Assembly (NCBI GenBank): GCA_016870995.1
Contig: VFZU01000001.1
Location: 62,001 to 126,000 of the forward strand
Origin: Acidobacteriota bacterium
GTDB lineage: Bacteria > Acidobacteriota > Terriglobia > Bryobacterales > Bryobacteraceae
Direction of reading: 5' to 3'
DNA length: 64,000 nucleotides
The position numbers were made by a program, and so were the translations under genes. This document shows, one piece after another, positions 1 through 64,000 of the stretch. Below the pieces are notes generated by a model. The model saw only the letters and a program-made list of their open reading frames with translations, was not told the DNA's origin and made no database searches. The stretch's first letter is position 1; each line of letters opens with the position of its first letter.

Positions 1-462
1 ACTTCGCGTGGGGGAATTGGAGGTGTGTTTAGATTCGACGCGGCCGGGAAAGTTCGCCATAGTTTGGCAGCGTTGGTGGCAGCGGCGTATCAATTGCAGG
101 GGAGTGTGTTGACCTGGGGCGGAAATGCCGCGGGAATCGGGTGGCATCCGGATGGGAGGATGCAATTGAATTTTGGGAAGGGAGTGCTGGAGGATTACAC
201 GCGCGTTGGGGCGAAGGCTGAGGGGATTGTGGGGGAGTGGAAGGGGATGCGGCAGATGAGTGGCCAGAGTGTGCCGACGACGTTCGTGTTTCGTGAGGAT
301 GGAAAGTCGTTGATGGTGGTTTGGTTGAAGACATTGGTTGGGAAGCTGAATGGCAACCGTGCGGTATTGGCGGGGGGCAAGGGGTATGTCGTGCGTGAAG
401 AGGGCGAGGCGTTGGTGATTCAGGCGGATGGGGGTGATCCGCACCGGTATGTGCGGATATGA
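1..462 (+). CDS. Hypothetical protein, 5' end cut by window
   Basis: The reading frame is open from base 1 to a TGA at 460-462, so the gene starts before the window. A GTG at 25 is the first in-frame start candidate, but coding sense continues upstream of it. The 150 or so visible residues contain no motif I recognise. They alternate short hydrophobic and glycine-rich stretches such as TWGGNAAGIGWHPDG and GGKGYVVREEGEALVIQ, which suggests a small beta-rich or lipocalin-like fold; this is a guess. The stop is 8 bp before the next start on the same strand. Confidence 0.55.
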   Translation, partial: TSRGGIGGVFRFDAAGKVRHSLAALVAAAYQLQGSVLTWGGNAAGIGWHPDGRMQLNFGKGVLEDYTRVGAKAEGIVGEWKGMRQMSGQSVPTTFVFREDGKSLMVVWLKTLVGKLNGNRAVLAGGKGYVVREEGEALVIQADGGDPHRYVRI

Positions 463-463
463 T
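458..463 (+). promoter_or_regulatory. -10-like hexamer TATGAT, likely leaderless start for amidohydrolase
   Basis: TATGAT ends six bases before the ATG at 470. No Shine-Dalgarno-like purine run lies in the gap. The spacing matches the same arrangement at many other genes in this window, and it supports the start at 470 over the earlier in-frame ATG at 428. Confidence 0.45.
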
Positions 464-469
464 CTTGGG

Positions 470-1345
470 ATGCTGAGACGATCGTTTTTGGCGCTGGCGG
501 CGCAGTTAGCGAATTCACCAAGGGTGGATTCGCACATTCACTTGTTCGCTTCGGATGGGAGGCGCTTTCCTTTTCATCCGAAAGGGACGTATCAGCCGAA
601 GCCTGAGCCGCTTGAGGATTATGCGAAGTTTGCAGTAGCGGCGGGGATTCAGCACGCGGTGATTGTGCATCCGGAGCCTTATCAGGATGATCATCGGTAT
701 CTCGAGTATTGCTTTGAGAATGAGCCGAGGAAGGACTTCTTTAAAGGAACGTGTCTGTTTGATGCGTACCGCGAGGATACGCCGCAGCGGATCGATGCGT
801 TGGTGAAGAAGTGGCCGGGAAGAGTGCGGGCGTTGCGGGTGCATCGAACCAATAAGGATGCTTCGGTGACGGGGCCGATTCGAGAGAGGCCGCTTGAATC
901 TGCGGAGATGCGACGGTGTTGGAAAGCGGTGGCGGATCGGGGGTTGATGATTCAGATGCACTTCATCCCGATGCATGCCGTTGCGATTGGAAAACTGGCG
1001 CGGGAGTTTCGCGGGATGAAGGTGGTGCTGGATCATCTGGGCCGGAACAATCAGGGGACGGAGACGGAGTGGAAGGATGTGCTGGCGCTGGCCAAGCTAC
1101 CGAATACGGTGATGAAGTTCTCGGGGCTCGAATATTCTCCGGTGGGGTTGGCGGAGAGAGTGAAGCAAGTGTATGAGGCATTTGGGCCCTCGAGGATTGT
1201 TTGGGGTGGACTGGGGATGAACCCCACTGAGTTTCAAACGTCAAGAAACCGTTTGCATGAACTGTTCGCTTTTGCGAGCGAGCAGGAACGCAATGCGATT
1301 CGCGGTGAGAATGCGATGAAGCTGTATGGGTGGACGCTACCATGA
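470..1345 (+). CDS. Secreted amidohydrolase-2 family metal-dependent hydrolase
   Basis: A 291-residue protein of the amidohydrolase_2 (PF04909) type, a TIM-barrel hydrolase or decarboxylase family acting on small carboxylates or lactones. The barrel opens with DSHIHLF, the HxH metal-binding motif after strand 1. QMHFIP near the middle and VLDHLG further on fit the later metal-binding histidines, and VWGGLGMNP fits the last strand, where the family usually has WGSD; here the aspartate position reads GGL, so catalytic competence is uncertain. The N-terminus MLRRSFLALAAQ is a twin-arginine-like leader, suggesting export. I chose 470 rather than the in-frame ATG at 428 because 428 lies inside the previous gene and 470 has a well-placed -10 hexamer. 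The next gene overlaps its end by 20 bp. Confidence 0.8.
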   Translation: MLRRSFLALAAQLANSPRVDSHIHLFASDGRRFPFHPKGTYQPKPEPLEDYAKFAVAAGIQHAVIVHPEPYQDDHRYLEYCFENEPRKDFFKGTCLFDAYREDTPQRIDALVKKWPGRVRALRVHRTNKDASVTGPIRERPLESAEMRRCWKAVADRGLMIQMHFIPMHAVAIGKLAREFRGMKVVLDHLGRNNQGTETEWKDVLALAKLPNTVMKFSGLEYSPVGLAERVKQVYEAFGPSRIVWGGLGMNPTEFQTSRNRLHELFAFASEQERNAIRGENAMKLYGWTLP

Positions 1346-2216
1346 AGGATTGTCGAATCCATATTTGTTGTTAACGCTGACGGCGGCGATCTGGGGATCG
1401 TCCTGGATGGCTGGGAGCGTGTTGTCACGCGAGGGTGTGGCTCCGATTTATTCAAGTCTGGGACGGTTTGGTTTTGGGGCGCTGGGTTTATTGCTGATCA
1501 TGTGGGGCGTGAAGCCGTGGCCGCGACCGGAGAGAGCGGTTTGGATTCGGCTGGCGGCGATGGGTTTTCTGGGGGTGGCGCTTTACAACATCTGCTTCTT
1601 TAGCGGGCTGAAGACGGTGCCTTCGGGCAGAGCTTCGTTGATGGCTTCTCTGCAGCCTTCGTTGATCTTCATCTATTCGAGGATTGTCTGGGGTGAGAAA
1701 GTGACTTTGCGTAAGCTGGGCGGGTTGTTGTTGAGCTTGATTGGAGCTGGGTTGGTGTTAACGCAAGGAGAGCCGGGGAAATTGTTCGCGGCTGGTTTGG
1801 GGAGCGGAGACGTGTGGATTCTGACGGCGGTGCTGGCGTGGTTTGGCTATACGATTCTGGGGCGAGATCTGGCGAATCGATTGTCGCCGCTGGCGGTGAC
1901 GGCTTACTCGATCTGGATTGGGCTTGGGATGCTTTTGGCGTATGTGATGGTGGTGGGCGGGCCGGTGCCCGATTTGACGAGCGTGAAGTTCTGGGGAATC
2001 ACGATGTATCTGGGATTTCTGGGGACGACGCTGGCTTTTCTTCTGTACTTGCGAGGGTTAGAGCAGATTGGGGCCGCGCGGACTTCGATCTTTATCAACC
2101 TCGTGCCGGTGTTTAGCGTGGTGACCAGCAATGTGTTGTTGCGCGAGCCGATTACGTGGCCGACGGTGGTGGGAGGAATGCTTTGTTTGACGGGCGTGCA
2201 GTTGTTGGTACGCTAG
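1326..2216 (+). CDS. EamA/DMT superfamily transporter
   Basis: A 296-residue integral membrane protein made of two repeats of about five transmembrane helices, the usual EamA (10 TM) length and layout. Markers are the first helix TAAIWGSSWMAGSVL, the motif SGLKTVPSGRASLMASLQPS at the end of the first repeat, and RTSIFINLVPVFSV in the second. The family exports metabolites or amino acids across the inner membrane; the substrate cannot be read from sequence. The ATG at 1326 overlaps the amidohydrolase by 20 bp, so the two are probably co-transcribed. A TTG at 1350 is an alternative start outside the overlap. Confidence 0.85.
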   Translation: MGGRYHEGLSNPYLLLTLTAAIWGSSWMAGSVLSREGVAPIYSSLGRFGFGALGLLLIMWGVKPWPRPERAVWIRLAAMGFLGVALYNICFFSGLKTVPSGRASLMASLQPSLIFIYSRIVWGEKVTLRKLGGLLLSLIGAGLVLTQGEPGKLFAAGLGSGDVWILTAVLAWFGYTILGRDLANRLSPLAVTAYSIWIGLGMLLAYVMVVGGPVPDLTSVKFWGITMYLGFLGTTLAFLLYLRGLEQIGAARTSIFINLVPVFSVVTSNVLLREPITWPTVVGGMLCLTGVQLLVR

Positions 2217-2220
2217 CGGG

Positions 2221-3717
2221 ATGCGCAAGATTGGTTTGCTTTTTGTTGGATTGACGATGTATGGGCAGGGTCAGTTGGGGTCGACGGCGGGGCCGTCGAG
2301 TGTGCCAACGCAGGCGATGATCCCGGATGTGGCTCCGATTGTGAAGAATCACGAAATGATGCTGAACGGGAAGGCGTTGAAGTACACGTCGGCAACGGGG
2401 ATGATGCCGCTTCGCAGTTCGACGGGGGAGATTGAGGCGGGGTTGTTCTATGTGGCTTACAACGTAGAAGGTGCGGGCAAGCGACCCCTGTGTGTGGCGT
2501 TTAATGGAGGACCGGGGGCGGGGACGTTGTGGCTGCATCTGGGCGCGATCGGGCCGCGGCGGATTCGCATGAACGATGACGGGACGATGCCGGCGGCGCC
2601 ATACAAGATGGAGGATAACCAGGGGACTTGGCTCGACAAGTGCGACCTGGTGTTTGTGGATCCGGTGGGCACGGGATTTTCACGGGCGACCAAGGTGGAG
2701 ACCGCGCGGAAGTTTAACGGGTTCACGGGGGATATCGATTCGGTGGCGGAATTCATCCGGTTGTACCTGGCGAGAAACAAGCGTTTTGACTCTCCGCTGT
2801 TTTTGGCTGGAGAGAGTTATGGAACGACGCGCGCGGCAGGGTTGTCGGGGGCGTTGGCTTCACGCGGGATTGCATTGAATGGCGTGATTCTGATCAGCTC
2901 GATTTTGAATTTCCAGACGGCGCGATTCACCAAGGGCAACGATTTGCCGTTTGCTTTGTTCCTGCCGACGTATGCGGCGACGGCCTGGTATCACAAGAAA
3001 GTGGACCCGGCATATCAGAAGGATCTGAAGGGGATGCTGGGTGAGGTTCGTAAGTTTGCTGAGGGTGAGTATTCGGTGGCGTTGATGAAGGGGGATCGTT
3101 TGACGCAGGCTGAGAGGGAGGCGATTGCCGTGAAGCTGGGGAAGTTTACGGGAATGTCGCAGACCTTCTTGCTGCAGAATGATCTGAGGATTGAGATCCA
3201 GCGGTTTATCAAGGAACTGCGGCGGAGTGAGCGGATTGTTGTGGGTCGGCTGGATTCAAGGCTGACCGGGACGGATGGGGATGCCGGGGCGGCGACGGCT
3301 GAGTTTGATCCGAGTGCGGCGGCGATCCTGCCTCCGTATACCCATGCGATGAATCAGTATGCGCGGCAGGATCTGGGGTATCAGACCGATGCGATTTACT
3401 TTGCGCTGGGTGGCGGGACTTTACCGTGGGATTACTCGAGTGCGCAGAATCAGTTTGCCGATACGAGCAATACGCTGCGGTCTGCGTTTGACCGGAACCC
3501 ATTTATGAAGGTCTTTGTGGCGAATGGTTACTACGATTTGGCGACGCCGTTTTTTGCGACGGAGTACACGTTTTCGCATATGGGACTGGCGGCGAAGCAT
3601 CGGGCGAACGTGACGATGAAGGAGTATGAGTCAGGACACATGATGTACATTCATGTGCCGTCGTTGTTGAAGTTGAAGGGGGATGTGGGGGCGTTTATTG
3701 AGGGGGCGGTGCAATAG
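2221..3717 (+). CDS. Peptidase S10 (serine carboxypeptidase-like), secreted
   Basis: A 498-residue alpha/beta-hydrolase of the serine carboxypeptidase family S10, which removes C-terminal residues from peptides. The oxyanion-hole motif NGGPG is at about residues 95-99, the nucleophile elbow GESYG gives Ser199, the acid in NGYYDLATP is Asp439 and the base in ESGHMMY is His473, a complete triad. The N-terminus MRKIGLLFVGLTMYGQG reads as a signal peptide. The start lies 4 bp after the transporter stop. A TACGCT hexamer at 2209-2214 ends six bases before the ATG, so it may also have its own leaderless promoter. S10-like proteins of this kind are common in Acidobacteriota; substrate unknown. Confidence 0.88.
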   Translation: MRKIGLLFVGLTMYGQGQLGSTAGPSSVPTQAMIPDVAPIVKNHEMMLNGKALKYTSATGMMPLRSSTGEIEAGLFYVAYNVEGAGKRPLCVAFNGGPGAGTLWLHLGAIGPRRIRMNDDGTMPAAPYKMEDNQGTWLDKCDLVFVDPVGTGFSRATKVETARKFNGFTGDIDSVAEFIRLYLARNKRFDSPLFLAGESYGTTRAAGLSGALASRGIALNGVILISSILNFQTARFTKGNDLPFALFLPTYAATAWYHKKVDPAYQKDLKGMLGEVRKFAEGEYSVALMKGDRLTQAEREAIAVKLGKFTGMSQTFLLQNDLRIEIQRFIKELRRSERIVVGRLDSRLTGTDGDAGAATAEFDPSAAAILPPYTHAMNQYARQDLGYQTDAIYFALGGGTLPWDYSSAQNQFADTSNTLRSAFDRNPFMKVFVANGYYDLATPFFATEYTFSHMGLAAKHRANVTMKEYESGHMMYIHVPSLLKLKGDVGAFIEGAVQ

Positions 3718-3788
3718 TTTCACACAGCCCCGAAATCGCCAGAATTGCTGACATCGGATAGCGCAACCCTTCATCGGGGTGCCCTCGA
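3718..3788. other. Convergent intergenic spacer
   Basis: A 71-bp gap between two converging genes. GCCCTCG at 3781-3787 can pair with CGAGGGC at 3798-3804 inside the end of the sulfatase gene, a 7-bp stem with a 10-base loop. There is no T-tract on either side, so this is at best a weak terminator. Confidence 0.25.
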
Positions 3789-5231
3789 TTACTGGGGCGA
3801 GGGCGCAGTCAGTCGGTCTATATGGTCACTCATGGTTTTGATCTGGGATTGGAGCTCGGGACGAGTGGCGCGATTGGCCGATTCTTGCGGGTCTTCTTTG
3901 TAGTCGTAGAGTTCGCGAGCGATGACTTCTTTGGTGTCGCGCTTGCGCCATTCGGTGTAGCGGAAGCGTTCGTCGCGGACGGAGTAGCCCATGAGTTGTT
4001 GCTTCTCGTAAGTGCGCGGGTATTGGCTCAAAGCGACGGGCTTGCCTTTGGCTGTGGGGTTGTTAAGAAGCGGGACGAAGCTGGTGCCTTGCACCTTGGC
4101 GGGAGCGGGGAGGCCAGCACCTTCGGCAAAGGACGGGTAGATGTCGATGAACTCGACGAGGCGGTCGCAAGTAGCGCCGCGTTGCTTCTGGCCGGGCATC
4201 GAGGCGATGAGGAGACTGTTGGTGGCCTTCTCGTAGTTGGTGTGCTTGTTCCAATTGCCGTGATTGTTGAGGTGCCAGCCGTGGTCACCGAAGAGCACGA
4301 CCATGGTGTTGTCGCGAAGACCCTGACGGTCGAGTTCGTTGAGGATCTTGCCGATGTTCTCGTCTGTATAAGAGGTGCAGGCGTAGTAGGCGCGGACCAG
4401 TTCGCGAGCCTTTTCGCTCGAGATGGGGCCGTTGCCGATGTCGCCGTAGCTGCGGAGTTCGCCAGAGTTGGTGCCGGCGAAGGAAGGAGCGCCGGTGGGC
4501 GGCTCTGGGTAGTCGGGCATCTCGACTTTGCGGAGCGGGTAAAGGTCGAAGAAGCGCTTGGGGGCGATGAAGGGGAGATGCGGCTTAGCGAAGCCGACAC
4601 CGAGGAAGAACGGTTTGCCTTTGAGTTCTTTGAGGGCGGTGATGGCTTGTGCAGTGGTGCGGTTGTCGGGGAGTTCGTCTTCGTTTGATTCAACGGATTG
4701 CCAGGAGGGACCGCGCGTGCCGGCGGGACTGCCTGTGGGTTCGATGGTCCAGTTTTTTGCCTTCAGTTGTTCATGGATGCGCTGGGCGCGACTGCGGGAT
4801 TCGGCGCTGTTCCAGTCGTAGCGCATGTTCGGACCCCACCAGGGGATGGTCCAGCTGGGGGCATCGTCGAGCCCGCCGTGAAAGAGCTTGCCCAAGCCGG
4901 TGGAAGTGTAGCCGTTGTTTTTGAAGTATTCGGGCAAGGTGACTGCATCGGGGATGGTGCCGCGGAAGTGGTGTTGGAGGTCGTAGATCTTGGTGGTGTC
5001 GGGGCGTAAGCCGGTGAGGAGAGAGGTGCGTGAGGGGCTGCAGACGGCCTGCTGGCAGTAGGCTTTTGTGAAGACGGTGCCGCGCGAGGCGAGTGCGTCG
5101 ATGTTGGGGGAGTGGATGTGTTTTGCACCATAGCAGCCCAGTTCGGGGCGCAGGTCGTCGACCCCAATCAGCAGGACATTCATCCGTGGTTTCGACTGGG
5201 CCAGGACGGCGAGGAAGGTGCGGCGAAGCAT
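3789..5231 (-). CDS. Sulfatase, iduronate-2-sulfatase-like, secreted
   Basis: A 480-residue type I sulfatase, an enzyme that hydrolyses sulfate esters using a formylglycine made from cysteine. The maturation motif CSPSRTSLLTG starts at Cys64; the cysteine type fits either FGE or anSME maturation, and neither enzyme is in the window. The N-terminal metal site is GVDDLRPELGCYG, and LFGDHGWHLNNHGNWNKHT is the second metal-binding segment, typical of iduronate-2-sulfatase-like (S1_7) members. The leader MLRRTFLAVLAQS suggests Tat export. It is divergent from the RND permease gene with 31 bp between starts. A TATCAT hexamer 7 nt upstream of the ATG indicates a leaderless transcript. Confidence 0.9.
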   Translation of the reverse strand: MLRRTFLAVLAQSKPRMNVLLIGVDDLRPELGCYGAKHIHSPNIDALASRGTVFTKAYCQQAVCSPSRTSLLTGLRPDTTKIYDLQHHFRGTIPDAVTLPEYFKNNGYTSTGLGKLFHGGLDDAPSWTIPWWGPNMRYDWNSAESRSRAQRIHEQLKAKNWTIEPTGSPAGTRGPSWQSVESNEDELPDNRTTAQAITALKELKGKPFFLGVGFAKPHLPFIAPKRFFDLYPLRKVEMPDYPEPPTGAPSFAGTNSGELRSYGDIGNGPISSEKARELVRAYYACTSYTDENIGKILNELDRQGLRDNTMVVLFGDHGWHLNNHGNWNKHTNYEKATNSLLIASMPGQKQRGATCDRLVEFIDIYPSFAEGAGLPAPAKVQGTSFVPLLNNPTAKGKPVALSQYPRTYEKQQLMGYSVRDERFRYTEWRKRDTKEVIARELYDYKEDPQESANRATRPELQSQIKTMSDHIDRLTAPSPQ

Positions 5232-5238
5232 GATCGAA

Positions 5239-5244
5239 ATGATA
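5239..5244 (-). promoter_or_regulatory. -10-like TATCAT for the sulfatase gene
   Basis: Read on the minus strand, TATCAT ends seven bases before the sulfatase ATG (5231) with no ribosome binding site between them. The plus-strand neighbour instead has a Shine-Dalgarno-like TAAGGA at 5248-5253. Confidence 0.4.
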
Positions 5245-5262
5245 ACCTAAGGAAACTCTCTC

Positions 5263-8200
5263 ATGTGGATCGTAAAGCTGGCTCTAAGCCGGCCATACAC
5301 CTTCGCGGTGATGGCGGTTTTGATCTGTATTTTAGGTGCCGTTTCGATCGTGGCGATGCCGACGGATATCTTTCCGAATATTGATATCCCTGTTGTGAGC
5401 GTGATCTGGGCTTACACCGGCATGTCGCCTGACGATATGGAGAGGCGCGTCGTGACTTCTTTTGAGCGCGCGACGACCACAACCGTGAACGACGTCGAGC
5501 ATATAGAGAGCCAGAGTATACCCGGCTATGGAGTAGTGCGCGTATTCTTCCATCCCACGGTGAATGTGGAGCTGGCTGTGGCGCAGTTATCGGCGATTTC
5601 GAATTCGATTGTCAGGATTTTGCCGCCAGGGATCACGCCTCCGTTTGTGTTGCGGTACAACGCGGCTACGGTACCGATTCTGCAGTTGGCGCTATCGAGC
5701 AGGTCGATGAGTGAGCAGCAGATTTATGACCTGGCGAATTCGCAGATCCGAATCGGGCTGGCAACTGTGCAGGGGGCTTCTTTGCCTTTGCCCTATGGCG
5801 GCCGGGTGCGCAGCATCATGGTGGATCTCGACACGACTGCGATGCAGGCGCGGCGATTGTCGGCCAATGATGTGTCGAATGCGCTGAACGCGCAGAATCT
5901 GATTCTGCCGTCGGGTAGCGCGAAGATCGGGCCAACTGAATATAACGTCCGACTCAATGCGAGCCCGGAGACCGTGGCGGAGATTAACCGTTTACCGGTG
6001 AAGGAGGTGAACGGGGCGATGGTCTACATGAAGGACATCGCGCAGGTGCGGGACGGGTTTTCGATTCAGACGAATGTGGTGCGGCAGAACGGGACGCGCG
6101 GGTCGCTGTTGACGGTGCTCAAGAACGGGAATGCATCGACGCTCGAGATTATCGCGAAGGTGCAGAAAGAGTTGGACCGGCTACAGGGGGTGATCCCGAA
6201 AGAATTGCAGATCCGGCGGATGTTCGATCAGAGCCTGTTTGTGCGGGCTTCGATCGATGGGCTGGTGAAAGAAGGATTGATCGCGGCGGCGCTGACCGGG
6301 TTGATGATTCTGTTGTTCCTTGGGTCTTGGCGAAGCACGCTGATTGTGTGCGTGTCGATTCCGCTGTCGATCTTTACCTCCATCTCGATTCTGTATTTCT
6401 TCGGGCACACGATTAATGTGATGACGTTGGGTGGACTCGCCTTGGCGGTGGGCATTCTGGTGGATGACGCGACTGTGGAGATCGAGAACATTCACCGGAA
6501 CCGGCATATGGGCAAGCCGCTGATTCGGGCCATCCTCGATGGGGCGCAGCAGATCGCAGTGCCGACGTTTGTATCGACGACTGCGATTTGTATTGTGTTT
6601 GTGCCGGTGGTGTTTTTGACCGGTACTGCGAAGTATCTGTTTACGCCGCTGGCGCTGGCGGTGGTGTTTGCGATGATGGCGAGCTACCTGCTGAGCCGAA
6701 CGATTGTGCCGACGATGGCGCATATGTTGCTGGCCGGGGATAAAGAAAGTGGCTTGATCTGGAAGGTGCATGAGGGGTTTAACGTAGGGTTTGATGCGCT
6801 GAAGCGGACGTATGCATCGATGCTTGAATGGGCCTTGGGGCACCGGGCGATTGTGCTCGCTTGCTTCATGGGGTTTGCGGTATTCAGCGGTTGGATGGCG
6901 ACGATGGTGGGAGAGGACTTCTTCCCGGAAGTGGATGCCGGGCAGTTTCGGTTGCATGTGAGGGCGCCGGCTGGGGCGCGGATTGAAGAGACGGAAGAGT
7001 TGTTCGGTCAGGTGGAGGCGGTGATTCGGCAAGTGGTGCCGCCCAAGGAACTGGATAGCATTCTCGACAATATCGGGCTGCCGGTGGTGGGTGTGAATTT
7101 GGCCTACTCAGATGGGGCCACGATTGGCAGGTTTGATGGCGAGATCCTGGTGAGCTTGAAGGATCGCGAAGTGCCGACCAAGGAGTATGTGCAGCGGCTG
7201 CGGAAGAAGTTGAACGATACCTTTCCGGATGCAGAGTTCTTTTTTCAGCCGGCGAACATCATCAATCAGATTTTGAATTTCGGTAAGCCGGCGCCGTTTG
7301 ATATTCAGATTGTGGCGCGAAACCGGGTTGCTGGCTTAAAGGTAGCGCGAGAGCTGGAGAATCGTGTGAAGCGGATTCCGGGTGCGGTGGATGTGCATTT
7401 GCATCAGGTGCCGAATTCGCCAGATCTGGCTGTGAATGTGGACCGCACCAAGGCGGACACGCTGGGAATGACGGAACGGGATGTGGCGAACAGTCTGCTG
7501 GTGAGCTTGAGTTCGAACAACCAGGTTGCGCCAAGTTACTGGATTGATCCGGCGAATGGAGTGAGCTATCCGGTGAACGTGCAAACACCGCAGAGCCGCA
7601 TCGAGACGCTGGAGGATATTACACGGATGCCGATTACTCCTCCAGGCGGCGGAGTGCCGAGCTTGCTCGAAAACATGTCGGAGATCCGGCGATCGACGAG
7701 CATGGCGGTGGTGAATCACTACAACGTGCAGCCGACGTTCAACGTGTACGCGAATGTGGAGAACACGGATCTGGGGTCGGTGCAGAAGAGGGTGAACGCG
7801 ATTCTGGCCGAGATGCGGCCGAAGCTGCCACGGGGCATTACGATTGAACTGCGCGGACAGGTGGAGACGATGAATTCGAGCTTTGTGCGGCTTGGGCTCG
7901 GAATGCTGTTCGCGATGCTGCTGGTTTACATGTTGATGGTGGTGAACTTCCAGAGCTGGCTTGATCCGTTCATCATTCTGACGGCGCTGCCGGGTGCGCT
8001 GGCCGGGATCGTGTGGATGTTGTTTGCGACGCAAACAACTTTTAACGTGCCGAGCCTGATGGGCGCCATTATGAGCATTGGCGTCGGCGTGGCGAATTCG
8101 ATTCTGCTCGTGACGTTTGCCAACGACTTGCGGCCGATGGGGCTGAACTCGCGCGAGGCGGCGCTGGAGGCGGGAGTGACCCGGCTGCGGCCCGTGATCA

Positions 8201-8403
8201 TGACGGCGGCGGCGATGATTATCGGGATGCTGCCGATGTCGTTGGGGCTGGGCGAGGGTGGAGAACAGAATGCACCGCTGGGACGGGCCGTGATCGGCGG
8301 TCTGGCGGTGGCGACGGTGGCCACGTTGTTCATCGTTCCGTTGATTTACAGCACGCTGCGCAAGAAGGCACCAGTACTACATGAAATCGAGGAGGCGCAA
8401 TGA
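5263..8403 (+). CDS. Efflux RND transporter permease subunit
   Basis: A 1046-residue AcrB/MdtB-like inner-membrane pump of full family length, with twelve predicted helices in two repeats and two large periplasmic loops. It starts MWIVKLALSRPYTFAVMAVL, and helix 4 carries LVDDATVEIENIHRN with the acidic proton-relay pair Asp401-Asp402. In helix 10 the position of AcrB Lys940 is replaced: the segment reads GVGVANSILLV where AcrB has an AKN sequence. A Shine-Dalgarno-like TAAGGA at 5248-5253 precedes the ATG. The adaptor gene overlaps its end by 4 bp. No outer-membrane factor is encoded next to it. Substrate unknown. Confidence 0.93.
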   Translation: MWIVKLALSRPYTFAVMAVLICILGAVSIVAMPTDIFPNIDIPVVSVIWAYTGMSPDDMERRVVTSFERATTTTVNDVEHIESQSIPGYGVVRVFFHPTVNVELAVAQLSAISNSIVRILPPGITPPFVLRYNAATVPILQLALSSRSMSEQQIYDLANSQIRIGLATVQGASLPLPYGGRVRSIMVDLDTTAMQARRLSANDVSNALNAQNLILPSGSAKIGPTEYNVRLNASPETVAEINRLPVKEVNGAMVYMKDIAQVRDGFSIQTNVVRQNGTRGSLLTVLKNGNASTLEIIAKVQKELDRLQGVIPKELQIRRMFDQSLFVRASIDGLVKEGLIAAALTGLMILLFLGSWRSTLIVCVSIPLSIFTSISILYFFGHTINVMTLGGLALAVGILVDDATVEIENIHRNRHMGKPLIRAILDGAQQIAVPTFVSTTAICIVFVPVVFLTGTAKYLFTPLALAVVFAMMASYLLSRTIVPTMAHMLLAGDKESGLIWKVHEGFNVGFDALKRTYASMLEWALGHRAIVLACFMGFAVFSGWMATMVGEDFFPEVDAGQFRLHVRAPAGARIEETEELFGQVEAVIRQVVPPKELDSILDNIGLPVVGVNLAYSDGATIGRFDGEILVSLKDREVPTKEYVQRLRKKLNDTFPDAEFFFQPANIINQILNFGKPAPFDIQIVARNRVAGLKVARELENRVKRIPGAVDVHLHQVPNSPDLAVNVDRTKADTLGMTERDVANSLLVSLSSNNQVAPSYWIDPANGVSYPVNVQTPQSRIETLEDITRMPITPPGGGVPSLLENMSEIRRSTSMAVVNHYNVQPTFNVYANVENTDLGSVQKRVNAILAEMRPKLPRGITIELRGQVETMNSSFVRLGLGMLFAMLLVYMLMVVNFQSWLDPFIILTALPGALAGIVWMLFATQTTFNVPSLMGAIMSIGVGVANSILLVTFANDLRPMGLNSREAALEAGVTRLRPVIMTAAAMIIGMLPMSLGLGEGGEQNAPLGRAVIGGLAVATVATLFIVPLIYSTLRKKAPVLHEIEEAQ

Positions 8404-9611
8404 CAAGGGCGATCGGAGTATTGGTGCTGTTGGCGCTGATTGGGGCGGCGGTGTTCTATGTCGGTTGGGAGCCGCGCAACCAGCGGATTCGGATGATTGA
8501 AGCCGAGGCCAAGGAGAACGCCGAAGAGAAGTTGCTGGTGACGACGACGAAGGTGAAGCTTTCGGCGCCGACGCGGGAAATCTTGTTGCCCGGGAATGTG
8601 GCAGCGATTGGCGAGACGCCGATTTATGCGCGAGCTGAAGGCTACATCAAGGTGCGCAAGGTAGACATCGGCGATGTGGTGAAGAAGGGGGATCTGCTGG
8701 TTGAAATCGATTCGCCTGAGTTGGATCAGCAATTGCGAACCACCAAGGCGAGACTGGAGCAACTGAAGGCGACGACGGCGCAGGTGAAGGCCGCGATCGA
8801 TCAGGCCCGAGCGACGGCGAAGTTGGCGGAAGTGAATTATGGACGGTCGAAAGAACTTGTGACGAGCGGGATTATTGCTAAGGCAGATCTCGACGAGAAG
8901 ACAGCCGTCTATGATGCGCGGCGGGCCGATGTGAAGGCGCAGGAGGCGAATCTACTGGTAGCGGAAGAAGCAACACGGGCTCAGTTGGCCGAGGTGGCGC
9001 GGGTGGAGCAATTGACCGAGTTCAAGAAGGTTTTGGCTCCATTTGATGGTGTGATCACGCAGCGGAATTGCGCGGTCGGGAACCTGATTACGCCGGCGGC
9101 GCTGGCGGCGGGGAGGGACCTTTTCCGTTTGAGCGATATGTCCCGGTTGAGGATCTTCGTGAACGTACCGCAGGCTACGATCGGCGACATCAACGTGGGG
9201 CAGAAGGCGGTTGTGAAGCTGCCGGATGTGGGTGCGACGCTGATTGGCACTGTTGTGAGGACCTCGAACGCGCTTGAAAATCAGACTCGTACTTTGCTCG
9301 CAGAAGTCAACGTAGTGAATCAGGGGCGGACGCTGATGCCTGGTATGTATGTGCAGGTTGGGATCGAGACGAAGGGATCGCGCCGGTTGGTGCTTGTGCC
9401 CGGAGATACGATCGTGACTCGTGCGGAAGGAATCTTTGTGGCGGTGGTGGGCCAGGGGAACAAGATCCAGTTCCGCAAGATTGCGGTGGGCCGTGATTTC
9501 GGAACCGAGATTGAGGCGGTCAATGGATTGGCCGAGGGAGATCAGGTGGTGGTGAATCCTTCGGATGATGTGAAGAACGGCGTAGTGGTGAAAGCGATGG
9601 CAAGAAAATGA
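8400..9611 (+). CDS. RND efflux periplasmic adaptor (membrane fusion protein)
   Basis: A 403-residue HlyD/AcrA-type adaptor linking the RND pump to an outer-membrane channel. One N-terminal membrane anchor (about residues 4-22) is followed by the lipoyl/barrel-sandwich half-motif around AEGYIKVRKVDIGDVVKKGD, a long alpha-hairpin (about 95-200, LDQQLRTTKARLEQLKA onward), the second lipoyl half near APFDGVITQRN and a beta-barrel domain. The start overlaps the permease stop as ATGA, so translation is coupled. It lacks the N-terminal cysteine of a lipoprotein. Confidence 0.92.
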   Translation: MTRAIGVLVLLALIGAAVFYVGWEPRNQRIRMIEAEAKENAEEKLLVTTTKVKLSAPTREILLPGNVAAIGETPIYARAEGYIKVRKVDIGDVVKKGDLLVEIDSPELDQQLRTTKARLEQLKATTAQVKAAIDQARATAKLAEVNYGRSKELVTSGIIAKADLDEKTAVYDARRADVKAQEANLLVAEEATRAQLAEVARVEQLTEFKKVLAPFDGVITQRNCAVGNLITPAALAAGRDLFRLSDMSRLRIFVNVPQATIGDINVGQKAVVKLPDVGATLIGTVVRTSNALENQTRTLLAEVNVVNQGRTLMPGMYVQVGIETKGSRRLVLVPGDTIVTRAEGIFVAVVGQGNKIQFRKIAVGRDFGTEIEAVNGLAEGDQVVVNPSDDVKNGVVVKAMARK

Positions 9612-10726
9612 AAATTCGATCGATCCGGGCGATTCCTTTGTATGGCAAGGCATATGAGGATTGGCCGGCGCGATACGGAGAGTTGGAGCAGACAAGGACG
9701 CTGGTTGAAGTAACGACGGATGCGGGGTTGACGGCGCTTGGGAGCGTGTACACGTCAGCGGGTTTGGTGTCGGCGGCGCTTGATTTGTTGCGGCCTTTGT
9801 ATGAAGGGGCGAGCGCGATCGATCCGGCGGCGACGAGCGAAATGCTGCATCAGAATACGTTCTGGCAGGGGCGCGGGGGGAGTGTGACGCATGCGATCTC
9901 TGGGATCGATATGGCGTTGTGGGACTTGCTGGGGCAGGTGACGGGCCAACCGATCTGGAGGTTGTTGGGTGGCAAATATCGGGACCGCGTGCAGCCGTAT
10001 GCGTCGATGTTGATGGTGAAGCCAGAGGCGATGGGTGAGAAACTGCTGGCGGCGAAGGAGCGGGGATTCCGGGCGTTCAAGATGGGGTGGGGGCCGTTTG
10101 GCCGGGTGTCGTCGCAGATGGACGAAGCGATTGTGAGGGCCGCGCGTGAGGCCATTGGGCCTTCAGATTGCTTGATGGTGGATGCCGGGGGCAGCGATGC
10201 GTTCTGGCCGCATGGGTATAAGTGGGCGATTGAGACCGCGAAGATGTTGAAGGATTATGATGTGCGGTGGTTTGAGGAAGCCCTGAGGCCGGATGATCTC
10301 GACGGATACGTGATGCTGACTTTGAACTCGCCGGTGCCGGTGGCGGCGGGCGAGGTGTTGACGCGGCGGCAAACTTTTTTGCCGTGGATCGAGCGGCGGG
10401 CAGTGGATGTGTTGCAACCGGATGTGACGAAGGTGGGTGGGCTGACGGAGCAGCACCGGATTGGGCAGTATGCGGATGATCACAATGTTCTGGTCGTGCC
10501 GCATGGTTGGAATACCGGGGTGGGGTTGATCGCGGATCTGCATTTGACCGCGGCGGCGGGGAATGCGCAATTTGTGGAGTATTTGACGCCGGAGCCGTAT
10601 CTCGAAGATGTGTTTGAGGAGGCGCCGAAATTGGATGCGGAGGGGATGCTGCGCGTGCCGCAGGGGCCTGGGTATGGTGTGAAGTGGAGCGCGGAGGGGA
10701 TCAAGAGGCTAAGCCGGGGGGCTTGA
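9608..10726 (+). CDS. Mandelate racemase/muconate lactonizing family enzyme
   Basis: A 372-residue enolase-superfamily enzyme. The N-terminal capping domain (about 1-125) is followed by the barrel with FKMGWG (strand-2 lysine), MVDAGG, FEEALRPDD and AAGEVL giving the Asp-Glu-Glu metal ligands, and VVPHGWNTG supplying the histidine of the His-Asp dyad. These place it in the mandelate racemase subgroup, which abstracts a proton alpha to a carboxylate in sugar acids. Exact substrate is not predictable. Its ATG overlaps the adaptor stop by 4 bp, an unusual pairing of a catabolic enzyme with an efflux pump in one unit. Confidence 0.88.
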   Translation: MKIRSIRAIPLYGKAYEDWPARYGELEQTRTLVEVTTDAGLTALGSVYTSAGLVSAALDLLRPLYEGASAIDPAATSEMLHQNTFWQGRGGSVTHAISGIDMALWDLLGQVTGQPIWRLLGGKYRDRVQPYASMLMVKPEAMGEKLLAAKERGFRAFKMGWGPFGRVSSQMDEAIVRAAREAIGPSDCLMVDAGGSDAFWPHGYKWAIETAKMLKDYDVRWFEEALRPDDLDGYVMLTLNSPVPVAAGEVLTRRQTFLPWIERRAVDVLQPDVTKVGGLTEQHRIGQYADDHNVLVVPHGWNTGVGLIADLHLTAAAGNAQFVEYLTPEPYLEDVFEEAPKLDAEGMLRVPQGPGYGVKWSAEGIKRLSRGA

Positions 10727-10750
10727 TGGTGCATCGGGCTCATATGACTT

Positions 10751-10756
10751 TACGCT
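10751..10756 (+). promoter_or_regulatory. -10-like TACGCT upstream of vapB-like remnant
   Basis: TACGCT ends six bases before the ATG at 10763 (gap TGAAGC), with no Shine-Dalgarno. The promoter of this decayed toxin-antitoxin pair therefore still looks intact. Confidence 0.4.
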
Positions 10757-10762
10757 TGAAGC

Positions 10763-10944
10763 ATGTCAAAGATGATTCAGATTCGTGATCTTGACGAGTC
10801 CTTGTATGGAATTCTAAAGTCTCGAGCAGCGCGCGAAGGGATGAACCTTTCGGACTACCTGAAGCAAGAGTTAGCTGAGATTCGCCGATTGAAACAAAAA
10901 GGCGAGCGGCTGAGGTGATTCAGGAGATGAGAGATGGCCGTTGA
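10763..10944 (+). pseudogene. Decayed VapB/FitA-type antitoxin gene (frameshifted)
   Basis: From the ATG at 10763 the frame reads MSKMIQIRDLDESLYGILKSR and continues through EGMNLSDYLKQELAEI, a ribbon-helix-helix N-terminus typical of VapB/FitA antitoxins, then runs through RRLKQKGERLR to a premature TGA at 10916-10918 (51 residues). In the frame shifted by two bases, 10879-10941 encodes DSPIETKRRAAEVIQEMRDGR with a stop at 10942-10944. That looks like the lost antitoxin C-terminus, the part that normally wraps the toxin. Its stop overlaps the TTG start of the VapC remnant at 10941, the usual coupled vapBC junction. I infer one frameshift near 10880. The 51-residue product may still bind DNA. 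Confidence 0.6.
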
Positions 10945-11121
10945 TTGTTGTGGAGCTGTTGCTGGATGAGTCCTATGCGGAGAGGATTCAGTTGGAACTG
11001 CTTGGGGCTGGCGATCGAATTGCCGCAACTGAATTGTTGGATGGAAGCGCTTGGCACGACTATTCTCACTTGCGATGGGAAGTTGATCAACGGACAGCGG
11101 GCGAGAGTGCGGGTGATCTAG
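10941..11121 (+). pseudogene. Decayed VapC-type PIN-domain toxin gene
   Basis: From a TTG at 10941 the frame gives LIVVELLLDESYAERIQLELL and then GAGDRIAATELLD, matching the N-terminal third of VapC ribonucleases. The expected DAS segment with the first catalytic aspartate between IVV and ELLLD is missing, an apparent deletion of about 15 bp. After ELLD the frame turns to nonsense and stops at 11127-11129. From 11044 to 11121 the +1 frame encodes EALGTTILTCDGKLINGQRA ending RVRVI, which matches the C-terminal PIN segment (ALG..LLT.D..L). The central half of the gene has been deleted. The toxin cannot be active. These are matches to family patterns from memory, not an alignment. Confidence 0.6.
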
Positions 11122-11129
11122 GGCTTTGA

Positions 11130-11219
11130 ATCTCCCTCCCGTTTAGGCGACCGATCGGGGTGACGGAGAGGTTTCTTAGAAGGGTGACAATCCTACGGCT
11201 TGGTCGCGAATGGAGATGG
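11130..11219. other. Spacer between decayed vapC and metalloprotease gene
   Basis: About 90 bp with no reading frame or clear hairpin that I can support. Confidence 0.3.
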
Positions 11220-12254
11220 TTACCTCGAGGTGTTTGAGGCCTTCACGTAGGGTGGCTTGTTGGCAGAAGCGGTGCGGCATTCTGTGGCGAAGGCGGCGTA
11301 ACTGTCGGCGTTGTGGAGGCGCTGGTTCGTCGTTAGCTTCTTGATTGTGTCGTCGGTGAACCATCCACGGCCTTCGTCGAGGATGTAGGACTTGTCGGGG
11401 AAGCCGACGAAGTGAGCCATTTCGTGGAGCATGATGAAAGCGCAGAGTTCGCTGTCTGTCAGAGCGAAAAAGGCGCGACGGCCGAGATAGATGCGATCCA
11501 TGGGGATCTTGCGGCGGTCTTCGATTTCACCCTTTCGAAAGAAGCCATTGGCGAAGGCGAAGGCAATGCGGTGGTCGCCCGTGGGGTCTGCCACAAAGGC
11601 GCCGGTGCCAAGAAAGCCGAGCTCGAGCTCTGGTGGAAGCAGCAGGCATTGCTGGTAGAGATTGAAGACGTTGAGGATGTCGCGGGTGGCTTTCTCGCGC
11701 TGAACTGGATTGAGTGCGTTGAGTGCGAAATGGCGATCGAGCCGGTCGATCGCGCGACCACGGCCTAAATCGACCGTGGAGGGTGGGCCGAGAGCGAGCA
11801 TGAGATTGGCCTGGGCGGCATGGATCGCTTTGGCGACCAAGCCAATGTGGGCGATGAGTTGGACGCGGATCTTCTCATTGGTGGTCGGGTCCACCGGGAG
11901 GCTCGAGAAGAGGAGCTGATTGATGCGCTGGATGGTTTGCTTGCCAGGTTCGATCAGGCCGTCGGCACCTTTGATACCAAATTGCTGGACCTGGAAGTCG
12001 GTGATGGCCTTGTTGGTTTTGGGGCCGCATTTTCCGTCGACGTCGAGTTTGACCTTCGGGCCACCGTGCATCGGGGCGATCTTGTTGAGCGACTCCTGAA
12101 TGGTGCGGACATCAACGGCGAGGTTTTTGGCCTTGAAGCCAGAGCCGACTGGTTGATCGATTGAAACGAGTTGGTCTGTGGGAGGGAGCGAGGAGCCGAT
12201 TTCGCCTTTACGGCATGAGCCGTCCAGATGCATGATGATCGGTTGGAGCGCCAT
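11220..12254 (-). CDS. Peptidoglycan-binding domain / M35-like (aspzincin) metalloprotease
   Basis: A 344-residue protein. Residues about 45-115 form a peptidoglycan-binding_1 type domain (VDVRTIQESLNKI, then DVDGKCGPKTNKAITDFQ). The C-terminal part carries HEMAH (His277, Glu278, His281) followed about 35 residues later by NADSYAAF with Asp317. HExxH plus a downstream Asp in an NADSY context is the aspzincin signature of deuterolysin and Lys-specific metalloendopeptidases (M35). No signal peptide is visible: it starts MALQPIIMHLDGSCRK. A Shine-Dalgarno-like AGGAG precedes the ATG. It lies 29 bp downstream of the BLUF gene on the same strand, so the two may be co-transcribed. Confidence 0.75.
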   Translation of the reverse strand: MALQPIIMHLDGSCRKGEIGSSLPPTDQLVSIDQPVGSGFKAKNLAVDVRTIQESLNKIAPMHGGPKVKLDVDGKCGPKTNKAITDFQVQQFGIKGADGLIEPGKQTIQRINQLLFSSLPVDPTTNEKIRVQLIAHIGLVAKAIHAAQANLMLALGPPSTVDLGRGRAIDRLDRHFALNALNPVQREKATRDILNVFNLYQQCLLLPPELELGFLGTGAFVADPTGDHRIAFAFANGFFRKGEIEDRRKIPMDRIYLGRRAFFALTDSELCAFIMLHEMAHFVGFPDKSYILDEGRGWFTDDTIKKLTTNQRLHNADSYAAFATECRTASANKPPYVKASNTSR

Positions 12255-12283
12255 CTCAGAAGCTCCTACAATATCGCAATTGG

Positions 12284-12727
12284 TTAGTGAGCCGAGTAGT
12301 GAAGTTCGCGATCGTGTTGTTCGCGGAAGGAATTGAGCAGGGTGTAGGCTGCCGCGCCTTTTTCAGGAATCGGGCGGTTGCCGAAGAAGTCGACATAGCC
12401 GCTGATCGAATCAGCAAGTTCTTGCGAGACCGCGCGGAAGCCCATGGACCAAGCCTCAAAGGCGCGTTGCGTGATCTTTTGGTGAAGGAGAATGAAGCAG
12501 CACTTGTGGCGAGGGTCGCGCTCGATTGTTTCAAACAGAGCTCTGAGGACTGCCGATTTCCCTTCGAGGGCCTGAATGAAGGTGCCGTCGCAGTAAACGA
12601 GCATGCCTGAGATGCCGAGGTGGGCGTTGTTGTCGCGGGCCTTGTTGAGTAAGGTGATGAGCTCAGAATCCGTCATGAGATGACTGGCAGAGCTGACGTA
12701 CACAATTTGCTCAAGATCCTTTTCCAT
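12284..12727 (-). CDS. BLUF-domain blue-light sensor, stand-alone
   Basis: A 147-residue single-domain BLUF protein, which binds FAD and senses blue light through hydrogen-bond rearrangement. The critical residues line up with AppA by spacing: Tyr10 in QIVYVSSAS (AppA Tyr21), Asn34 (Asn45), Gln52 in TFIQALEG (Gln63), Trp93 and Met95 in EAWSMGF (Trp104, Met106). All photocycle residues are present. There is no attached EAL, cyclase or HTH domain; the last 50 residues form a short cap. It is 30 bp downstream of the P5C dehydrogenase gene and 29 bp upstream of the metalloprotease gene, all on the minus strand. GATAAG ends six bases before the ATG, a possible own leaderless promoter. Confidence 0.9.
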   Translation of the reverse strand: MEKDLEQIVYVSSASHLMTDSELITLLNKARDNNAHLGISGMLVYCDGTFIQALEGKSAVLRALFETIERDPRHKCCFILLHQKITQRAFEAWSMGFRAVSQELADSISGYVDFFGNRPIPEKGAAAYTLLNSFREQHDRELHYSAH

Positions 12728-12757
12728 TTGAGCCTTATCGGCCAGGATCAGGAGCCT

Positions 12758-14326
12758 TTAGAACTTTTTTTCTGCGATCGACTTGGCTTGAACGAATTGA
12801 AGCAGATAGTCGGGGCCGCCTGCTTTGGAATCGGTGCCGGACATTTTGAAGCCACCGAAGGGGTGGGCGCCAACCATCGCGCCGGTACATTTGCGATTGA
12901 TGTAGAGGTTGCCGACAAAGAACTCGTTGCGGGCGCGCTCAACGTGTTTGGGGTTGGTGGAGTAGACAGCGCCGGTGAGGCCGTATTCACTGTCGTTGGC
13001 CAGTTGGAGGGCGTCCTCGAAGTCGCGGGCTTTGGTGATGCCAAGGACAGGGCCAAAGATCTCTTCCTGGAAGATTCTATGGTTGTGCTCGATGTCGGCA
13101 ATGATGGTGGGCTTTATGAAATGACCATCGCCCTGGGCTTTAGTGCCGCCAGTGATCAGGCGACCTTCCTGCTTGCCGGTCTCGATGTAGTTGAGGATGG
13201 TCTTCTCGGCCTTGGGTCCAATGACCGGACCCATGAAGTTGGCCGGGTTGTCCGCGGGGCCCTGAGTCAAAGCTTCTGCGAGTGGCTTCAGCTTGTCGAT
13301 GAGCTGGTCATAGACCGCTTCGTGAACAATCAGGCGAGAGCATGCCGAACATTTCTGACCCTGGAAGCCGAAGGCGGAGGCGATGACGCCCTTCGCGGTT
13401 TCGTCGAGATCGTGGACGTCCTTGTCGACGACAATGGCGTCTTTGCCGCCCATCTCGGCGACGACGCGCTTGATCCACTTCTGGCCGGGGTTGGTTTTGG
13501 CTGCCAGCTCGACGATGCGGAGGCCGACTTCTTTGGAGCCCGTGAAGGAAATGAAACGCGTTTTGGGATGGGAAACGATGAGGTCTCCAACCTCTGCGCC
13601 GGAGCCGGGAAGGAACTGAAAGCTCTCGGGGGGGAAGCCCGCTTCAAGCAGCACTTCAATGAACTTGGCGGCAATGGTAGGCGTTTCGCTCGAAGGTTTG
13701 ATGACGACCGAGTTGCCAGTGACGAGAGCTGCGACGGTCATCCCGGCGAGGATGGCGAGAGGGAAGTTCCAGGGAGGAATGATCACGCCGACGCCGAGCG
13801 GGAGGTAAGTCATGACTCCGTGTTCGCCGGGCATTTGGACGAGGGGATCGGGCTGGGCGAGTCGCAGCATCTGGCGGGCGTAATAATCGCAGAAGTCGAT
13901 CGCTTCGGCGGTGTCGGCTTCGGCTTCAAGCCAGTTCTTGCCGGATTCGAGGATGAGCCAGGCGTTGAATTCGCTTTTACGCTGCTTGAGAATTTCTGCG
14001 GCTTTGAACAGGCGAGCGGTACGGTCTTCGGCAGGAACGGCGGCCCAGGTGGGGAAGTAGTGGAAGGCGTTTTCGACGGCGCGCGTGGCCTGTTCGGCAC
14101 TGGCCTTCTGGTGGATCCCAATGAGCTCGGTGGGCTGTGAGGGGTTGTAGCTGAGAAGTTTGTGGATGCCTCCTTTTTCGTGGAGGCCACCAATGAGGAG
14201 TGGGTATTCTTTGCCGAGTTGTGTGCGAACGAAGGCCAAGGCCGCCTCCATGGCGGCCTTATGCTCGGGCTGAGAAAAATCGCGGTAGGGCTCGTTGACG
14301 AAGGGAGGCAACGATTGGAGATTCAT
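12758..14326 (-). CDS. pruA: L-glutamate gamma-semialdehyde (1-pyrroline-5-carboxylate) dehydrogenase
   Basis: A 522-residue aldehyde dehydrogenase of the RocA/PruA type, oxidising glutamate semialdehyde from proline or arginine breakdown to glutamate with NAD. Visible motifs are the Rossmann segment [20 protein letters not shown] for cofactor binding, [13 protein letters not shown] with the general-base Glu, and [16 protein letters not shown] with the catalytic Cys. The family's early segment EYPLLIGG and the late [20 protein letters not shown] are both present. I start at 14326 (MNLQSLPP), where AAAGGAC provides a ribosome binding site, rather than further upstream. No proline dehydrogenase gene is adjacent. 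Confidence 0.93.
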
Positions 14327-14345
14327 GGGTGATGTGTCCTTTGTA

Positions 14346-14609
14346 CTAGCCGTCGACCAGATTGCGGCCACGCTCAAAGATGCCGGAGGCTTCATCGGCA
14401 AGTTCTTTGCCGCGCTCAAAGAGTTCGCGGCCGCGGGCGTAAAGTTCGTCGCCGGATTCGCGGAGGCGTTCGCCGCCCTTGCGCGCAGCGGACTTGATCT
14501 GCGTGCGAGTTTCTTCGCCGGATTGCGGGGCGAAGAGGAGACCGACCGTTACGCCCAAGGCGAGGCCGGAAAGAAACCAGATTGCGTCTTCAGTATGTTC
14601 ACGTGCCAT
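14346..14609 (-). CDS. YtxH-like small membrane protein
   Basis: An 87-residue protein with one N-terminal membrane segment (about residues 10-28, IWFLSGLALGVTVGLLFAP) followed by APQSGEETRTQI, the typical YtxH start, and then a charged amphipathic helix rich in Glu and Arg. The family is often stress-associated; function is unknown. It sits 7 bp after comEC and 19 bp before the P5C dehydrogenase gene on the same strand. TAGAAT at 14619-14624, read on the minus strand, ends nine bases before the ATG and may be its own -10 element inside the end of comEC. Confidence 0.8.
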   Translation of the reverse strand: MAREHTEDAIWFLSGLALGVTVGLLFAPQSGEETRTQIKSAARKGGERLRESGDELYARGRELFERGKELADEASGIFERGRNLVDG

Positions 14610-14616
14610 AACACTA

Positions 14617-17184
14617 CTATTCTAGTGCCTGGGTGAAAGGAATCCAGCCGGTCCTGGCGGGAATTCTGTAGCGGAAGGGATCGGTTGTGAGGCGGTGGCC
14701 GTCAGAGAGAATGGTGATCTGACCGAGCAGGTCAGTGCGAAGTAGGAGTGTGTGTGACTGATCGAGGCGGGAGACGACTTTGGGATGAGGATGGTTGAAG
14801 TTGTTGTAGCGACCCGAGCTGGAAACAGCGATGGCGGGACGGGTGAGTTCGAGGAAGGCTTCAGAGGTGGAAGTTTTGCTGCCATGGTGGGCAACTTTGA
14901 GGAAGTCGAGGCGGGGAAGGAGCGGATTCTCAAGTAGACGCGCTTCGATGGATTGATCGATGTCGCCGGTGAGCAGGAAGCGCTTGGTGCCGTGAGTGAG
15001 AAGCAGGACGAGCGAAGTGAGGTTGGATTTGGCGATGGGCTCGTCTTTGGGTGGCCAGAGAACGTTGACTTCCAGCTCGCCAAGCCGCAGGCAATCGCCC
15101 TGAGATAGGTAGCGGATGTTGACGTGGCGCTTTGTGGCTTGCAACTTCAGCTTTTCCCATAGGTCGCCGGAGACTTGTGAGCTGACCCAGATCTCGCGAG
15201 GGTGGAAGTTCTCTTCGATGGCCAGCAGACCACCCATGTGGTCCATGTCGCCGTGGGACGCGATGAGGGTGTCCAGTTTCGCGATGTGGCGGTGCCAAAG
15301 GTACGGCGAAACGGTGGACTCGCCAGGATCGAATCGGCTGAATCGGCTGCCACCGGAATCGAGAAGCGCGAGATGGCCCTGGGGCGTAGCAAGAAAGAGC
15401 CCGTCACCTTGTCCCACGTCAATGGCAGTGATTTCAAGCCGGTTCGGATGAAGGCTGGGCTGCTTTGAGTAAGGATGCGTGACCAGAAAGAGAAACAGTG
15501 CCGCCACCGTGGCAATCGGCAGGACGGACCAACGCGGGTACTTGCGGGCGGTGAAGGCCGTGGCGAGGAGAGCGGCGGGGAAGGCGAAGAGGATCCACGC
15601 AGGCGGATCGGGAATTCGAGTGGCGGTGTCCCAGGTGAGGTGCCAGTCGACGACGTCGCGTGATGTGTAGAGGAGCCATTTGAGGATTGGCGTGAGCATC
15701 GGGCCGGTGAAGATGGCGAGAAAGCCGAGAGGTACGGCCAGGGAGAGAAGGAAGACGACGGGGAGGTTGGCGGTGAGGCTGGAGAAGGTGAGGCGGTGGA
15801 AGAAGAGAATCATCGGCAGGCAGAGGCCGATGAGGACAACGCCCGAAGTGAGGAAAAGCTCGATGCCGGTCAGGATCGCTGTGAGTGAGTAGTAAAGGAC
15901 CTTAGCGGTGAGGTTGGGTTTCAGTTTGAATAGACGGCTCAGGGTGCCTGAGAGTAGTTGAAGCTCAAGGAGACAGGGCCCGACGGTGGGGTCGGCGGAT
16001 TGTGTGCGGTCCTGATTGAGAGCGCGGAGCGCACGAAGCCAGGGGCCGGTGGTGTGCTTGAGTAGAGGGTCGGCTAGAGTGGCCAGGGTGAGAACGGCAA
16101 GGAAGGAGAGTTGGAAGCTGGCTTCGAAGAGTTGGGCGGGATCGGCCAGCAGATAGAGGATGGCGATGGCTGCGAGGAGGTTGAGAGAGCGGCCTTTGCG
16201 ATAGAAGAATTTCGCCGAGAGGAAGAGCAGGTAGCCGCCGGCGGCGCGGACGACCGGGGCACTGAGGTCGCAGATGAGAGCGTAGAGGATGGCGGCGATG
16301 GCGCAGCAGGTGTAGGCCTGCAAAGGCCTGAAATGCATGAGGCGAAGAAGGGCGAAGAGGGCTCCTGCAAGGACTGTAATGTGGAGGCCGGAGATGACAA
16401 TGGCGTGGTAGGTGCCAGTGCGACGGTAGTTATCGGTCCAGGAGTCTTCGAGTTTCGCATTGTCGCCGAACAGGAGGGCGGCCAGCATGGCGCTGAGGTA
16501 GCGGTCTCCGCCGGAGATGTACTCAATCCTCTCGAGAAGCCACTGCCGGGATTTGTAGATGGCGGCACTGACTGGATTTCCGCAGGCATTGGGGACCTGG
16601 ACGATGGGATAGCCCTTGGCAATGGTTGCTGCCCAGTAGATGTCGCGGTGTGCGAAGTAGCGTTCGGCATCGAAATTGCCAGGGTTGCCGGCATTGTGGA
16701 TTGGCTTGACGCGGAGTGGGAGTTGGAGGCGGTGGCCGTAGGACCAGTCTGGAGCGGATTCCTCAGGTTTGAGATAAAAACTAACGCGGAGTCGCGCGCC
16801 GGGGGCAGCCGTAAAGGTGAAGAACAAACGCTCGGATTCTCGTTGGGGGAGGGAATCGACGCAACCTTCAAGAGAGATGAGCTCGCGGGGGTTGGCATCA
16901 AGGACAGGAACCGGCTTTTGATTCGCGTACGAGGCCGAAGCTGTGGCGAGCCAGAACATGGTGGCGTTGCCGGCGAGGAAGGAAGCGCTGAGGAAGCGGA
17001 GTTTTCTTGAGGCGAGCCAGAGGGCTGCGCTGAGGGCGGCGCAGAAAAGGGGAGCCGTGTGTTCGAATCGCAGAGCCCAAGCAAAAAGAATGCCGCCGAT
17101 GACCGCGAGGAGCGGTGGAATCAGCGGCTCATAGAGTTTCCTGGATAAGGATTCGAAGCCTGATGGGGAGGGAGATCCGGCCAT
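14617..17184 (-). CDS. comEC: ComEC/Rec2 DNA uptake channel protein
   Basis: An 855-residue ComEC, the inner-membrane channel for single-stranded DNA in natural transformation. The layout is complete: N-terminal helices with the DUF4131/OB-like periplasmic domain (about 30-210), the central Competence domain with many helices (GDNAKLEDSWTDNYRRTGTY and VISGLHITVLAG, about 240-520) and a C-terminal metallo-beta-lactamase-like domain (DVGQGDGLFL, DTLIASHGDMDHMGG, LKVAHHGSKTS). The SHGDMDH motif retains metal ligands. A TTG at 17187 adjoins the ATG at 17184; I prefer the ATG. No other competence gene lies nearby. Confidence 0.93.
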   Translation of the reverse strand: MAGSPSPSGFESLSRKLYEPLIPPLLAVIGGILFAWALRFEHTAPLFCAALSAALWLASRKLRFLSASFLAGNATMFWLATASASYANQKPVPVLDANPRELISLEGCVDSLPQRESERLFFTFTAAPGARLRVSFYLKPEESAPDWSYGHRLQLPLRVKPIHNAGNPGNFDAERYFAHRDIYWAATIAKGYPIVQVPNACGNPVSAAIYKSRQWLLERIEYISGGDRYLSAMLAALLFGDNAKLEDSWTDNYRRTGTYHAIVISGLHITVLAGALFALLRLMHFRPLQAYTCCAIAAILYALICDLSAPVVRAAGGYLLFLSAKFFYRKGRSLNLLAAIAILYLLADPAQLFEASFQLSFLAVLTLATLADPLLKHTTGPWLRALRALNQDRTQSADPTVGPCLLELQLLSGTLSRLFKLKPNLTAKVLYYSLTAILTGIELFLTSGVVLIGLCLPMILFFHRLTFSSLTANLPVVFLLSLAVPLGFLAIFTGPMLTPILKWLLYTSRDVVDWHLTWDTATRIPDPPAWILFAFPAALLATAFTARKYPRWSVLPIATVAALFLFLVTHPYSKQPSLHPNRLEITAIDVGQGDGLFLATPQGHLALLDSGGSRFSRFDPGESTVSPYLWHRHIAKLDTLIASHGDMDHMGGLLAIEENFHPREIWVSSQVSGDLWEKLKLQATKRHVNIRYLSQGDCLRLGELEVNVLWPPKDEPIAKSNLTSLVLLLTHGTKRFLLTGDIDQSIEARLLENPLLPRLDFLKVAHHGSKTSTSEAFLELTRPAIAVSSSGRYNNFNHPHPKVVSRLDQSHTLLLRTDLLGQITILSDGHRLTTDPFRYRIPARTGWIPFTQALE

Positions 17185-17281
17185 CAAGGGTAGAGTGCGG
17201 CGGGGAAGAAGAAGTTCTCACGAATTCTTTTGTGGCCGGCTCTTAGGTCAAGTTCGCGAAGCTCTTTAGATTGCGATCAGC

Positions 17282-17941
17282 CTAAGCCGCCATTTCGGCG
17301 CGGGTCTTCTGGATGAGGGCAATGTACTGCTTTGCACGTTCGGTGAAGACTTCGTAGTTGCCGGACTTGATGGTCGCGGCGTCGATGAGTTCGCCGCCGA
17401 CGGCGACCGAGCAGGCGCCGGCGCGGAGGAAGTCGGCGGTGGTGTCGAGGTTGACGCCTCCGGTGGGGTTCATTTCGATGTGCGGGAAGGGTCCCTTGAG
17501 AGCCTTGATGTACTTGGGGCCTCCGACGTTGCCGCAGGGGAAGACCTTGACGATGTCTGCGCCGGCGTCCCAAGCCGTTTTGACTTCTGTGGGGGTAAGA
17601 GCGCCTGGCAGGATGACCTTTGAGTAGCGCTTGGCCATTTCGATGGTTTTGATGTCGAGCGATGGAGTAACGAAGAACTCAGCACCGGAAAGCATGCAGA
17701 TGCGGCAAGTTTCAGAGTCGAGGACGGTGCCTGCGCCGAGGGTGATCTTGTTGCCGAACTTGGCGGCGACCTGCTCGAGGGCTTTGATGGCGCCAGGGAC
17801 AGTCATGGTGATTTCGGCGACCGTGATGCCGCCTTCGTAGAGGGCTTCGATGGAGCGAATGGCGGCTTCGGCGGTGGCGGTGCGGACGACGGGAACGACG
17901 CCGACGCTCATGAGATTGGAGAGAATTTGCTGTTTCGTCAC
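17282..17941 (-). CDS. eda: 2-keto-3-deoxy-6-phosphogluconate / KHG aldolase family protein
   Basis: A 219-residue class I aldolase splitting 2-keto-3-deoxy-6-phospho-sugar acids into pyruvate and glyceraldehyde 3-phosphate. The Schiff-base lysine is Lys132 in ADIVKVFPC, the proton-shuttling glutamate is Glu43 in VAEITMTVPGA and the phosphate loop is NPTGGV. The product would complete Entner-Doudoroff-like catabolism of sugar acids such as those handled by the dehydratases encoded nearby. The start is a GTG at 17941. TAGACT with an 8-base gap lies directly upstream and no Shine-Dalgarno is present. Confidence 0.9.
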   Translation of the reverse strand: MTKQQILSNLMSVGVVPVVRTATAEAAIRSIEALYEGGITVAEITMTVPGAIKALEQVAAKFGNKITLGAGTVLDSETCRICMLSGAEFFVTPSLDIKTIEMAKRYSKVILPGALTPTEVKTAWDAGADIVKVFPCGNVGGPKYIKALKGPFPHIEMNPTGGVNLDTTADFLRAGACSVAVGGELIDAATIKSGNYEVFTERAKQYIALIQKTRAEMAA

Positions 17942-17956
17942 TAGACATTAGTCTAG
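17941..17956 (-). promoter_or_regulatory. -10-like TAGACT inside a perfect inverted repeat at the eda start
   Basis: CTAGAC-ATTA-GTCTAG at 17941-17956 is a perfect 6-bp inverted repeat that touches the GTG start codon. Read on the minus strand, TAGACT (17950-17955) ends eight bases before the GTG. The repeat could be an operator overlapping a leaderless promoter, or a product of the -10 sequence itself. Confidence 0.45.
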
Positions 17957-18147
17957 CGGCGTTTGCGGAGAACGAGGTCGGCTTGAGGGCGGAGAAAGCT
18001 TTGGGGCTCCTAACAACGCTGCAAGGACGAGTTGGAATCGCCTAATTCACGAAAAATCACAAAGTTTTTTGGTCCTCGAACCTGCCGGAACGCACTTTAC
18101 TCCTATATAGAGGAGTGTTGGTTGACTGATAGAATCACTGGACAAGC
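17957..18147. promoter_or_regulatory. Divergent intergenic region, eda / ECF sigma factor
   Basis: No gene. Just before the sigma factor gene there is an inverted repeat CTCCT-ATATAG-AGGAG at about 18100-18116, and TAGAAT at about 18131-18136 ends some 12 bases before the ATG. Either could form the promoter or an operator of the sigma/kinase pair. The evidence is pattern only. Confidence 0.3.
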
Positions 18148-18717
18148 ATGGACTATGCTGTCGCAGAACGGCTGCTCGAAGAATGGGGACGAGGTGACCG
18201 AGAGAGCCTCGACCGCCTGATGGGGCTTGTGTATCACGAGCTGCACCGGATGGCGTCGGGAGTTTTGCGTGGGGAATCGACGACGAATCGTACGCGACCG
18301 ACTTCGCTGGTGAATGAGTTGTATCTCGAGCTACAGAGGCAGGGACGGCTTGAGACACAGGGGCAAAAGCACTTCTTTAGCATTGCCGCGTTCCTAATGA
18401 GGCAGATTCTGGTGGGCCATGCGCGGAAGAGGAATTCGCAGAAGAGGGGTTCGGGAGTCGCTCCGGAGGCTCTGCACGAAGTGATGGAGAGCGGGATTAA
18501 TTGGCAAGAACAACCAGAGATGGTGATTGCACTCAATGACGCGCTGGCGAAGCTGGAGGAGTTGGATCCGGTGAAGGCGTCGATTGTGGATATGCGGTTC
18601 TTTGCGGATTTATCGATCGAGGCGACGGCGGAGGCGCTCGGGATGTCGACGACATCGGTGAAGCGGCATTGGGCGGTGGCGCGGGTGTGGTTGTACGAGC
18701 AGATGCAGGGTGCGTGA
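18148..18717 (+). CDS. ECF sigma factor, TIGR02999-type
   Basis: A 189-residue extracytoplasmic-function sigma factor. Region 2 covers about residues 5-90 (LVYHELHRMASGVLRGE, then RPTSLVNELYLELQRQ, the hallmark of the TIGR02999/Sig-70_X6 group abundant in Acidobacteriota and Planctomycetota). Region 4 covers about 120-185, with the helix-turn-helix EATAEALGMSTTSVKRHWAVARVWL. Such factors usually lack a classical anti-sigma partner and lie beside Ser/Thr kinases, as here: the kinase start codon overlaps this stop (TGATG). Regulation by phosphorylation is known for some ECF groups and is an inference here. Confidence 0.92.
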   Translation: MDYAVAERLLEEWGRGDRESLDRLMGLVYHELHRMASGVLRGESTTNRTRPTSLVNELYLELQRQGRLETQGQKHFFSIAAFLMRQILVGHARKRNSQKRGSGVAPEALHEVMESGINWQEQPEMVIALNDALAKLEELDPVKASIVDMRFFADLSIEATAEALGMSTTSVKRHWAVARVWLYEQMQGA

Positions 18718-21086
18718 TGAAGAAGGAGACCTGGCGGAGAATCGACGATTGCCTTGCGGATGCGCTGGAGATGCCCAGCGGTGATCGCGAGGAGTTTCTG
18801 CGATCGCGATTGAGTGATGACGAACTGCAAGAGGCGTTGAAGCTGGTTAGCCAGGCAGAGCGGGCGGAGCGGTTGTTTGCCAAGGGGCCGGTGGAGGGAT
18901 TGGCGGGGCTTGAAGCGGGAGCTAGGCTGGGGCCATGGGAATTGGTGAAGCCTTTGGGGAGTGGCGGGATGGGCGTGGTGTGGCTCGCCAAGCGCGTGGA
19001 TGGGCAGGCTTCGATGCTGGCCGCGATCAAAATGTTGCCGCCGGCGCTGAGCGGGCCGCTGCGGGAGGATCAGGATCTGAGGCAGAGGTTTCTGATTGAG
19101 AAGCAGATCCTGGCGCGGCTGCGGCATCCGAATATTGCGCAACTGCTTGATGCGGGGGCGGGAATTGGAGACACGCCGAACTTCATCATGGAGTACGTCG
19201 AGGGCGTTCCTCTGATGGAGTTTGTGAAGCAGGAGCGGGTGGACCGGTTAGGTTTGTTTTTGAGAATTTGTGACGCGGTGCAGTATGCGCACGCGAATCT
19301 GGTGATCCATCGAGACCTGAAGCCGCAGAACATTCTGGTGAATGGGGCGGGGGAACCGAAGTTGTTGGACTTCGGGATCGGGAAGATCCTAAATGATCCG
19401 GCGGGGGACGCGTCGGTGACGCTGCGGCGGGCATTTAGTCTCGATTATGCGAGCCCGGAGCAGATTCGGGGCGGGGCGATCTCGATGGCGACGGATGTTT
19501 ATTCGTTGGGGTTGATTCTGTTTGAGATGGTGACTGGGGAAAGGGCCCGGCGTTGGAACGATAAGGCATTAGGGGAGGTGCTGGAGGAATCGGGCCGATT
19601 CGCGTTGCCCTGGAAACAGGGGATCAGCGGGGACTTGCGGGCTGTTCTGGAGAAGGCGACGGCGGTGGAAGAGAGGATGCGCTACCGCACAGTGAGCGAC
19701 TTTGCGGCGGATGTATTGCGGGTGATGGAAGGTAAGCCTATCGAGGCGAGAGCGGCGGGAGTTTTGTATCTGTTGGGGTGTTTTGTGAGGAGGAATCGGG
19801 TTGCGGTGGGAGCTGGGATGCTGGCACTGAGCCTAATCATTGGGCTGGGTGTGTGGGGGTGGGTATCGGCGCGAGAATCGAAGATGCGGTCGATAGGGTT
19901 GCAGAGTGCTTTGCAGGCCGAGAAGGCGGCGCGGGTGGAGGTGGAGGCGGCAAAAAAAGAGGCCGAGCGGCAGGGCTTTGTCGCGCGCCAACTAGGTGAG
20001 TTAGCGGGCAAGAGAGAGAAGCAGGCCGAAGAGGGGTTGAAAGATCTGCTGAAGGTGTTCGACGCCGTGGTGACGTCCGCCCGTTGGGAGGTGGCGAAAC
20101 TGCCTGGCGGTACCACGGCGAGCATTAGTTTGCTAAAGAAGGCTCTGAGTCAGATCGAGTCCATTCCCACAACCGAAAGGACCAGGGCGAATTATTTGTT
20201 GTTGCGCGCCGAGGCGCATGGGCAACTGGCGGAGTTGTTCGGAGGCGACAACAGCAACATAGGTGAAGAAGAGAAAGGCAGGCTGCATCGGCAAAGAAGT
20301 GTGGCCCTCTGGACCGAATTGAACCGCATGAGGCCAGAGAGAACCGATTGGGCGCGAGGACTTCTGGAGTCGAAGTTTCGGGCGGCAGTGCCTGAGTTGC
20401 CGAGCAGGTTTACAGAGCCATCCCCAGAATGGCAGGCTTTTGAGCGGAAGTTTCTGGACTTGCGCCGCCGGGCACCGCAAGATCCAATGCTGGCTCGAAA
20501 CTTAGGGACTTTCTACTTCTACTATTCACAACGGACCCAGCCGGGACAGCCTCAGCGGATAGCCCGAATGGAGGAAGCCCTTCGGTACTTCAAAGAAGGG
20601 GGAGGGGAAAGAAGTACGCGGACTTTGAGAGATCAAGCGCTGGCGCACAAGTATCTGGCTGGGTTGGTGAAGGCTGTCGATAAATTGGGACATGCCAGCG
20701 AGGCGATGCGGCTCGATCAATTGCGTGTGGAGCAGGATCCTCAGGATGCCGCGGCGAAACTGGATCTTGGCTTCAGCATCGTTTCTGTGGCGGATGCGAA
20801 TTTCGCGATGAAAAGAGAAGCCGAAGCGCAGTCAGGCTATTGGTCGGGTTATCAATTGCGAAAGGGACTGGCGATGCAGGACGCCAAGAATGTATTTCTT
20901 TGGCGCTCGTTGAATTATCCGATCCGTTCTTACGGACAAACTTCGGGAAGAATGAAAGATCTCAAGGGGATTGAAATTGCTGTGAAGGAAATGGAGTGGT
21001 TGATGGCGAGCCCCGGTGCGACGATTCGTGACGAGGGTCGAAAACAGTTGAGCAACTGGAAAGAGTTCTTGGCGAAGGGGCGCTAG
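18717..21086 (+). CDS. Membrane-anchored Ser/Thr protein kinase (PknB-like)
   Basis: A 789-residue Hanks-type kinase. The catalytic domain is at about 72-340: glycine loop GSGGMG at 81-86, Lys105 in AAIK, HRDLKPQN with Asp200, DFG at 218-220 and a YASPEQI activation segment. One transmembrane helix lies at about 362-384 (VAVGAGMLALSLIIGLGVWG), then a coiled-coil (about 390-450, EKAARVEVEAAKKEAERQ) and a 330-residue C-terminal sensor region with helical, TPR-like character. Residues 1-70 precede the kinase. The start overlaps the sigma factor stop by 1 bp (TGATG), so the two are translationally coupled and are probably one signalling module. Confidence 0.93.
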   Translation: MKKETWRRIDDCLADALEMPSGDREEFLRSRLSDDELQEALKLVSQAERAERLFAKGPVEGLAGLEAGARLGPWELVKPLGSGGMGVVWLAKRVDGQASMLAAIKMLPPALSGPLREDQDLRQRFLIEKQILARLRHPNIAQLLDAGAGIGDTPNFIMEYVEGVPLMEFVKQERVDRLGLFLRICDAVQYAHANLVIHRDLKPQNILVNGAGEPKLLDFGIGKILNDPAGDASVTLRRAFSLDYASPEQIRGGAISMATDVYSLGLILFEMVTGERARRWNDKALGEVLEESGRFALPWKQGISGDLRAVLEKATAVEERMRYRTVSDFAADVLRVMEGKPIEARAAGVLYLLGCFVRRNRVAVGAGMLALSLIIGLGVWGWVSARESKMRSIGLQSALQAEKAARVEVEAAKKEAERQGFVARQLGELAGKREKQAEEGLKDLLKVFDAVVTSARWEVAKLPGGTTASISLLKKALSQIESIPTTERTRANYLLLRAEAHGQLAELFGGDNSNIGEEEKGRLHRQRSVALWTELNRMRPERTDWARGLLESKFRAAVPELPSRFTEPSPEWQAFERKFLDLRRRAPQDPMLARNLGTFYFYYSQRTQPGQPQRIARMEEALRYFKEGGGERSTRTLRDQALAHKYLAGLVKAVDKLGHASEAMRLDQLRVEQDPQDAAAKLDLGFSIVSVADANFAMKREAEAQSGYWSGYQLRKGLAMQDAKNVFLWRSLNYPIRSYGQTSGRMKDLKGIEIAVKEMEWLMASPGATIRDEGRKQLSNWKEFLAKGR

Positions 21087-21117
21087 GCGGTTCGATGGAT
21101 TTGATCCAATAGAGGGC

Positions 21118-22920
21118 ATGAAGCGAAGACAGTTGCTGGCGCTGCCGGTTGTGGCCTTTGGGCAGGATCTGAGGGAGATCACGACGGGGCGAATGATCCC
21201 TGATGAGTTTTACTCTGACCAGCCTTATGTTGTGAAAACGGAAGACGGGGCCTGGCTGTGTGTAATGACCACAGGGAGTGGGCATGAAGGCGAAGGCGGC
21301 CAACACGTCATCAGCATGCGGAGTGCGGATCGAGGGAAGACTTGGGAGAAGGCGGTGGATGTGGAGCCGGGGTCGGGGCCTGAGGCGTCCTATGCGGTGA
21401 TGTTGAAGGTGCCAGCGGGGCGGGTCTATGTGTTCTACAACCACAACACCGATAACTTGCGTTCGGTGATTGGGGACAAGCCGGCGTACCGCGATGGCGT
21501 GGTGAAGCGGGTGGATAGCCTGGGGCACTTTGTGTTCAAGTACAGCGACGATCATGGAAGGTCGTGGTCGGCTGAGCGGTATGAGATTCCGCAGCGGGAT
21601 TTTGAGATTGATCTGAAGAATGTGTATGGGGGAAAACTGAAGTTCTTCTGGACCGTGGGAAGGGCGTTTGCGCACAAGGGTGCTGGGTACGTGCCTCTGC
21701 ATAAGGTGGGCGGGTTCGGCGAAGGGTTCTTTACTTCCAGCGAGGGAGTGTTGTTGCGAAGCGCGAATATTCTGACGGAGCGCGATGCGTCGAAGATTGT
21801 CTGGGAGACTTGGCCGGAGGGCGTGAAGGGGATTCGGACGCCTGCGGGCGGCGGGCCGGTTGCGGAGGAGCAGTCGTTTTCGGTGATGAGCGATGGTTCG
21901 CTGTTTTGCGTGTTTCGGACGATTGATGGGCATCCGGCTTGTACGTATAGCCGGGATGATGGGCGGACGTGGGAGCCTTCGCAGTACATGCGCTTTGCGA
22001 GTGGCCGGTTGATGAAGCATCCGCGGGCGGCGAATTTTGCTTGGCGGTGTGAGAACGGGAAGTATCTGTATTGGTTTCATAATCATGGAGGCAGGTTTAT
22101 CCGGGAGCATCCGCGGCGCAGGTCGATTGCCTATGATGACCGGAATCCAGTGTGGTTGTGTGGAGGTGTTGAAGTGGATGGGCCCGGCGGCAAGAGGGTC
22201 GCTTGGTCGGAGCCGGAGATTGCTTTGTATGACGATGACCCGATGGTGCGGATGAGTTATCCGGACCTGGTGGAGGATGGGGGATCGTATTATCTGACGG
22301 AGACACAGAAGGATGTCGCGCGGGTGCATGAGTTGGATCGCCGGTTGCTCGAAGGGCTCTGGGGGCCAGTGCCGGTGTCGCGGGAGGGCTTGTTGCTTGA
22401 GGCTTCCAGTAGTGGCGAGTATGCGGCACCCGAGTTGCCGTTCTTTGTGAAGAGGTCGCGGCGATCGGACTATGGGACTGAGCACACGCGGATGGGTGTG
22501 ACCTTGGATATTTGGTTTGACGGTGCAGGTGTGTTGGCGGAGAATCTCGATGGGAGTGGGAAGGGGTTCCGGTTGCAGGTTGTGGAGGGCGGTCGTCTGG
22601 AATTGACGATGAGTGATGGCCGGACGCAGAATCGTTGGGCGAGCGATGCCGGGACGGTGGTGGCCGGGAAGTTATGTCACGCGGCGGTGATTGTGGATAG
22701 TGGGCCTAAGGTGATTGTGATGGTGATGGATGGTCGCGTGTGTGATGGCGGAGAGGAGAGGCAGTTTGGGTGGGGACGGTTTCATCCGTCGCTGCATTCG
22801 CTCAATGGAAGGGAGAAGATTCGAGTGGGCGGTGGGGTGAAGCGTTTGGCTGTTTATGGACGGGCCCTGCGCACCGCAGAGGCAATTGCTGCCTGGCGCG
22901 GAGGGCCCGTCGCGGGTTAG
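21118..22920 (+). CDS. Sialidase-like BNR/Asp-box protein with C-terminal lectin-like domain, secreted
   Basis: A 600-residue exported protein. After a short RR leader (MKRRQLLALPVVAFGQ) comes a six-bladed propeller of the sialidase superfamily, shown by Asp-box repeats SADRGKTWE, SDDHGRSWS and SRDDGRTWE. The last 140 residues (from about LGVTLDIWFDGAG in VTLDIWF onward, ending VKRLAVYGRALRTAEAI) resemble a concanavalin-like/LamG glycan-binding domain. The arginine triad of true sialidases cannot be confirmed by eye, so a different glycosidase or glycan-binding role is possible. It lies beside sugar-acid and sulfatase genes and ends 5 bp from the converging dehydratase gene. Confidence 0.8.
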   Translation: MKRRQLLALPVVAFGQDLREITTGRMIPDEFYSDQPYVVKTEDGAWLCVMTTGSGHEGEGGQHVISMRSADRGKTWEKAVDVEPGSGPEASYAVMLKVPAGRVYVFYNHNTDNLRSVIGDKPAYRDGVVKRVDSLGHFVFKYSDDHGRSWSAERYEIPQRDFEIDLKNVYGGKLKFFWTVGRAFAHKGAGYVPLHKVGGFGEGFFTSSEGVLLRSANILTERDASKIVWETWPEGVKGIRTPAGGGPVAEEQSFSVMSDGSLFCVFRTIDGHPACTYSRDDGRTWEPSQYMRFASGRLMKHPRAANFAWRCENGKYLYWFHNHGGRFIREHPRRRSIAYDDRNPVWLCGGVEVDGPGGKRVAWSEPEIALYDDDPMVRMSYPDLVEDGGSYYLTETQKDVARVHELDRRLLEGLWGPVPVSREGLLLEASSSGEYAAPELPFFVKRSRRSDYGTEHTRMGVTLDIWFDGAGVLAENLDGSGKGFRLQVVEGGRLELTMSDGRTQNRWASDAGTVVAGKLCHAAVIVDSGPKVIVMVMDGRVCDGGEERQFGWGRFHPSLHSLNGREKIRVGGGVKRLAVYGRALRTAEAIAAWRGGPVAG

Positions 22921-22925
22921 TCGAT

Positions 22926-24173
22926 TTACCAGTCGGTGACAGAGCCGTCGAACTTATCGTAAGTCTCGGGGTTGCGCCAGTCGTGGCCGATCTTGTCGGC
23001 CATGGCGTTTTCGTCAAGCTCGACGCCGAGGCCGGGGAGAGCGGGGAGTTCGAGATAGCCGTTCGATACTTTGAGCGGGTTCTTGAGGTAGCCTTCGCCG
23101 AGGGAGACTTGCTCCTGGATCAGGAAGTTGGGGATGCTGGCGGAGATCTGCAGGCCTGCGGCGAGCGAGATCGGGCCGAGCGGGTTGTGGGGCGCGATCG
23201 CAGCGTAGTAGGCTTCGGCCATACCCGCAATCAGGCGGACTTCGGTGATGCCGCCGGCGTGGCAAAGGTCGGGCTGAATGATCGTCGCGGCGCGCTTTTC
23301 CAGGACTTCTTTGAAGCCCCATTTGGTGAAGACGCGCTCGCCGGTGGCGATGGGGATGTGGGTGCCTTTGGCGATCTCGGCCATGAGGTCGTGATCCTGG
23401 CAATTGATCGGCTCTTCGATGAACATCGGATTGTAGGGTTCGAGCTTCTTGATGAGGACCTTCGCCAGGGCAGGGCCAACGCGGCCGTGGAAGTCGATGC
23501 CGATGTCGGCCTTGTCGCCGACGGCCTTGCGGAGGTCAGCGAAGCGTTCGATGATGTGGTCGACTTCAGCCGGGGGTTCCATGTAGCGGTGGAAGTTGTT
23601 GCGATTGGCGCCGGACATCTCGTTGCCGTGGCTGCCTTGGGGCCCGGTTTTGAAGGCGGTGAAGCCCTTGGCCATCTGGGCGCGCATGACTTCAGGAGTG
23701 CCGGCGTGGGCATAGACGCGGACGCGATTGCGGGTGGGGCCGCCGAGGAGTTCGTAAACAGGAACGCCGAGGGCTTTGCCTTTGATGTCCCAGAGGGCCT
23801 GATCGATGCCGGAGAGGGCGCTGGTGAGAACCGGGCCGCCGCGATAGAAGGCATGGCGGTAGATGGCCTGCCAGTGGTGAGCAACGGGGCGGGGGTCTTT
23901 GCCGACGAGGTAGGGTTCGATTTCTTTGATGGCTGTGGCGACGGTGAGGGCGCGGCCTTCGACGACGGGTTCGCCGAGGCCGACGATGCCGGCGTTGGTG
24001 TGAATCTTGAGGAAGAGCCAGCGGGGCTTGACGAGAATCGTCTCGAGCTTGGTGATCTTGAGATTGTCTTTGGCGGGGACGGGGACGTCCTTGCGCTGCG
24101 CCATGGCGGAGCCGGCGGCGACCATTGAAGTGAAGGCGGCTCGGACGGCGTGGCGGCGAGAGGTTTCAGACAT
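22926..24173 (-). CDS. Enolase-superfamily dehydratase, D-galactonate dehydratase-like
   Basis: A 415-residue protein close in pattern to DgoD, which dehydrates D-galactonate to 2-keto-3-deoxygalactonate. Motifs are DFHGRVGPALAKVLIKKLEP, FIEEPINCQD and ATGERVFTKW for the three metal ligands, and APHNPLGPIS for the catalytic histidine; QEQVSL fits the last strand. Residues 1-27 (ETSRRHAVRAAFTSMVAAGS) form a twin-arginine-like leader, odd for an enzyme class that works in the cytoplasm. AGGAG sits 8 bases before the ATG. The SSS symporter gene is 22 bp upstream, so uptake and dehydration look coupled. Confidence 0.85.
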   Translation of the reverse strand: MSETSRRHAVRAAFTSMVAAGSAMAQRKDVPVPAKDNLKITKLETILVKPRWLFLKIHTNAGIVGLGEPVVEGRALTVATAIKEIEPYLVGKDPRPVAHHWQAIYRHAFYRGGPVLTSALSGIDQALWDIKGKALGVPVYELLGGPTRNRVRVYAHAGTPEVMRAQMAKGFTAFKTGPQGSHGNEMSGANRNNFHRYMEPPAEVDHIIERFADLRKAVGDKADIGIDFHGRVGPALAKVLIKKLEPYNPMFIEEPINCQDHDLMAEIAKGTHIPIATGERVFTKWGFKEVLEKRAATIIQPDLCHAGGITEVRLIAGMAEAYYAAIAPHNPLGPISLAAGLQISASIPNFLIQEQVSLGEGYLKNPLKVSNGYLELPALPGLGVELDENAMADKIGHDWRNPETYDKFDGSVTDW

Positions 24174-24195
24174 TGAATTTGCTCCTGTTTAAGTC

Positions 24196-25764
24196 CTATG
24201 CAAAGTGGAACCAGAGGGCGAGGATTGCTGTGGCAACGATGCCCGTGAATATCATTTCATTCTTTTGTGCTGCCAGGGTGCCACCAGGCGTAATTGTGAC
24301 GTCTTCGATTTCGCTGATCGGTTTGGGTTCGCTCGATTTACTGATGAAGTACATCATGGCGAGGCAGAGGAAAAAGACGCAGATGGAGAAATTGAGGAAG
24401 CTGAATTCGACGACCTGGTTGAGGGCGCCGAGGTCGATCTTCATGGCGTTGTGCAGGATGTCGAGAGTGAAGCGGCCAGCACCGAGGAGGCCACCAACTA
24501 CGAGTGTGGTGAAGGCAGCCTTTTGCGTCGCGCCGCGCCATAGTATGCCCATCAGGAAGACGGCCGTGATGGGTGCGCCGACGTAGGCTTGAACGGATTG
24601 CAGGTACTGATAGACCTCGTTGTTGAGCCCGCGGATGAGTGGGATCCAGGCGATCGAAATCACCACGACGATGCAAGTTGAGATGCGTCCGATGTTGACG
24701 AGTTTCGTCTCGTTCGCCGTCGGGTTCAGCTTTTTGTAGATGTCCATCGTGATGAGCGTGGAACAGGAGTTGAACACGCCAGAGAGGCTGGACATGAGTG
24801 CTGCGAGGAGGGCGGCGACCATGAGGCCCTTAAGGCCGGGGGGCAGGAGGCGGGTGACGAGGAGTGGGTAGGCGTTGTCGCCGGTGACTTCATTCGGCCA
24901 GATGGCTTTGGCGCAAAGGCCGGGCAGGACGAGGATGAAGACGGGGAGGATCTTCATTGCCGCGCAGAAGAAGGCACCCTTGCGTGCGTCTTCGAGGCCT
25001 TTGGCGCTGAGCGTGCGCTGGACGATGACCTGGTCGGTACACCAATACCAGATGCCGAGGATGAGGGTGCCTAGGGTTGTGCCGAGCCAGGGGTAGACGG
25101 GGTCGTTGATCGGTTTGATCATGTGGAAGTAGTCTGCGGGGAGGGAAGCTCGCAGGCCTTCAAAGCCGCCGGCTTTGTCGAGGCCGAGCATGGTGAGCAG
25201 AATCGCGCCAGCGATGAGGAGGACGGCCTGGAAGAGGTCTGTGTAAATGACCGCGGCCAGGCCTCCGAAGATTGTGTAAATGCCGGTGGCGATGACGAGG
25301 AAGATGGCGGTGGTCATGTAATCCCAACCGAAAACTTCGCGGATCAGGATGCCGCCGGCGAACAGGCTGACGGAGATTTTGGTGAAGACGTAGGCGAGCA
25401 GGGAGATGATGGTGAGGTACCAGCGGCAGTTGGAGCCGAAGCGGCGCTCGAGGAACTCGGGCATGGTGTAGACCTTGCTCTTGAGGTAGTGGGGAACGAA
25501 GAGCCAGCCGAGGATGAAGAGGCAGAAGGCGGCGGACCATTCGTAGCAGCCGACGGAGAAGCCTGTAGAGGCGCCAGAACCCGCGAGGCCGATGAAGTGT
25601 TCGCTCGAGATGTTAGTCGCAAATAGAGAGAAGCCGATTGCGACCCAACCGACGTTGCCGCCGGCGAGGAAATAGTCTTTTGTGTTGCGCTCTTTGCGGG
25701 AGTGATAAAAGCCGATGGCGAAGACGATGAGGAAGTAGCCGGCAATGATGGCGGTGTCGAGCAT
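24196..25764 (-). CDS. Sodium:solute symporter (SSS/SGLT family)
   Basis: A 522-residue symporter with about 13-14 membrane helices. Recognisable parts are the first helix IIAGYFLIVFAIGFYHSRKE, the segment DYFLAGGNVGW, the sodium-site region GFSLFATNISSEHFIGLAG and LAALMSSLSGVFNSCSTL in helix 8, matching the SGLT pattern for sugar transport. With a galactonate-dehydratase-like gene directly downstream, a sugar or sugar acid is the likely substrate. TAGACT (25773-25778) ends eight bases before the ATG with no Shine-Dalgarno, so a leaderless transcript is likely. Confidence 0.92.
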   Translation of the reverse strand: MLDTAIIAGYFLIVFAIGFYHSRKERNTKDYFLAGGNVGWVAIGFSLFATNISSEHFIGLAGSGASTGFSVGCYEWSAAFCLFILGWLFVPHYLKSKVYTMPEFLERRFGSNCRWYLTIISLLAYVFTKISVSLFAGGILIREVFGWDYMTTAIFLVIATGIYTIFGGLAAVIYTDLFQAVLLIAGAILLTMLGLDKAGGFEGLRASLPADYFHMIKPINDPVYPWLGTTLGTLILGIWYWCTDQVIVQRTLSAKGLEDARKGAFFCAAMKILPVFILVLPGLCAKAIWPNEVTGDNAYPLLVTRLLPPGLKGLMVAALLAALMSSLSGVFNSCSTLITMDIYKKLNPTANETKLVNIGRISTCIVVVISIAWIPLIRGLNNEVYQYLQSVQAYVGAPITAVFLMGILWRGATQKAAFTTLVVGGLLGAGRFTLDILHNAMKIDLGALNQVVEFSFLNFSICVFFLCLAMMYFISKSSEPKPISEIEDVTITPGGTLAAQKNEMIFTGIVATAILALWFHFA

Positions 25765-25772
25765 TGGGGATT

Positions 25773-25787
25773 AGTCTATATCGAGTG
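25773..25787 (-). promoter_or_regulatory. Promoter element CACTCGATATAGACT of the symporter gene
   Basis: Read on the minus strand this 15-mer contains the -10-like TAGACT and ends eight bases before the ATG. Exactly the same 15 bases precede the mannonate-dehydratase-like gene (63731-63745), suggesting a shared promoter class or regulator. Confidence 0.5.
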
Positions 25788-25852
25788 TTGATGGAGTGGG
25801 TAGTTGGGAGAATAAAAGGAAGCGAAGCCGGGATGATGCAAAGGGCTTGAAG

Positions 25853-25858
25853 TAGCCT
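25853..25858 (+). promoter_or_regulatory. -10-like TAGCCT for the sulfatase gene at 25865
   Basis: TAGCCT ends six bases before the ATG at 25865 (gap AGTCAT), with no Shine-Dalgarno. Confidence 0.4.
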
Positions 25859-25864
25859 AGTCAT

Positions 25865-27199
25865 ATGACACGACGTGAATGGTTGGCTGGGAGTGTTGGC
25901 TCGCTTGGGTTGGCGCAGGGGCGGTCGAAGCCAAATATTGTATTTGTGCTGGCGGATGATTTGGGGATTGGGGATCTTGGGTGCTATGGGCAGAAGGAAA
26001 TCTCCACGCCGAACATTGATGCGTTGGCGGCGGCTGGGACTCGGTTTACTTCGGCTTACGCAGGGGCCACTGTTTGCGCACCTTCGCGTTGCTCTCTAAT
26101 GACGGGATATCACGGGGGACATGCGCCGATTCGAGGGAATGGAAAGAACGAGGATGTTCTTCAAGCATCGGATGTAGTGATTCCCGAAGTGCTGAAGAAG
26201 GCAGGCTACCGGACCGGGATGTTCGGCAAGTGGGCGCTGGGAAGGATGGGGAAGCCGGGGTATCCGACCAAGAAGGGCTGGGATGAGTGGTTTGGATTCT
26301 TCTCGCAAACTCAGGCGCACATGTATTACCCGCAGGCCTTGCATCACAACGATGGCATTGTTGAGTTGGTGGGCAACACTGGGACGCGCCGGCGGGATTA
26401 TGCGCCGGATGTGATCCACGAGCGAGCACTACAGTGGCTCGACACGCAGAAGGCTGGCACGCCGTTTTTCATGTACTACACGTCGGTGATTCCGCATACG
26501 AATAACGAGTTGGGTCGGGATACGGGCAATGGGCAGGAGGTGCCGGAGGATGCTCCCTATGGTGCTAAGGCGTGGCCTCAAGTTGAGAAGAATTTTGCTG
26601 CGATGGTGAGCCGCCTGGACCGGCATGTGGCATCGCTGGTGGAGAAATTGAAAGAGAAGAAGCTCTACGAGAATACTCTGATTGTGTTTAGCTCAGACAA
26701 TGGAGCGCATGAAGAGGGCGGGCACAAGCATGCTTTCTTTGATTCCAATGGGCCGCTCAACGGAATCAAGAGGTCGTTGACGGATGGCGGGATCCGCGTG
26801 CCAGCGATTGCGGTGTGGGCGGATCAGATTCCAGCAGGGCGCGTGAACGATACGCCTTGGGCTTTCTGGGATGTAATGCCGACTCTCGCTGGTGTGGCCG
26901 GGGTGGCTGCGCCGAAGGGGATTGATGGCATGGATGTGATGGATGTTTGGCGCGGCAAGTCGACGAAGACGCAGCCTTACTACTATTGGGAGTTTCATGA
27001 GGGTGGTTTCGCGCAAGCGATCCGGAAGGGCAACTGGAAGTGTGTTCGCGAGAAGACGGGAGTTGTGAGGTTGTTTGATTTGTCACAAGATTTGGGCGAA
27101 CAGAATAATCTGGCGGGCTCGCGGCCTGAGCTGGTGGCGGAGTTGACGGCGTTGATGAAGACAGCGCGGGTTGAGAACCCGCATTGGCTTACAGCTTAA
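25865..27199 (+). CDS. Sulfatase (arylsulfatase A-like), secreted
   Basis: A 444-residue type I sulfatase. The formylglycine motif CAPSRCSLMTG starts at Cys71, the N-terminal metal site is VLADDLGIGDLGCYG, and VFSSDNGAHEEGGHKH supplies the second pair of metal ligands. The opening MTRREWLAGSVGSLGLAQG is a Tat-type leader. The order of motifs fits the arylsulfatase A-like S1 subfamilies that desulfate glycans. It diverges from the symporter gene by 100 bp, and its last 11 bp overlap the converging DUF1080 gene. Confidence 0.92.
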   Translation: MTRREWLAGSVGSLGLAQGRSKPNIVFVLADDLGIGDLGCYGQKEISTPNIDALAAAGTRFTSAYAGATVCAPSRCSLMTGYHGGHAPIRGNGKNEDVLQASDVVIPEVLKKAGYRTGMFGKWALGRMGKPGYPTKKGWDEWFGFFSQTQAHMYYPQALHHNDGIVELVGNTGTRRRDYAPDVIHERALQWLDTQKAGTPFFMYYTSVIPHTNNELGRDTGNGQEVPEDAPYGAKAWPQVEKNFAAMVSRLDRHVASLVEKLKEKKLYENTLIVFSSDNGAHEEGGHKHAFFDSNGPLNGIKRSLTDGGIRVPAIAVWADQIPAGRVNDTPWAFWDVMPTLAGVAGVAAPKGIDGMDVMDVWRGKSTKTQPYYYWEFHEGGFAQAIRKGNWKCVREKTGVVRLFDLSQDLGEQNNLAGSRPELVAELTALMKTARVENPHWLTA

Positions 27200-28115
27200 T
27201 GGCGCGCAGGTTGCGCCACTCAACTTTTGTGTTCTCCATGTGAATCTGCAGGCCGATCTGGCCTTCTGTCAGATTGGGCGGGAGTTGTGTCGTTGTGGCG
27301 ACTTGAACGCCGTCGACCCAAACCGTGCAGGTTTGGCCTTCGACGAGAACCTGCATGTAATACCAGCGGCTTTCGGTGTTGGAGGCGATGCTCGAACGCT
27401 CAAGACCGTAAATGCTGCCGGTAGGGAAGACGCTGTCGAGAGGGGAGTAAATCTGGACCTCGAAGCCGCGGTCCTTCTGTTTGTCTGGACTGCCGCGAAA
27501 GAAGATGCCGCCGTTGGCATTGTTGGTGGACTGGATCTCGGCGCTGAAGAGAAAGTTCTTGAGCCTTGGGTGGCCGTTTGAGCCGGTGGCCGAGTTGGGG
27601 CCGGTCTGCCAAGTGCCTGCGTCGCGGAGTTGCCAGGGGCGCCAGTCTTCGACGTAAGCTTCCTTGGGTTGGAGTTCCTCGATGTTGAGGTTGCGGATCT
27701 CGTATTTGTGGACGAGGGATGCGAAGTGCAGGTGGCCTTTGCCGTGCTTTGAGTTGGAAAGCATGGCGTCTTGAATCAGTTCGCCCTCCTGCTTCACCTG
27801 GATTCGATTGCCTTCGAGTTGCAGCTCGATCTTGTGCCAGATGTTGTAAGTAGGGGGGAGCAATTTGAGCGGCTGCTTGAGGCCCGCGATGGCGCCAGTT
27901 GTGTATGTGCCTTCGCGCTTGTGGAAGTCATGAGCCAGAAAGACCGCAACGCCTTGTTGGATGGGGCGGCCAATTTTGGGAGTGCGAAGGACAACGGCCG
28001 CCTCGGCCCATTGGTCGAGCTTGTATTCAAAAGAGACTTTGGCGTTTTCAAATTCGTGGGGGCTGAAGTAGCCAGGCTGCTGGGCGGTGAGCAGGATCAA
28101 CGCGAGGACAGTCAT
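27189..28115 (-). CDS. Tandem DUF1080 (3-keto-disaccharide hydrolase-like) protein, secreted
   Basis: A 308-residue protein with a short signal sequence (MTVLALILLTAQQ) and two laminarin/concanavalin-like halves. The first covers about 18-155 (VSFEYKLDQWAEAAVVLRT, then YNIWHKIELQLEGNRI). The second covers about 160-308 with the usual DUF1080 features GGIFFRGSPDKQKDRGFEVQI, WYYMQVLVEGQTCTVWVDG and GQIGLQIHMENTKVEWRNL. Family members are described as glycoside 3-keto-disaccharide hydrolases or glycan binders. I start at 28115, not at a further upstream start, because the upstream 100 residues are antisense to the FRG gene. A -10-like CATGCT six bases upstream supports this. Confidence 0.82.
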   Translation of the reverse strand: MTVLALILLTAQQPGYFSPHEFENAKVSFEYKLDQWAEAAVVLRTPKIGRPIQQGVAVFLAHDFHKREGTYTTGAIAGLKQPLKLLPPTYNIWHKIELQLEGNRIQVKQEGELIQDAMLSNSKHGKGHLHFASLVHKYEIRNLNIEELQPKEAYVEDWRPWQLRDAGTWQTGPNSATGSNGHPRLKNFLFSAEIQSTNNANGGIFFRGSPDKQKDRGFEVQIYSPLDSVFPTGSIYGLERSSIASNTESRWYYMQVLVEGQTCTVWVDGVQVATTTQLPPNLTEGQIGLQIHMENTKVEWRNLRAIKL

Positions 28116-28120
28116 ATCGC

Positions 28121-28127
28121 TAGCATG
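28121..28127. promoter_or_regulatory. Face-to-face -10 elements between DUF1080 and FRG genes
   Basis: The two start codons are 17 bp apart. On the plus strand TAGCAT (28121-28126) ends six bases before the ATG at 28133. On the minus strand CATGCT (28122-28127) ends six bases before the ATG at 28115. The two hexamers overlap almost completely, so divergent transcription would be mutually exclusive and both mRNAs leaderless. Confidence 0.45.
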
Positions 28128-28132
28128 GTGAC

Positions 28133-29143
28133 ATGAGCGAGGTGCGAGTCGAGAGTTGGGAGCAATTGAACGAGTGCCTGTATGCGGGGAGCTGGTATCA
28201 GCCTCATGGGCGGTTCCGGTCGCCGTTTGCGTTTCGAGGGTTGCCGGATTGGCGTTATGACCGGCGGACTTCGCTCGATCGCCTGGGCGGGAAGTACGCG
28301 CCGGTTGAGGATGATCTGCTGCGAAACTTTCGCAAGTATGGGTCGCGCATAGAAAGCTCATTGCAGGATTCGTGGTGGAACTGGCTCGCGATGGGGCAAC
28401 ATCACGGGTTGCCAACACGGCTCTTGGATTGGACTTTTTCGCCGTATGTGGCGCTGCATTTTGTGACGACCAAGGCGGATTTGTTCGCGACCGATGGAGT
28501 GATCTGGTGTATCGACTTCATCAAGGTGCGGCGTTATCTGCCGGCGAGCTTGAAGGCGATTCTGAAGAAGGACGATGCCGTGTTCTTTACGGCGGAGATG
28601 CTGGATGGGTATGCGCGGACGCTTGAGGAGTTCGATGCGCGGGTGAAGCGGGATGGGGACGATTGTGTTATTTTCTTCGAGCCGCCCTCGCTCGACGACC
28701 GGATTGTGAATCAGGCGGCCTTGTTTTCGATGATGTCGAGCCCGACGCTGCAACTGGAGCATTGGCTTGCGGAGCAGCCGGACGTATTTCGAAAGATCAT
28801 CGTGCCGGCGGTATTGAAGTGGGAGGTGCGGGACAAGCTCGACATGGCGAATGTAACGGAGCGAGTGATGTTTCCTGGTCTTGATGGGTTGGGGGCTTGG
28901 TTGCGGCGCTATTACTCACCGAATCATCTGATTGAGGTGAGCTATGGGGAAGGGAAGCGGTACCTGGCGCGGATTCAGCGATTTCAAGGATTGCGGATGC
29001 ATGTGACTTTGTTTGCGGAGCGCGAGGCGGTTCGGGATGCGGTTTTGACGTCGCGGGAGCAAAGCGTGTGGTGGGATGTGGGGCAGGATTGTTCGGTGGC
29101 GGTGAACCCGCGACCGGCTCATTTCGAATTTGTACCGGATTAG
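28133..29143 (+). CDS. FRG domain-containing protein
   Basis: A 336-residue soluble protein. Residues about 10-130 match the FRG domain (PF08867): RSPFAFRGLPDWRYDRRTSLDR contains the name-giving F-R-G, followed by QHHGLPTRLLDWTFSPYVAL, the second conserved block. The remaining 200 residues have no recognisable domain; they include FFEPPSLDDRIVNQAALFSMM, which often follows the FRG core. FRG proteins are of unknown biochemical role, and some lie in phage-defence or mobile contexts. No mobile-element gene is nearby here. It probably uses a leaderless promoter shared back to back with the DUF1080 gene. Confidence 0.85.
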   Translation: MSEVRVESWEQLNECLYAGSWYQPHGRFRSPFAFRGLPDWRYDRRTSLDRLGGKYAPVEDDLLRNFRKYGSRIESSLQDSWWNWLAMGQHHGLPTRLLDWTFSPYVALHFVTTKADLFATDGVIWCIDFIKVRRYLPASLKAILKKDDAVFFTAEMLDGYARTLEEFDARVKRDGDDCVIFFEPPSLDDRIVNQAALFSMMSSPTLQLEHWLAEQPDVFRKIIVPAVLKWEVRDKLDMANVTERVMFPGLDGLGAWLRRYYSPNHLIEVSYGEGKRYLARIQRFQGLRMHVTLFAEREAVRDAVLTSREQSVWWDVGQDCSVAVNPRPAHFEFVPD

Positions 29144-29147
29144 CCAT

Positions 29148-29153
29148 TAGACT
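29148..29153 (+). promoter_or_regulatory. -10-like TAGACT for the gene at 29162
   Basis: TAGACT ends eight bases before the ATG at 29162 (gap AATCCGAT), no Shine-Dalgarno. Same spacing as at eda and the symporter gene. Confidence 0.5.
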
Positions 29154-29161
29154 AATCCGAT

Positions 29162-32100
29162 ATGCGCTTTGTTTTGCTGATCTGTGCGATGGCCCTGGTT
29201 GGGGCGGGACAGGACTTGTCGGGGCTGAGGCTCCGATCTGTGGGGCCGGCCTTGATGTCGGGCCGAATTGAATCGATCGCCGTACACCCGGAGAATCCGG
29301 GCCTATGCTACTTGGGCGTGGCGAGTGGCGGCGTCTGGAAGACCGTAAACAATGGTGCAACCTGGACGCCGGTGTTTGACCGGCAGGCGAGCTATTCGAT
29401 CGGGTATGTGACGCTCGATCCGCGGAATCCGAATACCGTGTGGGTCGGTACTGGCGAGAGCAATAGCCAGCGCAGCGTGGCTTATGGGGATGGCGTGTAT
29501 CGCAGCGACGATGGCGGGGCGACGTGGAAGAACATGGGGCTGAAGAAGAGCGAGCATATCGGCAAGATTGTGGTGGACCCGCGGAATTCGAATGTCGTGT
29601 TTGTTGCCGCATCGGGTCCGTTGTGGGGGCCGGGCGGTGAGCGCGGGTTGTTCAAGTCTACAGATCGAGGCAAGACATGGAAGGCGTCGCTTGCGATCAG
29701 CGAGAACACCGGTGTGACGGATATCGCCGTCGATCCGAAGAATCCGGATGTGATGTTCGTCAGTACGTGGCAGCGGCGGCGGCACTTCTGGACCCTGATC
29801 AATGGCGGGCCGGAGAGCGCGATTTACAAGACTGTGGATGGTGGGGCGACGTGGCAGAAGCTAAGCGGGAACGGGCTGCCGGCCGGGGAGTTGGGCAGGA
29901 TTGGCCTTGCGATCGCCCCGACGGATTCGCGGATTGTGTACGCGACGATCGAAGCGACCGGGCGGCTGGGTGGTCTGTATCGTAGCGATGATGGGGGCTC
30001 GACATGGGCAAAGGTGAACGAGCATCTGGCGCAGCCGATGTATTACGCGAAGGTGTATGTGGACCCGAAGAATCCGATGCGCATCTATCTGCCGGATGTG
30101 ATCTTCCGGGTGTCGGATGATGGTGGACGTAATGTGCGGCCGCTGGGTGAGAAGAACAAGCACGTCGACAATCACGTGATCTGGATCGATCCGAAAGTGA
30201 CGAATCACTATCTGGTGGGATGCGATGGTGGCCTGTATGAGAGCTGGGATTCGGGGGCGAACTGGATCTACAAGGCAAACCTGCCGATTACGCAGTTCTA
30301 TGACATAGCGGTGGATGACGCGAAGCCGTTCTACAACATCTATGGCGGGACGCAGGACAATAACTCTCTTGCAGGCCCCTCGCGGACTCGCAGCGGACAT
30401 GGGATTACGAATGACGACTGGTTTGTAACGCGCGGTGGAGATGGATTTATCTCGAAGGCCGACCCGTTTGAACAGAACATCATTTATGCCGAGAGCCAGA
30501 ATGGTGGCTTGTCGCGGTTTGATAAGCGGACTGGCGAGTCGGTTGGGATCAAGCCGCTTGAGCTGCCAGGTGAGACGCCGCTGCGGTGGAACTGGGATTC
30601 ACCCTTTGCTGTGAGTATTCACAAGGCGGGGCGGATTTACTTTGGGGCGCAGAAGGTGTTCCGGAGTGATGATCGCGGTTTTAGCTGGAAGGTGGTGAGT
30701 AGCGATTTGACGCGGGCGCTGGATCGGAATGCTCTGCCAGTGATGGGCAAGATTTGGGGGCCGGATGCGATCGCGAAGAACCAATCCACTGCAAGCTATG
30801 GGAACTTGAGCGTGATTGCCGAGTCACCGAAGAAGGACGGGTTGCTTTATACCGGTAGCGATGACGGACTGATTTATGTGAGCGAGAACTTAGGGACGGA
30901 TTGGCGCAAGGTGGCGCAGATTGCTGGTGTGCCGGAGAACTCTTATGTGAAGAAGGTAGTGCCGGGCGTGATCGATGCGAACACTGTGTTTGCGGCGTTC
31001 GACAATCATCAGAATGCAGACTTCAAGCCATATCTTTTCAAGTCGACGGATCTCGGGCGGAACTGGACTTCGATTTCCGGGGACCTGCCGGAGAACGGAG
31101 CGGTGAAGGCGTTTGCTCAAGATCACGTGGATCCGAACCTTCTGTTTGTGGGTACAGAGTTTGGCGTGTATGTGTCGCTTGACGGCGGCGCAAAATGGAC
31201 GAAGCTGACGGGCGGGATGCCGACAATCAGCGTGCATGATCTCGCGATTCAGAAGCGGGAGAACGATCTGGTCGTGGGGACCTTTGGACGCGGGATCTAC
31301 ATTCTTGATGACTATTCGTCGCTGCGGTTCATGAAGCCAGACGTGTTGGCGAGCGAGGCGAAGTTGTTCCCGGTGAAGGATGCGTTGCTGTTTGTGCAGC
31401 ATCGCAGGCTGGGAGGCAACGTGAAGGGTACGCAGGGGGAGGCCTACTATGTGGCAGACAACCCGGCGTTCGGGGCGACGTTTACGTATTACCTGAAGGA
31501 TGGATTGAAGTCGAAGCGAGACTTGAGGCGGGATGCCGAGAGGGCAGCTGCGGCGAAGAAGGAGACGGCTCCGTATCCGACGCTCGACGAGTTGCGGGCT
31601 GAGACCGAAGAAGAAGCTCCGGCGATGGTGTTTACTATCCTCGATGCGAGCGGCAAGGCCGTGCGGCAGATTACCGGGCCTGTCAGTAAGGGCATCAATC
31701 GTGTGACGTGGGATCTGCGTGAACCCGCAACCAACCTGCCGCCGCCGACGCCGCCCGGGATGGAGGCGCTGGAGGAGTTTGGGCCGCCGCAGACGGGTCC
31801 GCTGGGTATGCCGGGTGCCTACAAAGTGCAAATGGCGAAGCGGATTGGCGGGGTCTTGACGCCCATTGGTGAGCCAGTTCCTTTTAAAGTTGTGGCCGAA
31901 GGAACGGGCGCCATGAATGATGCTGATTTCAAGATTCTGAGCGAGTTCCAGCAGAAGGTGACGCGGTTGCAGCGCGCTGTAACCGGGGCGAGCGAGAATA
32001 TCGATGCGACGCGGACGCGGATGGCGGCGATGCGCACCGCGATTGACCTGACGCCTGGTGCGGTGAAGTTGCGAGCGGATTTGAAGGCGCTCGAAGACCG

Positions 32101-32398
32101 GCTGTCGGCGTTGCGGTTGGCAATCAGCGGAGACTCGTTTGCGGCATCGCGATATGAGGACCGGGTTCCTTCGCTTGCGGAGCGGATCCGCAGTGTGGCG
32201 GGCAACATGAGGCAGTCGACGACTCGTCCAGCGCAATTCTGGGTGGATAACTACAACCTGACGGCGAGGGAGTTTGAGAAAGAGCTTGAGAAGCTGCGGG
32301 TTTTGCTTGAGGTGGATTTGAAGAAGTTCGAGAAGGAACTGGATGCGGCGGGGGCACCGGCCACGCCGGGACGGCTGCCTGAGTTCAAAGCCAAATAG
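29162..32398 (+). CDS. Large secreted BNR/sortilin-like beta-propeller protein
   Basis: A 1078-residue exported protein with signal peptide MRFVLLICAMALVGAGQ. Residues about 20-720 carry many Asp-box repeats (NNGATWTPV, SDDGGATWKNM, STDRGKTWKA, VDGGATWQKL, SDDGGSTWAKV, LDGGAKWTKL) forming one or two VPS10/sortilin-type ten-bladed propellers. Residues about 740-900 look like a beta-sandwich (VFTILDASGKAVRQITGP, GINRVTWDLR), and the tail from about 920 is helical, ending in a coiled coil (EFEKELEKLRVLLEVDLKKF). Such proteins are often labelled glycosyl hydrolase, without proof of activity. They are abundant in Acidobacteriota and Bacteroidota. Confidence 0.85.
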   Translation: MRFVLLICAMALVGAGQDLSGLRLRSVGPALMSGRIESIAVHPENPGLCYLGVASGGVWKTVNNGATWTPVFDRQASYSIGYVTLDPRNPNTVWVGTGESNSQRSVAYGDGVYRSDDGGATWKNMGLKKSEHIGKIVVDPRNSNVVFVAASGPLWGPGGERGLFKSTDRGKTWKASLAISENTGVTDIAVDPKNPDVMFVSTWQRRRHFWTLINGGPESAIYKTVDGGATWQKLSGNGLPAGELGRIGLAIAPTDSRIVYATIEATGRLGGLYRSDDGGSTWAKVNEHLAQPMYYAKVYVDPKNPMRIYLPDVIFRVSDDGGRNVRPLGEKNKHVDNHVIWIDPKVTNHYLVGCDGGLYESWDSGANWIYKANLPITQFYDIAVDDAKPFYNIYGGTQDNNSLAGPSRTRSGHGITNDDWFVTRGGDGFISKADPFEQNIIYAESQNGGLSRFDKRTGESVGIKPLELPGETPLRWNWDSPFAVSIHKAGRIYFGAQKVFRSDDRGFSWKVVSSDLTRALDRNALPVMGKIWGPDAIAKNQSTASYGNLSVIAESPKKDGLLYTGSDDGLIYVSENLGTDWRKVAQIAGVPENSYVKKVVPGVIDANTVFAAFDNHQNADFKPYLFKSTDLGRNWTSISGDLPENGAVKAFAQDHVDPNLLFVGTEFGVYVSLDGGAKWTKLTGGMPTISVHDLAIQKRENDLVVGTFGRGIYILDDYSSLRFMKPDVLASEAKLFPVKDALLFVQHRRLGGNVKGTQGEAYYVADNPAFGATFTYYLKDGLKSKRDLRRDAERAAAAKKETAPYPTLDELRAETEEEAPAMVFTILDASGKAVRQITGPVSKGINRVTWDLREPATNLPPPTPPGMEALEEFGPPQTGPLGMPGAYKVQMAKRIGGVLTPIGEPVPFKVVAEGTGAMNDADFKILSEFQQKVTRLQRAVTGASENIDATRTRMAAMRTAIDLTPGAVKLRADLKALEDRLSALRLAISGDSFAASRYEDRVPSLAERIRSVAGNMRQSTTRPAQFWVDNYNLTAREFEKELEKLRVLLEVDLKKFEKELDAAGAPATPGRLPEFKAK

Positions 32399-32417
32399 CG
32401 GTAGGTTCGTTTTGATT

Positions 32418-32444
32418 GGCGGCGAAGCTGATTGCTTCGTCGCC
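32418..32444 (+). terminator. Hairpin after the BNR protein gene
   Basis: GGCGGCGAAG (32418-32427) pairs with CTTCGTCGCC (32435-32444) with one G-T wobble and a seven-base loop, 20 bp after the stop codon. No T-tract follows, so it may be a weak or factor-assisted terminator. Confidence 0.45.
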
Positions 32445-32689
32445 ATCCGACTTGTCCAATGAATTTGAATTCGGTGTGGTGCGATGAGTGACTTCAGTTT
32501 CGTCTTGAATTGGAGCAGTTGTTGCAAACCCTCAATGGCGAGGTTGCGTTTGAGCCGATGAAGGGCATTTTCAGGTGGAGGTAGCCGTTTTTGTGTTGTG
32601 GTTGGACCAAACGCAGGTGCCTTTCGTTATTGCTGGGTTGCAGGTGGTAGATCTGCGTTAGTGGTAACATGAAAGTGTTGAACTTGCGT
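32445..32689. other. Non-coding stretch upstream of tRNA-Glu
   Basis: About 245 bp without a convincing gene. A minus-strand frame from 32697 exists, but it begins inside the tRNA and has no protein-like pattern. TAACAT at about 32664-32669, some 20 bp before the tRNA, is a candidate -10 element. Confidence 0.3.
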
Positions 32690-32764
32690 GGCGCCATCGT
32701 CTAGCGGTTAGGACGGAGCCCTCTCACGGCTTAAACAGGGGTTCGATTCCCCTTGGCGCTACCA
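32690..32764 (+). tRNA. tRNA-Glu (anticodon CUC)
   Basis: The sequence folds into a full cloverleaf: acceptor GGCGCCA with TGGCGCT (one G-T pair at the end), D arm GTC...GAC, anticodon stem GAGCC/GGCTT around loop CTCTCAC with anticodon CTC, and T arm AGGGG-TTCGATT-CCCCT. Discriminator A is followed by an encoded CCA (32762-32764). The D loop GCGGTTAG fits tRNA-Glu. Confidence 0.95.
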
Positions 32765-32782
32765 ACACTTCCTTCTCTCCCT

Positions 32783-33064
32783 TTGCTACCTCCACTTGGA
32801 TTGATCGTTTGCGGTGAGGACCATTTTCTGGTTCGGGGCATTAGGCCTGACCTTGAACTGGCTCGGTATCTCGTGCGGCGATGGATCTTTCCGTCCGTCG
32901 AAGATGTGATGGGTTTGTCCGCGCCCATGCCCGATGGGTGGCGGATCACCACAAAGGAGTTTCGCGAGGATATCGAATGGGTGATTGTGTTGCCGGCGTC
33001 GACCGAGGTGAGTGAGGCTGTGGCGCAACTGTTGCGGGAACTTGCGTCCCGGGGAATCGTCTAG
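32783..33064 (+). CDS. Small hypothetical protein after tRNA-Glu
   Basis: A frame open from inside the tRNA to TAG at 33062-33064. Start uncertain: TTG codons at 32783 and 32801 lie after the tRNA. The text is protein-like (GIRPDLELARYLVRRWIFPS, DGWRITTKEFREDIEWVIVL, then SEAVAQLLRELASRGIV), with a plausible final helix. I know no family for it. The opposite-strand frame reads GNRTPV at the tRNA, a typical artefact. Its stop TAG lies in the palindrome CTAG that also gives the stop of the converging DUF72 gene. Confidence 0.45.
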   Translation: MLPPLGLIVCGEDHFLVRGIRPDLELARYLVRRWIFPSVEDVMGLSAPMPDGWRITTKEFREDIEWVIVLPASTEVSEAVAQLLRELASRGIV

Positions 33065-33936
33065 GCGGCAACCAGATCGAAGAGGCCCGTCTGCAGCGGC
33101 TGGTCGGGACGGATGACCTGGAGCTCTTGCGGGAAGCGACGTACGAGTTCGCGTGGGGCACGAACATCCTCGATGCCGAGAAGGTGCTTCATCTGAAAGG
33201 CGTTGACGAGGCTGCGAGCACCGGCATCGTTTGAGAAAACGACGAAGGTACGCTTGGCGTAGCGAGAGACTTTACGAATGCGGTGTGTCCACTCATTGAG
33301 TACTTCCCCCGAATACTGATAGGGCCCGGAGTGCGTGCGTCCACAAAGACGGACGTAGGCAACCGGACTCGTCATGAAGGCTGTGGGAGGCATCGCCCGC
33401 GAATGGTCGGGCTGGTCGATATTGCAGAAGCCTACGTGATAATCGATCATCATGGCGAGGGCGTCTTCTTCCATCCAACTCGCGTGCCGGAACTCGGCGA
33501 CCAACGAAAGGCCTTTGAGCTCACGGCGGAGTTGAATGAAGCGGGCGCGATTCTCTGCAGTGAAGCGAAAATCAGTAGGAAACTGCAGCAGCACGGCACC
33601 AAGCTTCTCTGCTTCCTCGATCGGGCGAATCCCCTCACGGAAAGCGGCGATGTCTTTGGCCTCAAGCTGGGTTTCATAGGTGAGCTTGCGCCAGGCGCGG
33701 ACCGAGAACTGAAAGTCGCGATTGTGCTTGACCTGATGGCACCAGAGTTTGCTGATCTCCGGGCGCAAGGGGGAGAAGTAACTGGAGGTGAGCTCGACGC
33801 TGTTGAAATAGCGAGAGGTGTATTCCAGCTGATGAAAGTCTTTCGAGCGGGTCGCCGGGTAGAAAATGCTTTGCCACTGGGAGTGAGCCCAGCCGGAAGG
33901 TCCGCAATGTAGTGGTCCAGATTGTGGGGGAGTCAT
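33061..33936 (-). CDS. DUF72 (YecE-like) family protein
   Basis: A 291-residue DUF72 protein, a TIM-barrel family of unknown function. Conserved blocks are HCGPSGWAHSQWQSIFYP at the start, EYTSRYFNSVELTSSYFSPL, LLQFPTDFRF, LVAEFRHASWM, YVRLCGRTHSGPYQYSG and TFVVFSNDAGARSLVNA near the end. I start at the ATG of MTPPQSG, because a CATAAT -10-like element lies about 25 bases upstream, within the longer frame. Confidence 0.85.
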   Translation of the reverse strand: MTPPQSGPLHCGPSGWAHSQWQSIFYPATRSKDFHQLEYTSRYFNSVELTSSYFSPLRPEISKLWCHQVKHNRDFQFSVRAWRKLTYETQLEAKDIAAFREGIRPIEEAEKLGAVLLQFPTDFRFTAENRARFIQLRRELKGLSLVAEFRHASWMEEDALAMMIDYHVGFCNIDQPDHSRAMPPTAFMTSPVAYVRLCGRTHSGPYQYSGEVLNEWTHRIRKVSRYAKRTFVVFSNDAGARSLVNAFQMKHLLGIEDVRAPRELVRRFPQELQVIRPDQPLQTGLFDLVAA

Positions 33937-33993
33937 ATTCGCCGTCTCTTCGCTTGAGTTGATTATGTGGCGAATAAGAGGCGAAGTCAAGGC

Positions 33994-34332
33994 TTATTTT
34001 TGCTTCTTCTTCGCCTTTGGCTTCGGGGCCGAAACGAACTCGTAGCTACCGCGAATGAGCTCTTCGATCTCCTCCCAATCGATCTTGCCTGAGAGGCTGA
34101 GAGTGATCCAGCCATGGTTGCCGATGTAGGGTGTTTTGGTGAAGCGCGGATCTTCAAGGAATATCGACTGGGACTGTTTTTCGACCTTGATGCTGATATC
34201 TTCGCCCTTGTCATCCGTGTAGATACAGAACGGCTTATCGCGCCATTTGTAGAAGGGATGGCCGAACTGGATGACGACCTGGGTGTCGGGAAACGAGAGG
34301 CAAAACTGCTGAATTCTCTTGAGGTTGGACAT
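33994..34332 (-). CDS. MmcQ/YjbR family DNA-binding-like protein
   Basis: A 112-residue protein of the MmcQ/YjbR (CyaY-like fold) family: CLSFPDTQVVIQFGHPFYKW, FCIYTDDKGEDISIKVEK and YIGNHGWITLSLSGKIDWEE, then a lysine-rich tail (PKPKAKKKQK). Members bind DNA in some structures, but their role is unsettled. It diverges from the small basic protein gene by 55 bp, and lies upstream of the DUF72 gene on the same strand with a 57-bp gap. Confidence 0.85.
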   Translation of the reverse strand: MSNLKRIQQFCLSFPDTQVVIQFGHPFYKWRDKPFCIYTDDKGEDISIKVEKQSQSIFLEDPRFTKTPYIGNHGWITLSLSGKIDWEEIEELIRGSYEFVSAPKPKAKKKQK

Positions 34333-34387
34333 ATGCCCCCAATTTGGTAGAATAAGGGAAGTTTATCCTGTAGAGGAGCTCCTTGTA
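34333..34387. promoter_or_regulatory. Divergent promoter region, MmcQ / small basic protein
   Basis: TAGAAT at 34348-34353 on the plus strand and TATTCT at 34350-34355 on the minus strand are overlapping candidate -10 elements. A Shine-Dalgarno GAGGAG at 34373-34378 precedes the plus-strand ATG at 34388, so this plus-strand gene has a conventional leader. Confidence 0.4.
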
Positions 34388-34612
34388 ATGGCTGCAAAAC
34401 CCGCTTTCGCCACCGGTGCCCAGGTGGAGCACCCCAAGTTTGGACTTGGGTCCGTGCTTGAATGCACTGAAGATTCCATCCGGATCAAGTTTGATGAGCA
34501 CGGCGAAAAGAAGTTTGTTCTTTCGATCGTGCAGCCGAACTTGAAGAAGTCCGACCGGCAACCTCCCGCCGAGAAAAAACGGGCGGCCCGCAAGAAGGCC
34601 GCGACCGCATAG
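34388..34612 (+). CDS. Small SH3-like basic protein related to UvrD C-terminal tail
   Basis: A 74-residue protein. The core VEHPKFGLGSVLECTEDSIR followed by IKFDEHGEKKFVLSIVQ resembles the short SH3-like domain at the C-terminus of UvrD/PcrA helicases (HxxFGxGxV...VxFxxxGxKKxxL), which contacts RNA polymerase in those proteins. The tail KKSDRQPPAEKKRAARKKA is strongly basic, suggesting nucleic-acid contact. A stand-alone version implies a transcription- or DNA-associated role, which is inference. GAGGAG lies 10 bases before the ATG. A strong hairpin terminator follows 19 bp after the stop. Confidence 0.65.
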   Translation: MAAKPAFATGAQVEHPKFGLGSVLECTEDSIRIKFDEHGEKKFVLSIVQPNLKKSDRQPPAEKKRAARKKAATA

Positions 34613-34631
34613 AAACCACATCAAAACCAGT

Positions 34632-34658
34632 AAAGGGCCGCTCGAAAAGCGGCCCTTT
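34632..34658 (+). terminator. Strong intrinsic terminator before purQ
   Basis: AAAGGGCCGCT (34632-34642) pairs perfectly with AGCGGCCCTTT (34648-34658) around a five-base CGAAA loop. The arm ends in TTT on the plus strand and begins with AAA, so it can act in both directions. It separates the small basic protein gene from the purine operon. Confidence 0.85.
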
Positions 34659-34681
34659 CTGTTACACTCAGAGTTCCCCAC

Positions 34682-35356
34682 ATGAAGTTCGGAGTCGTAG
34701 TGTTTCCCGGCTCGAATTGCGACCACGACGCGTATTATGCCGTCACTCGCAATCTCGGGCATCAAGCAGATTTTGTCTGGCATGACAGTGAGAACCTGAA
34801 CGGCTTCGACGCTGTGATCCTTCCTGGCGGCTTCTCCTATGGCGACCATTTGCGGTGCGGCGCCGTAGCGCGATTTTCACCCGTGATGCGCGCAGTGAAG
34901 AAGTTTGCCGATGGCGGAGGGCTGGTTGCAGGATTCTGCAACGGCTTCCAGATTCTGACCGAGGCGCATATCCTGCCCGGCGCGCTGATTCGCAACAAAG
35001 GCTTGCGGTATATCTGCAAGACGATTGAGCTGGAAACGGCGACGACGAATTCTCCCTTTACGAATGCTCTGAGCAAGGGCCAGGTGTTGCGGGTGCCCAT
35101 CGCGCACGGCGAGGGTTGCTACACGGCTGACGAGGCGACGCTCGATCAACTGGAAGCGGAAGACCGTGTGGTGTTCCGTTACAAAGACAATCCAAATGGG
35201 TCGATGCGCTCGATTGCGGGCATTCTTTCCGCAGGACGCAATGTGATGGGGATGATGCCGCACCCGGAACGTGTGGCCGACCCTCTGATGCCCGGTACTG
35301 ATGGCTTACAAGTGTTCCAATCCATGTTGACGGCGCTGGCCGCAAATTCCCGATGA
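34682..35356 (+). CDS. purQ: Phosphoribosylformylglycinamidine synthase, glutaminase subunit
   Basis: A 224-residue class I glutamine amidotransferase subunit of FGAM synthase (purine step 4). The catalytic Cys86 is in GFCNGFQ, with PHPERV near the end supplying the His-Glu pair. [15 protein letters not shown] and [14 protein letters not shown] are PurQ hallmarks. It passes ammonia to PurL, whose ATG overlaps this stop by 4 bp. Usually a small PurS precedes purQ in bacteria with this split enzyme; here a terminator sits in that place. Confidence 0.96.
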
Positions 35357-37575
35357 GCGAAACCAATCCGAACCCACTCGACGCCCTGCTGAAGACGCAC
35401 AAGCTGACGCGGGGTGAATACGAGAAAATTCAGCAGTTGCTGGGTCGTGATCCGAATCTGACCGAGCTGGGTATTTTCTCGGTGATGTGGAGCGAGCATT
35501 GTTCCTACAAGAGCTCGAAGGAGCATCTGAAGAAGCTGCCGACCGAAAGCAAGCACGTGCTGCAGGGCCCGGGCGAGAATGCCGGCATTATCGATATTGG
35601 CGACGGCTATGCGATTGCTTTCAAGATCGAATCCCACAATCACCCGAGCTTCATTGAACCCTTTCAGGGCGCGGCGACTGGGGTAGGTGGCATCCTGCGG
35701 GACATCTTCACGATGGGTGCGCGGCCGATCGCGGTGATGGATGCGATCCGCTTCGGGCGGCTCGATTCCAAAGAGAATGGCGCGAGGAACAGGCGGATTC
35801 TCGATGGCGTGGTGCAGGGGATTTCGCACTATGGCAACTGCTTCGGCGTGCCGACGGTAGGCGGCGAAACGGTGTTTGAAAGCTCCTACGATGGCAACCC
35901 GTTGGTGAACGTGTTCGCCATGGGTGTGTTCAGGCACGATGAGATTTTCTACGGCAAGGCGACGGGTGTCGGCAACCCAGTGATTTATGTCGGGGCCCGC
36001 ACCGGGCGCGACGGAATCCATGGCGCGTCGATGGCGTCGGACGTATTTACCGAGGCGTCAAAGCAGCAACGGCCGACCGTGCAGGTGGGCGATCCGTTCA
36101 TGGAGAAGCTTCTGCTTGAAGCTTGCCTCGAAGCCATGAAGACGGGTGCCATTGTTGGTATCCAGGATATGGGCGCGGCGGGCTTGACTTGCTCGACAAG
36201 CGAGATGGGTTCACGTGCAGGCACAGGCATCGATTTCGATTTGAAGCATGTGCCGCAGCGTGAGACGGACATGACACCTTACGAGATCATGCTGTCGGAA
36301 TCGCAGGAGCGCATGCTGCTGGTGGCCGAGAAGGGTCGCGAGCGCGAGATCCTCGACGTATTCGATAAGTGGGGTCTTGAAAGTGCCGTAATCGGCACGG
36401 TGACGGATGACGGCATGCTTCGTGTGCGTGAGAACGGCACGGTAGTGGTCGAGATCAAGAATCGCGACCTTGCCGATGAGGCACCGCTGTATCACCGGCC
36501 TTATACGAAGCCCTATCGAAATGTGCCGGTGGATGGGCCTTCGTTTACGAGCGCGAGCGTCGAAGGCGATTTGCTGAAGATGCTTGCCAGTAGCGACTTG
36601 TGCTCAAAACGCTGGATCTGGGAGCAGTACGACTACATGGTGCGCACAAACACGATCGCAGGCCCGGGTGGCGATGCGGCGATTGTGCGGATCAAAGAGA
36701 CGGGTACGTCGGTGGCGATGTCGCTTGATGGCAATGGCCGCTATTGCTATCTCGATCCACGCGAAGGCGCGAAGCTGATTGTGGCTGAGTGCTGCCGGAA
36801 TCTTTCTGTTGTGGGTGCAACGCCTGTATCGGCGACGAACAACCTGAATTTTGGCAATCCAGAACGGCCCGAGATCATGGCCCAGTTGGTGGAAGGCATT
36901 GAGGGGCTGGCCGAGGCGTGCCGGTTCTTTGAGACGCCCATTACGGGCGGCAATGTAAGTTTGTATAACGAGACGCTGGGGGAATCGATTTTCCCGACGC
37001 CCGTGGTGGGGATTGTGGGTTTGTTGCCCACCGCGCCGCCGGTGCCGATGGCGTTTCCAAAAGTTGGGCTGGACCTGGTGTTATTGGGAGGCTTGGGCGA
37101 TTGTGATCTGACGCACTTTGGCGGGACGCAATATGCAAAACAAGTTCTCGATGCGCTTTGGGGGCTACCGCCGAAGCTGGATCTGGAAGTGGAAAAGAGT
37201 TTGCAGGCGGCGGCGCGCGAAGTGGCGCTGTCTGGGTTGGCCGAGGCTGCGCACGATCTTGGCGATGGTGGGCTGGCGGTTGCGTTGGCTGAGGGCACGT
37301 TTGCAGGAGTGGGTGCCGCCGTTTCCATTGAGAGTGCGCTGCGGCCCGAGTTTGCCTTGTTCCATGAAGGTGCATCGCGTGTGATGGTTGCGACATCGAA
37401 GTTGCCAGAAGTGCTTGCGGTTGCAGCCCGACATGGTGTGCCAGCGACTGTGATTGGCAAGACAGTGGCTGGAGAGCTGAGCATTCAGCTGAACGGCGCT
37501 CAATTGGTTCAAGTATCCGTCGATAAGTTGTATCAAACTTGGGATCGGGCACTGGAGGAATCGTTGCATGTTTGA
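35353..37575 (+). CDS. purL: Phosphoribosylformylglycinamidine synthase, large subunit (small PurL)
   Basis: A 740-residue small-type PurL, the ATP-dependent synthetase subunit of FGAM synthase. Markers are [20 protein letters not shown] at the start, [15 protein letters not shown] for nucleotide binding, [11 protein letters not shown] (in [14 protein letters not shown]) and, in the second half, [11 protein letters not shown]. Two homologous AIR-synthase-like halves are visible. It overlaps purQ by 4 bp and purF by 8 bp. Confidence 0.97.
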
Positions 37576-38980
37576 CAAGTTCCACGACGAATGTGGCGTG
37601 TTTGCGATTTACGGGCATCCTGAAGCAGCGAAGGTTGCGAATCTTGGTTTGCATGCTTTGCAGCATCGCGGCCAGGAGAGCGCTGGCATCGCTTCGTTGC
37701 ACGAAGAAGAGATCACTTGCCACAAGTCGATGGGACACGTTGCGGATATTTTTACGAATTCCGTGCTGGGTGAATTGAAGGGTGAGGCGGCGATCGGGCA
37801 TACCCGGTACTCGACTTCGGGCGATACCGTGGTGCTCAATGCTCAGCCGTTTTCAGTGCGTTGCAACAAGGGGCCAATTTCCGTGGCTCATAACGGAAAC
37901 ATCACGAACGCGATGAATCTGCGCAACGACTTGGAGAAGGATGGTTCGATCTTTCAGGCAACCAGCGACACGGAAGTAATTCTGCATCTGGTAGCGCGTT
38001 CACGTGAGAAGACGATGCCGGGTGCGTTGCGGGATGCCTTGCTGCAACTGGAAGGTGCGTTTTCGCTGGTGTTTCTTGCCGCCAACCGGTTGATCGTTGC
38101 CAGGGACCCGCATGGGTTTCGGCCGCTGGCGATGGGACAGTTGGAGTTGAGTGGCGGGCGGATCGCTTATGTATTCGCCAGCGAGACTTGTGCATTTGAC
38201 TTGATCAACGCAGTTTATATTTCCGATGTCGAACCAGGCGAGATGGTGATTGTCGGGCCGGAAGGAATCAGCCGGGAACGATATGCTCCTGTCGCTGAGA
38301 AGGCACATTGCGTGTTTGAGCATGTGTACTTCGCCAGGCCGGATTCGCTGGTTTTTGGCAAGTCGATCGCGATGTCGCGGGAACGCATGGGGCGAAAGCT
38401 GGCGCAGACCTGCCCGGCGGATGCCGACATCGTAGTGCCGGTTCCGGACTCCGGCGTCGCTGCAGCGCTCGGTTATTCGGCGGAATCCGGATTACCGTTT
38501 CGTCAGGCTTTGATTCGGAATCATTATGTGGGTCGAACGTTCATTGAGCCTTCGCAAACGATTCGCGATTTCGGCGTGAAGCTGAAGTTGAATCCAGTGC
38601 GGCATTTGCTCGAAGGGCAGCGCGTGGTTCTGGTCGATGACTCGCTTGTGCGTGGTACGACGTCGCGCAAAATCGTTCGCATGGTGCGGAGCGCAGGAGC
38701 TAAAGAAGTGCATCTGCGAATCTCATGTCCGCCGACGATTTCGCCGTGTTTCTATGGCGTGGATACACCGACCAAAGGCGAACTGATCGCCTCCAACAAT
38801 AACCTCGAAGGAATTCGCCGCTTCACCGAGGCAGACTCAGTGGGCTATCTGCCGCTGTCATCCTTAAGCGAGGCTGTGGAAGATACCAAGCAAGAGTATT
38901 GCTACGCCTGCTACACGGGCAATTACCCAACGCATCTGATTAACATCGATGAGTTGATGACAACGAAGATTCGCTGCTAA
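37568..38980 (+). CDS. purF: Amidophosphoribosyltransferase
   Basis: A 470-residue PurF, first step of purine synthesis (PRPP + glutamine to phosphoribosylamine). The mature nucleophile is Cys9 in [11 protein letters not shown], so eight residues are removed, as in the B. subtilis type. The PRPP loop is [18 protein letters not shown]. Cysteines in [14 protein letters not shown] and [11 protein letters not shown] fit a [4Fe-4S] cluster enzyme. The start overlaps purL by 8 bp. Confidence 0.97.
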
Positions 38981-38985
38981 CAACG

Positions 38986-40152
38986 ATGCCTGGCATTGCC
39001 CCCATCGCTCAATCGGTTGCCTATTCGCGGGTGCGCGCGATCGCCGAGATCGCGATGAAGATGGAAAAGGTCTATCCACTTTACTTCGGCGAATCCAATC
39101 TGCCGACGCCGCAGTTCATCAAGACGGCCCTCGATCAAGCCTTGCGAGACGGATTTACCTACTACACTTCGAACGCTGGACTGATGAGCTTGCGCGAGAC
39201 GATTGCGCAGCACTATTTTGAGAAGCAGAATGTGAAGCTCAATGCCGGGACACAAGTGATGGTGACTGCATCGGGAGTGCAGGCGCTAAGCTTGAGCATT
39301 CGTTGCGTGGTCGACCCTGGGGATGAAGCGTTGGTGTTGACGCCGGCATGGCCGAATGGCGCGTCGATTGTTCAGTTAATCGGTGGCAAGGCCATTGAAA
39401 TCGCGCAGCCTCTGGTGGGCAATCGCTTCACGATCGATTTTGAAGCCATGCAGGCGGCCGTGACGCCCCGCACGAAGTTGTTGCTGTACACATCACCGTC
39501 GAACCCGCTGGGTTGGGTAGCGACGGTTGAGGAGCAGCGAAAGTTGCTTGAGTTCGCTCGCAAGCATAATTTGTGGCTTCTGGCAGACGAGGTTTACGAA
39601 CGGCTTGTGTACGAAGGCGGGAATGCGCCGAGTATCCTGCAGTTGGCCGAGCCGGATGATGCGGTGTTCGTTGTGCAGAGTTTTTCGAAGGCGTATTGCA
39701 TGACGGGATGGAGGCTGGGTTGGATCGCCGGGCGTGCGGATCTGGTGAAGAGGGCGACGGAGCTGAATGAATTTTCGGTTTCGTGCCCGGCTGGCTTTAT
39801 TCAGAAGGCGGCGGAGACTGCGTTGAAATTGGGCGAAGAATTTGTGGGTGAACTACGAGGGCAATTGAAGTCAAATCGGGACTTCTGCGTTGGAGCGCTC
39901 AGCGCTGTGAAGGGTGTGAAGATTCCCGAGCCCGAGGGTGCGTTTTATCTGTTTCCTTCGATCGAAGGGCTCACGGATTCATTTGAGTTCGCCAAGAGTT
40001 GTCTCGAACAGACTCATGTCGGCATCGCGCCTGGTGTAGCGTTTGGCAAGGGTGGGGAAGGCGCGATCCGCATTTGCTATGCGGCGGATCGAACGGTGCT
40101 CGAGCCGGCGATGGAGCGGCTGTGCGGCTACATCTCAAGCTTGCCGCGGTAG
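38986..40152 (+). CDS. PLP-dependent aminotransferase, class I (AspC-like)
   Basis: A 388-residue fold-type I aminotransferase. The PLP lysine is Lys235 in SFSKAYCMTGWRLGW; YTSPSNPLGWV provides the Asn of the family motif and LLADEVYERLVY the Asp that contacts the PLP ring. Position 5 bp after purF suggests the same transcript; aspartate for purine synthesis is a possible link, but substrate is not clear. Its end overlaps the converging gene by 25 bp. Confidence 0.9.
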   Translation: MPGIAPIAQSVAYSRVRAIAEIAMKMEKVYPLYFGESNLPTPQFIKTALDQALRDGFTYYTSNAGLMSLRETIAQHYFEKQNVKLNAGTQVMVTASGVQALSLSIRCVVDPGDEALVLTPAWPNGASIVQLIGGKAIEIAQPLVGNRFTIDFEAMQAAVTPRTKLLLYTSPSNPLGWVATVEEQRKLLEFARKHNLWLLADEVYERLVYEGGNAPSILQLAEPDDAVFVVQSFSKAYCMTGWRLGWIAGRADLVKRATELNEFSVSCPAGFIQKAAETALKLGEEFVGELRGQLKSNRDFCVGALSAVKGVKIPEPEGAFYLFPSIEGLTDSFEFAKSCLEQTHVGIAPGVAFGKGGEGAIRICYAADRTVLEPAMERLCGYISSLPR

Positions 40153-40718
40153 CTGAGATCTTTGCGTTTGTAGAAAACAGTGCGGTAAGGAGTGCCCGTG
40201 CCGGGGACGAACAGCTCAAACAGGAGTTCTTTTGCTGTGTCAGTTTCTGATCGAGGAAAGATAAGCCGGGTATAAGGGTCGCTGGGAGAAGGGGGGAAGT
40301 AGCCGCTCATCCGGATTTTCTGTTTGCCCAATTTGAGAATGCTCGACTGTTCCATGAGCGCCATCTCTGAGGATTCTTGTGTTGCGCTACTTGGGATGGC
40401 GACAGCAAGAACGATGTACTTGGATGCATCACGCTCAAGAAACTCCTGAAATTCATCCCAGGCAGGGTCCTGCACTGCGTCGACTCCGGCGATCTTTTTC
40501 ATGCGACGACGGCGGAGTTCGCGCTCGGCGATCTGGACAGGTTGGGAAGTGGCGAGGAATGTCACGACGCCATCACCGGGCTTGGATTCTGCAGGTTGCG
40601 CCCAGGGTGAGTTCGCAAAGAAATCGATCAGCTGCTCTTCGCTCCATTGTTTGACGTCGGTGGATTCCCAGAAGGGTGTCACCGTAAGAACCAAGAGCGT
40701 CGCTAGGCACTTCACCAT
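40128..40718 (-). CDS. Hypothetical secreted protein with NSPWA motif
   Basis: A 196-residue exported protein (signal MVKCLATLLVLTVTPFW). The early segment WSEEQLIDFFANSPWAQPAE recalls a motif of uncharacterised acidobacterial proteins (W[ST]xxE...NSPWA). The rest, including LRRRRMKKIAGVDAV and RDASKYIVLAVAIPSSA, has no known domain. Its ATG is preceded by TAGCAT with a six-base gap. The 3' end overlaps the aminotransferase gene. Confidence 0.7.
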   Translation of the reverse strand: MVKCLATLLVLTVTPFWESTDVKQWSEEQLIDFFANSPWAQPAESKPGDGVVTFLATSQPVQIAERELRRRRMKKIAGVDAVQDPAWDEFQEFLERDASKYIVLAVAIPSSATQESSEMALMEQSSILKLGKQKIRMSGYFPPSPSDPYTRLIFPRSETDTAKELLFELFVPGTGTPYRTVFYKRKDLSYRGKLEM

Positions 40719-40723
40719 ATGGA

Positions 40724-40730
40724 TATGCTA
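40724..40730. promoter_or_regulatory. Overlapping divergent -10 elements (NSPWA protein / mutarotase-like)
   Basis: Plus strand TATGCT (40724-40729) ends seven bases before the ATG at 40737. Minus strand TAGCAT (40725-40730) ends six bases before the ATG at 40718. The two hexamers share five base pairs. The 18-bp space between start codons leaves no room for leaders. Confidence 0.45.
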
Positions 40731-40736
40731 TCCACA

Positions 40737-41654
40737 ATGAGACCCGTTACGTTTCGTGGCCGCCGTGGTTATGAATGGGAAACCAGCGAACTGCGAGTGA
40801 CTATACTGGCGGAAGGCGGACACATCGCCGAGATCTTCCACAAGAAGAAGGGGATCAATCCGCTCTGGGAGCCGCCATGGAAGACGATCGAGCCCTCCAC
40901 CTACTCGCCCGAGAAGCATCCCGAATTTGGGAGGGGACCCGAAGCGAAGTTGTTGTCTGGAATTGCGGGCCACAACTGGTGTGTAGACTTTTTCGGGCCA
41001 CCCTCGGAAGAAGAGGCCCGGGCAGGGTACAGTGTGCACGGAGAGGCCTCTGTCGTTGCCTACGACGAAAATCTGAGGGCGCATCTGCCGTTGTCGCAGC
41101 TCAATGTGCAACGGGAAATGCAGTTGGATGGTAACCGGATTGAGTTCACGGATACGGTTGAAAATCTCCTGCCCTTTGACCGGCAGGTTGCCTGGCAGGA
41201 ACACGTCACATTAGGGCCGCCGTTTGTCGAACGTGGTGTGACGGAGATTGATGCCCCTGTCTTGCGCAGCGCGAAATTGAATGAGGGTGAGTTTGAATGG
41301 AAGGATCGCAAGTATCCGAATTCGTTGTCGAGTTCTGAGATCTATACAAATCTCTTGACCAAGGGCGACGTGAAAGTCACCAATCGCAATCTGGGCTTGC
41401 GGATTGCATACGAATGGAACTTGCAGGATTTTCCCTGGTTAGCAATCTGGGAAGAGAATCATGGCCGAACGCATGCGCCGTGGAATGGTCGCACGATGTC
41501 TTGGGGTATCGAGTTTGGCGCGAGTCCGTTCCCGGAGTACCGATTCCGCCGAGCGACGCGCGGGCTAATGTGGGGCGCGCCGACAGCGGTATGGTTGCCA
41601 GCTAAAGCCAAGCGAAGTATTCGTTACACGATGACGCTAGATGTAACTCGTTAG
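40737..41654 (+). CDS. Aldose 1-epimerase/galactose mutarotase-like protein
   Basis: A 305-residue beta-sandwich protein of the galactose mutarotase-like superfamily: MRPVTFRGRRGYEWETSELR opening strands, GGHIAEIFHKKKGINPLWEP around the sugar-binding face, GHNWCVDFFGPPSEEE, HGEASV and DTVENLLPFDRQVAWQEHV. A true epimerase has two His and one Glu; HGEAS and WQEHVTLG are the candidates. I start at 40737 rather than at ATGs at 40719 or 40725, because of the -10 element ending seven bases upstream. Substrate unknown. Confidence 0.75.
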   Translation: MRPVTFRGRRGYEWETSELRVTILAEGGHIAEIFHKKKGINPLWEPPWKTIEPSTYSPEKHPEFGRGPEAKLLSGIAGHNWCVDFFGPPSEEEARAGYSVHGEASVVAYDENLRAHLPLSQLNVQREMQLDGNRIEFTDTVENLLPFDRQVAWQEHVTLGPPFVERGVTEIDAPVLRSAKLNEGEFEWKDRKYPNSLSSSEIYTNLLTKGDVKVTNRNLGLRIAYEWNLQDFPWLAIWEENHGRTHAPWNGRTMSWGIEFGASPFPEYRFRRATRGLMWGAPTAVWLPAKAKRSIRYTMTLDVTR

Positions 41655-41680
41655 GCATCGAAGCAGCGGATACTTGAAGT

Positions 41681-42946
41681 ATGGCGAGTGCTTCAGAAGC
41701 CATTTCTGTGATTCAATCCAACGATCGAGTGTACGTGCATCAGGGCTGTGCCCAGCCGGAACCACTGATCGACGCCATGATCGACCGAGCCGGGGAATTG
41801 CGCAACGTCGAAGTGGTACATATGGCGACGATGGGCAGCGGTCGCTATACGCAGTCCGAGTATCGCGAGAGCTTCAGGCATAACGCTTTGTTCATCGGGG
41901 CGAATGTACGCGGGGCAGTTCAGCAACGACGCGCCGACTACATTCCGATTTTTCTGGGTGAGATCGAAGGGTTGTTTACAGATGGCACTTTGCCGCTCGA
42001 TGTGGCTTTGCTGCAAACAACTCTGCCGGATCGAAACGGTTTTGTGAGTCTTGGGCCAAGCATCGATGTCTCCCTGACAGCGGCGAAAGTGGCGCGGCAT
42101 GTGGTCGCCGTGACGAATCCGCGGATGCCACGAACACATGGCGATACTTACTTGCACGTGTCGGAAATCGATACGTTTGTCGAAGAGGATTTCCCGCTCG
42201 CTGAACTAGAGCCGCGAACACCTCTTGACGAGCATCGGGCGATCGCGAGGCACGTTGCGGCGTTGATTCCGGATGGGGCGACGATGCAGATGGGGATTGG
42301 CGCGATCCCGGATGCCATTCTCGATTTGCTGGGCAACCACAAGCATCTGGGCGTTCATAGCGAGATGTTTTCAGATGGCATCATTCCGCTGCTCGAAAAG
42401 GGTGTGATCGATAACTCGAATAAAAAGATCAACCCGAACAAGGTCGTGGCTGGGTTTGCATTGGGCTCTCATCGGTTGCTCGACTATATTCATGAGAATC
42501 CGATCTTTGAGTTCCGCCAGACTCGCTACACCAACGATCCTTTTCAGATTGCACGCAATCCGAAGGTGTGCGCGGTGAACGCTGCAATTGAAGTCGATTT
42601 GACGGGACAAATTTGCGCAGATTCGCTGGGCGAGCTGCCGTTCTCTGGTATCGGCGGGCAGGTTGACTTTATTCGCGGCGCGGCGCGCAGCGAAGGCGGC
42701 ATGCCGTTTTTGTGTTTGCCTGCCACCGCAAAAGGTGGAAAATTGTCCCGGATTGTGAGCCAACTCAAGCCAGGGGCTGGCGTTGTTACATCACGAGGGG
42801 ATGTTCACTGGGTGGTGACAGAGTTCGGAGCGGTGAACCTGCATGGCAAGAATCTGCGTCAACGGGCTCAGCTTCTCATCTCGATCGCTCATCCTGACTT
42901 CCGCGAGCAACTGGAGCGGGAGAGCTTCGCGCTTAGGCCAGCTTAG
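41681..42946 (+). CDS. Acetyl-CoA hydrolase/CoA-transferase (4-hydroxybutyrate CoA-transferase-like)
   Basis: A 421-residue family I CoA-transferase. The active-site glutamate is Glu228 in LGVHSEMFSDGI, and GIGAIPDAI is the conserved loop before it; GEIEGLFTDG and GGQVDFIRGAARSEGG are further family motifs. Enzymes of this type move CoA between acetyl-CoA and 4-hydroxybutyrate, propionate or similar acids. The end overlaps the converging dehydratase gene by 14 bp. Confidence 0.9.
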   Translation: MASASEAISVIQSNDRVYVHQGCAQPEPLIDAMIDRAGELRNVEVVHMATMGSGRYTQSEYRESFRHNALFIGANVRGAVQQRRADYIPIFLGEIEGLFTDGTLPLDVALLQTTLPDRNGFVSLGPSIDVSLTAAKVARHVVAVTNPRMPRTHGDTYLHVSEIDTFVEEDFPLAELEPRTPLDEHRAIARHVAALIPDGATMQMGIGAIPDAILDLLGNHKHLGVHSEMFSDGIIPLLEKGVIDNSNKKINPNKVVAGFALGSHRLLDYIHENPIFEFRQTRYTNDPFQIARNPKVCAVNAAIEVDLTGQICADSLGELPFSGIGGQVDFIRGAARSEGGMPFLCLPATAKGGKLSRIVSQLKPGAGVVTSRGDVHWVVTEFGAVNLHGKNLRQRAQLLISIAHPDFREQLERESFALRPA

Positions 42947-43883
42947 CCAGAAAGTCCAAGTCGACGTTTCCGCCGCTGACGACCAGGCCAACGCGTTTCG
43001 CGCTTGCGGGCAACTTGCCGGCCATAGCGGCAGCGATACAGACAACTCCACTGGGTTCAGCCACGATCTTCAGGCGTGTGATCGTATACTTCATCGATGC
43101 GAGGATTTCCTCTTCGGTAACGAGCAGCACATCTTCGACAAGCTTCTGAATGATGGGGAATGTAATCTCGCCGGGTTGCGGGGTGCGCAGACCATCAGCA
43201 ATGGTGGCGTTCCCATCTACCTTCACAGGGTGGCCTGCCTTCAGGCTCAGAGCGTAATCGTTGGCCAGCGCGGGTTCCACGCCAAAGACTCGGATTGCAG
43301 GATTGATCTCCTTTGCGATCAAGGCGCAGCCGCTCAACATTCCACCGCCGCCGAGACAGACCAGTAGGGTATCGATGTCAGGGACTTCTTCAAGCAGTTC
43401 CAATGCGAGCGTGCCTTGGCCTGCGATGGTCCAGGGGTGATCGTAGGGAGGGATCAGCGTCGAGCCCTTTTCTGCCGCAATCTCGCGGCCGAGCGCTTCG
43501 CGGTCCCCCGACTTTCGGTCATAGGTGATCACGGTTGCGCCCATATCGCGCGTGTTGAAGAGCTTGGTCTTTGGAGCATCCGAGGGCATGATGATCGTTG
43601 CTCCAATGCCGGCTTCACGACTGGCGTAGGCAACAGCCTGGGCATGATTACCGCTTGAGTAAGCAACAACACCCTTCGCCCGGTCGGCTTCAGGAATTTG
43701 TTGGATGAAATTGGTGGCTCCACGAAGTTTGAAGCTTCCCGTGCGCTGAAAGTTTTCGCACTTGAGAAAGCAATTCAGGCCTGTCGCTTCGTTGAGCCCA
43801 CGGGAAGTGAGCACGGGCGTGCGATGGGTAAAGCCTGTGAGTCGAACTGCGGCTGCACGAACGTCGAGTGCTGTTGGTTGCAT
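42933..43883 (-). CDS. Threonine/serine dehydratase-like PLP enzyme
   Basis: A 316-residue fold-type II PLP enzyme without a regulatory ACT domain, the size of catabolic threonine dehydratase, serine racemase or threo-3-hydroxyaspartate ammonia-lyase. The Schiff-base lysine is Lys52 in TGSFKLRGA; VAYSSGNHAQAVAYA and VCLGGGGMLSGCA are the substrate and PLP-phosphate loops, and VVSGGNVDLDFL closes the chain. It lies 1 bp after the hydroxyacid dehydrogenase gene on the same strand. Confidence 0.9.
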   Translation of the reverse strand: MQPTALDVRAAAVRLTGFTHRTPVLTSRGLNEATGLNCFLKCENFQRTGSFKLRGATNFIQQIPEADRAKGVVAYSSGNHAQAVAYASREAGIGATIIMPSDAPKTKLFNTRDMGATVITYDRKSGDREALGREIAAEKGSTLIPPYDHPWTIAGQGTLALELLEEVPDIDTLLVCLGGGGMLSGCALIAKEINPAIRVFGVEPALANDYALSLKAGHPVKVDGNATIADGLRTPQPGEITFPIIQKLVEDVLLVTEEEILASMKYTITRLKIVAEPSGVVCIAAAMAGKLPASAKRVGLVVSGGNVDLDFLAKLA

Positions 43884-43884
43884 A

Positions 43885-44856
43885 TTAGTAGCCCACTCCC
43901 TTGTCGACCAGATTCTGGAGTGGCTGGCCGGAAGTGAAACGGCGGAAGTTGTCGAGGAAAATCTGCGTGGAGTCTTCGAGCCAGGTGGAGGTGTGATCTG
44001 CGGTGTGGGCGCTTACAAGGATGTTGTCCATCGAATAGAAAACGTGTCCGTCTGGCAAGGGCTCTACTTCAAAAACGTCCAGTGCAGCGCCGCGAATCCA
44101 GCGCTCTTCCAGGGCCTTGATCAGAGCTCGCTCGTCGATTGCATTGCCGCGGCCGAGGTTGATGATGACCCCCGTCGACTTCATGGCGCGCAACTCGGTT
44201 TCAGCGACAATGCCCTTGGTGTCAGGCGTAGCCGGCATGGCGAGCAGGAGATAGTCACTGGCAGCCATGAGTTCCAACTTGCGGTCCATGCCCCAGATTT
44301 CATCGGCGATCTCGTCGCCTTCTGATTTTTGAGGACGACGGCGAAGAGCAATGATTTTCATGCCGAAGGCTTTGGCGCGTTTCGCGGCAGCTTTGCCGAT
44401 GTCGCCATAGCCAAGAATCCCCAGCGTCTTGCCCTCAAGCATTTCAACGTCGAATACATCCCATTTGCCTTGGGCCTGGCTGTGCATCATGCGTCGCAGG
44501 TCCTTGGCGAAGTAGAGCATCGTGGCGATGCAATACTCGCCCAGCGAAGGGCTGTAGGCTCCCTTGGCGTTGGTGACTGGGATATCAGTTTCGCGAAGCC
44601 GGGTGCCCATCAAATGGTCGACACCCGCGGATAGGGAGTGGAGCCACTGGAGTTTGGAGGCCTTGTCGATGGCTGCCTTAACAACGGCTGGCGAGGCACC
44701 TACGCCCGTGAGGATGATGTCGGCGGAAGGCGCGATTTCTTCCGCCCGTGCGGTTTCCTTGGTGACTTCGTACGTAATGGCGTCTCCCAGAGTCGAAAGC
44801 AGGTTCAGGTATCGCCCAGCTGGGTCAGCGACAACGAGCATATTGAGTGCAGGCAT
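43885..44856 (-). CDS. D-2-hydroxyacid dehydrogenase family protein
   Basis: A 323-residue NAD(P)-dependent dehydrogenase. The Rossmann motif is LGILGYGDIGKAAAKRAKAF; the catalytic Arg is in NLGRGNAIDERAL, the Glu in AALDVFEVEPLP and the His in VSAHTADHTSTWLED. It interconverts 2-keto acids and D-2-hydroxy acids; glyoxylate or hydroxypyruvate reduction is common in the family. It is cotranscribed with the dehydratase gene (1-bp gap). Confidence 0.92.
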   Translation of the reverse strand: MPALNMLVVADPAGRYLNLLSTLGDAITYEVTKETARAEEIAPSADIILTGVGASPAVVKAAIDKASKLQWLHSLSAGVDHLMGTRLRETDIPVTNAKGAYSPSLGEYCIATMLYFAKDLRRMMHSQAQGKWDVFDVEMLEGKTLGILGYGDIGKAAAKRAKAFGMKIIALRRRPQKSEGDEIADEIWGMDRKLELMAASDYLLLAMPATPDTKGIVAETELRAMKSTGVIINLGRGNAIDERALIKALEERWIRGAALDVFEVEPLPDGHVFYSMDNILVSAHTADHTSTWLEDSTQIFLDNFRRFTSGQPLQNLVDKGVGY

Positions 44857-44894
44857 AGGTTAATCCGTTAGGATATCGTGAGCCGCGGGGTTGT

Positions 44895-44900
44895 TAGGAT
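44895..44900 (+). promoter_or_regulatory. -10-like TAGGAT for the zinc-ribbon membrane protein
   Basis: TAGGAT ends six bases before the GTG at 44907 (gap GGGATT). No separate Shine-Dalgarno. Confidence 0.4.
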
Positions 44901-44906
44901 GGGATT

Positions 44907-45566
44907 GTGGTTGAAGTTTGTAGCTGCGGCACACGATTAGTTGAAGGCGCGCGGTTTTGTCACCGATGCGGGAAGCCTACTTTTGAGATGCCAGTCGAAG
45001 AAGAACCAGAGGCAATGCCCGCCGAAGTGGAGCAACTGTTAGATTCTGTTGAGCTGAGCAACGCTAACCCGGACATCAATTTCAGCAACGGCGCCGCTGT
45101 TCGCGTGGGTTTGCTGGTGGCTGCAATTTCAATGGTGTTGTTGGTGCCTCTGGCGAATTTGGGTGGGATGTCGCTGGTTGGTGTTGTTCTGCCCACCTTG
45201 TTCGCCGGGGTGATGAGTGTTTGGTTTTATCAGCGGCGAACGGGAAGTTCGCTGACTGTGCTTGCGGGAGCACGCATGGGTTGGATCACAGGGGTATTTA
45301 TTTTCGCGCTGTTTCTCGTGTTGTTTACCCTCAGCGGAATCCCGGCCCTCGAATCTGGAGAATTGCAGAAGAATCTGGAATCAACGCTCAAGGGTAGTTA
45401 CTCCGAAGCAGAAATGGTCAAGTTGAAGGAGATTTTCGAGAATCCCGCGCTACTGGGGATTTCCATCCTGTTGTTCATGGGGATTTACTTCGTCGGTGCG
45501 ACCACGCTGAGCAGTCTCGGCGGCATGCTGGGCGTGAAGCTGCTTGGACGCAACCAAAGTTTTTAG
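44907..45566 (+). CDS. Zinc-ribbon membrane protein, function unknown
   Basis: A 219-residue protein. An N-terminal zinc ribbon uses Cys5, Cys7, Cys18 and Cys21 (VCSCGTRLVEG, FCHRCGKP); then an acidic linker and four predicted membrane helices (about 68-90, 92-112, 125-150, 185-212) follow. The linker between helices 3 and 4 is amphipathic (LQKNLESTLKGSYSEAEMVK). The pattern is common for uncharacterised acidobacterial membrane proteins. Start is a GTG at 44907. The last 117 bp overlap the converging small membrane protein gene. Confidence 0.8.
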   Translation: MVEVCSCGTRLVEGARFCHRCGKPTFEMPVEEEPEAMPAEVEQLLDSVELSNANPDINFSNGAAVRVGLLVAAISMVLLVPLANLGGMSLVGVVLPTLFAGVMSVWFYQRRTGSSLTVLAGARMGWITGVFIFALFLVLFTLSGIPALESGELQKNLESTLKGSYSEAEMVKLKEIFENPALLGISILLFMGIYFVGATTLSSLGGMLGVKLLGRNQSF

Positions 45567-45686
45567 AGCCAGGCCACCCATCAAGACCCAGACGGCATAG
45601 CGCATCTTTTCATCCAGCGTGAATGCAGCCGAAATGGCGATGAGAGCATAGGCCGCCAGGCCCACGATTAACTTGCGGTGTGACAT
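45450..45686 (-). CDS. Small two-helix membrane protein downstream of tonB
   Basis: A 78-residue protein: two membrane segments (KLIVGLAAYALIAISAAF and YAVWVLMGGLALKTLVA), then a polar tail HAQHAAETAQRGRTDEVNPH. The ATG at 45686 overlaps the TonB stop (TGATG), a coupled junction that supports it being real. The tail is encoded opposite the end of the zinc-ribbon gene for 117 bp, which is unusual. Function unknown. Confidence 0.6.
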   Translation of the reverse strand: MSHRKLIVGLAAYALIAISAAFTLDEKMRYAVWVLMGGLALKTLVASKQLHAQHAAETAQRGRTDEVNPHEQQDGNPQ

Positions 45687-46720
45687 CAAGGCATGTTGTA
45701 GGAGAAGCCAAACTGCAAACGAATGACTTCGCCCTTGAACTCCGCAGGTAGTGGGGGGAACGGATTTGAAGCGCTAATGCCGGCAACGGCAGCCCGATCC
45801 AGCGCTTCGGTGCCCGAAGGGCCAGAGATCACAAGTTTTGGTACACGGCCGTCTTTGCTAATCGAAAACTGAATCAATGTGCGGCCCCGACGACCAAAGC
45901 GTGCGCTTTCTGGAATCACCGCAAACCAGTTGCGGCGGACGATGGAGAGAACCCGTTTGAGGTAAGGGCGGAAGTCCACTCCTTGCGGGTCGCTGAGTAA
46001 CTCGAGGCTCGAGCCGACTTGGCTTTGCGGCTGCATGGGGTTTGACTGGCTCGGCAGATCGGTCACGATCTGTCCGCTGGTGCCTTGCGTTCCTGGAGTG
46101 CTCTGGCGCATCAGCTCGTCGATCGACTGCCGCTGCATCTGAGGAATTCGGCCGTCTTCGCTGCCCCGTTTGACGCCAGCGATCTGGCCCGCGTTTTCAA
46201 ATGGGCTGCGCTTGGGTTGCTCCTGAAGTTTGGAATCGATGGTGGGCAGCTGCGGCGTGCCGATCTGCGGCAGGGATTTCGTATCCGGTAAAGCGGCCTG
46301 CACTTGGGGCGGGGCCTCGATCGCCTGAGGCGCTGGATCCGGCTTGCGCGCGGGCATTGGCGGTGGGATGTATGTTTTCGGCGCACGCCGTTGCTGCATG
46401 CTTGCGTTGAGGTCGTCGAGATTGACTTCAGGCTTGATCGGCCCTTTATTGGGTTCTTTCTGCGTGAGCTCGAACCTCGGAGCCACCAGCGGCGTTACCT
46501 TGCGCTCGACTTGGGCCACTTGAAATGGAGTGGGAGGATTACTTTCAAAAATGCTCCGGGGCGCGAGCATCAACGATCCGAAAATCACGATGTGGACCAG
46601 GATCGATAGGATCGTCGCAAGGCCGATTTTCGGGCGAAATACGGCATCATCCCAATCGCGGATGAGATTGAGATCTTCGATCGGCAGACCAGTCGGATCA
46701 GTGGGCAGGTAAGCCGGCAT
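45686..46720 (-). CDS. Energy-transducing TonB-family protein
   Basis: A 344-residue TonB-like protein. It has a cytoplasmic N-terminus, one membrane helix (about 33-52, IGLATILSILVHIVIFGSLML), a long proline-rich periplasmic region (about 60-235) and a C-terminal TonB domain (about 250-344) with FRPYLKRVLSIVRRNWFAVI and GRTLIQFSISKDGRVPKLVI. It would couple the proton motive force to outer-membrane transporters. No ExbB/ExbD gene is present. Its ATG overlaps the Gfo/Idh gene end by 23 bp. Confidence 0.9.
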   Translation of the reverse strand: MPAYLPTDPTGLPIEDLNLIRDWDDAVFRPKIGLATILSILVHIVIFGSLMLAPRSIFESNPPTPFQVAQVERKVTPLVAPRFELTQKEPNKGPIKPEVNLDDLNASMQQRRAPKTYIPPPMPARKPDPAPQAIEAPPQVQAALPDTKSLPQIGTPQLPTIDSKLQEQPKRSPFENAGQIAGVKRGSEDGRIPQMQRQSIDELMRQSTPGTQGTSGQIVTDLPSQSNPMQPQSQVGSSLELLSDPQGVDFRPYLKRVLSIVRRNWFAVIPESARFGRRGRTLIQFSISKDGRVPKLVISGPSGTEALDRAAVAGISASNPFPPLPAEFKGEVIRLQFGFSYNMP

Positions 46721-47678
46721 CTTTCAAAGTGTTCGCGACGACGTCGGCGTGTAATTCAATTCTATCGACTACCTCGCGAGCAATCCTCAATGCATTGAGA
46801 GACGTCTGTCCATCAACCTTGGGTTTCTCACGGGTGTGTACGCTGTTCAGGAACGCTTCGAGTTCCAGTTTGAGCGGCTCGTTCTTGACGACCAGATGCG
46901 GCTTGATGCGAATCTGCCGTTGGGGGCCTACTTCGATGCCAAACAATTCCTGCTTTGCGTAATCGAGGCTCAGATAGGCGCCAGGTTGGAAGACTCGGAG
47001 CTTGCGGACACGCTCGGTCGAGGCGCGGCTGGCCGTAAGATTGGCGATGACGCCTCCCGGGAATTCCATGCGTACGTTGGCAATATCCACTTTTTCGCTC
47101 AGAATATGGATGCCCGCCGCCTGGATTGCGATGGGTTCTTTCCCCGTTAAGGCCAGCAGGATCTCAATATCGTGAATCATCAAGTCGAGGACGACATCGA
47201 CGTCGAGACTTCGCGGCGTGAAGATGCTGAGGCGGTGGATCTCGAAAAACAACGGGAGGGTTATGGCCTTCTCAAGCGCCGTCACAGCGGGGTTGAAGCG
47301 TTCCAGATGGCCGACCTGCAGAATCCGACTGCCCGCGGCGGCCAGATCAACGAGTTGACTCGCGCTAGCGATATCGAGTGCGATCGGTTTTTCAACCAGA
47401 ATGTCGAGGCCGGCCTTAAGCAGTTGGCTGCCCATGTCGACGTGGGCCACGGTGGGCACTGCGACAACGCAAGCCTGGGAGTGTTCTGTGAGTTCCGCAA
47501 GAGAAGAGAAGGCCCTGGTGCCAAACTCGGCAGCCACGGCTTCCCGATGGCTCGGGTCGAGATCGTAAATGCCTGTGAGCTCAGCTTGCGGCAGTTCTTT
47601 CAGGACACGAATGTGATTGCGGCCAAAAGCGCCGGCACCGGCGACGGCAATGCGAATGGGTTTCAAATGACTATCCAA
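46698..47678 (-). CDS. Gfo/Idh/MocA family oxidoreductase
   Basis: A 326-residue NAD(P)-dependent sugar dehydrogenase-like protein without export signal. The nucleotide motif is IAVAGAGAFGRNHIRVLKEL, and ILVEKPIALD carries the catalytic Lys of the EKP motif. DVVLDLMIHDIEILLALTG contains the HD pair in the substrate site. The start is a TTG at 47678; a second in-frame TTG lies five codons later. Substrate unknown; a nucleotide-sugar substrate in lipid A or cell-wall synthesis is possible. Confidence 0.87.
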   Translation of the reverse strand: MDSHLKPIRIAVAGAGAFGRNHIRVLKELPQAELTGIYDLDPSHREAVAAEFGTRAFSSLAELTEHSQACVVAVPTVAHVDMGSQLLKAGLDILVEKPIALDIASASQLVDLAAAGSRILQVGHLERFNPAVTALEKAITLPLFFEIHRLSIFTPRSLDVDVVLDLMIHDIEILLALTGKEPIAIQAAGIHILSEKVDIANVRMEFPGGVIANLTASRASTERVRKLRVFQPGAYLSLDYAKQELFGIEVGPQRQIRIKPHLVVKNEPLKLELEAFLNSVHTREKPKVDGQTSLNALRIAREVVDRIELHADVVANTLKDAGLPAH

Positions 47679-47726
47679 CCTACCAGTATTTCATCTGCGT
47701 TATTATGCCCATTCGGAGTGTCCATC

Positions 47727-48551
47727 ATGAAACTCTTCCTGCGCGGCACGCTCGCGCTTCTCGTACTGCTTGGACTTTACACTACTTCAACCCTGGCACA
47801 GCCCCAGATCAAGAGAAAGCGCATTCTGGCGATCGGGGAAACTCGCGGTTTTCATCACGACGCTACCTCGACGGCACTGACGATGGTTTACGATCTGGGC
47901 AAAGAAACTGGCCTTTGGGATACGTACATCCAAACGAGTTGCGAGTTCATCACAAAGAAGAAGCTGACGGGAAACAAGAAGAATCTCGATGCCTTTGACG
48001 CGGTGTTTTTCCACACGACCGGAGAATTGGTGATGGACGACGAACAGAAAGCGGCGCTGCTGAGTTTTGTAAAGGATGAAGGGAAGGGCTTTATCGGCGG
48101 GCATACTGCGATCGATACGAACTACAAATGGCCTGAGTATGGCGAGATGATTGGGGGCTATTTCGATAGCCACCCGTGGAACACATTTGACGCGCCGGTG
48201 ATTGTTGAGGATCGCGAACATCCGATTACGGCGCATTTCCCCAAGGCGTTCACGATCAACGATGAAATTTATCAGGCTCGGGCTTATTCGCGCGACAAGG
48301 TAAGGGTGCTGGCTCGTCTGGATGAGTCCAAGCTCGACATGAAGGCAAAGAACATTCGACGCACGGATGGCGATTTCGCCGTGGCTTGGGTCAAGAACTA
48401 TGGAAACGGGCGGGTGTTTTATTCAACATTCGGCCATCACGACCAGGCTTTGAACCGGCCTGATATTCGCAAGATGTATACCGAAGCGATCAAGTGGGCG
48501 CTGAAGATGACCGAAGGCGACTCCACACCTCGCCCACGGCCAGCCAATTAA
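47727..48551 (+). CDS. ThuA domain-containing protein, secreted
   Basis: A 274-residue protein: signal peptide MKLFLRGTLALLVLLGLYTT, then a ThuA (trehalose utilisation, glutamine-amidotransferase-like) domain with ETRGFHHDATSTAL, FDAVFFHTTGEL, GFIGGHTAIDTNYKWPEYGE, DREHPITAHFPKAFTINDEIY and RVFYSTFGHHDQAL. The family is usually linked to sugar degradation. I start at the ATG at 47727, because upstream residues are antisense to the Gfo/Idh gene. The stop is one base before the modB start codon, an unexpected pairing. Confidence 0.88.
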   Translation: MKLFLRGTLALLVLLGLYTTSTLAQPQIKRKRILAIGETRGFHHDATSTALTMVYDLGKETGLWDTYIQTSCEFITKKKLTGNKKNLDAFDAVFFHTTGELVMDDEQKAALLSFVKDEGKGFIGGHTAIDTNYKWPEYGEMIGGYFDSHPWNTFDAPVIVEDREHPITAHFPKAFTINDEIYQARAYSRDKVRVLARLDESKLDMKAKNIRRTDGDFAVAWVKNYGNGRVFYSTFGHHDQALNRPDIRKMYTEAIKWALKMTEGDSTPRPRPAN

Positions 48552-48552
48552 C

Positions 48553-49218
48553 GTGAATTTTTCACCACTCACGCTCAGCCTCGAGGTGGCCATTACGGCT
48601 ACTCTGATTTCTTTGGCGATCGCTCTTTTGATCGCGTGGGCTTTAAGCTTTCTGGAATTTCGTGGCAAGGAATTTTTAGACGCAGCCATCACCCTGCCGC
48701 TTGTCTTGCCGCCGACGGTGCTGGGCTACTATCTACTCATCGTGATCGGTCGAGAGAGTTGGATTGGAAAGGCATGGGAGGCGATAACTGGTGGCTCACT
48801 CGTGTTTACCCCCAAGGCGGCTGTAATCGCGGCGATCGTGCATTCTGCACCTCTCCTTACCAAGTACTTGCGCGCTGCGATTGAAAGCGTGGACCCCGTC
48901 TACATCAAAGCCGGTCGTAGCCTTGGATTGCCCGAGTGGAGGTTGTTCCTACGAGTTGTGCTGCCGCTGTGCCAGCGAGCCGTCGCCGCTTCGACGGTGC
49001 TCGCCTTCGCGCGCAGTCTAGGCGACTTTGGCGTCACGATCATGATTGCAGGAAACATTCCGGGCAAGACTCAGACGGTGTCTGTTGCGATTTATGACGC
49101 GGTGGAATCGGGTAATGGGCAATTGGCTCGCACCTTGGTCTTAATCGTCTCGGCGATCGGTCTCCTGGTTGTTTGGCTCTCGAATCGAATGCAAACACCG
49201 AAGGCATTGAGAGGTTAG
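48553..49218 (+). CDS. modB: Molybdate ABC transporter permease
   Basis: A 221-residue inner-membrane permease with five to six helices. The start MNFSPLTLSLEVAITATLIS and the segments ITLPLVLPPTVLGYYLLIVI and FARSLGDFGVTIMIAGNIPG are characteristic of ModB; the latter holds the EAA-loop contact region (preceded by RSLGLPEWRLFLRVVLPL). Start is a GTG one base after the thuA stop. The ATPase gene follows after 4 bp. Confidence 0.93.
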   Translation: MNFSPLTLSLEVAITATLISLAIALLIAWALSFLEFRGKEFLDAAITLPLVLPPTVLGYYLLIVIGRESWIGKAWEAITGGSLVFTPKAAVIAAIVHSAPLLTKYLRAAIESVDPVYIKAGRSLGLPEWRLFLRVVLPLCQRAVAASTVLAFARSLGDFGVTIMIAGNIPGKTQTVSVAIYDAVESGNGQLARTLVLIVSAIGLLVVWLSNRMQTPKALRG

Positions 49219-49222
49219 CGCG

Positions 49223-50293
49223 ATGCTGGAAGCCCGGTTGCAAAAACGATTTGCCAAAACACAGGATTCCTCTGAGTTTGAGCTGAACGTTCATTTTGAA
49301 ATCGAAGTGGGCACAACAGTCTTGTTTGGCCCCAGCGGCTCTGGAAAGTCGTTGACGCTGGATTTGATTGCGGGCTTTGCGAAGCTGGACGCAGGCCGCG
49401 TGCTACTCAACGATCGGTTGTTGGCGGATGCCGGAACGGGCGTGTTTCTAGCCCCGCAATTGCGGCGCTGCGGCTACTTGTTCCAAAGACCTGCATTGTT
49501 TCCTCACCTCACGCTGAGGGAGAACATGATGCTAGCCGCGATGGGCCTCGCAAAGCTGGAGCGGCACCGGAAGGTGAATGCGCTACTGGATTCGTTTCGT
49601 CTTGGCGATATCGCTTCACGCAAGCCCAATGAGGTTTCTGGGGGGCAGCGGCAGCGCTGTTCGATCGCGCGAGCTCTTGTGACCGTGCCCGCCATGTTGC
49701 TTCTCGACGAGCCATCGAATGGCCTCGACACCACTCTGAAGCATGAATTCTACGAAGTGCTGGCGCAGATTCAGGCGGACTTCCCGTTGCCGGTTTTGCT
49801 GGTGACACATGACCTCGAAGAAGCATTCCTCCTGGCTGACCGGATGCTGGTTCTGGTGGATGGAAAGATTGCGCAGGCGGGGACACCCAGAGAGATTCTG
49901 AACCAACCGGCTTCAGCGCCAGTAGCCAATTTGCTCGGGCTGTTCAATCTCTTGCCCGCCGAGATCAAGCAATTGGATCCCGGCAACAACAAGAGCAAGT
50001 TGAAGTGGAACGAGACCGAACTGGAAGGGCCTTACTATCCAGCTCGCCTGTTGGGCGATCGGGTCACCGTTTGCGTGCGCCGCGATGAGATTTCCGTTAG
50101 CCCCAAAATGGGCAAAACGGAGAAGGGTTCGCTGGTCTTGACGCTTGAGGGTGCCTCTGAAACAGCGCGCACAGCATTGCTACATTTTGAAGCTGGGCTG
50201 ATTGTGGAACTGCCGCTGGAAGAGTTCGCCGAGAACCGCCACCATCGTGAATGGGCGCTGAGGATGCCGACCAGCACTCTGAGAATTCTGTGA
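49223..50293 (+). CDS. modC: Molybdate ABC transporter ATP-binding protein
   Basis: A 356-residue ATPase: Walker A GPSGSGKS at 36-43, signature VSGGQRQRCSIARAL, Walker B LLLDEPSNGLD and the switch histidine in LLVTHDLEEAF. The C-terminal third (about 240-356, VRRDEISVSPKMGK) is a TOBE-like oxyanion regulatory domain. Together with ModB it would import molybdate or tungstate, but no periplasmic binding protein (ModA) gene is present in the window. Its TGA overlaps the next start (GTGA). Confidence 0.93.
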   Translation: MLEARLQKRFAKTQDSSEFELNVHFEIEVGTTVLFGPSGSGKSLTLDLIAGFAKLDAGRVLLNDRLLADAGTGVFLAPQLRRCGYLFQRPALFPHLTLRENMMLAAMGLAKLERHRKVNALLDSFRLGDIASRKPNEVSGGQRQRCSIARALVTVPAMLLLDEPSNGLDTTLKHEFYEVLAQIQADFPLPVLLVTHDLEEAFLLADRMLVLVDGKIAQAGTPREILNQPASAPVANLLGLFNLLPAEIKQLDPGNNKSKLKWNETELEGPYYPARLLGDRVTVCVRRDEISVSPKMGKTEKGSLVLTLEGASETARTALLHFEAGLIVELPLEEFAENRHHREWALRMPTSTLRIL

Positions 50294-50799
50294 TTCGTCA
50301 CTGCATCACCGAAGGCCTTCAGCAGCATATGCCATCGGTGGATGTGATTCAGTTGCGCGCGAAAGAAGTGGATGCTGGCGAGTTGTTGCGGCGTGCACGT
50401 CGGATTCGGGCTACTTTCAACGGGACACTTTTGATCAACGACCGGGTCGATGTTTGTCTTGCGGCTGGTGCCGATGGAGTGCACCTCCCAGCCCACCGCC
50501 TGGCGCCTTCAATTTTGAAACAGCGATTCGGACTGATCGTCGGAGTTTCGTGCCACGATCTGGAGGAGGTGCGCAGAGCCGAGCAGGAAGGGGCTGACTA
50601 CGCGTATCTCAGCCCCATTTTCAAGAGTTCCTCGAAACCCGGATATGGCCCCGCACTTGGGCTCGATACGCTGCGGAGAGTGGTCGAGGCTGTCTCGATT
50701 CCGGTGATCGCGTTGGGGGGGGTCACGAAGGAAAACGAGGTGAAGTGCATCGAGTCTGGCGCTGCGGGTATCGCTGGAATTTCATACTTCGGTCAGTAA
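50290..50799 (+). CDS. Thiamine phosphate synthase-like (ThiE/TenI) protein
   Basis: A 169-residue TIM barrel, shorter than the usual 210 of ThiE; the first strand-helix unit is reduced. Motifs are VIQLRAKEVDAGELLRRARR, TLLINDRVDVCLAAGADGVH, the loop VGVSCHDLEEVRRAEQEGAD, YLSPIFKSSSKPGYGPALGL and VIALGGVTKENEVKCIESGA. The phosphate and pyrophosphate loops are retained. Start GTG overlaps the modC stop, so it is coupled to molybdate uptake. Alternatively it is a TenI-like protein of other function. Confidence 0.78.
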   Translation: MIRHCITEGLQQHMPSVDVIQLRAKEVDAGELLRRARRIRATFNGTLLINDRVDVCLAAGADGVHLPAHRLAPSILKQRFGLIVGVSCHDLEEVRRAEQEGADYAYLSPIFKSSSKPGYGPALGLDTLRRVVEAVSIPVIALGGVTKENEVKCIESGAAGIAGISYFGQ

Positions 50800-50801
50800 A
50801 T

Positions 50802-51230
50802 TCAAAATAGCCTCTTATCGCGATCGATCCCTCGCCCAGCCCAGAAGCCTATGCCGGAAAGAGCGGGCACGAGCAAGAATGGAAATCCTTGAGCGCCCTC
50901 ACCGCTGCCAGTAATCATTACGATCAGGTCGGCCCCAATCAGGTATCCACCAAGCGCACCGATCACGCGGAAGCGATTTTGTCGCCGCACTGCATGAACC
51001 GATTTAATTTCAGATCTGGCGAGGCGTTCTATTTTGTTCTTTGTCTTTAACGTGAAGCAATCCCCCTCAACGGCGAACTAGCTCCCCTTGTAGCGTTTGC
51101 CGTCGACCTGCTTCACTTCCACTTCAAGACCTGCGAATCTCTCCGTGGTTTTGCTCCAGGGAACTCGTTCCACCGGATTGCTTTGCGCCAGTAGTGCTGT
51201 CGTGAGAAATAGTGTGATCCAGAGCCGCAT
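50802..51230 (-). pseudogene. Secreted/membrane protein gene interrupted by one in-frame amber codon
   Basis: On the minus strand the ATG at 51230 opens MRLWITLFLTTALLAQSNPV (signal peptide), runs through FAGLEVEVKQVDGKRYKGS and meets TAG at 51078-51080. The same frame continues without further stop through FAVEGDCFTLKTKNKIERLA, then RSEIKSVHAV and the membrane-like GALGGYLIGADLIVMIT, to TGA at 50802-50804. The joined 142-codon frame reads as one coherent protein of a type I recognise in Acidobacteriota (LxxGxxVEVKxxDGxxxxGxxxxxxxxxFxL...I...V). Either a recent nonsense mutation or translational readthrough explains it. A -10-like CATGCT six bases before the ATG is intact. Confidence 0.7.
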
Positions 51231-51236
51231 GATTCA

Positions 51237-51242
51237 AGCATG
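51237..51242 (-). promoter_or_regulatory. -10-like CATGCT for the amber-interrupted gene
   Basis: Read on the minus strand, CATGCT ends six bases before the ATG at 51230 (gap TGAATC). No Shine-Dalgarno. Confidence 0.35.
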
Positions 51243-51283
51243 CACCGAATCTCAAAGACACTGTGCCGCCCTTGTGTGGCTTT

Positions 51284-52111
51284 CTAAGCCGCCACAATGC
51301 GGATTCTATGCAGATTTGCTAGCTCGGGCAGTTCCCGCTCCGCCACAATATCAGCGCCAACAATGCCGCATAGTGCCAGGCCCACCTGCCAGCCGGCGTG
51401 GGCGGGATCCCGGATCAAGATTGATTCCGTAGGAACACCGAGAGCGGGAAGAAGCATGGCGGCCCACTCCCGCAACGAGTGCGAGCGTGAGACAACGGCG
51501 ATCATCACCGGCCAATGTGGCCTGCCGATTCCTGCGAGCAACTGATCGACAGATCGAAGAGAGATCTGCTTGACCGCCCGGCCATTGAGAAATTCACTCA
51601 CGATGGCCGCTCGGCTGGGATTGCACCACACCTCTGACTCAGAAGCGGTTTCCCGTGTGCTGGCCGTAATCCCGGCGAATTGGAATGGCTTTCCTTTCAG
51701 TGGCTCCATCTCGGCAGCAAGAATTCGTGCCAGCTCAAGATCGGGATCCACAACTAAACACGGCAAGGTTTTGGGCGCAGATGCGAGCGCAGCGGCGGGC
51801 TGTGCTCTCGAGAAGCCGAGCGATTCAGCAGCTTCGGTCCATCTGGTCACAAATCCCTCAAGCGTAATTCGCTCCCGGTCGACGACGTAGACTCCTCTAC
51901 CCGGCTTCGAAATGAGCCATCCCCGCTCGCAGAGATCACCGTATACGAGTGAAACCGTGTTCGCTTGGATGCCTAGTTTGCGAGCCAATTGGGTCAAACT
52001 TGGCAACTCGTGGCCAGGCTGCAGTTGGCCGCTGAGAATGCCCAGCAGCAATTGGGAAGAAAGCTGTTCACGCAAAGACTTTCCCAAGCCGCGTGTGAGC
52101 CAGAATCTCAT
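51284..52111 (-). CDS. GntR-family transcriptional regulator
   Basis: A 275-residue regulator. The winged helix-turn-helix covers about residues 8-78 (SLREQLSSQLLLGILSGQLQ, PSLTQLARKLGIQANTVSLV, LISKPGRGVYVV). The C-terminal 190 residues lack the aminotransferase of MocR proteins and the FadR or UTRA domains; they read as alpha/beta (LPCLVVDPDLELARILAAEM, ESILIRDPAHAGWQVGLALC), possibly a periplasmic-binding-like fold. I start at the ATG at 52111, 8 bp after the Gfo/Idh stop, so the two are co-transcribed. An earlier ATG at 52210 lies inside that gene. Confidence 0.83.
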   Translation of the reverse strand: MRFWLTRGLGKSLREQLSSQLLLGILSGQLQPGHELPSLTQLARKLGIQANTVSLVYGDLCERGWLISKPGRGVYVVDRERITLEGFVTRWTEAAESLGFSRAQPAAALASAPKTLPCLVVDPDLELARILAAEMEPLKGKPFQFAGITASTRETASESEVWCNPSRAAIVSEFLNGRAVKQISLRSVDQLLAGIGRPHWPVMIAVVSRSHSLREWAAMLLPALGVPTESILIRDPAHAGWQVGLALCGIVGADIVAERELPELANLHRIRIVAA

Positions 52112-52118
52112 GTCGAGG

Positions 52119-53378
52119 TTAAGCCTTCGGGTATTCGTAGCCTTTTCGATAAGCACGCGAGAGCAAGGCATTGGCCTTCGGGTCGTTCGTGATCGACTCC
52201 TTGACTCCATCCCAATCGAGGCTCTTGCCGTGGCGCAGGCTCGCGATGGCGAGCATACTCATCGCCGTGGCGCGGTGACCCTTATCGATGTCACAGGCGG
52301 GAAGGCGATTGGCTGCGATGGCATCGAGGAAGTCGCGCCAAAGCTCGCGGATGTTTTGCCCGTCTGGAGCATTGAGTTGCGGCTCTGCGTGTATGGTTTG
52401 AGCTTTGGGGTTCGATGGGTAAAAGGTCCAGCCATCGCGCCACCCCATATGGAAGGTGCCTTCGGTGCCGTAGAAGTAGCAGCCGATGGCTGCCTTCTCC
52501 GCGTTGTTATTGGCGTAAAGACGATGCTCCCAACTACAGCGGAACGACTCGAAATCGAATGTAGTGATGAGCGTGTCTGGGGCATCCGTATTGTCCTGCC
52601 GGATGAAGCGGCCTCCCGTTGAAAATACGCGCCGCGGGTACTTTTCTTCTGTCCACCAAAGCAACTGGTCAAACCAGTGGATGCCCCAGTCGCCAACCGT
52701 ACCGTTGGCGAAATCCATGAACTGTCGGAAGCCCCTCGGATGAATCGTCTTGTTATAAGGCCTCAATGGAGCCGGTCCGCACCACGCATCCCAATCAAGC
52801 CCCTGTGGGGCGTCGCTATCGGGAGTGATCGAGCCAGCTCCGCCTGCGCTTCCCACGAAGGCGCGGACCATACCAATCTTGCCTACCTTGCCGCTGCGGA
52901 GAAACTCCATTCCAGAAATGCAGTGAGGCGACATGCGACGGTGCGTGCCGACCTGGACCAACTTGCCGGTGGCGCGTGCTGTTTTTAACATTGCCGTGCC
53001 TTCGCGCAGTGTGTGGCTGATGGGCTTTTCAACATAAACATGCGCCCCGGCCTTGAGTGCGGCGATGGTCGGCAATGCATGCCAGTGGTCTGGCGTTGCA
53101 ACAATGCAGATCTCAGGCTTCTCTTTGGCGAGCATCTCGCGATAGTCGCGGTAGCGGTTCGGTTTGTCGCCGGTTAGCTTATCTACTTCGAGTTGCGTTG
53201 CCTGGATTGCGCGCTCATCTACATCGCAAATTCCAACAACTCTCGACTGTCCCGCTTCCATGGCGCAGCGCAAAATGTTGCTGCCCCACCAGCCCGCGCC
53301 AATGATCGCGGTGCGGTACTTGCTACTGGATTGGGCCAATGCTGGCGCCGAAAGAAAAATTGCGTCTCTACGAGTCAT
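52119..53378 (-). CDS. Gfo/Idh/MocA family oxidoreductase with export leader
   Basis: A 419-residue protein. MTRRDAIFLSAPALAQS is a Tat-like leader, then the Rossmann motif YRTAIIGAGWWGSNILRCAM, the EKP motif in HVYVEKPISHTLREG, and DWGIHWFDQLLWWTEE with the HxxD substrate-site pair. This extended type (large inserts such as CGPAPLRPYNKTIHPRGFRQ) is widespread in Acidobacteriota and Planctomycetota, probably acting on periplasmic sugars with a co-exported cofactor. TATACA ends seven bases before the ATG. Confidence 0.9.
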   Translation of the reverse strand: MTRRDAIFLSAPALAQSSSKYRTAIIGAGWWGSNILRCAMEAGQSRVVGICDVDERAIQATQLEVDKLTGDKPNRYRDYREMLAKEKPEICIVATPDHWHALPTIAALKAGAHVYVEKPISHTLREGTAMLKTARATGKLVQVGTHRRMSPHCISGMEFLRSGKVGKIGMVRAFVGSAGGAGSITPDSDAPQGLDWDAWCGPAPLRPYNKTIHPRGFRQFMDFANGTVGDWGIHWFDQLLWWTEEKYPRRVFSTGGRFIRQDNTDAPDTLITTFDFESFRCSWEHRLYANNNAEKAAIGCYFYGTEGTFHMGWRDGWTFYPSNPKAQTIHAEPQLNAPDGQNIRELWRDFLDAIAANRLPACDIDKGHRATAMSMLAIASLRHGKSLDWDGVKESITNDPKANALLSRAYRKGYEYPKA

Positions 53379-53385
53379 TGAGTTA

Positions 53386-53393
53386 TGTATACT
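53386..53393. promoter_or_regulatory. Overlapping divergent -10 elements, Gfo/Idh and kinase-like gene
   Basis: Minus strand TATACA (53386-53391) ends seven bases before the ATG at 53378. Plus strand TATACT (53388-53393) is a near-consensus -10 for the kinase-like gene and would start transcription around 53400. It lies downstream of an ATG at 53385, which argues for the later start at 53430. Confidence 0.45.
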
Positions 53394-53429
53394 GTGGTTG
53401 CCCCCTCAGCACAAGTTGAAAATTCGTCG

Positions 53430-54131
53430 ATGCCGCATTCCACAGAATTGCTTCTCAATAATCTTGCGCATGAATTGCGCCAACCCCTCGGGACGATTGA
53501 ATCCATCGCCTACTATCTGGAGTTGGCTCTCCCGCATGGCGACCCTCGAGTGATTGAGCAATTGACGAGGCTTCGCCACCTGGTCGAACAGAGTGGTTGG
53601 ATTGTGACGGATGCACTGTCATTGTCAAAGTTGCCCTCTCCGCAGCCTGAAGTTGTGGACCTGGATGAGATTGTGAGCGAGTTTGTATTGGAGCAGATGC
53701 AGCACGATTCATATCGGCCACGCTTTGAGTTGGAACTGGACGGATCTCCAGCCTGGATGGATGTGCGTCATGCGCGAGATCTGGTGAGCGGAGTCTGCCG
53801 GTTATTCCGAACGTTGGCAAAGCCCGACACTGAGGTTCGCATCTGCACTCATCTGATGTCGAGTGGCAGCATTCTGCTGCAGGCGCGCGGGGAAGGCGAA
53901 GAGGCCTCCGATCCGCCTGGCGCTAACCTTACGCTTGAGTGGATCGAAAAGCTTGCGGCACTGAACTCAGCATCTGTCTTTATGAATTTTTCGGATCCGC
54001 AACGGCTTGAACTGGCAGTGGAAGTTCCACCCGCTCCGCGATCTGTTCCACCAGAAGCTGAACTTGACGAAGCTCTTCCTTCGTTTGAGATAAACGCGCC
54101 ACTTGAGCCAATTGCTCCAGGTATTCTCTGA
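53430..54131 (+). CDS. Histidine-kinase-like protein with H-box but degenerate ATPase domain
   Basis: A 233-residue cytosolic protein. Residues 1-70 form a DHp-like helical hairpin with the H-box [20 protein letters not shown] (His14) and a second helix [18 protein letters not shown]. The following 110 residues resemble the catalytic domain in strand order ([20 protein letters not shown], ...[33 protein letters not shown]), but the N-box Asn residues read CRLFRTLAK and no G1/G2 glycine motifs are visible. It could be a phosphotransfer protein of Spo0B/ChpT style or a decayed kinase. The last 152 bp overlap lpxD on the other strand. Confidence 0.6.
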
Positions 54132-54996
54132 GGGGGCGCGCAGGCGTTCCCCAAACAGGTTGGCCGGCTCGAACAATCTTCGAAGTCAAGACGCCGCAGC
54201 CCGACCCTAATACTGCTCCGCTTTCAATCCTCGCTTTATCTCCAATTCCCACCTGGCCACCAATGATGGCGTGATCGCCAACCGTCACTCCCCCAGAAAG
54301 ACCGGTTTGCGCCGCGATGACAACATGGTTGCCGATACGGCAATTGTGCGCGATATGCACCATGTTGTCGAGTTTCACGCCGTTGCCGATGACTGTTTGT
54401 CCCAACGCTGCGCGATCGATACAAGTGTTGGCTCCGATTTCGACATCGTCGCCTATCGTTACGCCGCCAACTTGAGGAAACTTGTGCCAGACACCACCGG
54501 AAGGAACAAAGCCAAAGCCATCAGCGCCGATTACCGCTCCTGAATGGATGATGGAACGCTGGCCAATTACTACACCCGCGTAGATTGTGACACGCGGGTG
54601 TAGGATCGACTCATCCCCAATCACCGAACCTTCGCCGATGAAACAGTGAGCCCCAATTGAGACGTTAGCTCCAACGGATGCGCCTGGCTCCACGACTGCG
54701 GTGGGGTGGATGCCGGCAGGTACTGTTCGTGTCGGATAGAGAAGTTGCAGTGCGGCAGCAAAAGTGGCACGGGCGTCGCGGGCCCGGATCACTGTGCGTT
54801 CATGGCTTGTAAAATCGAGTGTTGCAACGAGGCAACCCGCCTGGGAGGCCTCAGCCGTCTTGAAAAATTTCTTCGCACCAACAAAGGCAAGCTCAGTTGG
54901 CGCGGCCGACTCAAGGTCGGCGGCTCCTGTCAGATCGAGGTCGCCGTTGCCCTTAAATGAGAGGTTCAGTCGCTCAGCCAATTCACGAACACGCAT
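53980..54996 (-). CDS. lpxD: UDP-3-O-acyl-glucosamine N-acyltransferase
   Basis: A 338-residue LpxD, third step of lipid A synthesis. The N-terminal uridine-binding domain (about 1-100, [39 protein letters not shown]) is followed by a left-handed hexapeptide beta-helix with the catalytic His in [15 protein letters not shown] and [20 protein letters not shown], and a short C-terminal helix. Length matches the family. It is divergent from lpxA with 9 bp between start codons. Confidence 0.95.
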
Positions 54997-55008
54997 AATC
55001 TATTTATG
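54994..55008. promoter_or_regulatory. Mirror-image -10 elements of lpxD and lpxA
   Basis: CATAAT (54994-54999) ends six bases before the lpxA ATG at 55006. On the other strand CATAAA (55003-55008) ends six bases before the lpxD ATG at 54996. Each -10 element overlaps the opposite gene's start codon. Only nine bases separate the two start codons. Confidence 0.45.
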
Positions 55009-55794
55009 CCCATAGACCCGGGGGCGCGTGTTGCGCCCACTGCGCGAGTACATCCCGATGCCGTGATCGGCCCAGGCTGTGTGATTGGAGAATTCTGCAT
55101 TGTTGAGCAGGATGTCACGCTCGGAAAGGCGTGCGTGCTTGAGCCCTACGTGTTTATCAAGCGCTGGACCACCTTGGGGGACTACAACGAAATCAGTGCC
55201 GCAACGGTGCTTGGTACAGATCCTCTGGATAAAAATTTCAAAGGGGAGCGAAGCTTCCTGCAGATCGGAAGTCACAACAAGATCCGCGAGCATTTCACCA
55301 TTTCTCGAGCTACCAAGCCCGAAGCCGTAACTCGTATTGGAGATCACAACTTCATTATGACTTCGGGGCATATTGCGCACGATTGCCAATTGGGCAATCA
55401 CATCGTCGTCGCTAGCTGCGCTTTGCTTGCCGGCTATGTGGAGGTGGAGGACCAGGCCTTTATCTCTGGAGGGGTTGTGGTGCATCAATTTTCCAAGATT
55501 GGCCGACTCGCGATGATTGGCGGGAATACACGAGTGAATTCAGACTTGCCGCCATTCTTTCTCTATTCGAAATTTGACGTGGCCGTCGAGGGACTAAATC
55601 TGGTTGGAATGAAAAGGGCCGGTTTTGATGTCGAGCAGATTGGTATTGTAAAACGGTGTTTCAAAATTCTTTATCGAAGCGGATTGAAAAAGACAGAAGC
55701 ATGCGAGCAGATGGACAACATCATGCATCCACTAGCGGATCATGTTTCACGGTTTGTCCGGGCCAGCAAGCGAGGAATCGCAAGAGAAGTATGA
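55006..55794 (+). CDS. lpxA: Acyl-ACP--UDP-N-acetylglucosamine O-acyltransferase
   Basis: A 262-residue LpxA, first step of lipid A synthesis in the cytoplasm. Hexapeptide repeats run from PTARVHPDAVIGPGCVIG to about residue 185, with the catalytic His125 in GHIAHDCQLGNHIVVA (same number as E. coli) and the C-terminal helical domain LNLVGMKRAGFDVEQIGIVK. Its TGA overlaps the start of the outer-membrane efflux gene (ATGA), so lpxA heads an export operon. Confidence 0.96.
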   Translation: MPIDPGARVAPTARVHPDAVIGPGCVIGEFCIVEQDVTLGKACVLEPYVFIKRWTTLGDYNEISAATVLGTDPLDKNFKGERSFLQIGSHNKIREHFTISRATKPEAVTRIGDHNFIMTSGHIAHDCQLGNHIVVASCALLAGYVEVEDQAFISGGVVVHQFSKIGRLAMIGGNTRVNSDLPPFFLYSKFDVAVEGLNLVGMKRAGFDVEQIGIVKRCFKILYRSGLKKTEACEQMDNIMHPLADHVSRFVRASKRGIAREV

Positions 55795-57143
55795 GGCTCC
55801 TGTTTGCCGCAATGTTGCCCATGGTCGCGATGGCGCAGCCTTTGACGATCTCGCAAGCGGTGAAGCAAGCTATGGATCAGTATCCATCGTTGCGGATCAA
55901 CGAAGAGCAGGTGAAGGCAGCCGCCTCGGGCGTGCAACTGGCAAGGCTTGCCTATCTGCCGAAGGCTGATGCGATTGTTCAAGTGAATCGGGCCACCCGG
56001 AACAATGTTTACGGCATGCTGCTGCAGCAGCAGGTGATCTCGCCCATCTCTGGGCCCCCGCTTGAGGCGAATGCGGGCACTAATGTCTGGGGTACCGCGA
56101 CTGGCTTTCTTGTAGCCTGGGAACCTTTTGACTTCGGCTTTCGGCGGGCTAGTGTCAATGTGAGAGAAGCCGCGCAGCGAAGAGCTGAGGCTGGATTGAA
56201 GCGCACCCGACTTGAAGTTGCGGCCATGACGGCCGATGCCTATCTGACGATCCTCGCAGCGGAAAAGACGCTTGAATCGGCTAAAGCGGGGCGAGCTCGC
56301 ATCGCAGCCATTGAGCCGGTGGTGGCGAGTCTGGTGGAGAGCGGACTGCGTCCCGGTGTCGATCTCTCCAGGACCCAAGCGGAAAAGGCCGCGATTGAGA
56401 ATCAGATCATCCAGGCAGAAGCCGCAATTGAGATTGCCAAAACCAGCCTGGGGCAACTGCTGAATCAGCCGCCTGCTGGGCTCGGTGTTGCCACGCAGCA
56501 GTTCTTTGATCTGCCCTCCGGCAAAGCCGCCGACGCGGAGTTGAAGAACCATCCGGCAGCGGTTGAGCAAGGATTGGCGCGGGAAGAGTCGGATGCGCGC
56601 CTGAAAGTTCTCGAGCGTAGTTTTTATCCGAAGTTCAACACTCAAGCAAATCTCTACGCCCGTGGCACCGGTGCGCGAGCAGACTTCACAACCGGCGGCT
56701 TTGCCAGCGGGTTGGGGCCGAATATTTACAACTGGGGGGTTGGCTTTACGGTGACCTACTCGTTGATGGATTTGCCCGGAATTCGCGTTCGTAAAGAAAT
56801 TGAAGGTGCACAAGGCCGCACTGAGCAAGCGCGTTACGATCTGTTGCTGCGCGAACTTGAGGCGCAACGCAGAAACGCTCAAGTGCAACTGGAGATGTCG
56901 CGCAAGCTTTCTGTGAATACTCCCGTCCAGCTTAAGGCCGCTCGGGATGCCAGGCAGCAGGCCGAAGCCAGATACCGCGCGGGACTCACTTCCATCACGG
57001 ACTTGGCAGATGCTGAACGGGCACTCATCGCCGCCGAAGCCGACGACGGCCTAGCGAAGCTCGGCGTCTGGCGTTCGCAATTGAAGGTGGCCGTATCGAA
57101 CGGCGACCTGACAGATTTTCTGGCGCAGGCGGAGAAGCCCTAA
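55791..57143 (+). CDS. TolC-family outer-membrane efflux protein
   Basis: A 450-residue outer-membrane factor (OEP domains). The signal peptide MRLLFAAMLPMVAMAQ is followed by two repeats of helical hairpin and beta-strands: LTISQAVKQAMDQYPSLRIN, LARLAYLPKADAIVQVNRA, then in the second half DARLKVLERSFYPKFNTQAN. It provides the exit duct for the RND pump encoded next. The ATG at 55791 overlaps the lpxA stop; longer frames upstream run inside lpxA and are rejected. Confidence 0.92.
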   Translation: MRLLFAAMLPMVAMAQPLTISQAVKQAMDQYPSLRINEEQVKAAASGVQLARLAYLPKADAIVQVNRATRNNVYGMLLQQQVISPISGPPLEANAGTNVWGTATGFLVAWEPFDFGFRRASVNVREAAQRRAEAGLKRTRLEVAAMTADAYLTILAAEKTLESAKAGRARIAAIEPVVASLVESGLRPGVDLSRTQAEKAAIENQIIQAEAAIEIAKTSLGQLLNQPPAGLGVATQQFFDLPSGKAADAELKNHPAAVEQGLAREESDARLKVLERSFYPKFNTQANLYARGTGARADFTTGGFASGLGPNIYNWGVGFTVTYSLMDLPGIRVRKEIEGAQGRTEQARYDLLLRELEAQRRNAQVQLEMSRKLSVNTPVQLKAARDARQQAEARYRAGLTSITDLADAERALIAAEADDGLAKLGVWRSQLKVAVSNGDLTDFLAQAEKP

Positions 57144-57147
57144 AGCA

Positions 57148-60100
57148 ATGAAACTCGTCTTGTTTGCCTTGCGGCGCCCCACAACCGTTTCCGTTGCCGT
57201 TCTCGCGATCTTGATCTGCGGGTGGTTTGCGATTGAGCGAACAGCCGTGGATATCTTCCCTGACCTGGGCGAGCCAACCATTTACATCGCTCAGCCCTAC
57301 GGCGGTCTAGATCCGGCTCAGATGGATGGCTTCACGACGTACTACTACGAGTACCACCTGCTCTACGTCAGCGGCGTCAAGCAAATCGAATCGCGAAGCG
57401 TGCAGGGTGCTGCGCTGATCAAGGTTTCTTTTCATCCCGGCACCAACATGAGCACGGCCTTGAGCGAGGTCGTGGGCTATGCCAATCGATCCAGAGCCTT
57501 CATGCCGCCCGGTGCAGTGCCACCATTCATCACCCGATTCGACGCCGGTAGCGTAGCGATCGGGCAACTTGTGTTCTCAAGCCAGACACGGTCGCCCGCC
57601 GAAATGCAGGATTTCGCAATCAATCGTGTCCGCCCGCTGTTTGCAACCTTGCCAGGCGTTTCTGCGCCGCCACCCTTTGGCGGATCGCAACGGACCATTC
57701 TCGTTCGGCTGGACCCCGAGAAACTGCGCCAGTACCGGATTGCACCCGAGGAGGCAATCCGCGCCGTCTCAACCGCAAATGTAGTGGCCCCCTCTGGCGT
57801 AGTTCGAACTGGGGATCTGACTCGAATTGCTTCTACCAACTCGACCGTCGGTGGGGATTTGTCCGAGTTGGCTAATGCCCCTGTTCGAATGGGGCCTGGA
57901 ACACCCGTCTATTTCAGAGACATCGGAAGCGTGGAGAGTGGCAGCGACGTGCTCACCGCGCACGCTCACGTCAACAGCAAGCGAACCGTTTACATCCCAA
58001 TCACCAAGAGGGCTGATGCTTCGACGTTAGCTGTGATGAAGCGCGTGCGCGAAGCGTTACCCAGCTTTCAAAAGATCGTCCCAGAAGACGTGTCAGTCAG
58101 CATTGAGTTTGATCAGACGCCGGCTGTCGAATCGGCCTTGAAGAATCTGTTGAACGAAGGGCTTCTCGGAGCGCTGCTCACCGGCTTGATGGTGCTCGTG
58201 TTCCTAAGAGATGCAAGGTCTGCATTGGTGGTGCTGACTACCATTCCGGTATCGCTATTGTCCTCTGTGATTGCGCTTTGGGTGAGTGGCCAATCGATCA
58301 ACCTGATGACGCTCGCCGGGCTCACTTTGGCAATCGGTGTTTTGGTAGACGAAGCCACGGTTGAAATCGAAAACATTCACACTGAGATGTCCCGCGGTAC
58401 CTCGCGAAGCGAAGCGATCCTCGCAGCTTGCCAAAGAACCGCGTTGCCGCGGTTGATGAGCATGATCTCGATCCTTGCCGTTTTTGTGCCTGCATTTTTC
58501 ATGACCGGTGCGGGCCGACAATTGTTCGTGCCGATGGCGCTTGCCGTTGGATTCGCAATGATTGCCTCGTACCTTCTGTCCAGCACCCTTGTCCCGGTAT
58601 TGGCCAATTCGTTTCTGAAGCCACACGCTGCCAAGCCAGAACCGGCATACCGCATCGCTTATCGCCGCTTGGTGGAAGGCATCGTATCCGCACGTTGGTT
58701 AGTGGCCGCAATTTATGTAGGGATCTGCGCGGTGGGGCTGTGGCTGTTGCCCGACCGATTAGGGCTTGAAATCTTTCCTTCCACGGCCCCAAAACAAATT
58801 CGCCTGCGCTTGTTTGCGCCAACAGGGACGCGGATCGAGCGAACCGAGATCATGGCACTGAAGGCGCTCGATCTCGTGCGCGAAACGCTGGGCAAAGATC
58901 AGGTCTCATTGACGACAAGCTTTGTAGGGCAGCACGCATCGAGTTATCCGGTGAACTTGATTCATCTCTTTACGACAGGGCCGCACGAAGCTGTCTTGAC
59001 GCTTGCTCTGAAGGCATCGGCCAAGATTGAGGCAGCGGATGCCAGAGAGGCGATTCGGGCCAAACTCGCGAAAGAACTGCCTCAGGTGAAAGTGCTGTTT
59101 GAAGGTGGCGATATTATCAGTCAGGTGATGAGCTTCGGTTCGCCAACTCCTTTGCGTGTGCTGGTGACGGGCCCAAGCCTGCCCGCTGATTACGAACACG
59201 CCCAGAAGATCGCGACGGAACTCAAGAAGTTGTCTTTTCTCAGAGATCTTCAAATCGAGCAGCCCAACGATTACCCGACACTTGAGATGAAAGTGGATCG
59301 GGACCGCGCGGCTCAATACGGTCTGACCATGCAGGATGTGACGCGCAGCCTGGTCGCAGCGACAAGTTCCAGCCGGTTCATCGAACCAAATTACTGGCGC
59401 GATCCAGCAAGTGGCAATGCGTTCCAAGTGCAGGTGGAATTGCCTCCATTGAAGGTGCAGTCCGCCGATGACGTTGCAGCAATGGCACTATCTCGTGCTG
59501 GTTCTTCCCAACCCCTGGCCGGGGACGTCATTGCAATGAAAAATGGGAAAACCATGGGCGTGATTGAGAGGTTTAACGGCCAGAAGCTTGTGAGTGTCGC
59601 CGCGAATCTGGAAGGCCTCACATTGGGACGGGCTTTACCTCTGGTGGAAGCTGCCTTGAAGAAAGCAGGTGAACCGCCGCGCGGTATCACCGTACGAGTT
59701 CGAGGCCAAGCGCCTGCGCTGGAGGAGACGATGGCGGGTTTGAAGTTTGGTCTCGCTGTTGCTGTGGCAAGCATCTTCCTGCTACTTGCGGCGTCATTCC
59801 AAAGTTTTCGTTTGGCTCTGGTGGTATTATTTACGCTCCCGGCGATTGTGGTCGGATCGCTGATGGCGCTATTGCTCACAGATTCTACGATCAACATCCA
59901 AAGCTATCTGGGAACGATCATGGCCCTGGGCATCGCAATCGCAAACGCGATCTTGTATCTGAGCTTTGCTGAGGCTGAAGGAAATGTTGCCAATGCCGGA
60001 GCTGCCCGGTTAAGGGCCGTTCTGATGACGGCGTTTGCGATGCTAGCGGGAGTCACTCCCATGGCCCTGGGCTGGGGTGAGGGCTCCGATCAGACAGCGC

Positions 60101-60204
60101 CCCTAGGCCGCGCCGTAGTTGGCGGGCTGGTCGCCGCCACGATGGCGACACTGCTGGTGCTGCCTGCAATCTATTCGATATTCCGCAAGGGGACGAAGGC
60201 ATGA
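57148..60204 (+). CDS. Efflux RND transporter permease subunit
   Basis: A 1018-residue AcrB-like pump with twelve helices, 4 bp after the outer-membrane factor gene. Helix 4 carries LVDEATVEIENIHTEM: Asp401 is retained but the second acidic residue is Glu402 instead of Asp. Helix 10 reads LGIAIANAILYLSFAEA, so the AcrB Lys940 position is not lysine. Both changes also occur or nearly occur in the pump at 5263. Substrate unknown; linkage to lpxA hints at a lipid or envelope substrate, which is inference. Confidence 0.92.
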   Translation: MKLVLFALRRPTTVSVAVLAILICGWFAIERTAVDIFPDLGEPTIYIAQPYGGLDPAQMDGFTTYYYEYHLLYVSGVKQIESRSVQGAALIKVSFHPGTNMSTALSEVVGYANRSRAFMPPGAVPPFITRFDAGSVAIGQLVFSSQTRSPAEMQDFAINRVRPLFATLPGVSAPPPFGGSQRTILVRLDPEKLRQYRIAPEEAIRAVSTANVVAPSGVVRTGDLTRIASTNSTVGGDLSELANAPVRMGPGTPVYFRDIGSVESGSDVLTAHAHVNSKRTVYIPITKRADASTLAVMKRVREALPSFQKIVPEDVSVSIEFDQTPAVESALKNLLNEGLLGALLTGLMVLVFLRDARSALVVLTTIPVSLLSSVIALWVSGQSINLMTLAGLTLAIGVLVDEATVEIENIHTEMSRGTSRSEAILAACQRTALPRLMSMISILAVFVPAFFMTGAGRQLFVPMALAVGFAMIASYLLSSTLVPVLANSFLKPHAAKPEPAYRIAYRRLVEGIVSARWLVAAIYVGICAVGLWLLPDRLGLEIFPSTAPKQIRLRLFAPTGTRIERTEIMALKALDLVRETLGKDQVSLTTSFVGQHASSYPVNLIHLFTTGPHEAVLTLALKASAKIEAADAREAIRAKLAKELPQVKVLFEGGDIISQVMSFGSPTPLRVLVTGPSLPADYEHAQKIATELKKLSFLRDLQIEQPNDYPTLEMKVDRDRAAQYGLTMQDVTRSLVAATSSSRFIEPNYWRDPASGNAFQVQVELPPLKVQSADDVAAMALSRAGSSQPLAGDVIAMKNGKTMGVIERFNGQKLVSVAANLEGLTLGRALPLVEAALKKAGEPPRGITVRVRGQAPALEETMAGLKFGLAVAVASIFLLLAASFQSFRLALVVLFTLPAIVVGSLMALLLTDSTINIQSYLGTIMALGIAIANAILYLSFAEAEGNVANAGAARLRAVLMTAFAMLAGVTPMALGWGEGSDQTAPLGRAVVGGLVAATMATLLVLPAIYSIFRKGTKA

Positions 60205-61265
60205 AGTTCTTGATTTCATTTTGTTGTGCAGTTGCGCTGGGAGCGCAAAGCCTGGCGACGGTCACTGTGATCTCGAAACCGACGGATCGAACGGTCACTC
60301 TCACCGCAGAAATCCAGCCCTATCAGACAGCATCCCTGATGGCGCGTGTTCCCGGATATCTTGAGGCTGTCGAGGTAGATCGCGGCAGCATGGTTCGCAA
60401 AGGGCAGACGATCGCCAAAGTCACGGCGCCTGAACTTCTGGCTCAGATTGCCGAGGCGACCGCAAAGATCAGCACCGTGGATGCGCAGATCGCTGAAGCT
60501 CGAGCCCGCTTGTCTGCGGCAGAGAGCACTGCCGTTCGGTTGGAAGCGGCGAGCCGCACCGCGGGCGCCATTGCCGCGAACGAGTTGATTCAGGCTCGCG
60601 CCGCTGTGGATGCCGCCAAGGCCACCATTGCGTCTCTGGAAGCCTCACGACGCTCCGCTGAATTGCATGTCAAAACCCTGAAAGACCTGGAGGCATTCTT
60701 AATTCTCAGTGCGCCTTTCGACGGAGTCGTCACTGAGCGCATGCTGCATCCAGGTTCATTGGTAGGCCCTGCCGCTGGACCCATTGTCAAATTGGAGCAA
60801 CTCAACCGGCTCAGGGTCGTCGTAGCCGTGCCAGAGCTGAATGTTGCCAGTGTTCGATTGGGTCAGAAAGTCTCCTTCTCTGCCGTGGGATTAGCTGGAG
60901 AAGTATTTTCAGGCACCGTAGCGCGTGTTGCGCGCACTTTAGATGTGAAGACTCGCACCATGCCGGTGGAACTGGAGGTTTCGAATCCAGGAGGCAAGCT
61001 GCTACCTGGCATGTACACCGAGGTGAAATGGCCCGCCAAGGTAGGGCAAGCGGCAATCTTGGTACCCGTGACTGCTGTTACCAGCACAACCGAGCGGAGC
61101 TTTGTGATCCGGGTGGAGTCTGGCGTTACGAAATATGTAAATGTGCGAAAGGGCGCCGTGCAGGGGGAATTGGTTGAAGTGTCGGGGCCACTCCAGGTTG
61201 GTGATCGCATCATCCAGCGGGCGACCGACGAAATTCGCGAAGGAACTGCCATTCCCGCTCGCTAA
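60201..61265 (+). CDS. RND efflux periplasmic adaptor
   Basis: A 354-residue membrane fusion protein with signal MKFLISFCCAVALGAQS. ARVPGYLEAVEVDRGSMVRK is the first lipoyl half, a hairpin of alanine-rich helices covers about 80-165 (LAQIAEATAKISTVDAQIAE), SAPFDGVVTERMLHPGSLVG is the second lipoyl half, and a beta-barrel domain follows (VSFSAVGLAGEVFSGTVARV). Its ATG overlaps the permease stop by 4 bp. Confidence 0.92.
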   Translation: MKFLISFCCAVALGAQSLATVTVISKPTDRTVTLTAEIQPYQTASLMARVPGYLEAVEVDRGSMVRKGQTIAKVTAPELLAQIAEATAKISTVDAQIAEARARLSAAESTAVRLEAASRTAGAIAANELIQARAAVDAAKATIASLEASRRSAELHVKTLKDLEAFLILSAPFDGVVTERMLHPGSLVGPAAGPIVKLEQLNRLRVVVAVPELNVASVRLGQKVSFSAVGLAGEVFSGTVARVARTLDVKTRTMPVELEVSNPGGKLLPGMYTEVKWPAKVGQAAILVPVTAVTSTTERSFVIRVESGVTKYVNVRKGAVQGELVEVSGPLQVGDRIIQRATDEIREGTAIPAR

Positions 61266-61305
61266 CCAAAATCGCGACTCTGCGTCTGTGAAAATAGGAA
61301 TCAGT

Positions 61306-62130
61306 ATGGAATTGCATCGAAGCCTTGGTTTTGTGTTCGCCGCAGTGTTGACGCATTCTGCGATGACGGCGCAGGAAGTGGTGAAGATTGCCCCAGAAAA
61401 GGAAGCGGAATTGAAAACCCGGGTTTCCAAGTTCTGGGACGGTTTCGTTGCCGGTAAGTACCGCACCAGTGATGCCTATGTGTCTGACGAATCCAAAGAA
61501 GAATTTTTCTCCTGGCCCAAGAAAAAGATCAAAGGTTATACGATCGACCGGATCCTTTATGTAAAGGATGGCAAGTCCGCCAAAGTGCTCACACTGGTTG
61601 ATACGACTTTGGCAATGATGGGCGTTGGCTCGATGGAAATCAAGCAACCAGTAGAGACATGGTGGCGCGAGGAAGAAGAAGGCTGGTTCTGGTTTAAACC
61701 CAAGAACGAATTGCGAGACACCCCCTTCGGCAAGATGGAAACAAATGCGAAATCGGGAGACGTGCCTCTGATCCCCACTGGAGGGATCAATTTGAATCCG
61801 GATCTGAACGCACTCATAAACAGCGTGAAGCCTGATCGGGTTGAGGTACAGTTTGTCGATGGGCAATCAGGCACCGAGGTGATTTCCTTTGCAAATGGAA
61901 TGCCGGGCGTCGTCGCTTTCACCATCGACTCTCCTCCAGCGGAAGACATCACCTTTGAATTGAAGTCCAAGACGGTTCCGAGGGGTGGTGTGGGTCAGTT
62001 GGTCATTGCCTATAAGCCCACTGGCAAGTCGGCAAGTATTACGGAACCAGTCACCAAAATCGTAAGAGTTGGTGTGGCTCAGACCGGCAAGCTCTATCCC
62101 ATCAGAGTTGTTGTGAAGCCCAAGCCCTAA
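61306..62130 (+). CDS. Hypothetical secreted protein of the lpxA-RND operon
   Basis: A 274-residue exported protein (signal MELHRSLGFVFAAVLTHSAM). Residues about 25-125 look like a SnoaL/nuclear-transport-factor-like or DUF4440-type alpha+beta fold (RVSKFWDGFVAGKYRTSDAY, KKKIKGYTIDRILYVKDGKS, VETWWREEEEGWFWF); residues about 165-274 look like an Ig-like beta-sandwich (VEVQFVDGQSGTEVISFANG, ITFELKSKTVPRGGVGQLVI). Both assignments come from pattern only. AGGA at about 61296 gives a ribosome site. It follows the adaptor gene by 40 bp and is probably in the same transcript. Confidence 0.72.
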   Translation: MELHRSLGFVFAAVLTHSAMTAQEVVKIAPEKEAELKTRVSKFWDGFVAGKYRTSDAYVSDESKEEFFSWPKKKIKGYTIDRILYVKDGKSAKVLTLVDTTLAMMGVGSMEIKQPVETWWREEEEGWFWFKPKNELRDTPFGKMETNAKSGDVPLIPTGGINLNPDLNALINSVKPDRVEVQFVDGQSGTEVISFANGMPGVVAFTIDSPPAEDITFELKSKTVPRGGVGQLVIAYKPTGKSASITEPVTKIVRVGVAQTGKLYPIRVVVKPKP

Positions 62131-62583
62131 TCAGTCCTGGCGGGACTCTACGACAGGGGATTTCTCCACGTGGCTTAGCTGAATTTCCGTTTCCACGACT
62201 GGAGGAGGAGCGTCCACCTCGATGTTCTTCCATTTGCGCGTGCCCTTGACAAGCCTGAAGCTGACAAAGTTGTGGCGGCAAGGCTTACATCGAACCTTCT
62301 TCGCTCCGAGCGCGATTAGCAGTTTCCAAGTGCCGGGGACGTGATAGTAAGTTTCTTCCCAGTGCTGCAGTTCCAATCGATAGCAGCGTGGGCATCGAGC
62401 ATAAAAGACTTCCCGCACCCGCCAAAGGCTGTGCTTCCAGCGATGTTCGCAATCGAGACAACGCATGGGAGGCATGCCAATCAAGTCCAACACCTTCTCA
62501 AAGGTGTTCTTCCACTTCGACATGCGCAAGTTGGTGCTGCCACATTCCGGGCAACTCACGGCCATTGTGTTTCTTCGCGCCAT
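62131..62583 (-). CDS. Double zinc-ribbon protein, function unknown
   Basis: A 150-residue protein with four Cys pairs: CPECG, CLDCEHRW, CPRCYR and CKPCRHNF, forming two zinc ribbons. Between them lies KWKNTFEKVLDLIGMPPM, and the tail is acidic with no motif. The layout (ribbon with an embedded helix, each followed by an aromatic-rich strand) is seen in uncharacterised acidobacterial proteins. A later ATG (MAVSC, 62565) is an alternative start, since TATAAT overlaps the first ATG. Its stop directly abuts the converging secreted protein's stop, with no gap. Confidence 0.7.
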   Translation of the reverse strand: MARRNTMAVSCPECGSTNLRMSKWKNTFEKVLDLIGMPPMRCLDCEHRWKHSLWRVREVFYARCPRCYRLELQHWEETYYHVPGTWKLLIALGAKKVRCKPCRHNFVSFRLVKGTRKWKNIEVDAPPPVVETEIQLSHVEKSPVVESRQD

Positions 62584-62628
62584 TATAGGATTAAGCCCTT
62601 TTATGATAGCGACAAATTCAATGCACCA

Positions 62629-63723
62629 TCAGGCTTCGCGATCTAAGAGTTGTAGTACTGCCCGAATATAGCCGAAAGCGAAGGCGAATGCCTGTCGGCC
62701 ATTTGTGTCACCTTCGATTTTGGGGACGTGGTCTGGCATCAACATGCCGCTATATCCAACTTCTTTGTATGTTCTGGCGGCCTTGATCATGTCGACATCG
62801 CCTTCATCCGGCATGACTTCCTTGAAGTCAAGAAAGCCTCCCTTGATGTTGCGGAAGTGGACATTGAAGATCTTTCCACGCGAGCCAAACCAGCGGATGA
62901 CATCGTATATCTCTTTGCCGGGATTAACGAGCATCTCGCTCACAGTGCCCTGGCAGAAGTTGAGGCCATGGTACGGGCTGGCCTGAATACCAACGAACTT
63001 CTTCAATCCTTCGACGCTGCCCAGGACGGTTTCTACGCCGCGCCAACCCTTGCCTGGCGGCATGCCCGGGTCGTGTGGGTGGCAGGCCATCCGCACCTTC
63101 GATTCGTTGGCTACCGGAATGACTTTATTCAGGAAGTACGTGATTCGTTCCCAGTAGACATCCGCTGGCACTGGCCCTGCCTCTGTGAGCGGCGGGTCTT
63201 GTTTCGCACCGGCGTATTTGAACGTGCTCAGCGTTGCACCGCCGCGTCCCTTGGTGGCTTCCGTACGGACCACGCCGAGGATGCTCATGTTGTACTTGAC
63301 AGCCGGAATCCCAGCCTTTGCACAATTCTGAATCATCTGGCAGATTTCGTCGATCGCTTTATCGCGACCCGGGCTGCGGCCCATCATGATGTCCGGGTAT
63401 TCCGCGCGGGTGATGTAGGCGGAGCTCAACGGGAGCGGCACCATTTCGAGGCGGATGCCATGCGATTCGACGCGCTCTCTCAGTTTTGTCAGGCCTTCCA
63501 CACTCCAACTTGCATCCATCGCTTTGCTGGGAAGCGCACTGCAGATGTTGTGGACGCCAAGGCCGCTGAGGATCTTGAGTGTTGGGTCATCTGAGATGTG
63601 TTGTGTTCCGAGCTTGGGTTTGCCCTTGCCTTTGGTGCCGACCGGATTCTCAAACGGTGGCTGGGCACTAACGCTCAGCTGAGTGGCGGCCGTGGTGGCT
63701 GCCAGGAAGGCTCTTCTATCCAT
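62629..63723 (-). CDS. Mannonate-dehydratase-like (UxuA family) protein with Tat leader
   Basis: A 364-residue TIM-barrel protein. [29 protein letters not shown] (with [10 protein letters not shown]), [25 protein letters not shown] and [14 protein letters not shown] are the metal-site motifs of D-mannonate dehydratase, which makes 2-keto-3-deoxygluconate. The leader [20 protein letters not shown] is a twin-arginine signal, not expected for the cytoplasmic enzyme. It could be a secreted relative with another sugar-acid substrate. TAGACT ends seven bases before the ATG. Confidence 0.82.
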
Positions 63724-63730
63724 AGCCGTG

Positions 63731-63745
63731 AGTCTATATCGAGTG
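63731..63745 (-). promoter_or_regulatory. Promoter element CACTCGATATAGACT of the mannonate-dehydratase-like gene
   Basis: Identical in all 15 bases to the element before the SSS symporter gene (25773-25787). TAGACT ends seven bases before the ATG. A possible -35 TTGTCG lies 18 bases upstream of TAGACT. Confidence 0.5.
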
Positions 63746-64000
63746 GGGTGTGGCCGACAAGGAATTCTTGAGGTCGAGTGCGAACGATCGCAGCTTCGTC
63801 ACATCGTCTTCAGTGGCGTTCTGCTCGAATCCTCCGGCAACAAAGACAAGTTTCTCCCCACGCCAAATGAGTTGCGCCATACCTTTTTCGCACAGAAGAC
63901 CAGTGGCGCCGATATTGCCAAAGCCGTTCTCACGACGCACGACCAGAGCAACGAAGCCATCTCTGGCAAAGACGAAGTGTGTGGTCAACTCCGAGGTGGG
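63734..64000 (-). CDS. Hypothetical protein, 5' end cut by window
   Basis: The minus-strand frame is open to the window edge and ends at 63734; a TTG at 63988 is an in-frame start, but coding sense continues upstream (PTSEL). The visible 88 residues include [40 protein letters not shown] and [16 protein letters not shown]. The block [19 protein letters not shown] resembles the C-terminal domain of some membrane anti-sigma factors, a weak guess. Its stop lies within the promoter element of the next gene, 10 bp before that ATG. Confidence 0.5.

Follow-up and report, generated by a model that had tools for sequence, protein, structure and literature searches.

In bacteria, readthrough has been proposed for many in-frame stop codons by a study (PMC7918605) that considers only stops found in at least two species and holds that many of these are not pseudogenes. 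The single-nonsense pseudogenes and nonsense polymorphisms considered in that study resemble the locus reported here in what appears to be one point mutation to an in-frame stop within a frame that is otherwise open. The stops analyzed there are shared between species, whereas the stop described here was seen in one genome only. A literature search found no paper joining Acidobacteria, nonsense mutation, pseudogene, and metagenome-assembled genomes.

The window (the whole stretch of DNA analyzed, 64,000 nucleotides from an Acidobacteriota bacterium) contains an interrupted gene at 50802..51230 on the minus strand. A sequence-only reading had described its frame and the context of its stop, and both are exactly as read in the sequence: the frame starts with the ATG at 51230 (minus strand), continues for 50 sense codons to a TAG at 51078..51080 (GGG AGC TAG TTC GCC), and then for 91 sense codons to a TGA that ends at 50802. 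It encodes a signal peptide, a predicted Sm/Hfq-like barrel, and two predicted C-terminal helices. An in-frame GTG downstream of the TAG could in principle serve as a restart; this entry from a purely mechanical ORF list (50802..50990, minus strand, 62 codons) comprises the two-helix part only. Located 53 bases upstream of the interrupted gene is a gene predicted to encode a GntR-type regulator (51284..52210, minus strand; PF00392, E 1.1e-10). The reading frame of this regulator is open in the window and its own stop is TAG. On the other side, a convergent thiE-like gene of the thiamine monophosphate synthase family (50251..50799, plus strand; PF02581, E 8.6e-45) and the interrupted gene have their ends 2 bases apart. 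An intact promoter-like hexamer had been claimed for the gene, and a scan of 50700-51500 found no sigma-70-like promoter. The small gene more likely shares a transcription unit with the regulator.

Homology across the stop codon

We examined whether the two halves of the frame belong to one gene. An open stretch of 91 codons has a chance of about 7% in a non-coding frame of the window. Codon usage after the stop is weak at 0.046 bits per codon, with 18% of non-coding windows scoring higher and 7% of coding windows scoring lower, and the TAG site ranks 42 of 308 for codon-usage continuity among the window stops that are flanked by open frame. This weak score and rank mean that codon-usage continuity alone is not decisive, and the one-gene argument therefore rests on homology.

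Using the whole frame with an X at the stop as the query, a first search matched 21 of 41 genomes at E up to 1, mostly weakly, and a search of 237 genomes of the family matched 34 at E up to 1e-3, with the window's own genome counted in both. In the family search the best relative other than the window itself (E 2.6e-22) aligns over residues 2-140 and has no stop. A profile of eight members found 75 of the 237 family genomes at E up to 1e-8; the profile includes the window protein, so that this protein's own score of 1.2e-50 is inflated, partly by construction. Amber-bearing matches in G039 and G040 (E about 0.01) were not convincing relatives when read. Homology settles that the two halves are one gene. 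The claim that they form one coherent protein is thus borne out by the similarity that extends across the TAG, not by the open frame.

A conserved regulator and small-protein pair

The same pair of genes is found in nine other genomes (G111, G011, G123, G003, G006, G158, G159, G183, and G185), where the relative of the small gene lies downstream of a regulator orthologue on the same strand. These nine genomes provide 13 copies of the small gene, with three tandem copies in each of G183 and G185. The tandem copies at these two loci (L064 and L065, respectively) begin about 0.57 kb after the GntR gene, and G185 has a faint partial match between the regulator and the tandem copies.

When orthologues were aligned over the TAG, as the sequence-only reading had proposed, all 13 copies beside the same regulator were found to carry TGG (Trp) in the stop column and none stops there. 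More distant aligned relatives have V, F, L, A, T, or M in this column. One G-to-A transition suffices to account for the difference between TGG and TAG, and one such transition in the lineage of the window would be the simplest history.

Using the regulator as the query, we found matches in 22 of the 237 family genomes at E up to 1e-15. We scanned these 22 loci with a small-gene model built from 14 copies, including the one in the window. Ten loci gave a strong match (155 bits or more), three a weak match (69, 27, and 21 bits), and nine none. At all ten loci with a strong small-gene match, the regulator match scores 156 bits or higher. In G021 the regulator match is 172 bits and the stretch scanned contains no small gene. 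Eight genomes belong to the genus of the window; three of them, the window's included, have the usual pair, four lack both genes at the thresholds applied, and G007 deviates. Its locus (L136) contains weak relatives of the regulator (1501-2310) and of the small protein (2330-2755) that are adjoining and convergent.

Predicted fold of the small protein

The protein from the window matched no Pfam or NCBIfam family over the cut-off, so that neither collection names the small-protein side of the pair. We modeled the structure of the frame with the TAG translated as W, using three sequences in the alignment, which gave a model of moderate confidence (mean pLDDT 67, with 72-85 in blocks of ten across residues 21-80). 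The model has a signal helix, a short helix, strands at residues 36-41, 46-55, 58-62, 67-71, and 75-81, and helices at residues 86-107 and 117-135. A Foldseek search of the PDB returned 1092 matches, the best of which are Hfq proteins. The best E, 9.1e-4, is the sole one of the 1092 at E up to 0.001, and the TM-score by target reaches up to 0.82 among the best 50 rows. The predicted protein shares with the Hfq/Sm fold (PDB 4y91, 6gwk, and others) a helix followed by a five-stranded barrel. It differs from Hfq in sequence, with 9-21% identity in the best 50 rows, and in having a signal peptide and two C-terminal helices. Because of these additions, a cytosolic RNA chaperone is not expected.

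The eight members of the profile matched six Pfam families at E up to 0.1 and the Hfq family was not among them, leaving a resemblance at the level of the fold only. SM-ATX was touched by one of the eight members (E 0.013). There is also weak local similarity over the barrel to the C-terminal SH3 domain of RimP (PF17384; 15.6 bits, below the curated cut-off of 26.3 bits), a domain without the signal peptide and C-terminal helices found in the window protein. According to the model, the stop at residue 51 falls in strand 2, so a truncated product would be without most of the barrel and both helices. Our guess is that the intact protein is an envelope protein controlled by the regulator.

Origin and age of the stop codon

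The sequence-only reading had left the choice between a very recent pseudogene and a readthrough or recoding site. The results favor the first part of this, and we consider it highly probable that the locus is an ordinary, recent loss-of-function (nonsense) allele of the small gene of the conserved pair. In such an allele, the Trp codon TGG in a gene for a small exported Sm-fold protein would have changed to TAG in the lineage of the window. Translation would then end after 50 residues, yielding the signal peptide plus about 35 residues and stopping in strand 2, and, judging from the model, neither the five-stranded barrel nor the two C-terminal helices would be made. Three points are inferred here: a genuine allele in the organism, efficient termination, and a product without function. 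The sense codon in all 13 orthologous copies is one substitution away from the stop, as would be expected of a pseudogene, and the frame has few other lesions and little acceleration, yet some conserved columns have changed and identity after the stop is slightly below that of a comparable group.

The state of the rest of the gene bears on the age of this change. It had been claimed that nothing else is damaged. This holds for stops and frameshifts, with 0 further ones in the frame read from 51230 to 50802. It does not hold for conserved residues: leaving the stop column apart, 13 columns are invariant in the 13 other copies and the window copy departs at 3 of them, keeping 10 (4 of 5 before the stop and 6 of 8 beyond it). 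The columns that differ correspond to residues 41, 69, and 84, the difference at residue 69 perhaps being a matter of alignment, and the protein has a shorter C-terminus than the other aligned members do. When each of the other copies was left out in turn, they lost at most 2 invariant columns, a figure that flatters them since most have close relatives in the set.

We compared rates among eight sequences using the regulator's tree as the topology. The window branch takes up 0.24 of the tree length for the regulator; for the small gene its share is 0.18 upstream of the stop and 0.22 downstream. Mean identity between the window and the seven others is 0.41, 0.33, and 0.31, respectively. The small gene thus shows no clear decay or acceleration compared to the regulator. 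Against a distant group (L057, L059, L061, and L062), the window protein has a mean identity of 0.27 after the stop and 0.33 before it; three relatives of another genus, at the same regulator identity of 0.41, have 0.33 and 0.37 against the same group, the means being taken by hand and the part after the stop comprising about 90 residues. These values suggest a possible slight relaxation in the window copy, before the stop as well as after. The difference is small and does not allow for a lengthy unconstrained period. If the frame drifted neutrally, a second lesion would reach a 50% chance at roughly 0.01-0.05 substitutions per site, and having none limits such drift to about 0.05-0.22 substitutions per site (95%), depending on the assumed indel rate. 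The nearest relative is about 40% identical. The rest of the interrupted frame would not be clearly decayed because the mutation is young.

Stops were also found elsewhere in the pair and the family. In the sibling species G006 (L004) there is an in-frame TGA in the regulator (GntR gene at 470-1330 of the locus), 22 codons before the conserved end. The 22 codons after this TGA match the C-terminus of the orthologous regulators, and the small gene is intact. Among the profile matches listed, an internal TAG was flagged, besides the window, only in G165 and G209. In G165 (L156) the small protein is a distant family member, and its TAG falls where the second C-terminal helix lies in the alignment. 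G209 has a remnant without the N-terminal half in frame, of which the TAG is the end. The TGA in the G006 regulator, the TAG in the distant G165 member, the G209 remnant, and the four of seven congeners that lack both genes at the thresholds applied indicate that losses recur, and the pair has apparently been broken more than once. Stops at scattered places in a scatter of members are consistent with gene loss rather than with a recoding site that is conserved.

These other lesions also bear on the idea that the TAG is a sequencing or assembly error, with a sense codon in the organism and an intact gene. The TGG in every copy beside the same regulator and the well-kept remainder of the gene are what such an error would leave, and the genome is a draft of 215 contigs. 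Nonsense lesions in the same pair or family elsewhere speak against an error, including those in G006, an assembly of 4 contigs, and in G165, which is on one contig. We also scanned the window for further genes interrupted by a single stop and found no confirmed case, a result that tells against error and, with two candidates examined, says little about the error rate. The candidates were the best 14 of the 308 stops, several of which lie opposite long ORFs by coordinates. One candidate, at the TAA at 12758, was rejected as the frame after the stop is a separate BLUF (blue-light sensor) gene with its own ATG (12284-12727, minus strand; PF04940, E 5.6e-29) that follows an aldehyde dehydrogenase gene. 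The frame after a TGA at 62629 matched no Pfam family over the cut-off. Overall, we regard an error in the base call as unlikely, and as less likely than a young nonsense allele.

If the nonsense codon is real, it could be read by some ribosomes or decoded throughout the organism as an amino acid. TAG is an ordinary terminator in the window, where it ends 12 of the 37 long ORFs (chosen mechanically at a minimum of 250 codons), including the adjacent regulator. No tRNA with a CUA anticodon (CTA) was found among the 43 typed tRNAs over the Rfam cut-off, a set that is incomplete in that 150 of 174 first-look candidates were scored and three weaker candidates lie outside it. The tRNAs for Tyr, Ile, Thr (GGT), Ala (TGC), and Leu (TAA, TAG) are also absent from these 43; the window's genome (G000) thus shows no Tyr or Ile tRNA among them at an estimated completeness of 98.99%, perhaps reflecting assembly gaps or unscored candidates. 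PylS (TIGR02367) was below the cut-off, with a 23-bit match of a kind seen in 13 of 14 control genomes, in one of which it is over the cut-off. Recoding by a suppressor tRNA or by pyrrolysine is thus unsupported in this incomplete tRNA set and at the PylS cut-off. Reassignment of TAG to pyrrolysine or another amino acid has in its favor only that this one frame stays open after a TAG; with TAG terminating long ORFs and the neighboring regulator, the decoding components not found, and tryptophan at the column in the closest relatives, we find it scarcely credible.

A leaky amber codon, passed by a share of ribosomes so as to yield small amounts of the full-length protein, would explain why the part after the stop stays in frame and retains most conserved residues, since a gene that ribosomes still read through would likewise show little decay. 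Purifying selection (dN/dS below 1) is also reported for genes with shared in-frame stops in PMC7918605. That study considers only shared stops, whereas the stop described here is in none of the 13 relatives beside the same regulator, and programmed readthrough would be expected to conserve the position of the stop, where these relatives have a sense codon. In addition to the missing CUA anticodon among the typed tRNAs, no stable RNA structure follows the stop: 60, 78, and 118 bases 3' of it fold no better than shuffled sequences (z-scores of +1.77, +1.87, and +0.60, respectively). The youth of the mutation accounts for the same facts, and we judge leaky translation to be quite improbable. Even less probable, in our view, is that the pair is a module in which single nonsense changes, such as the amber described here, the TGA near the end of the G006 regulator, and the amber in G165, act as a switch that silences the output and possibly restores it, with leaky translation keeping a low dose of the protein.

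A young nonsense allele of the small gene is thus our preferred reading. As such, it matters little beyond annotation, where the locus should be entered as one interrupted gene instead of two short ORFs. Of greater use is a by-product of the analysis, a conserved pair, a GntR-type regulator followed by a small exported membrane protein with a predicted Sm fold, that occurs in ten genomes of one bacterial family, including that of the window.
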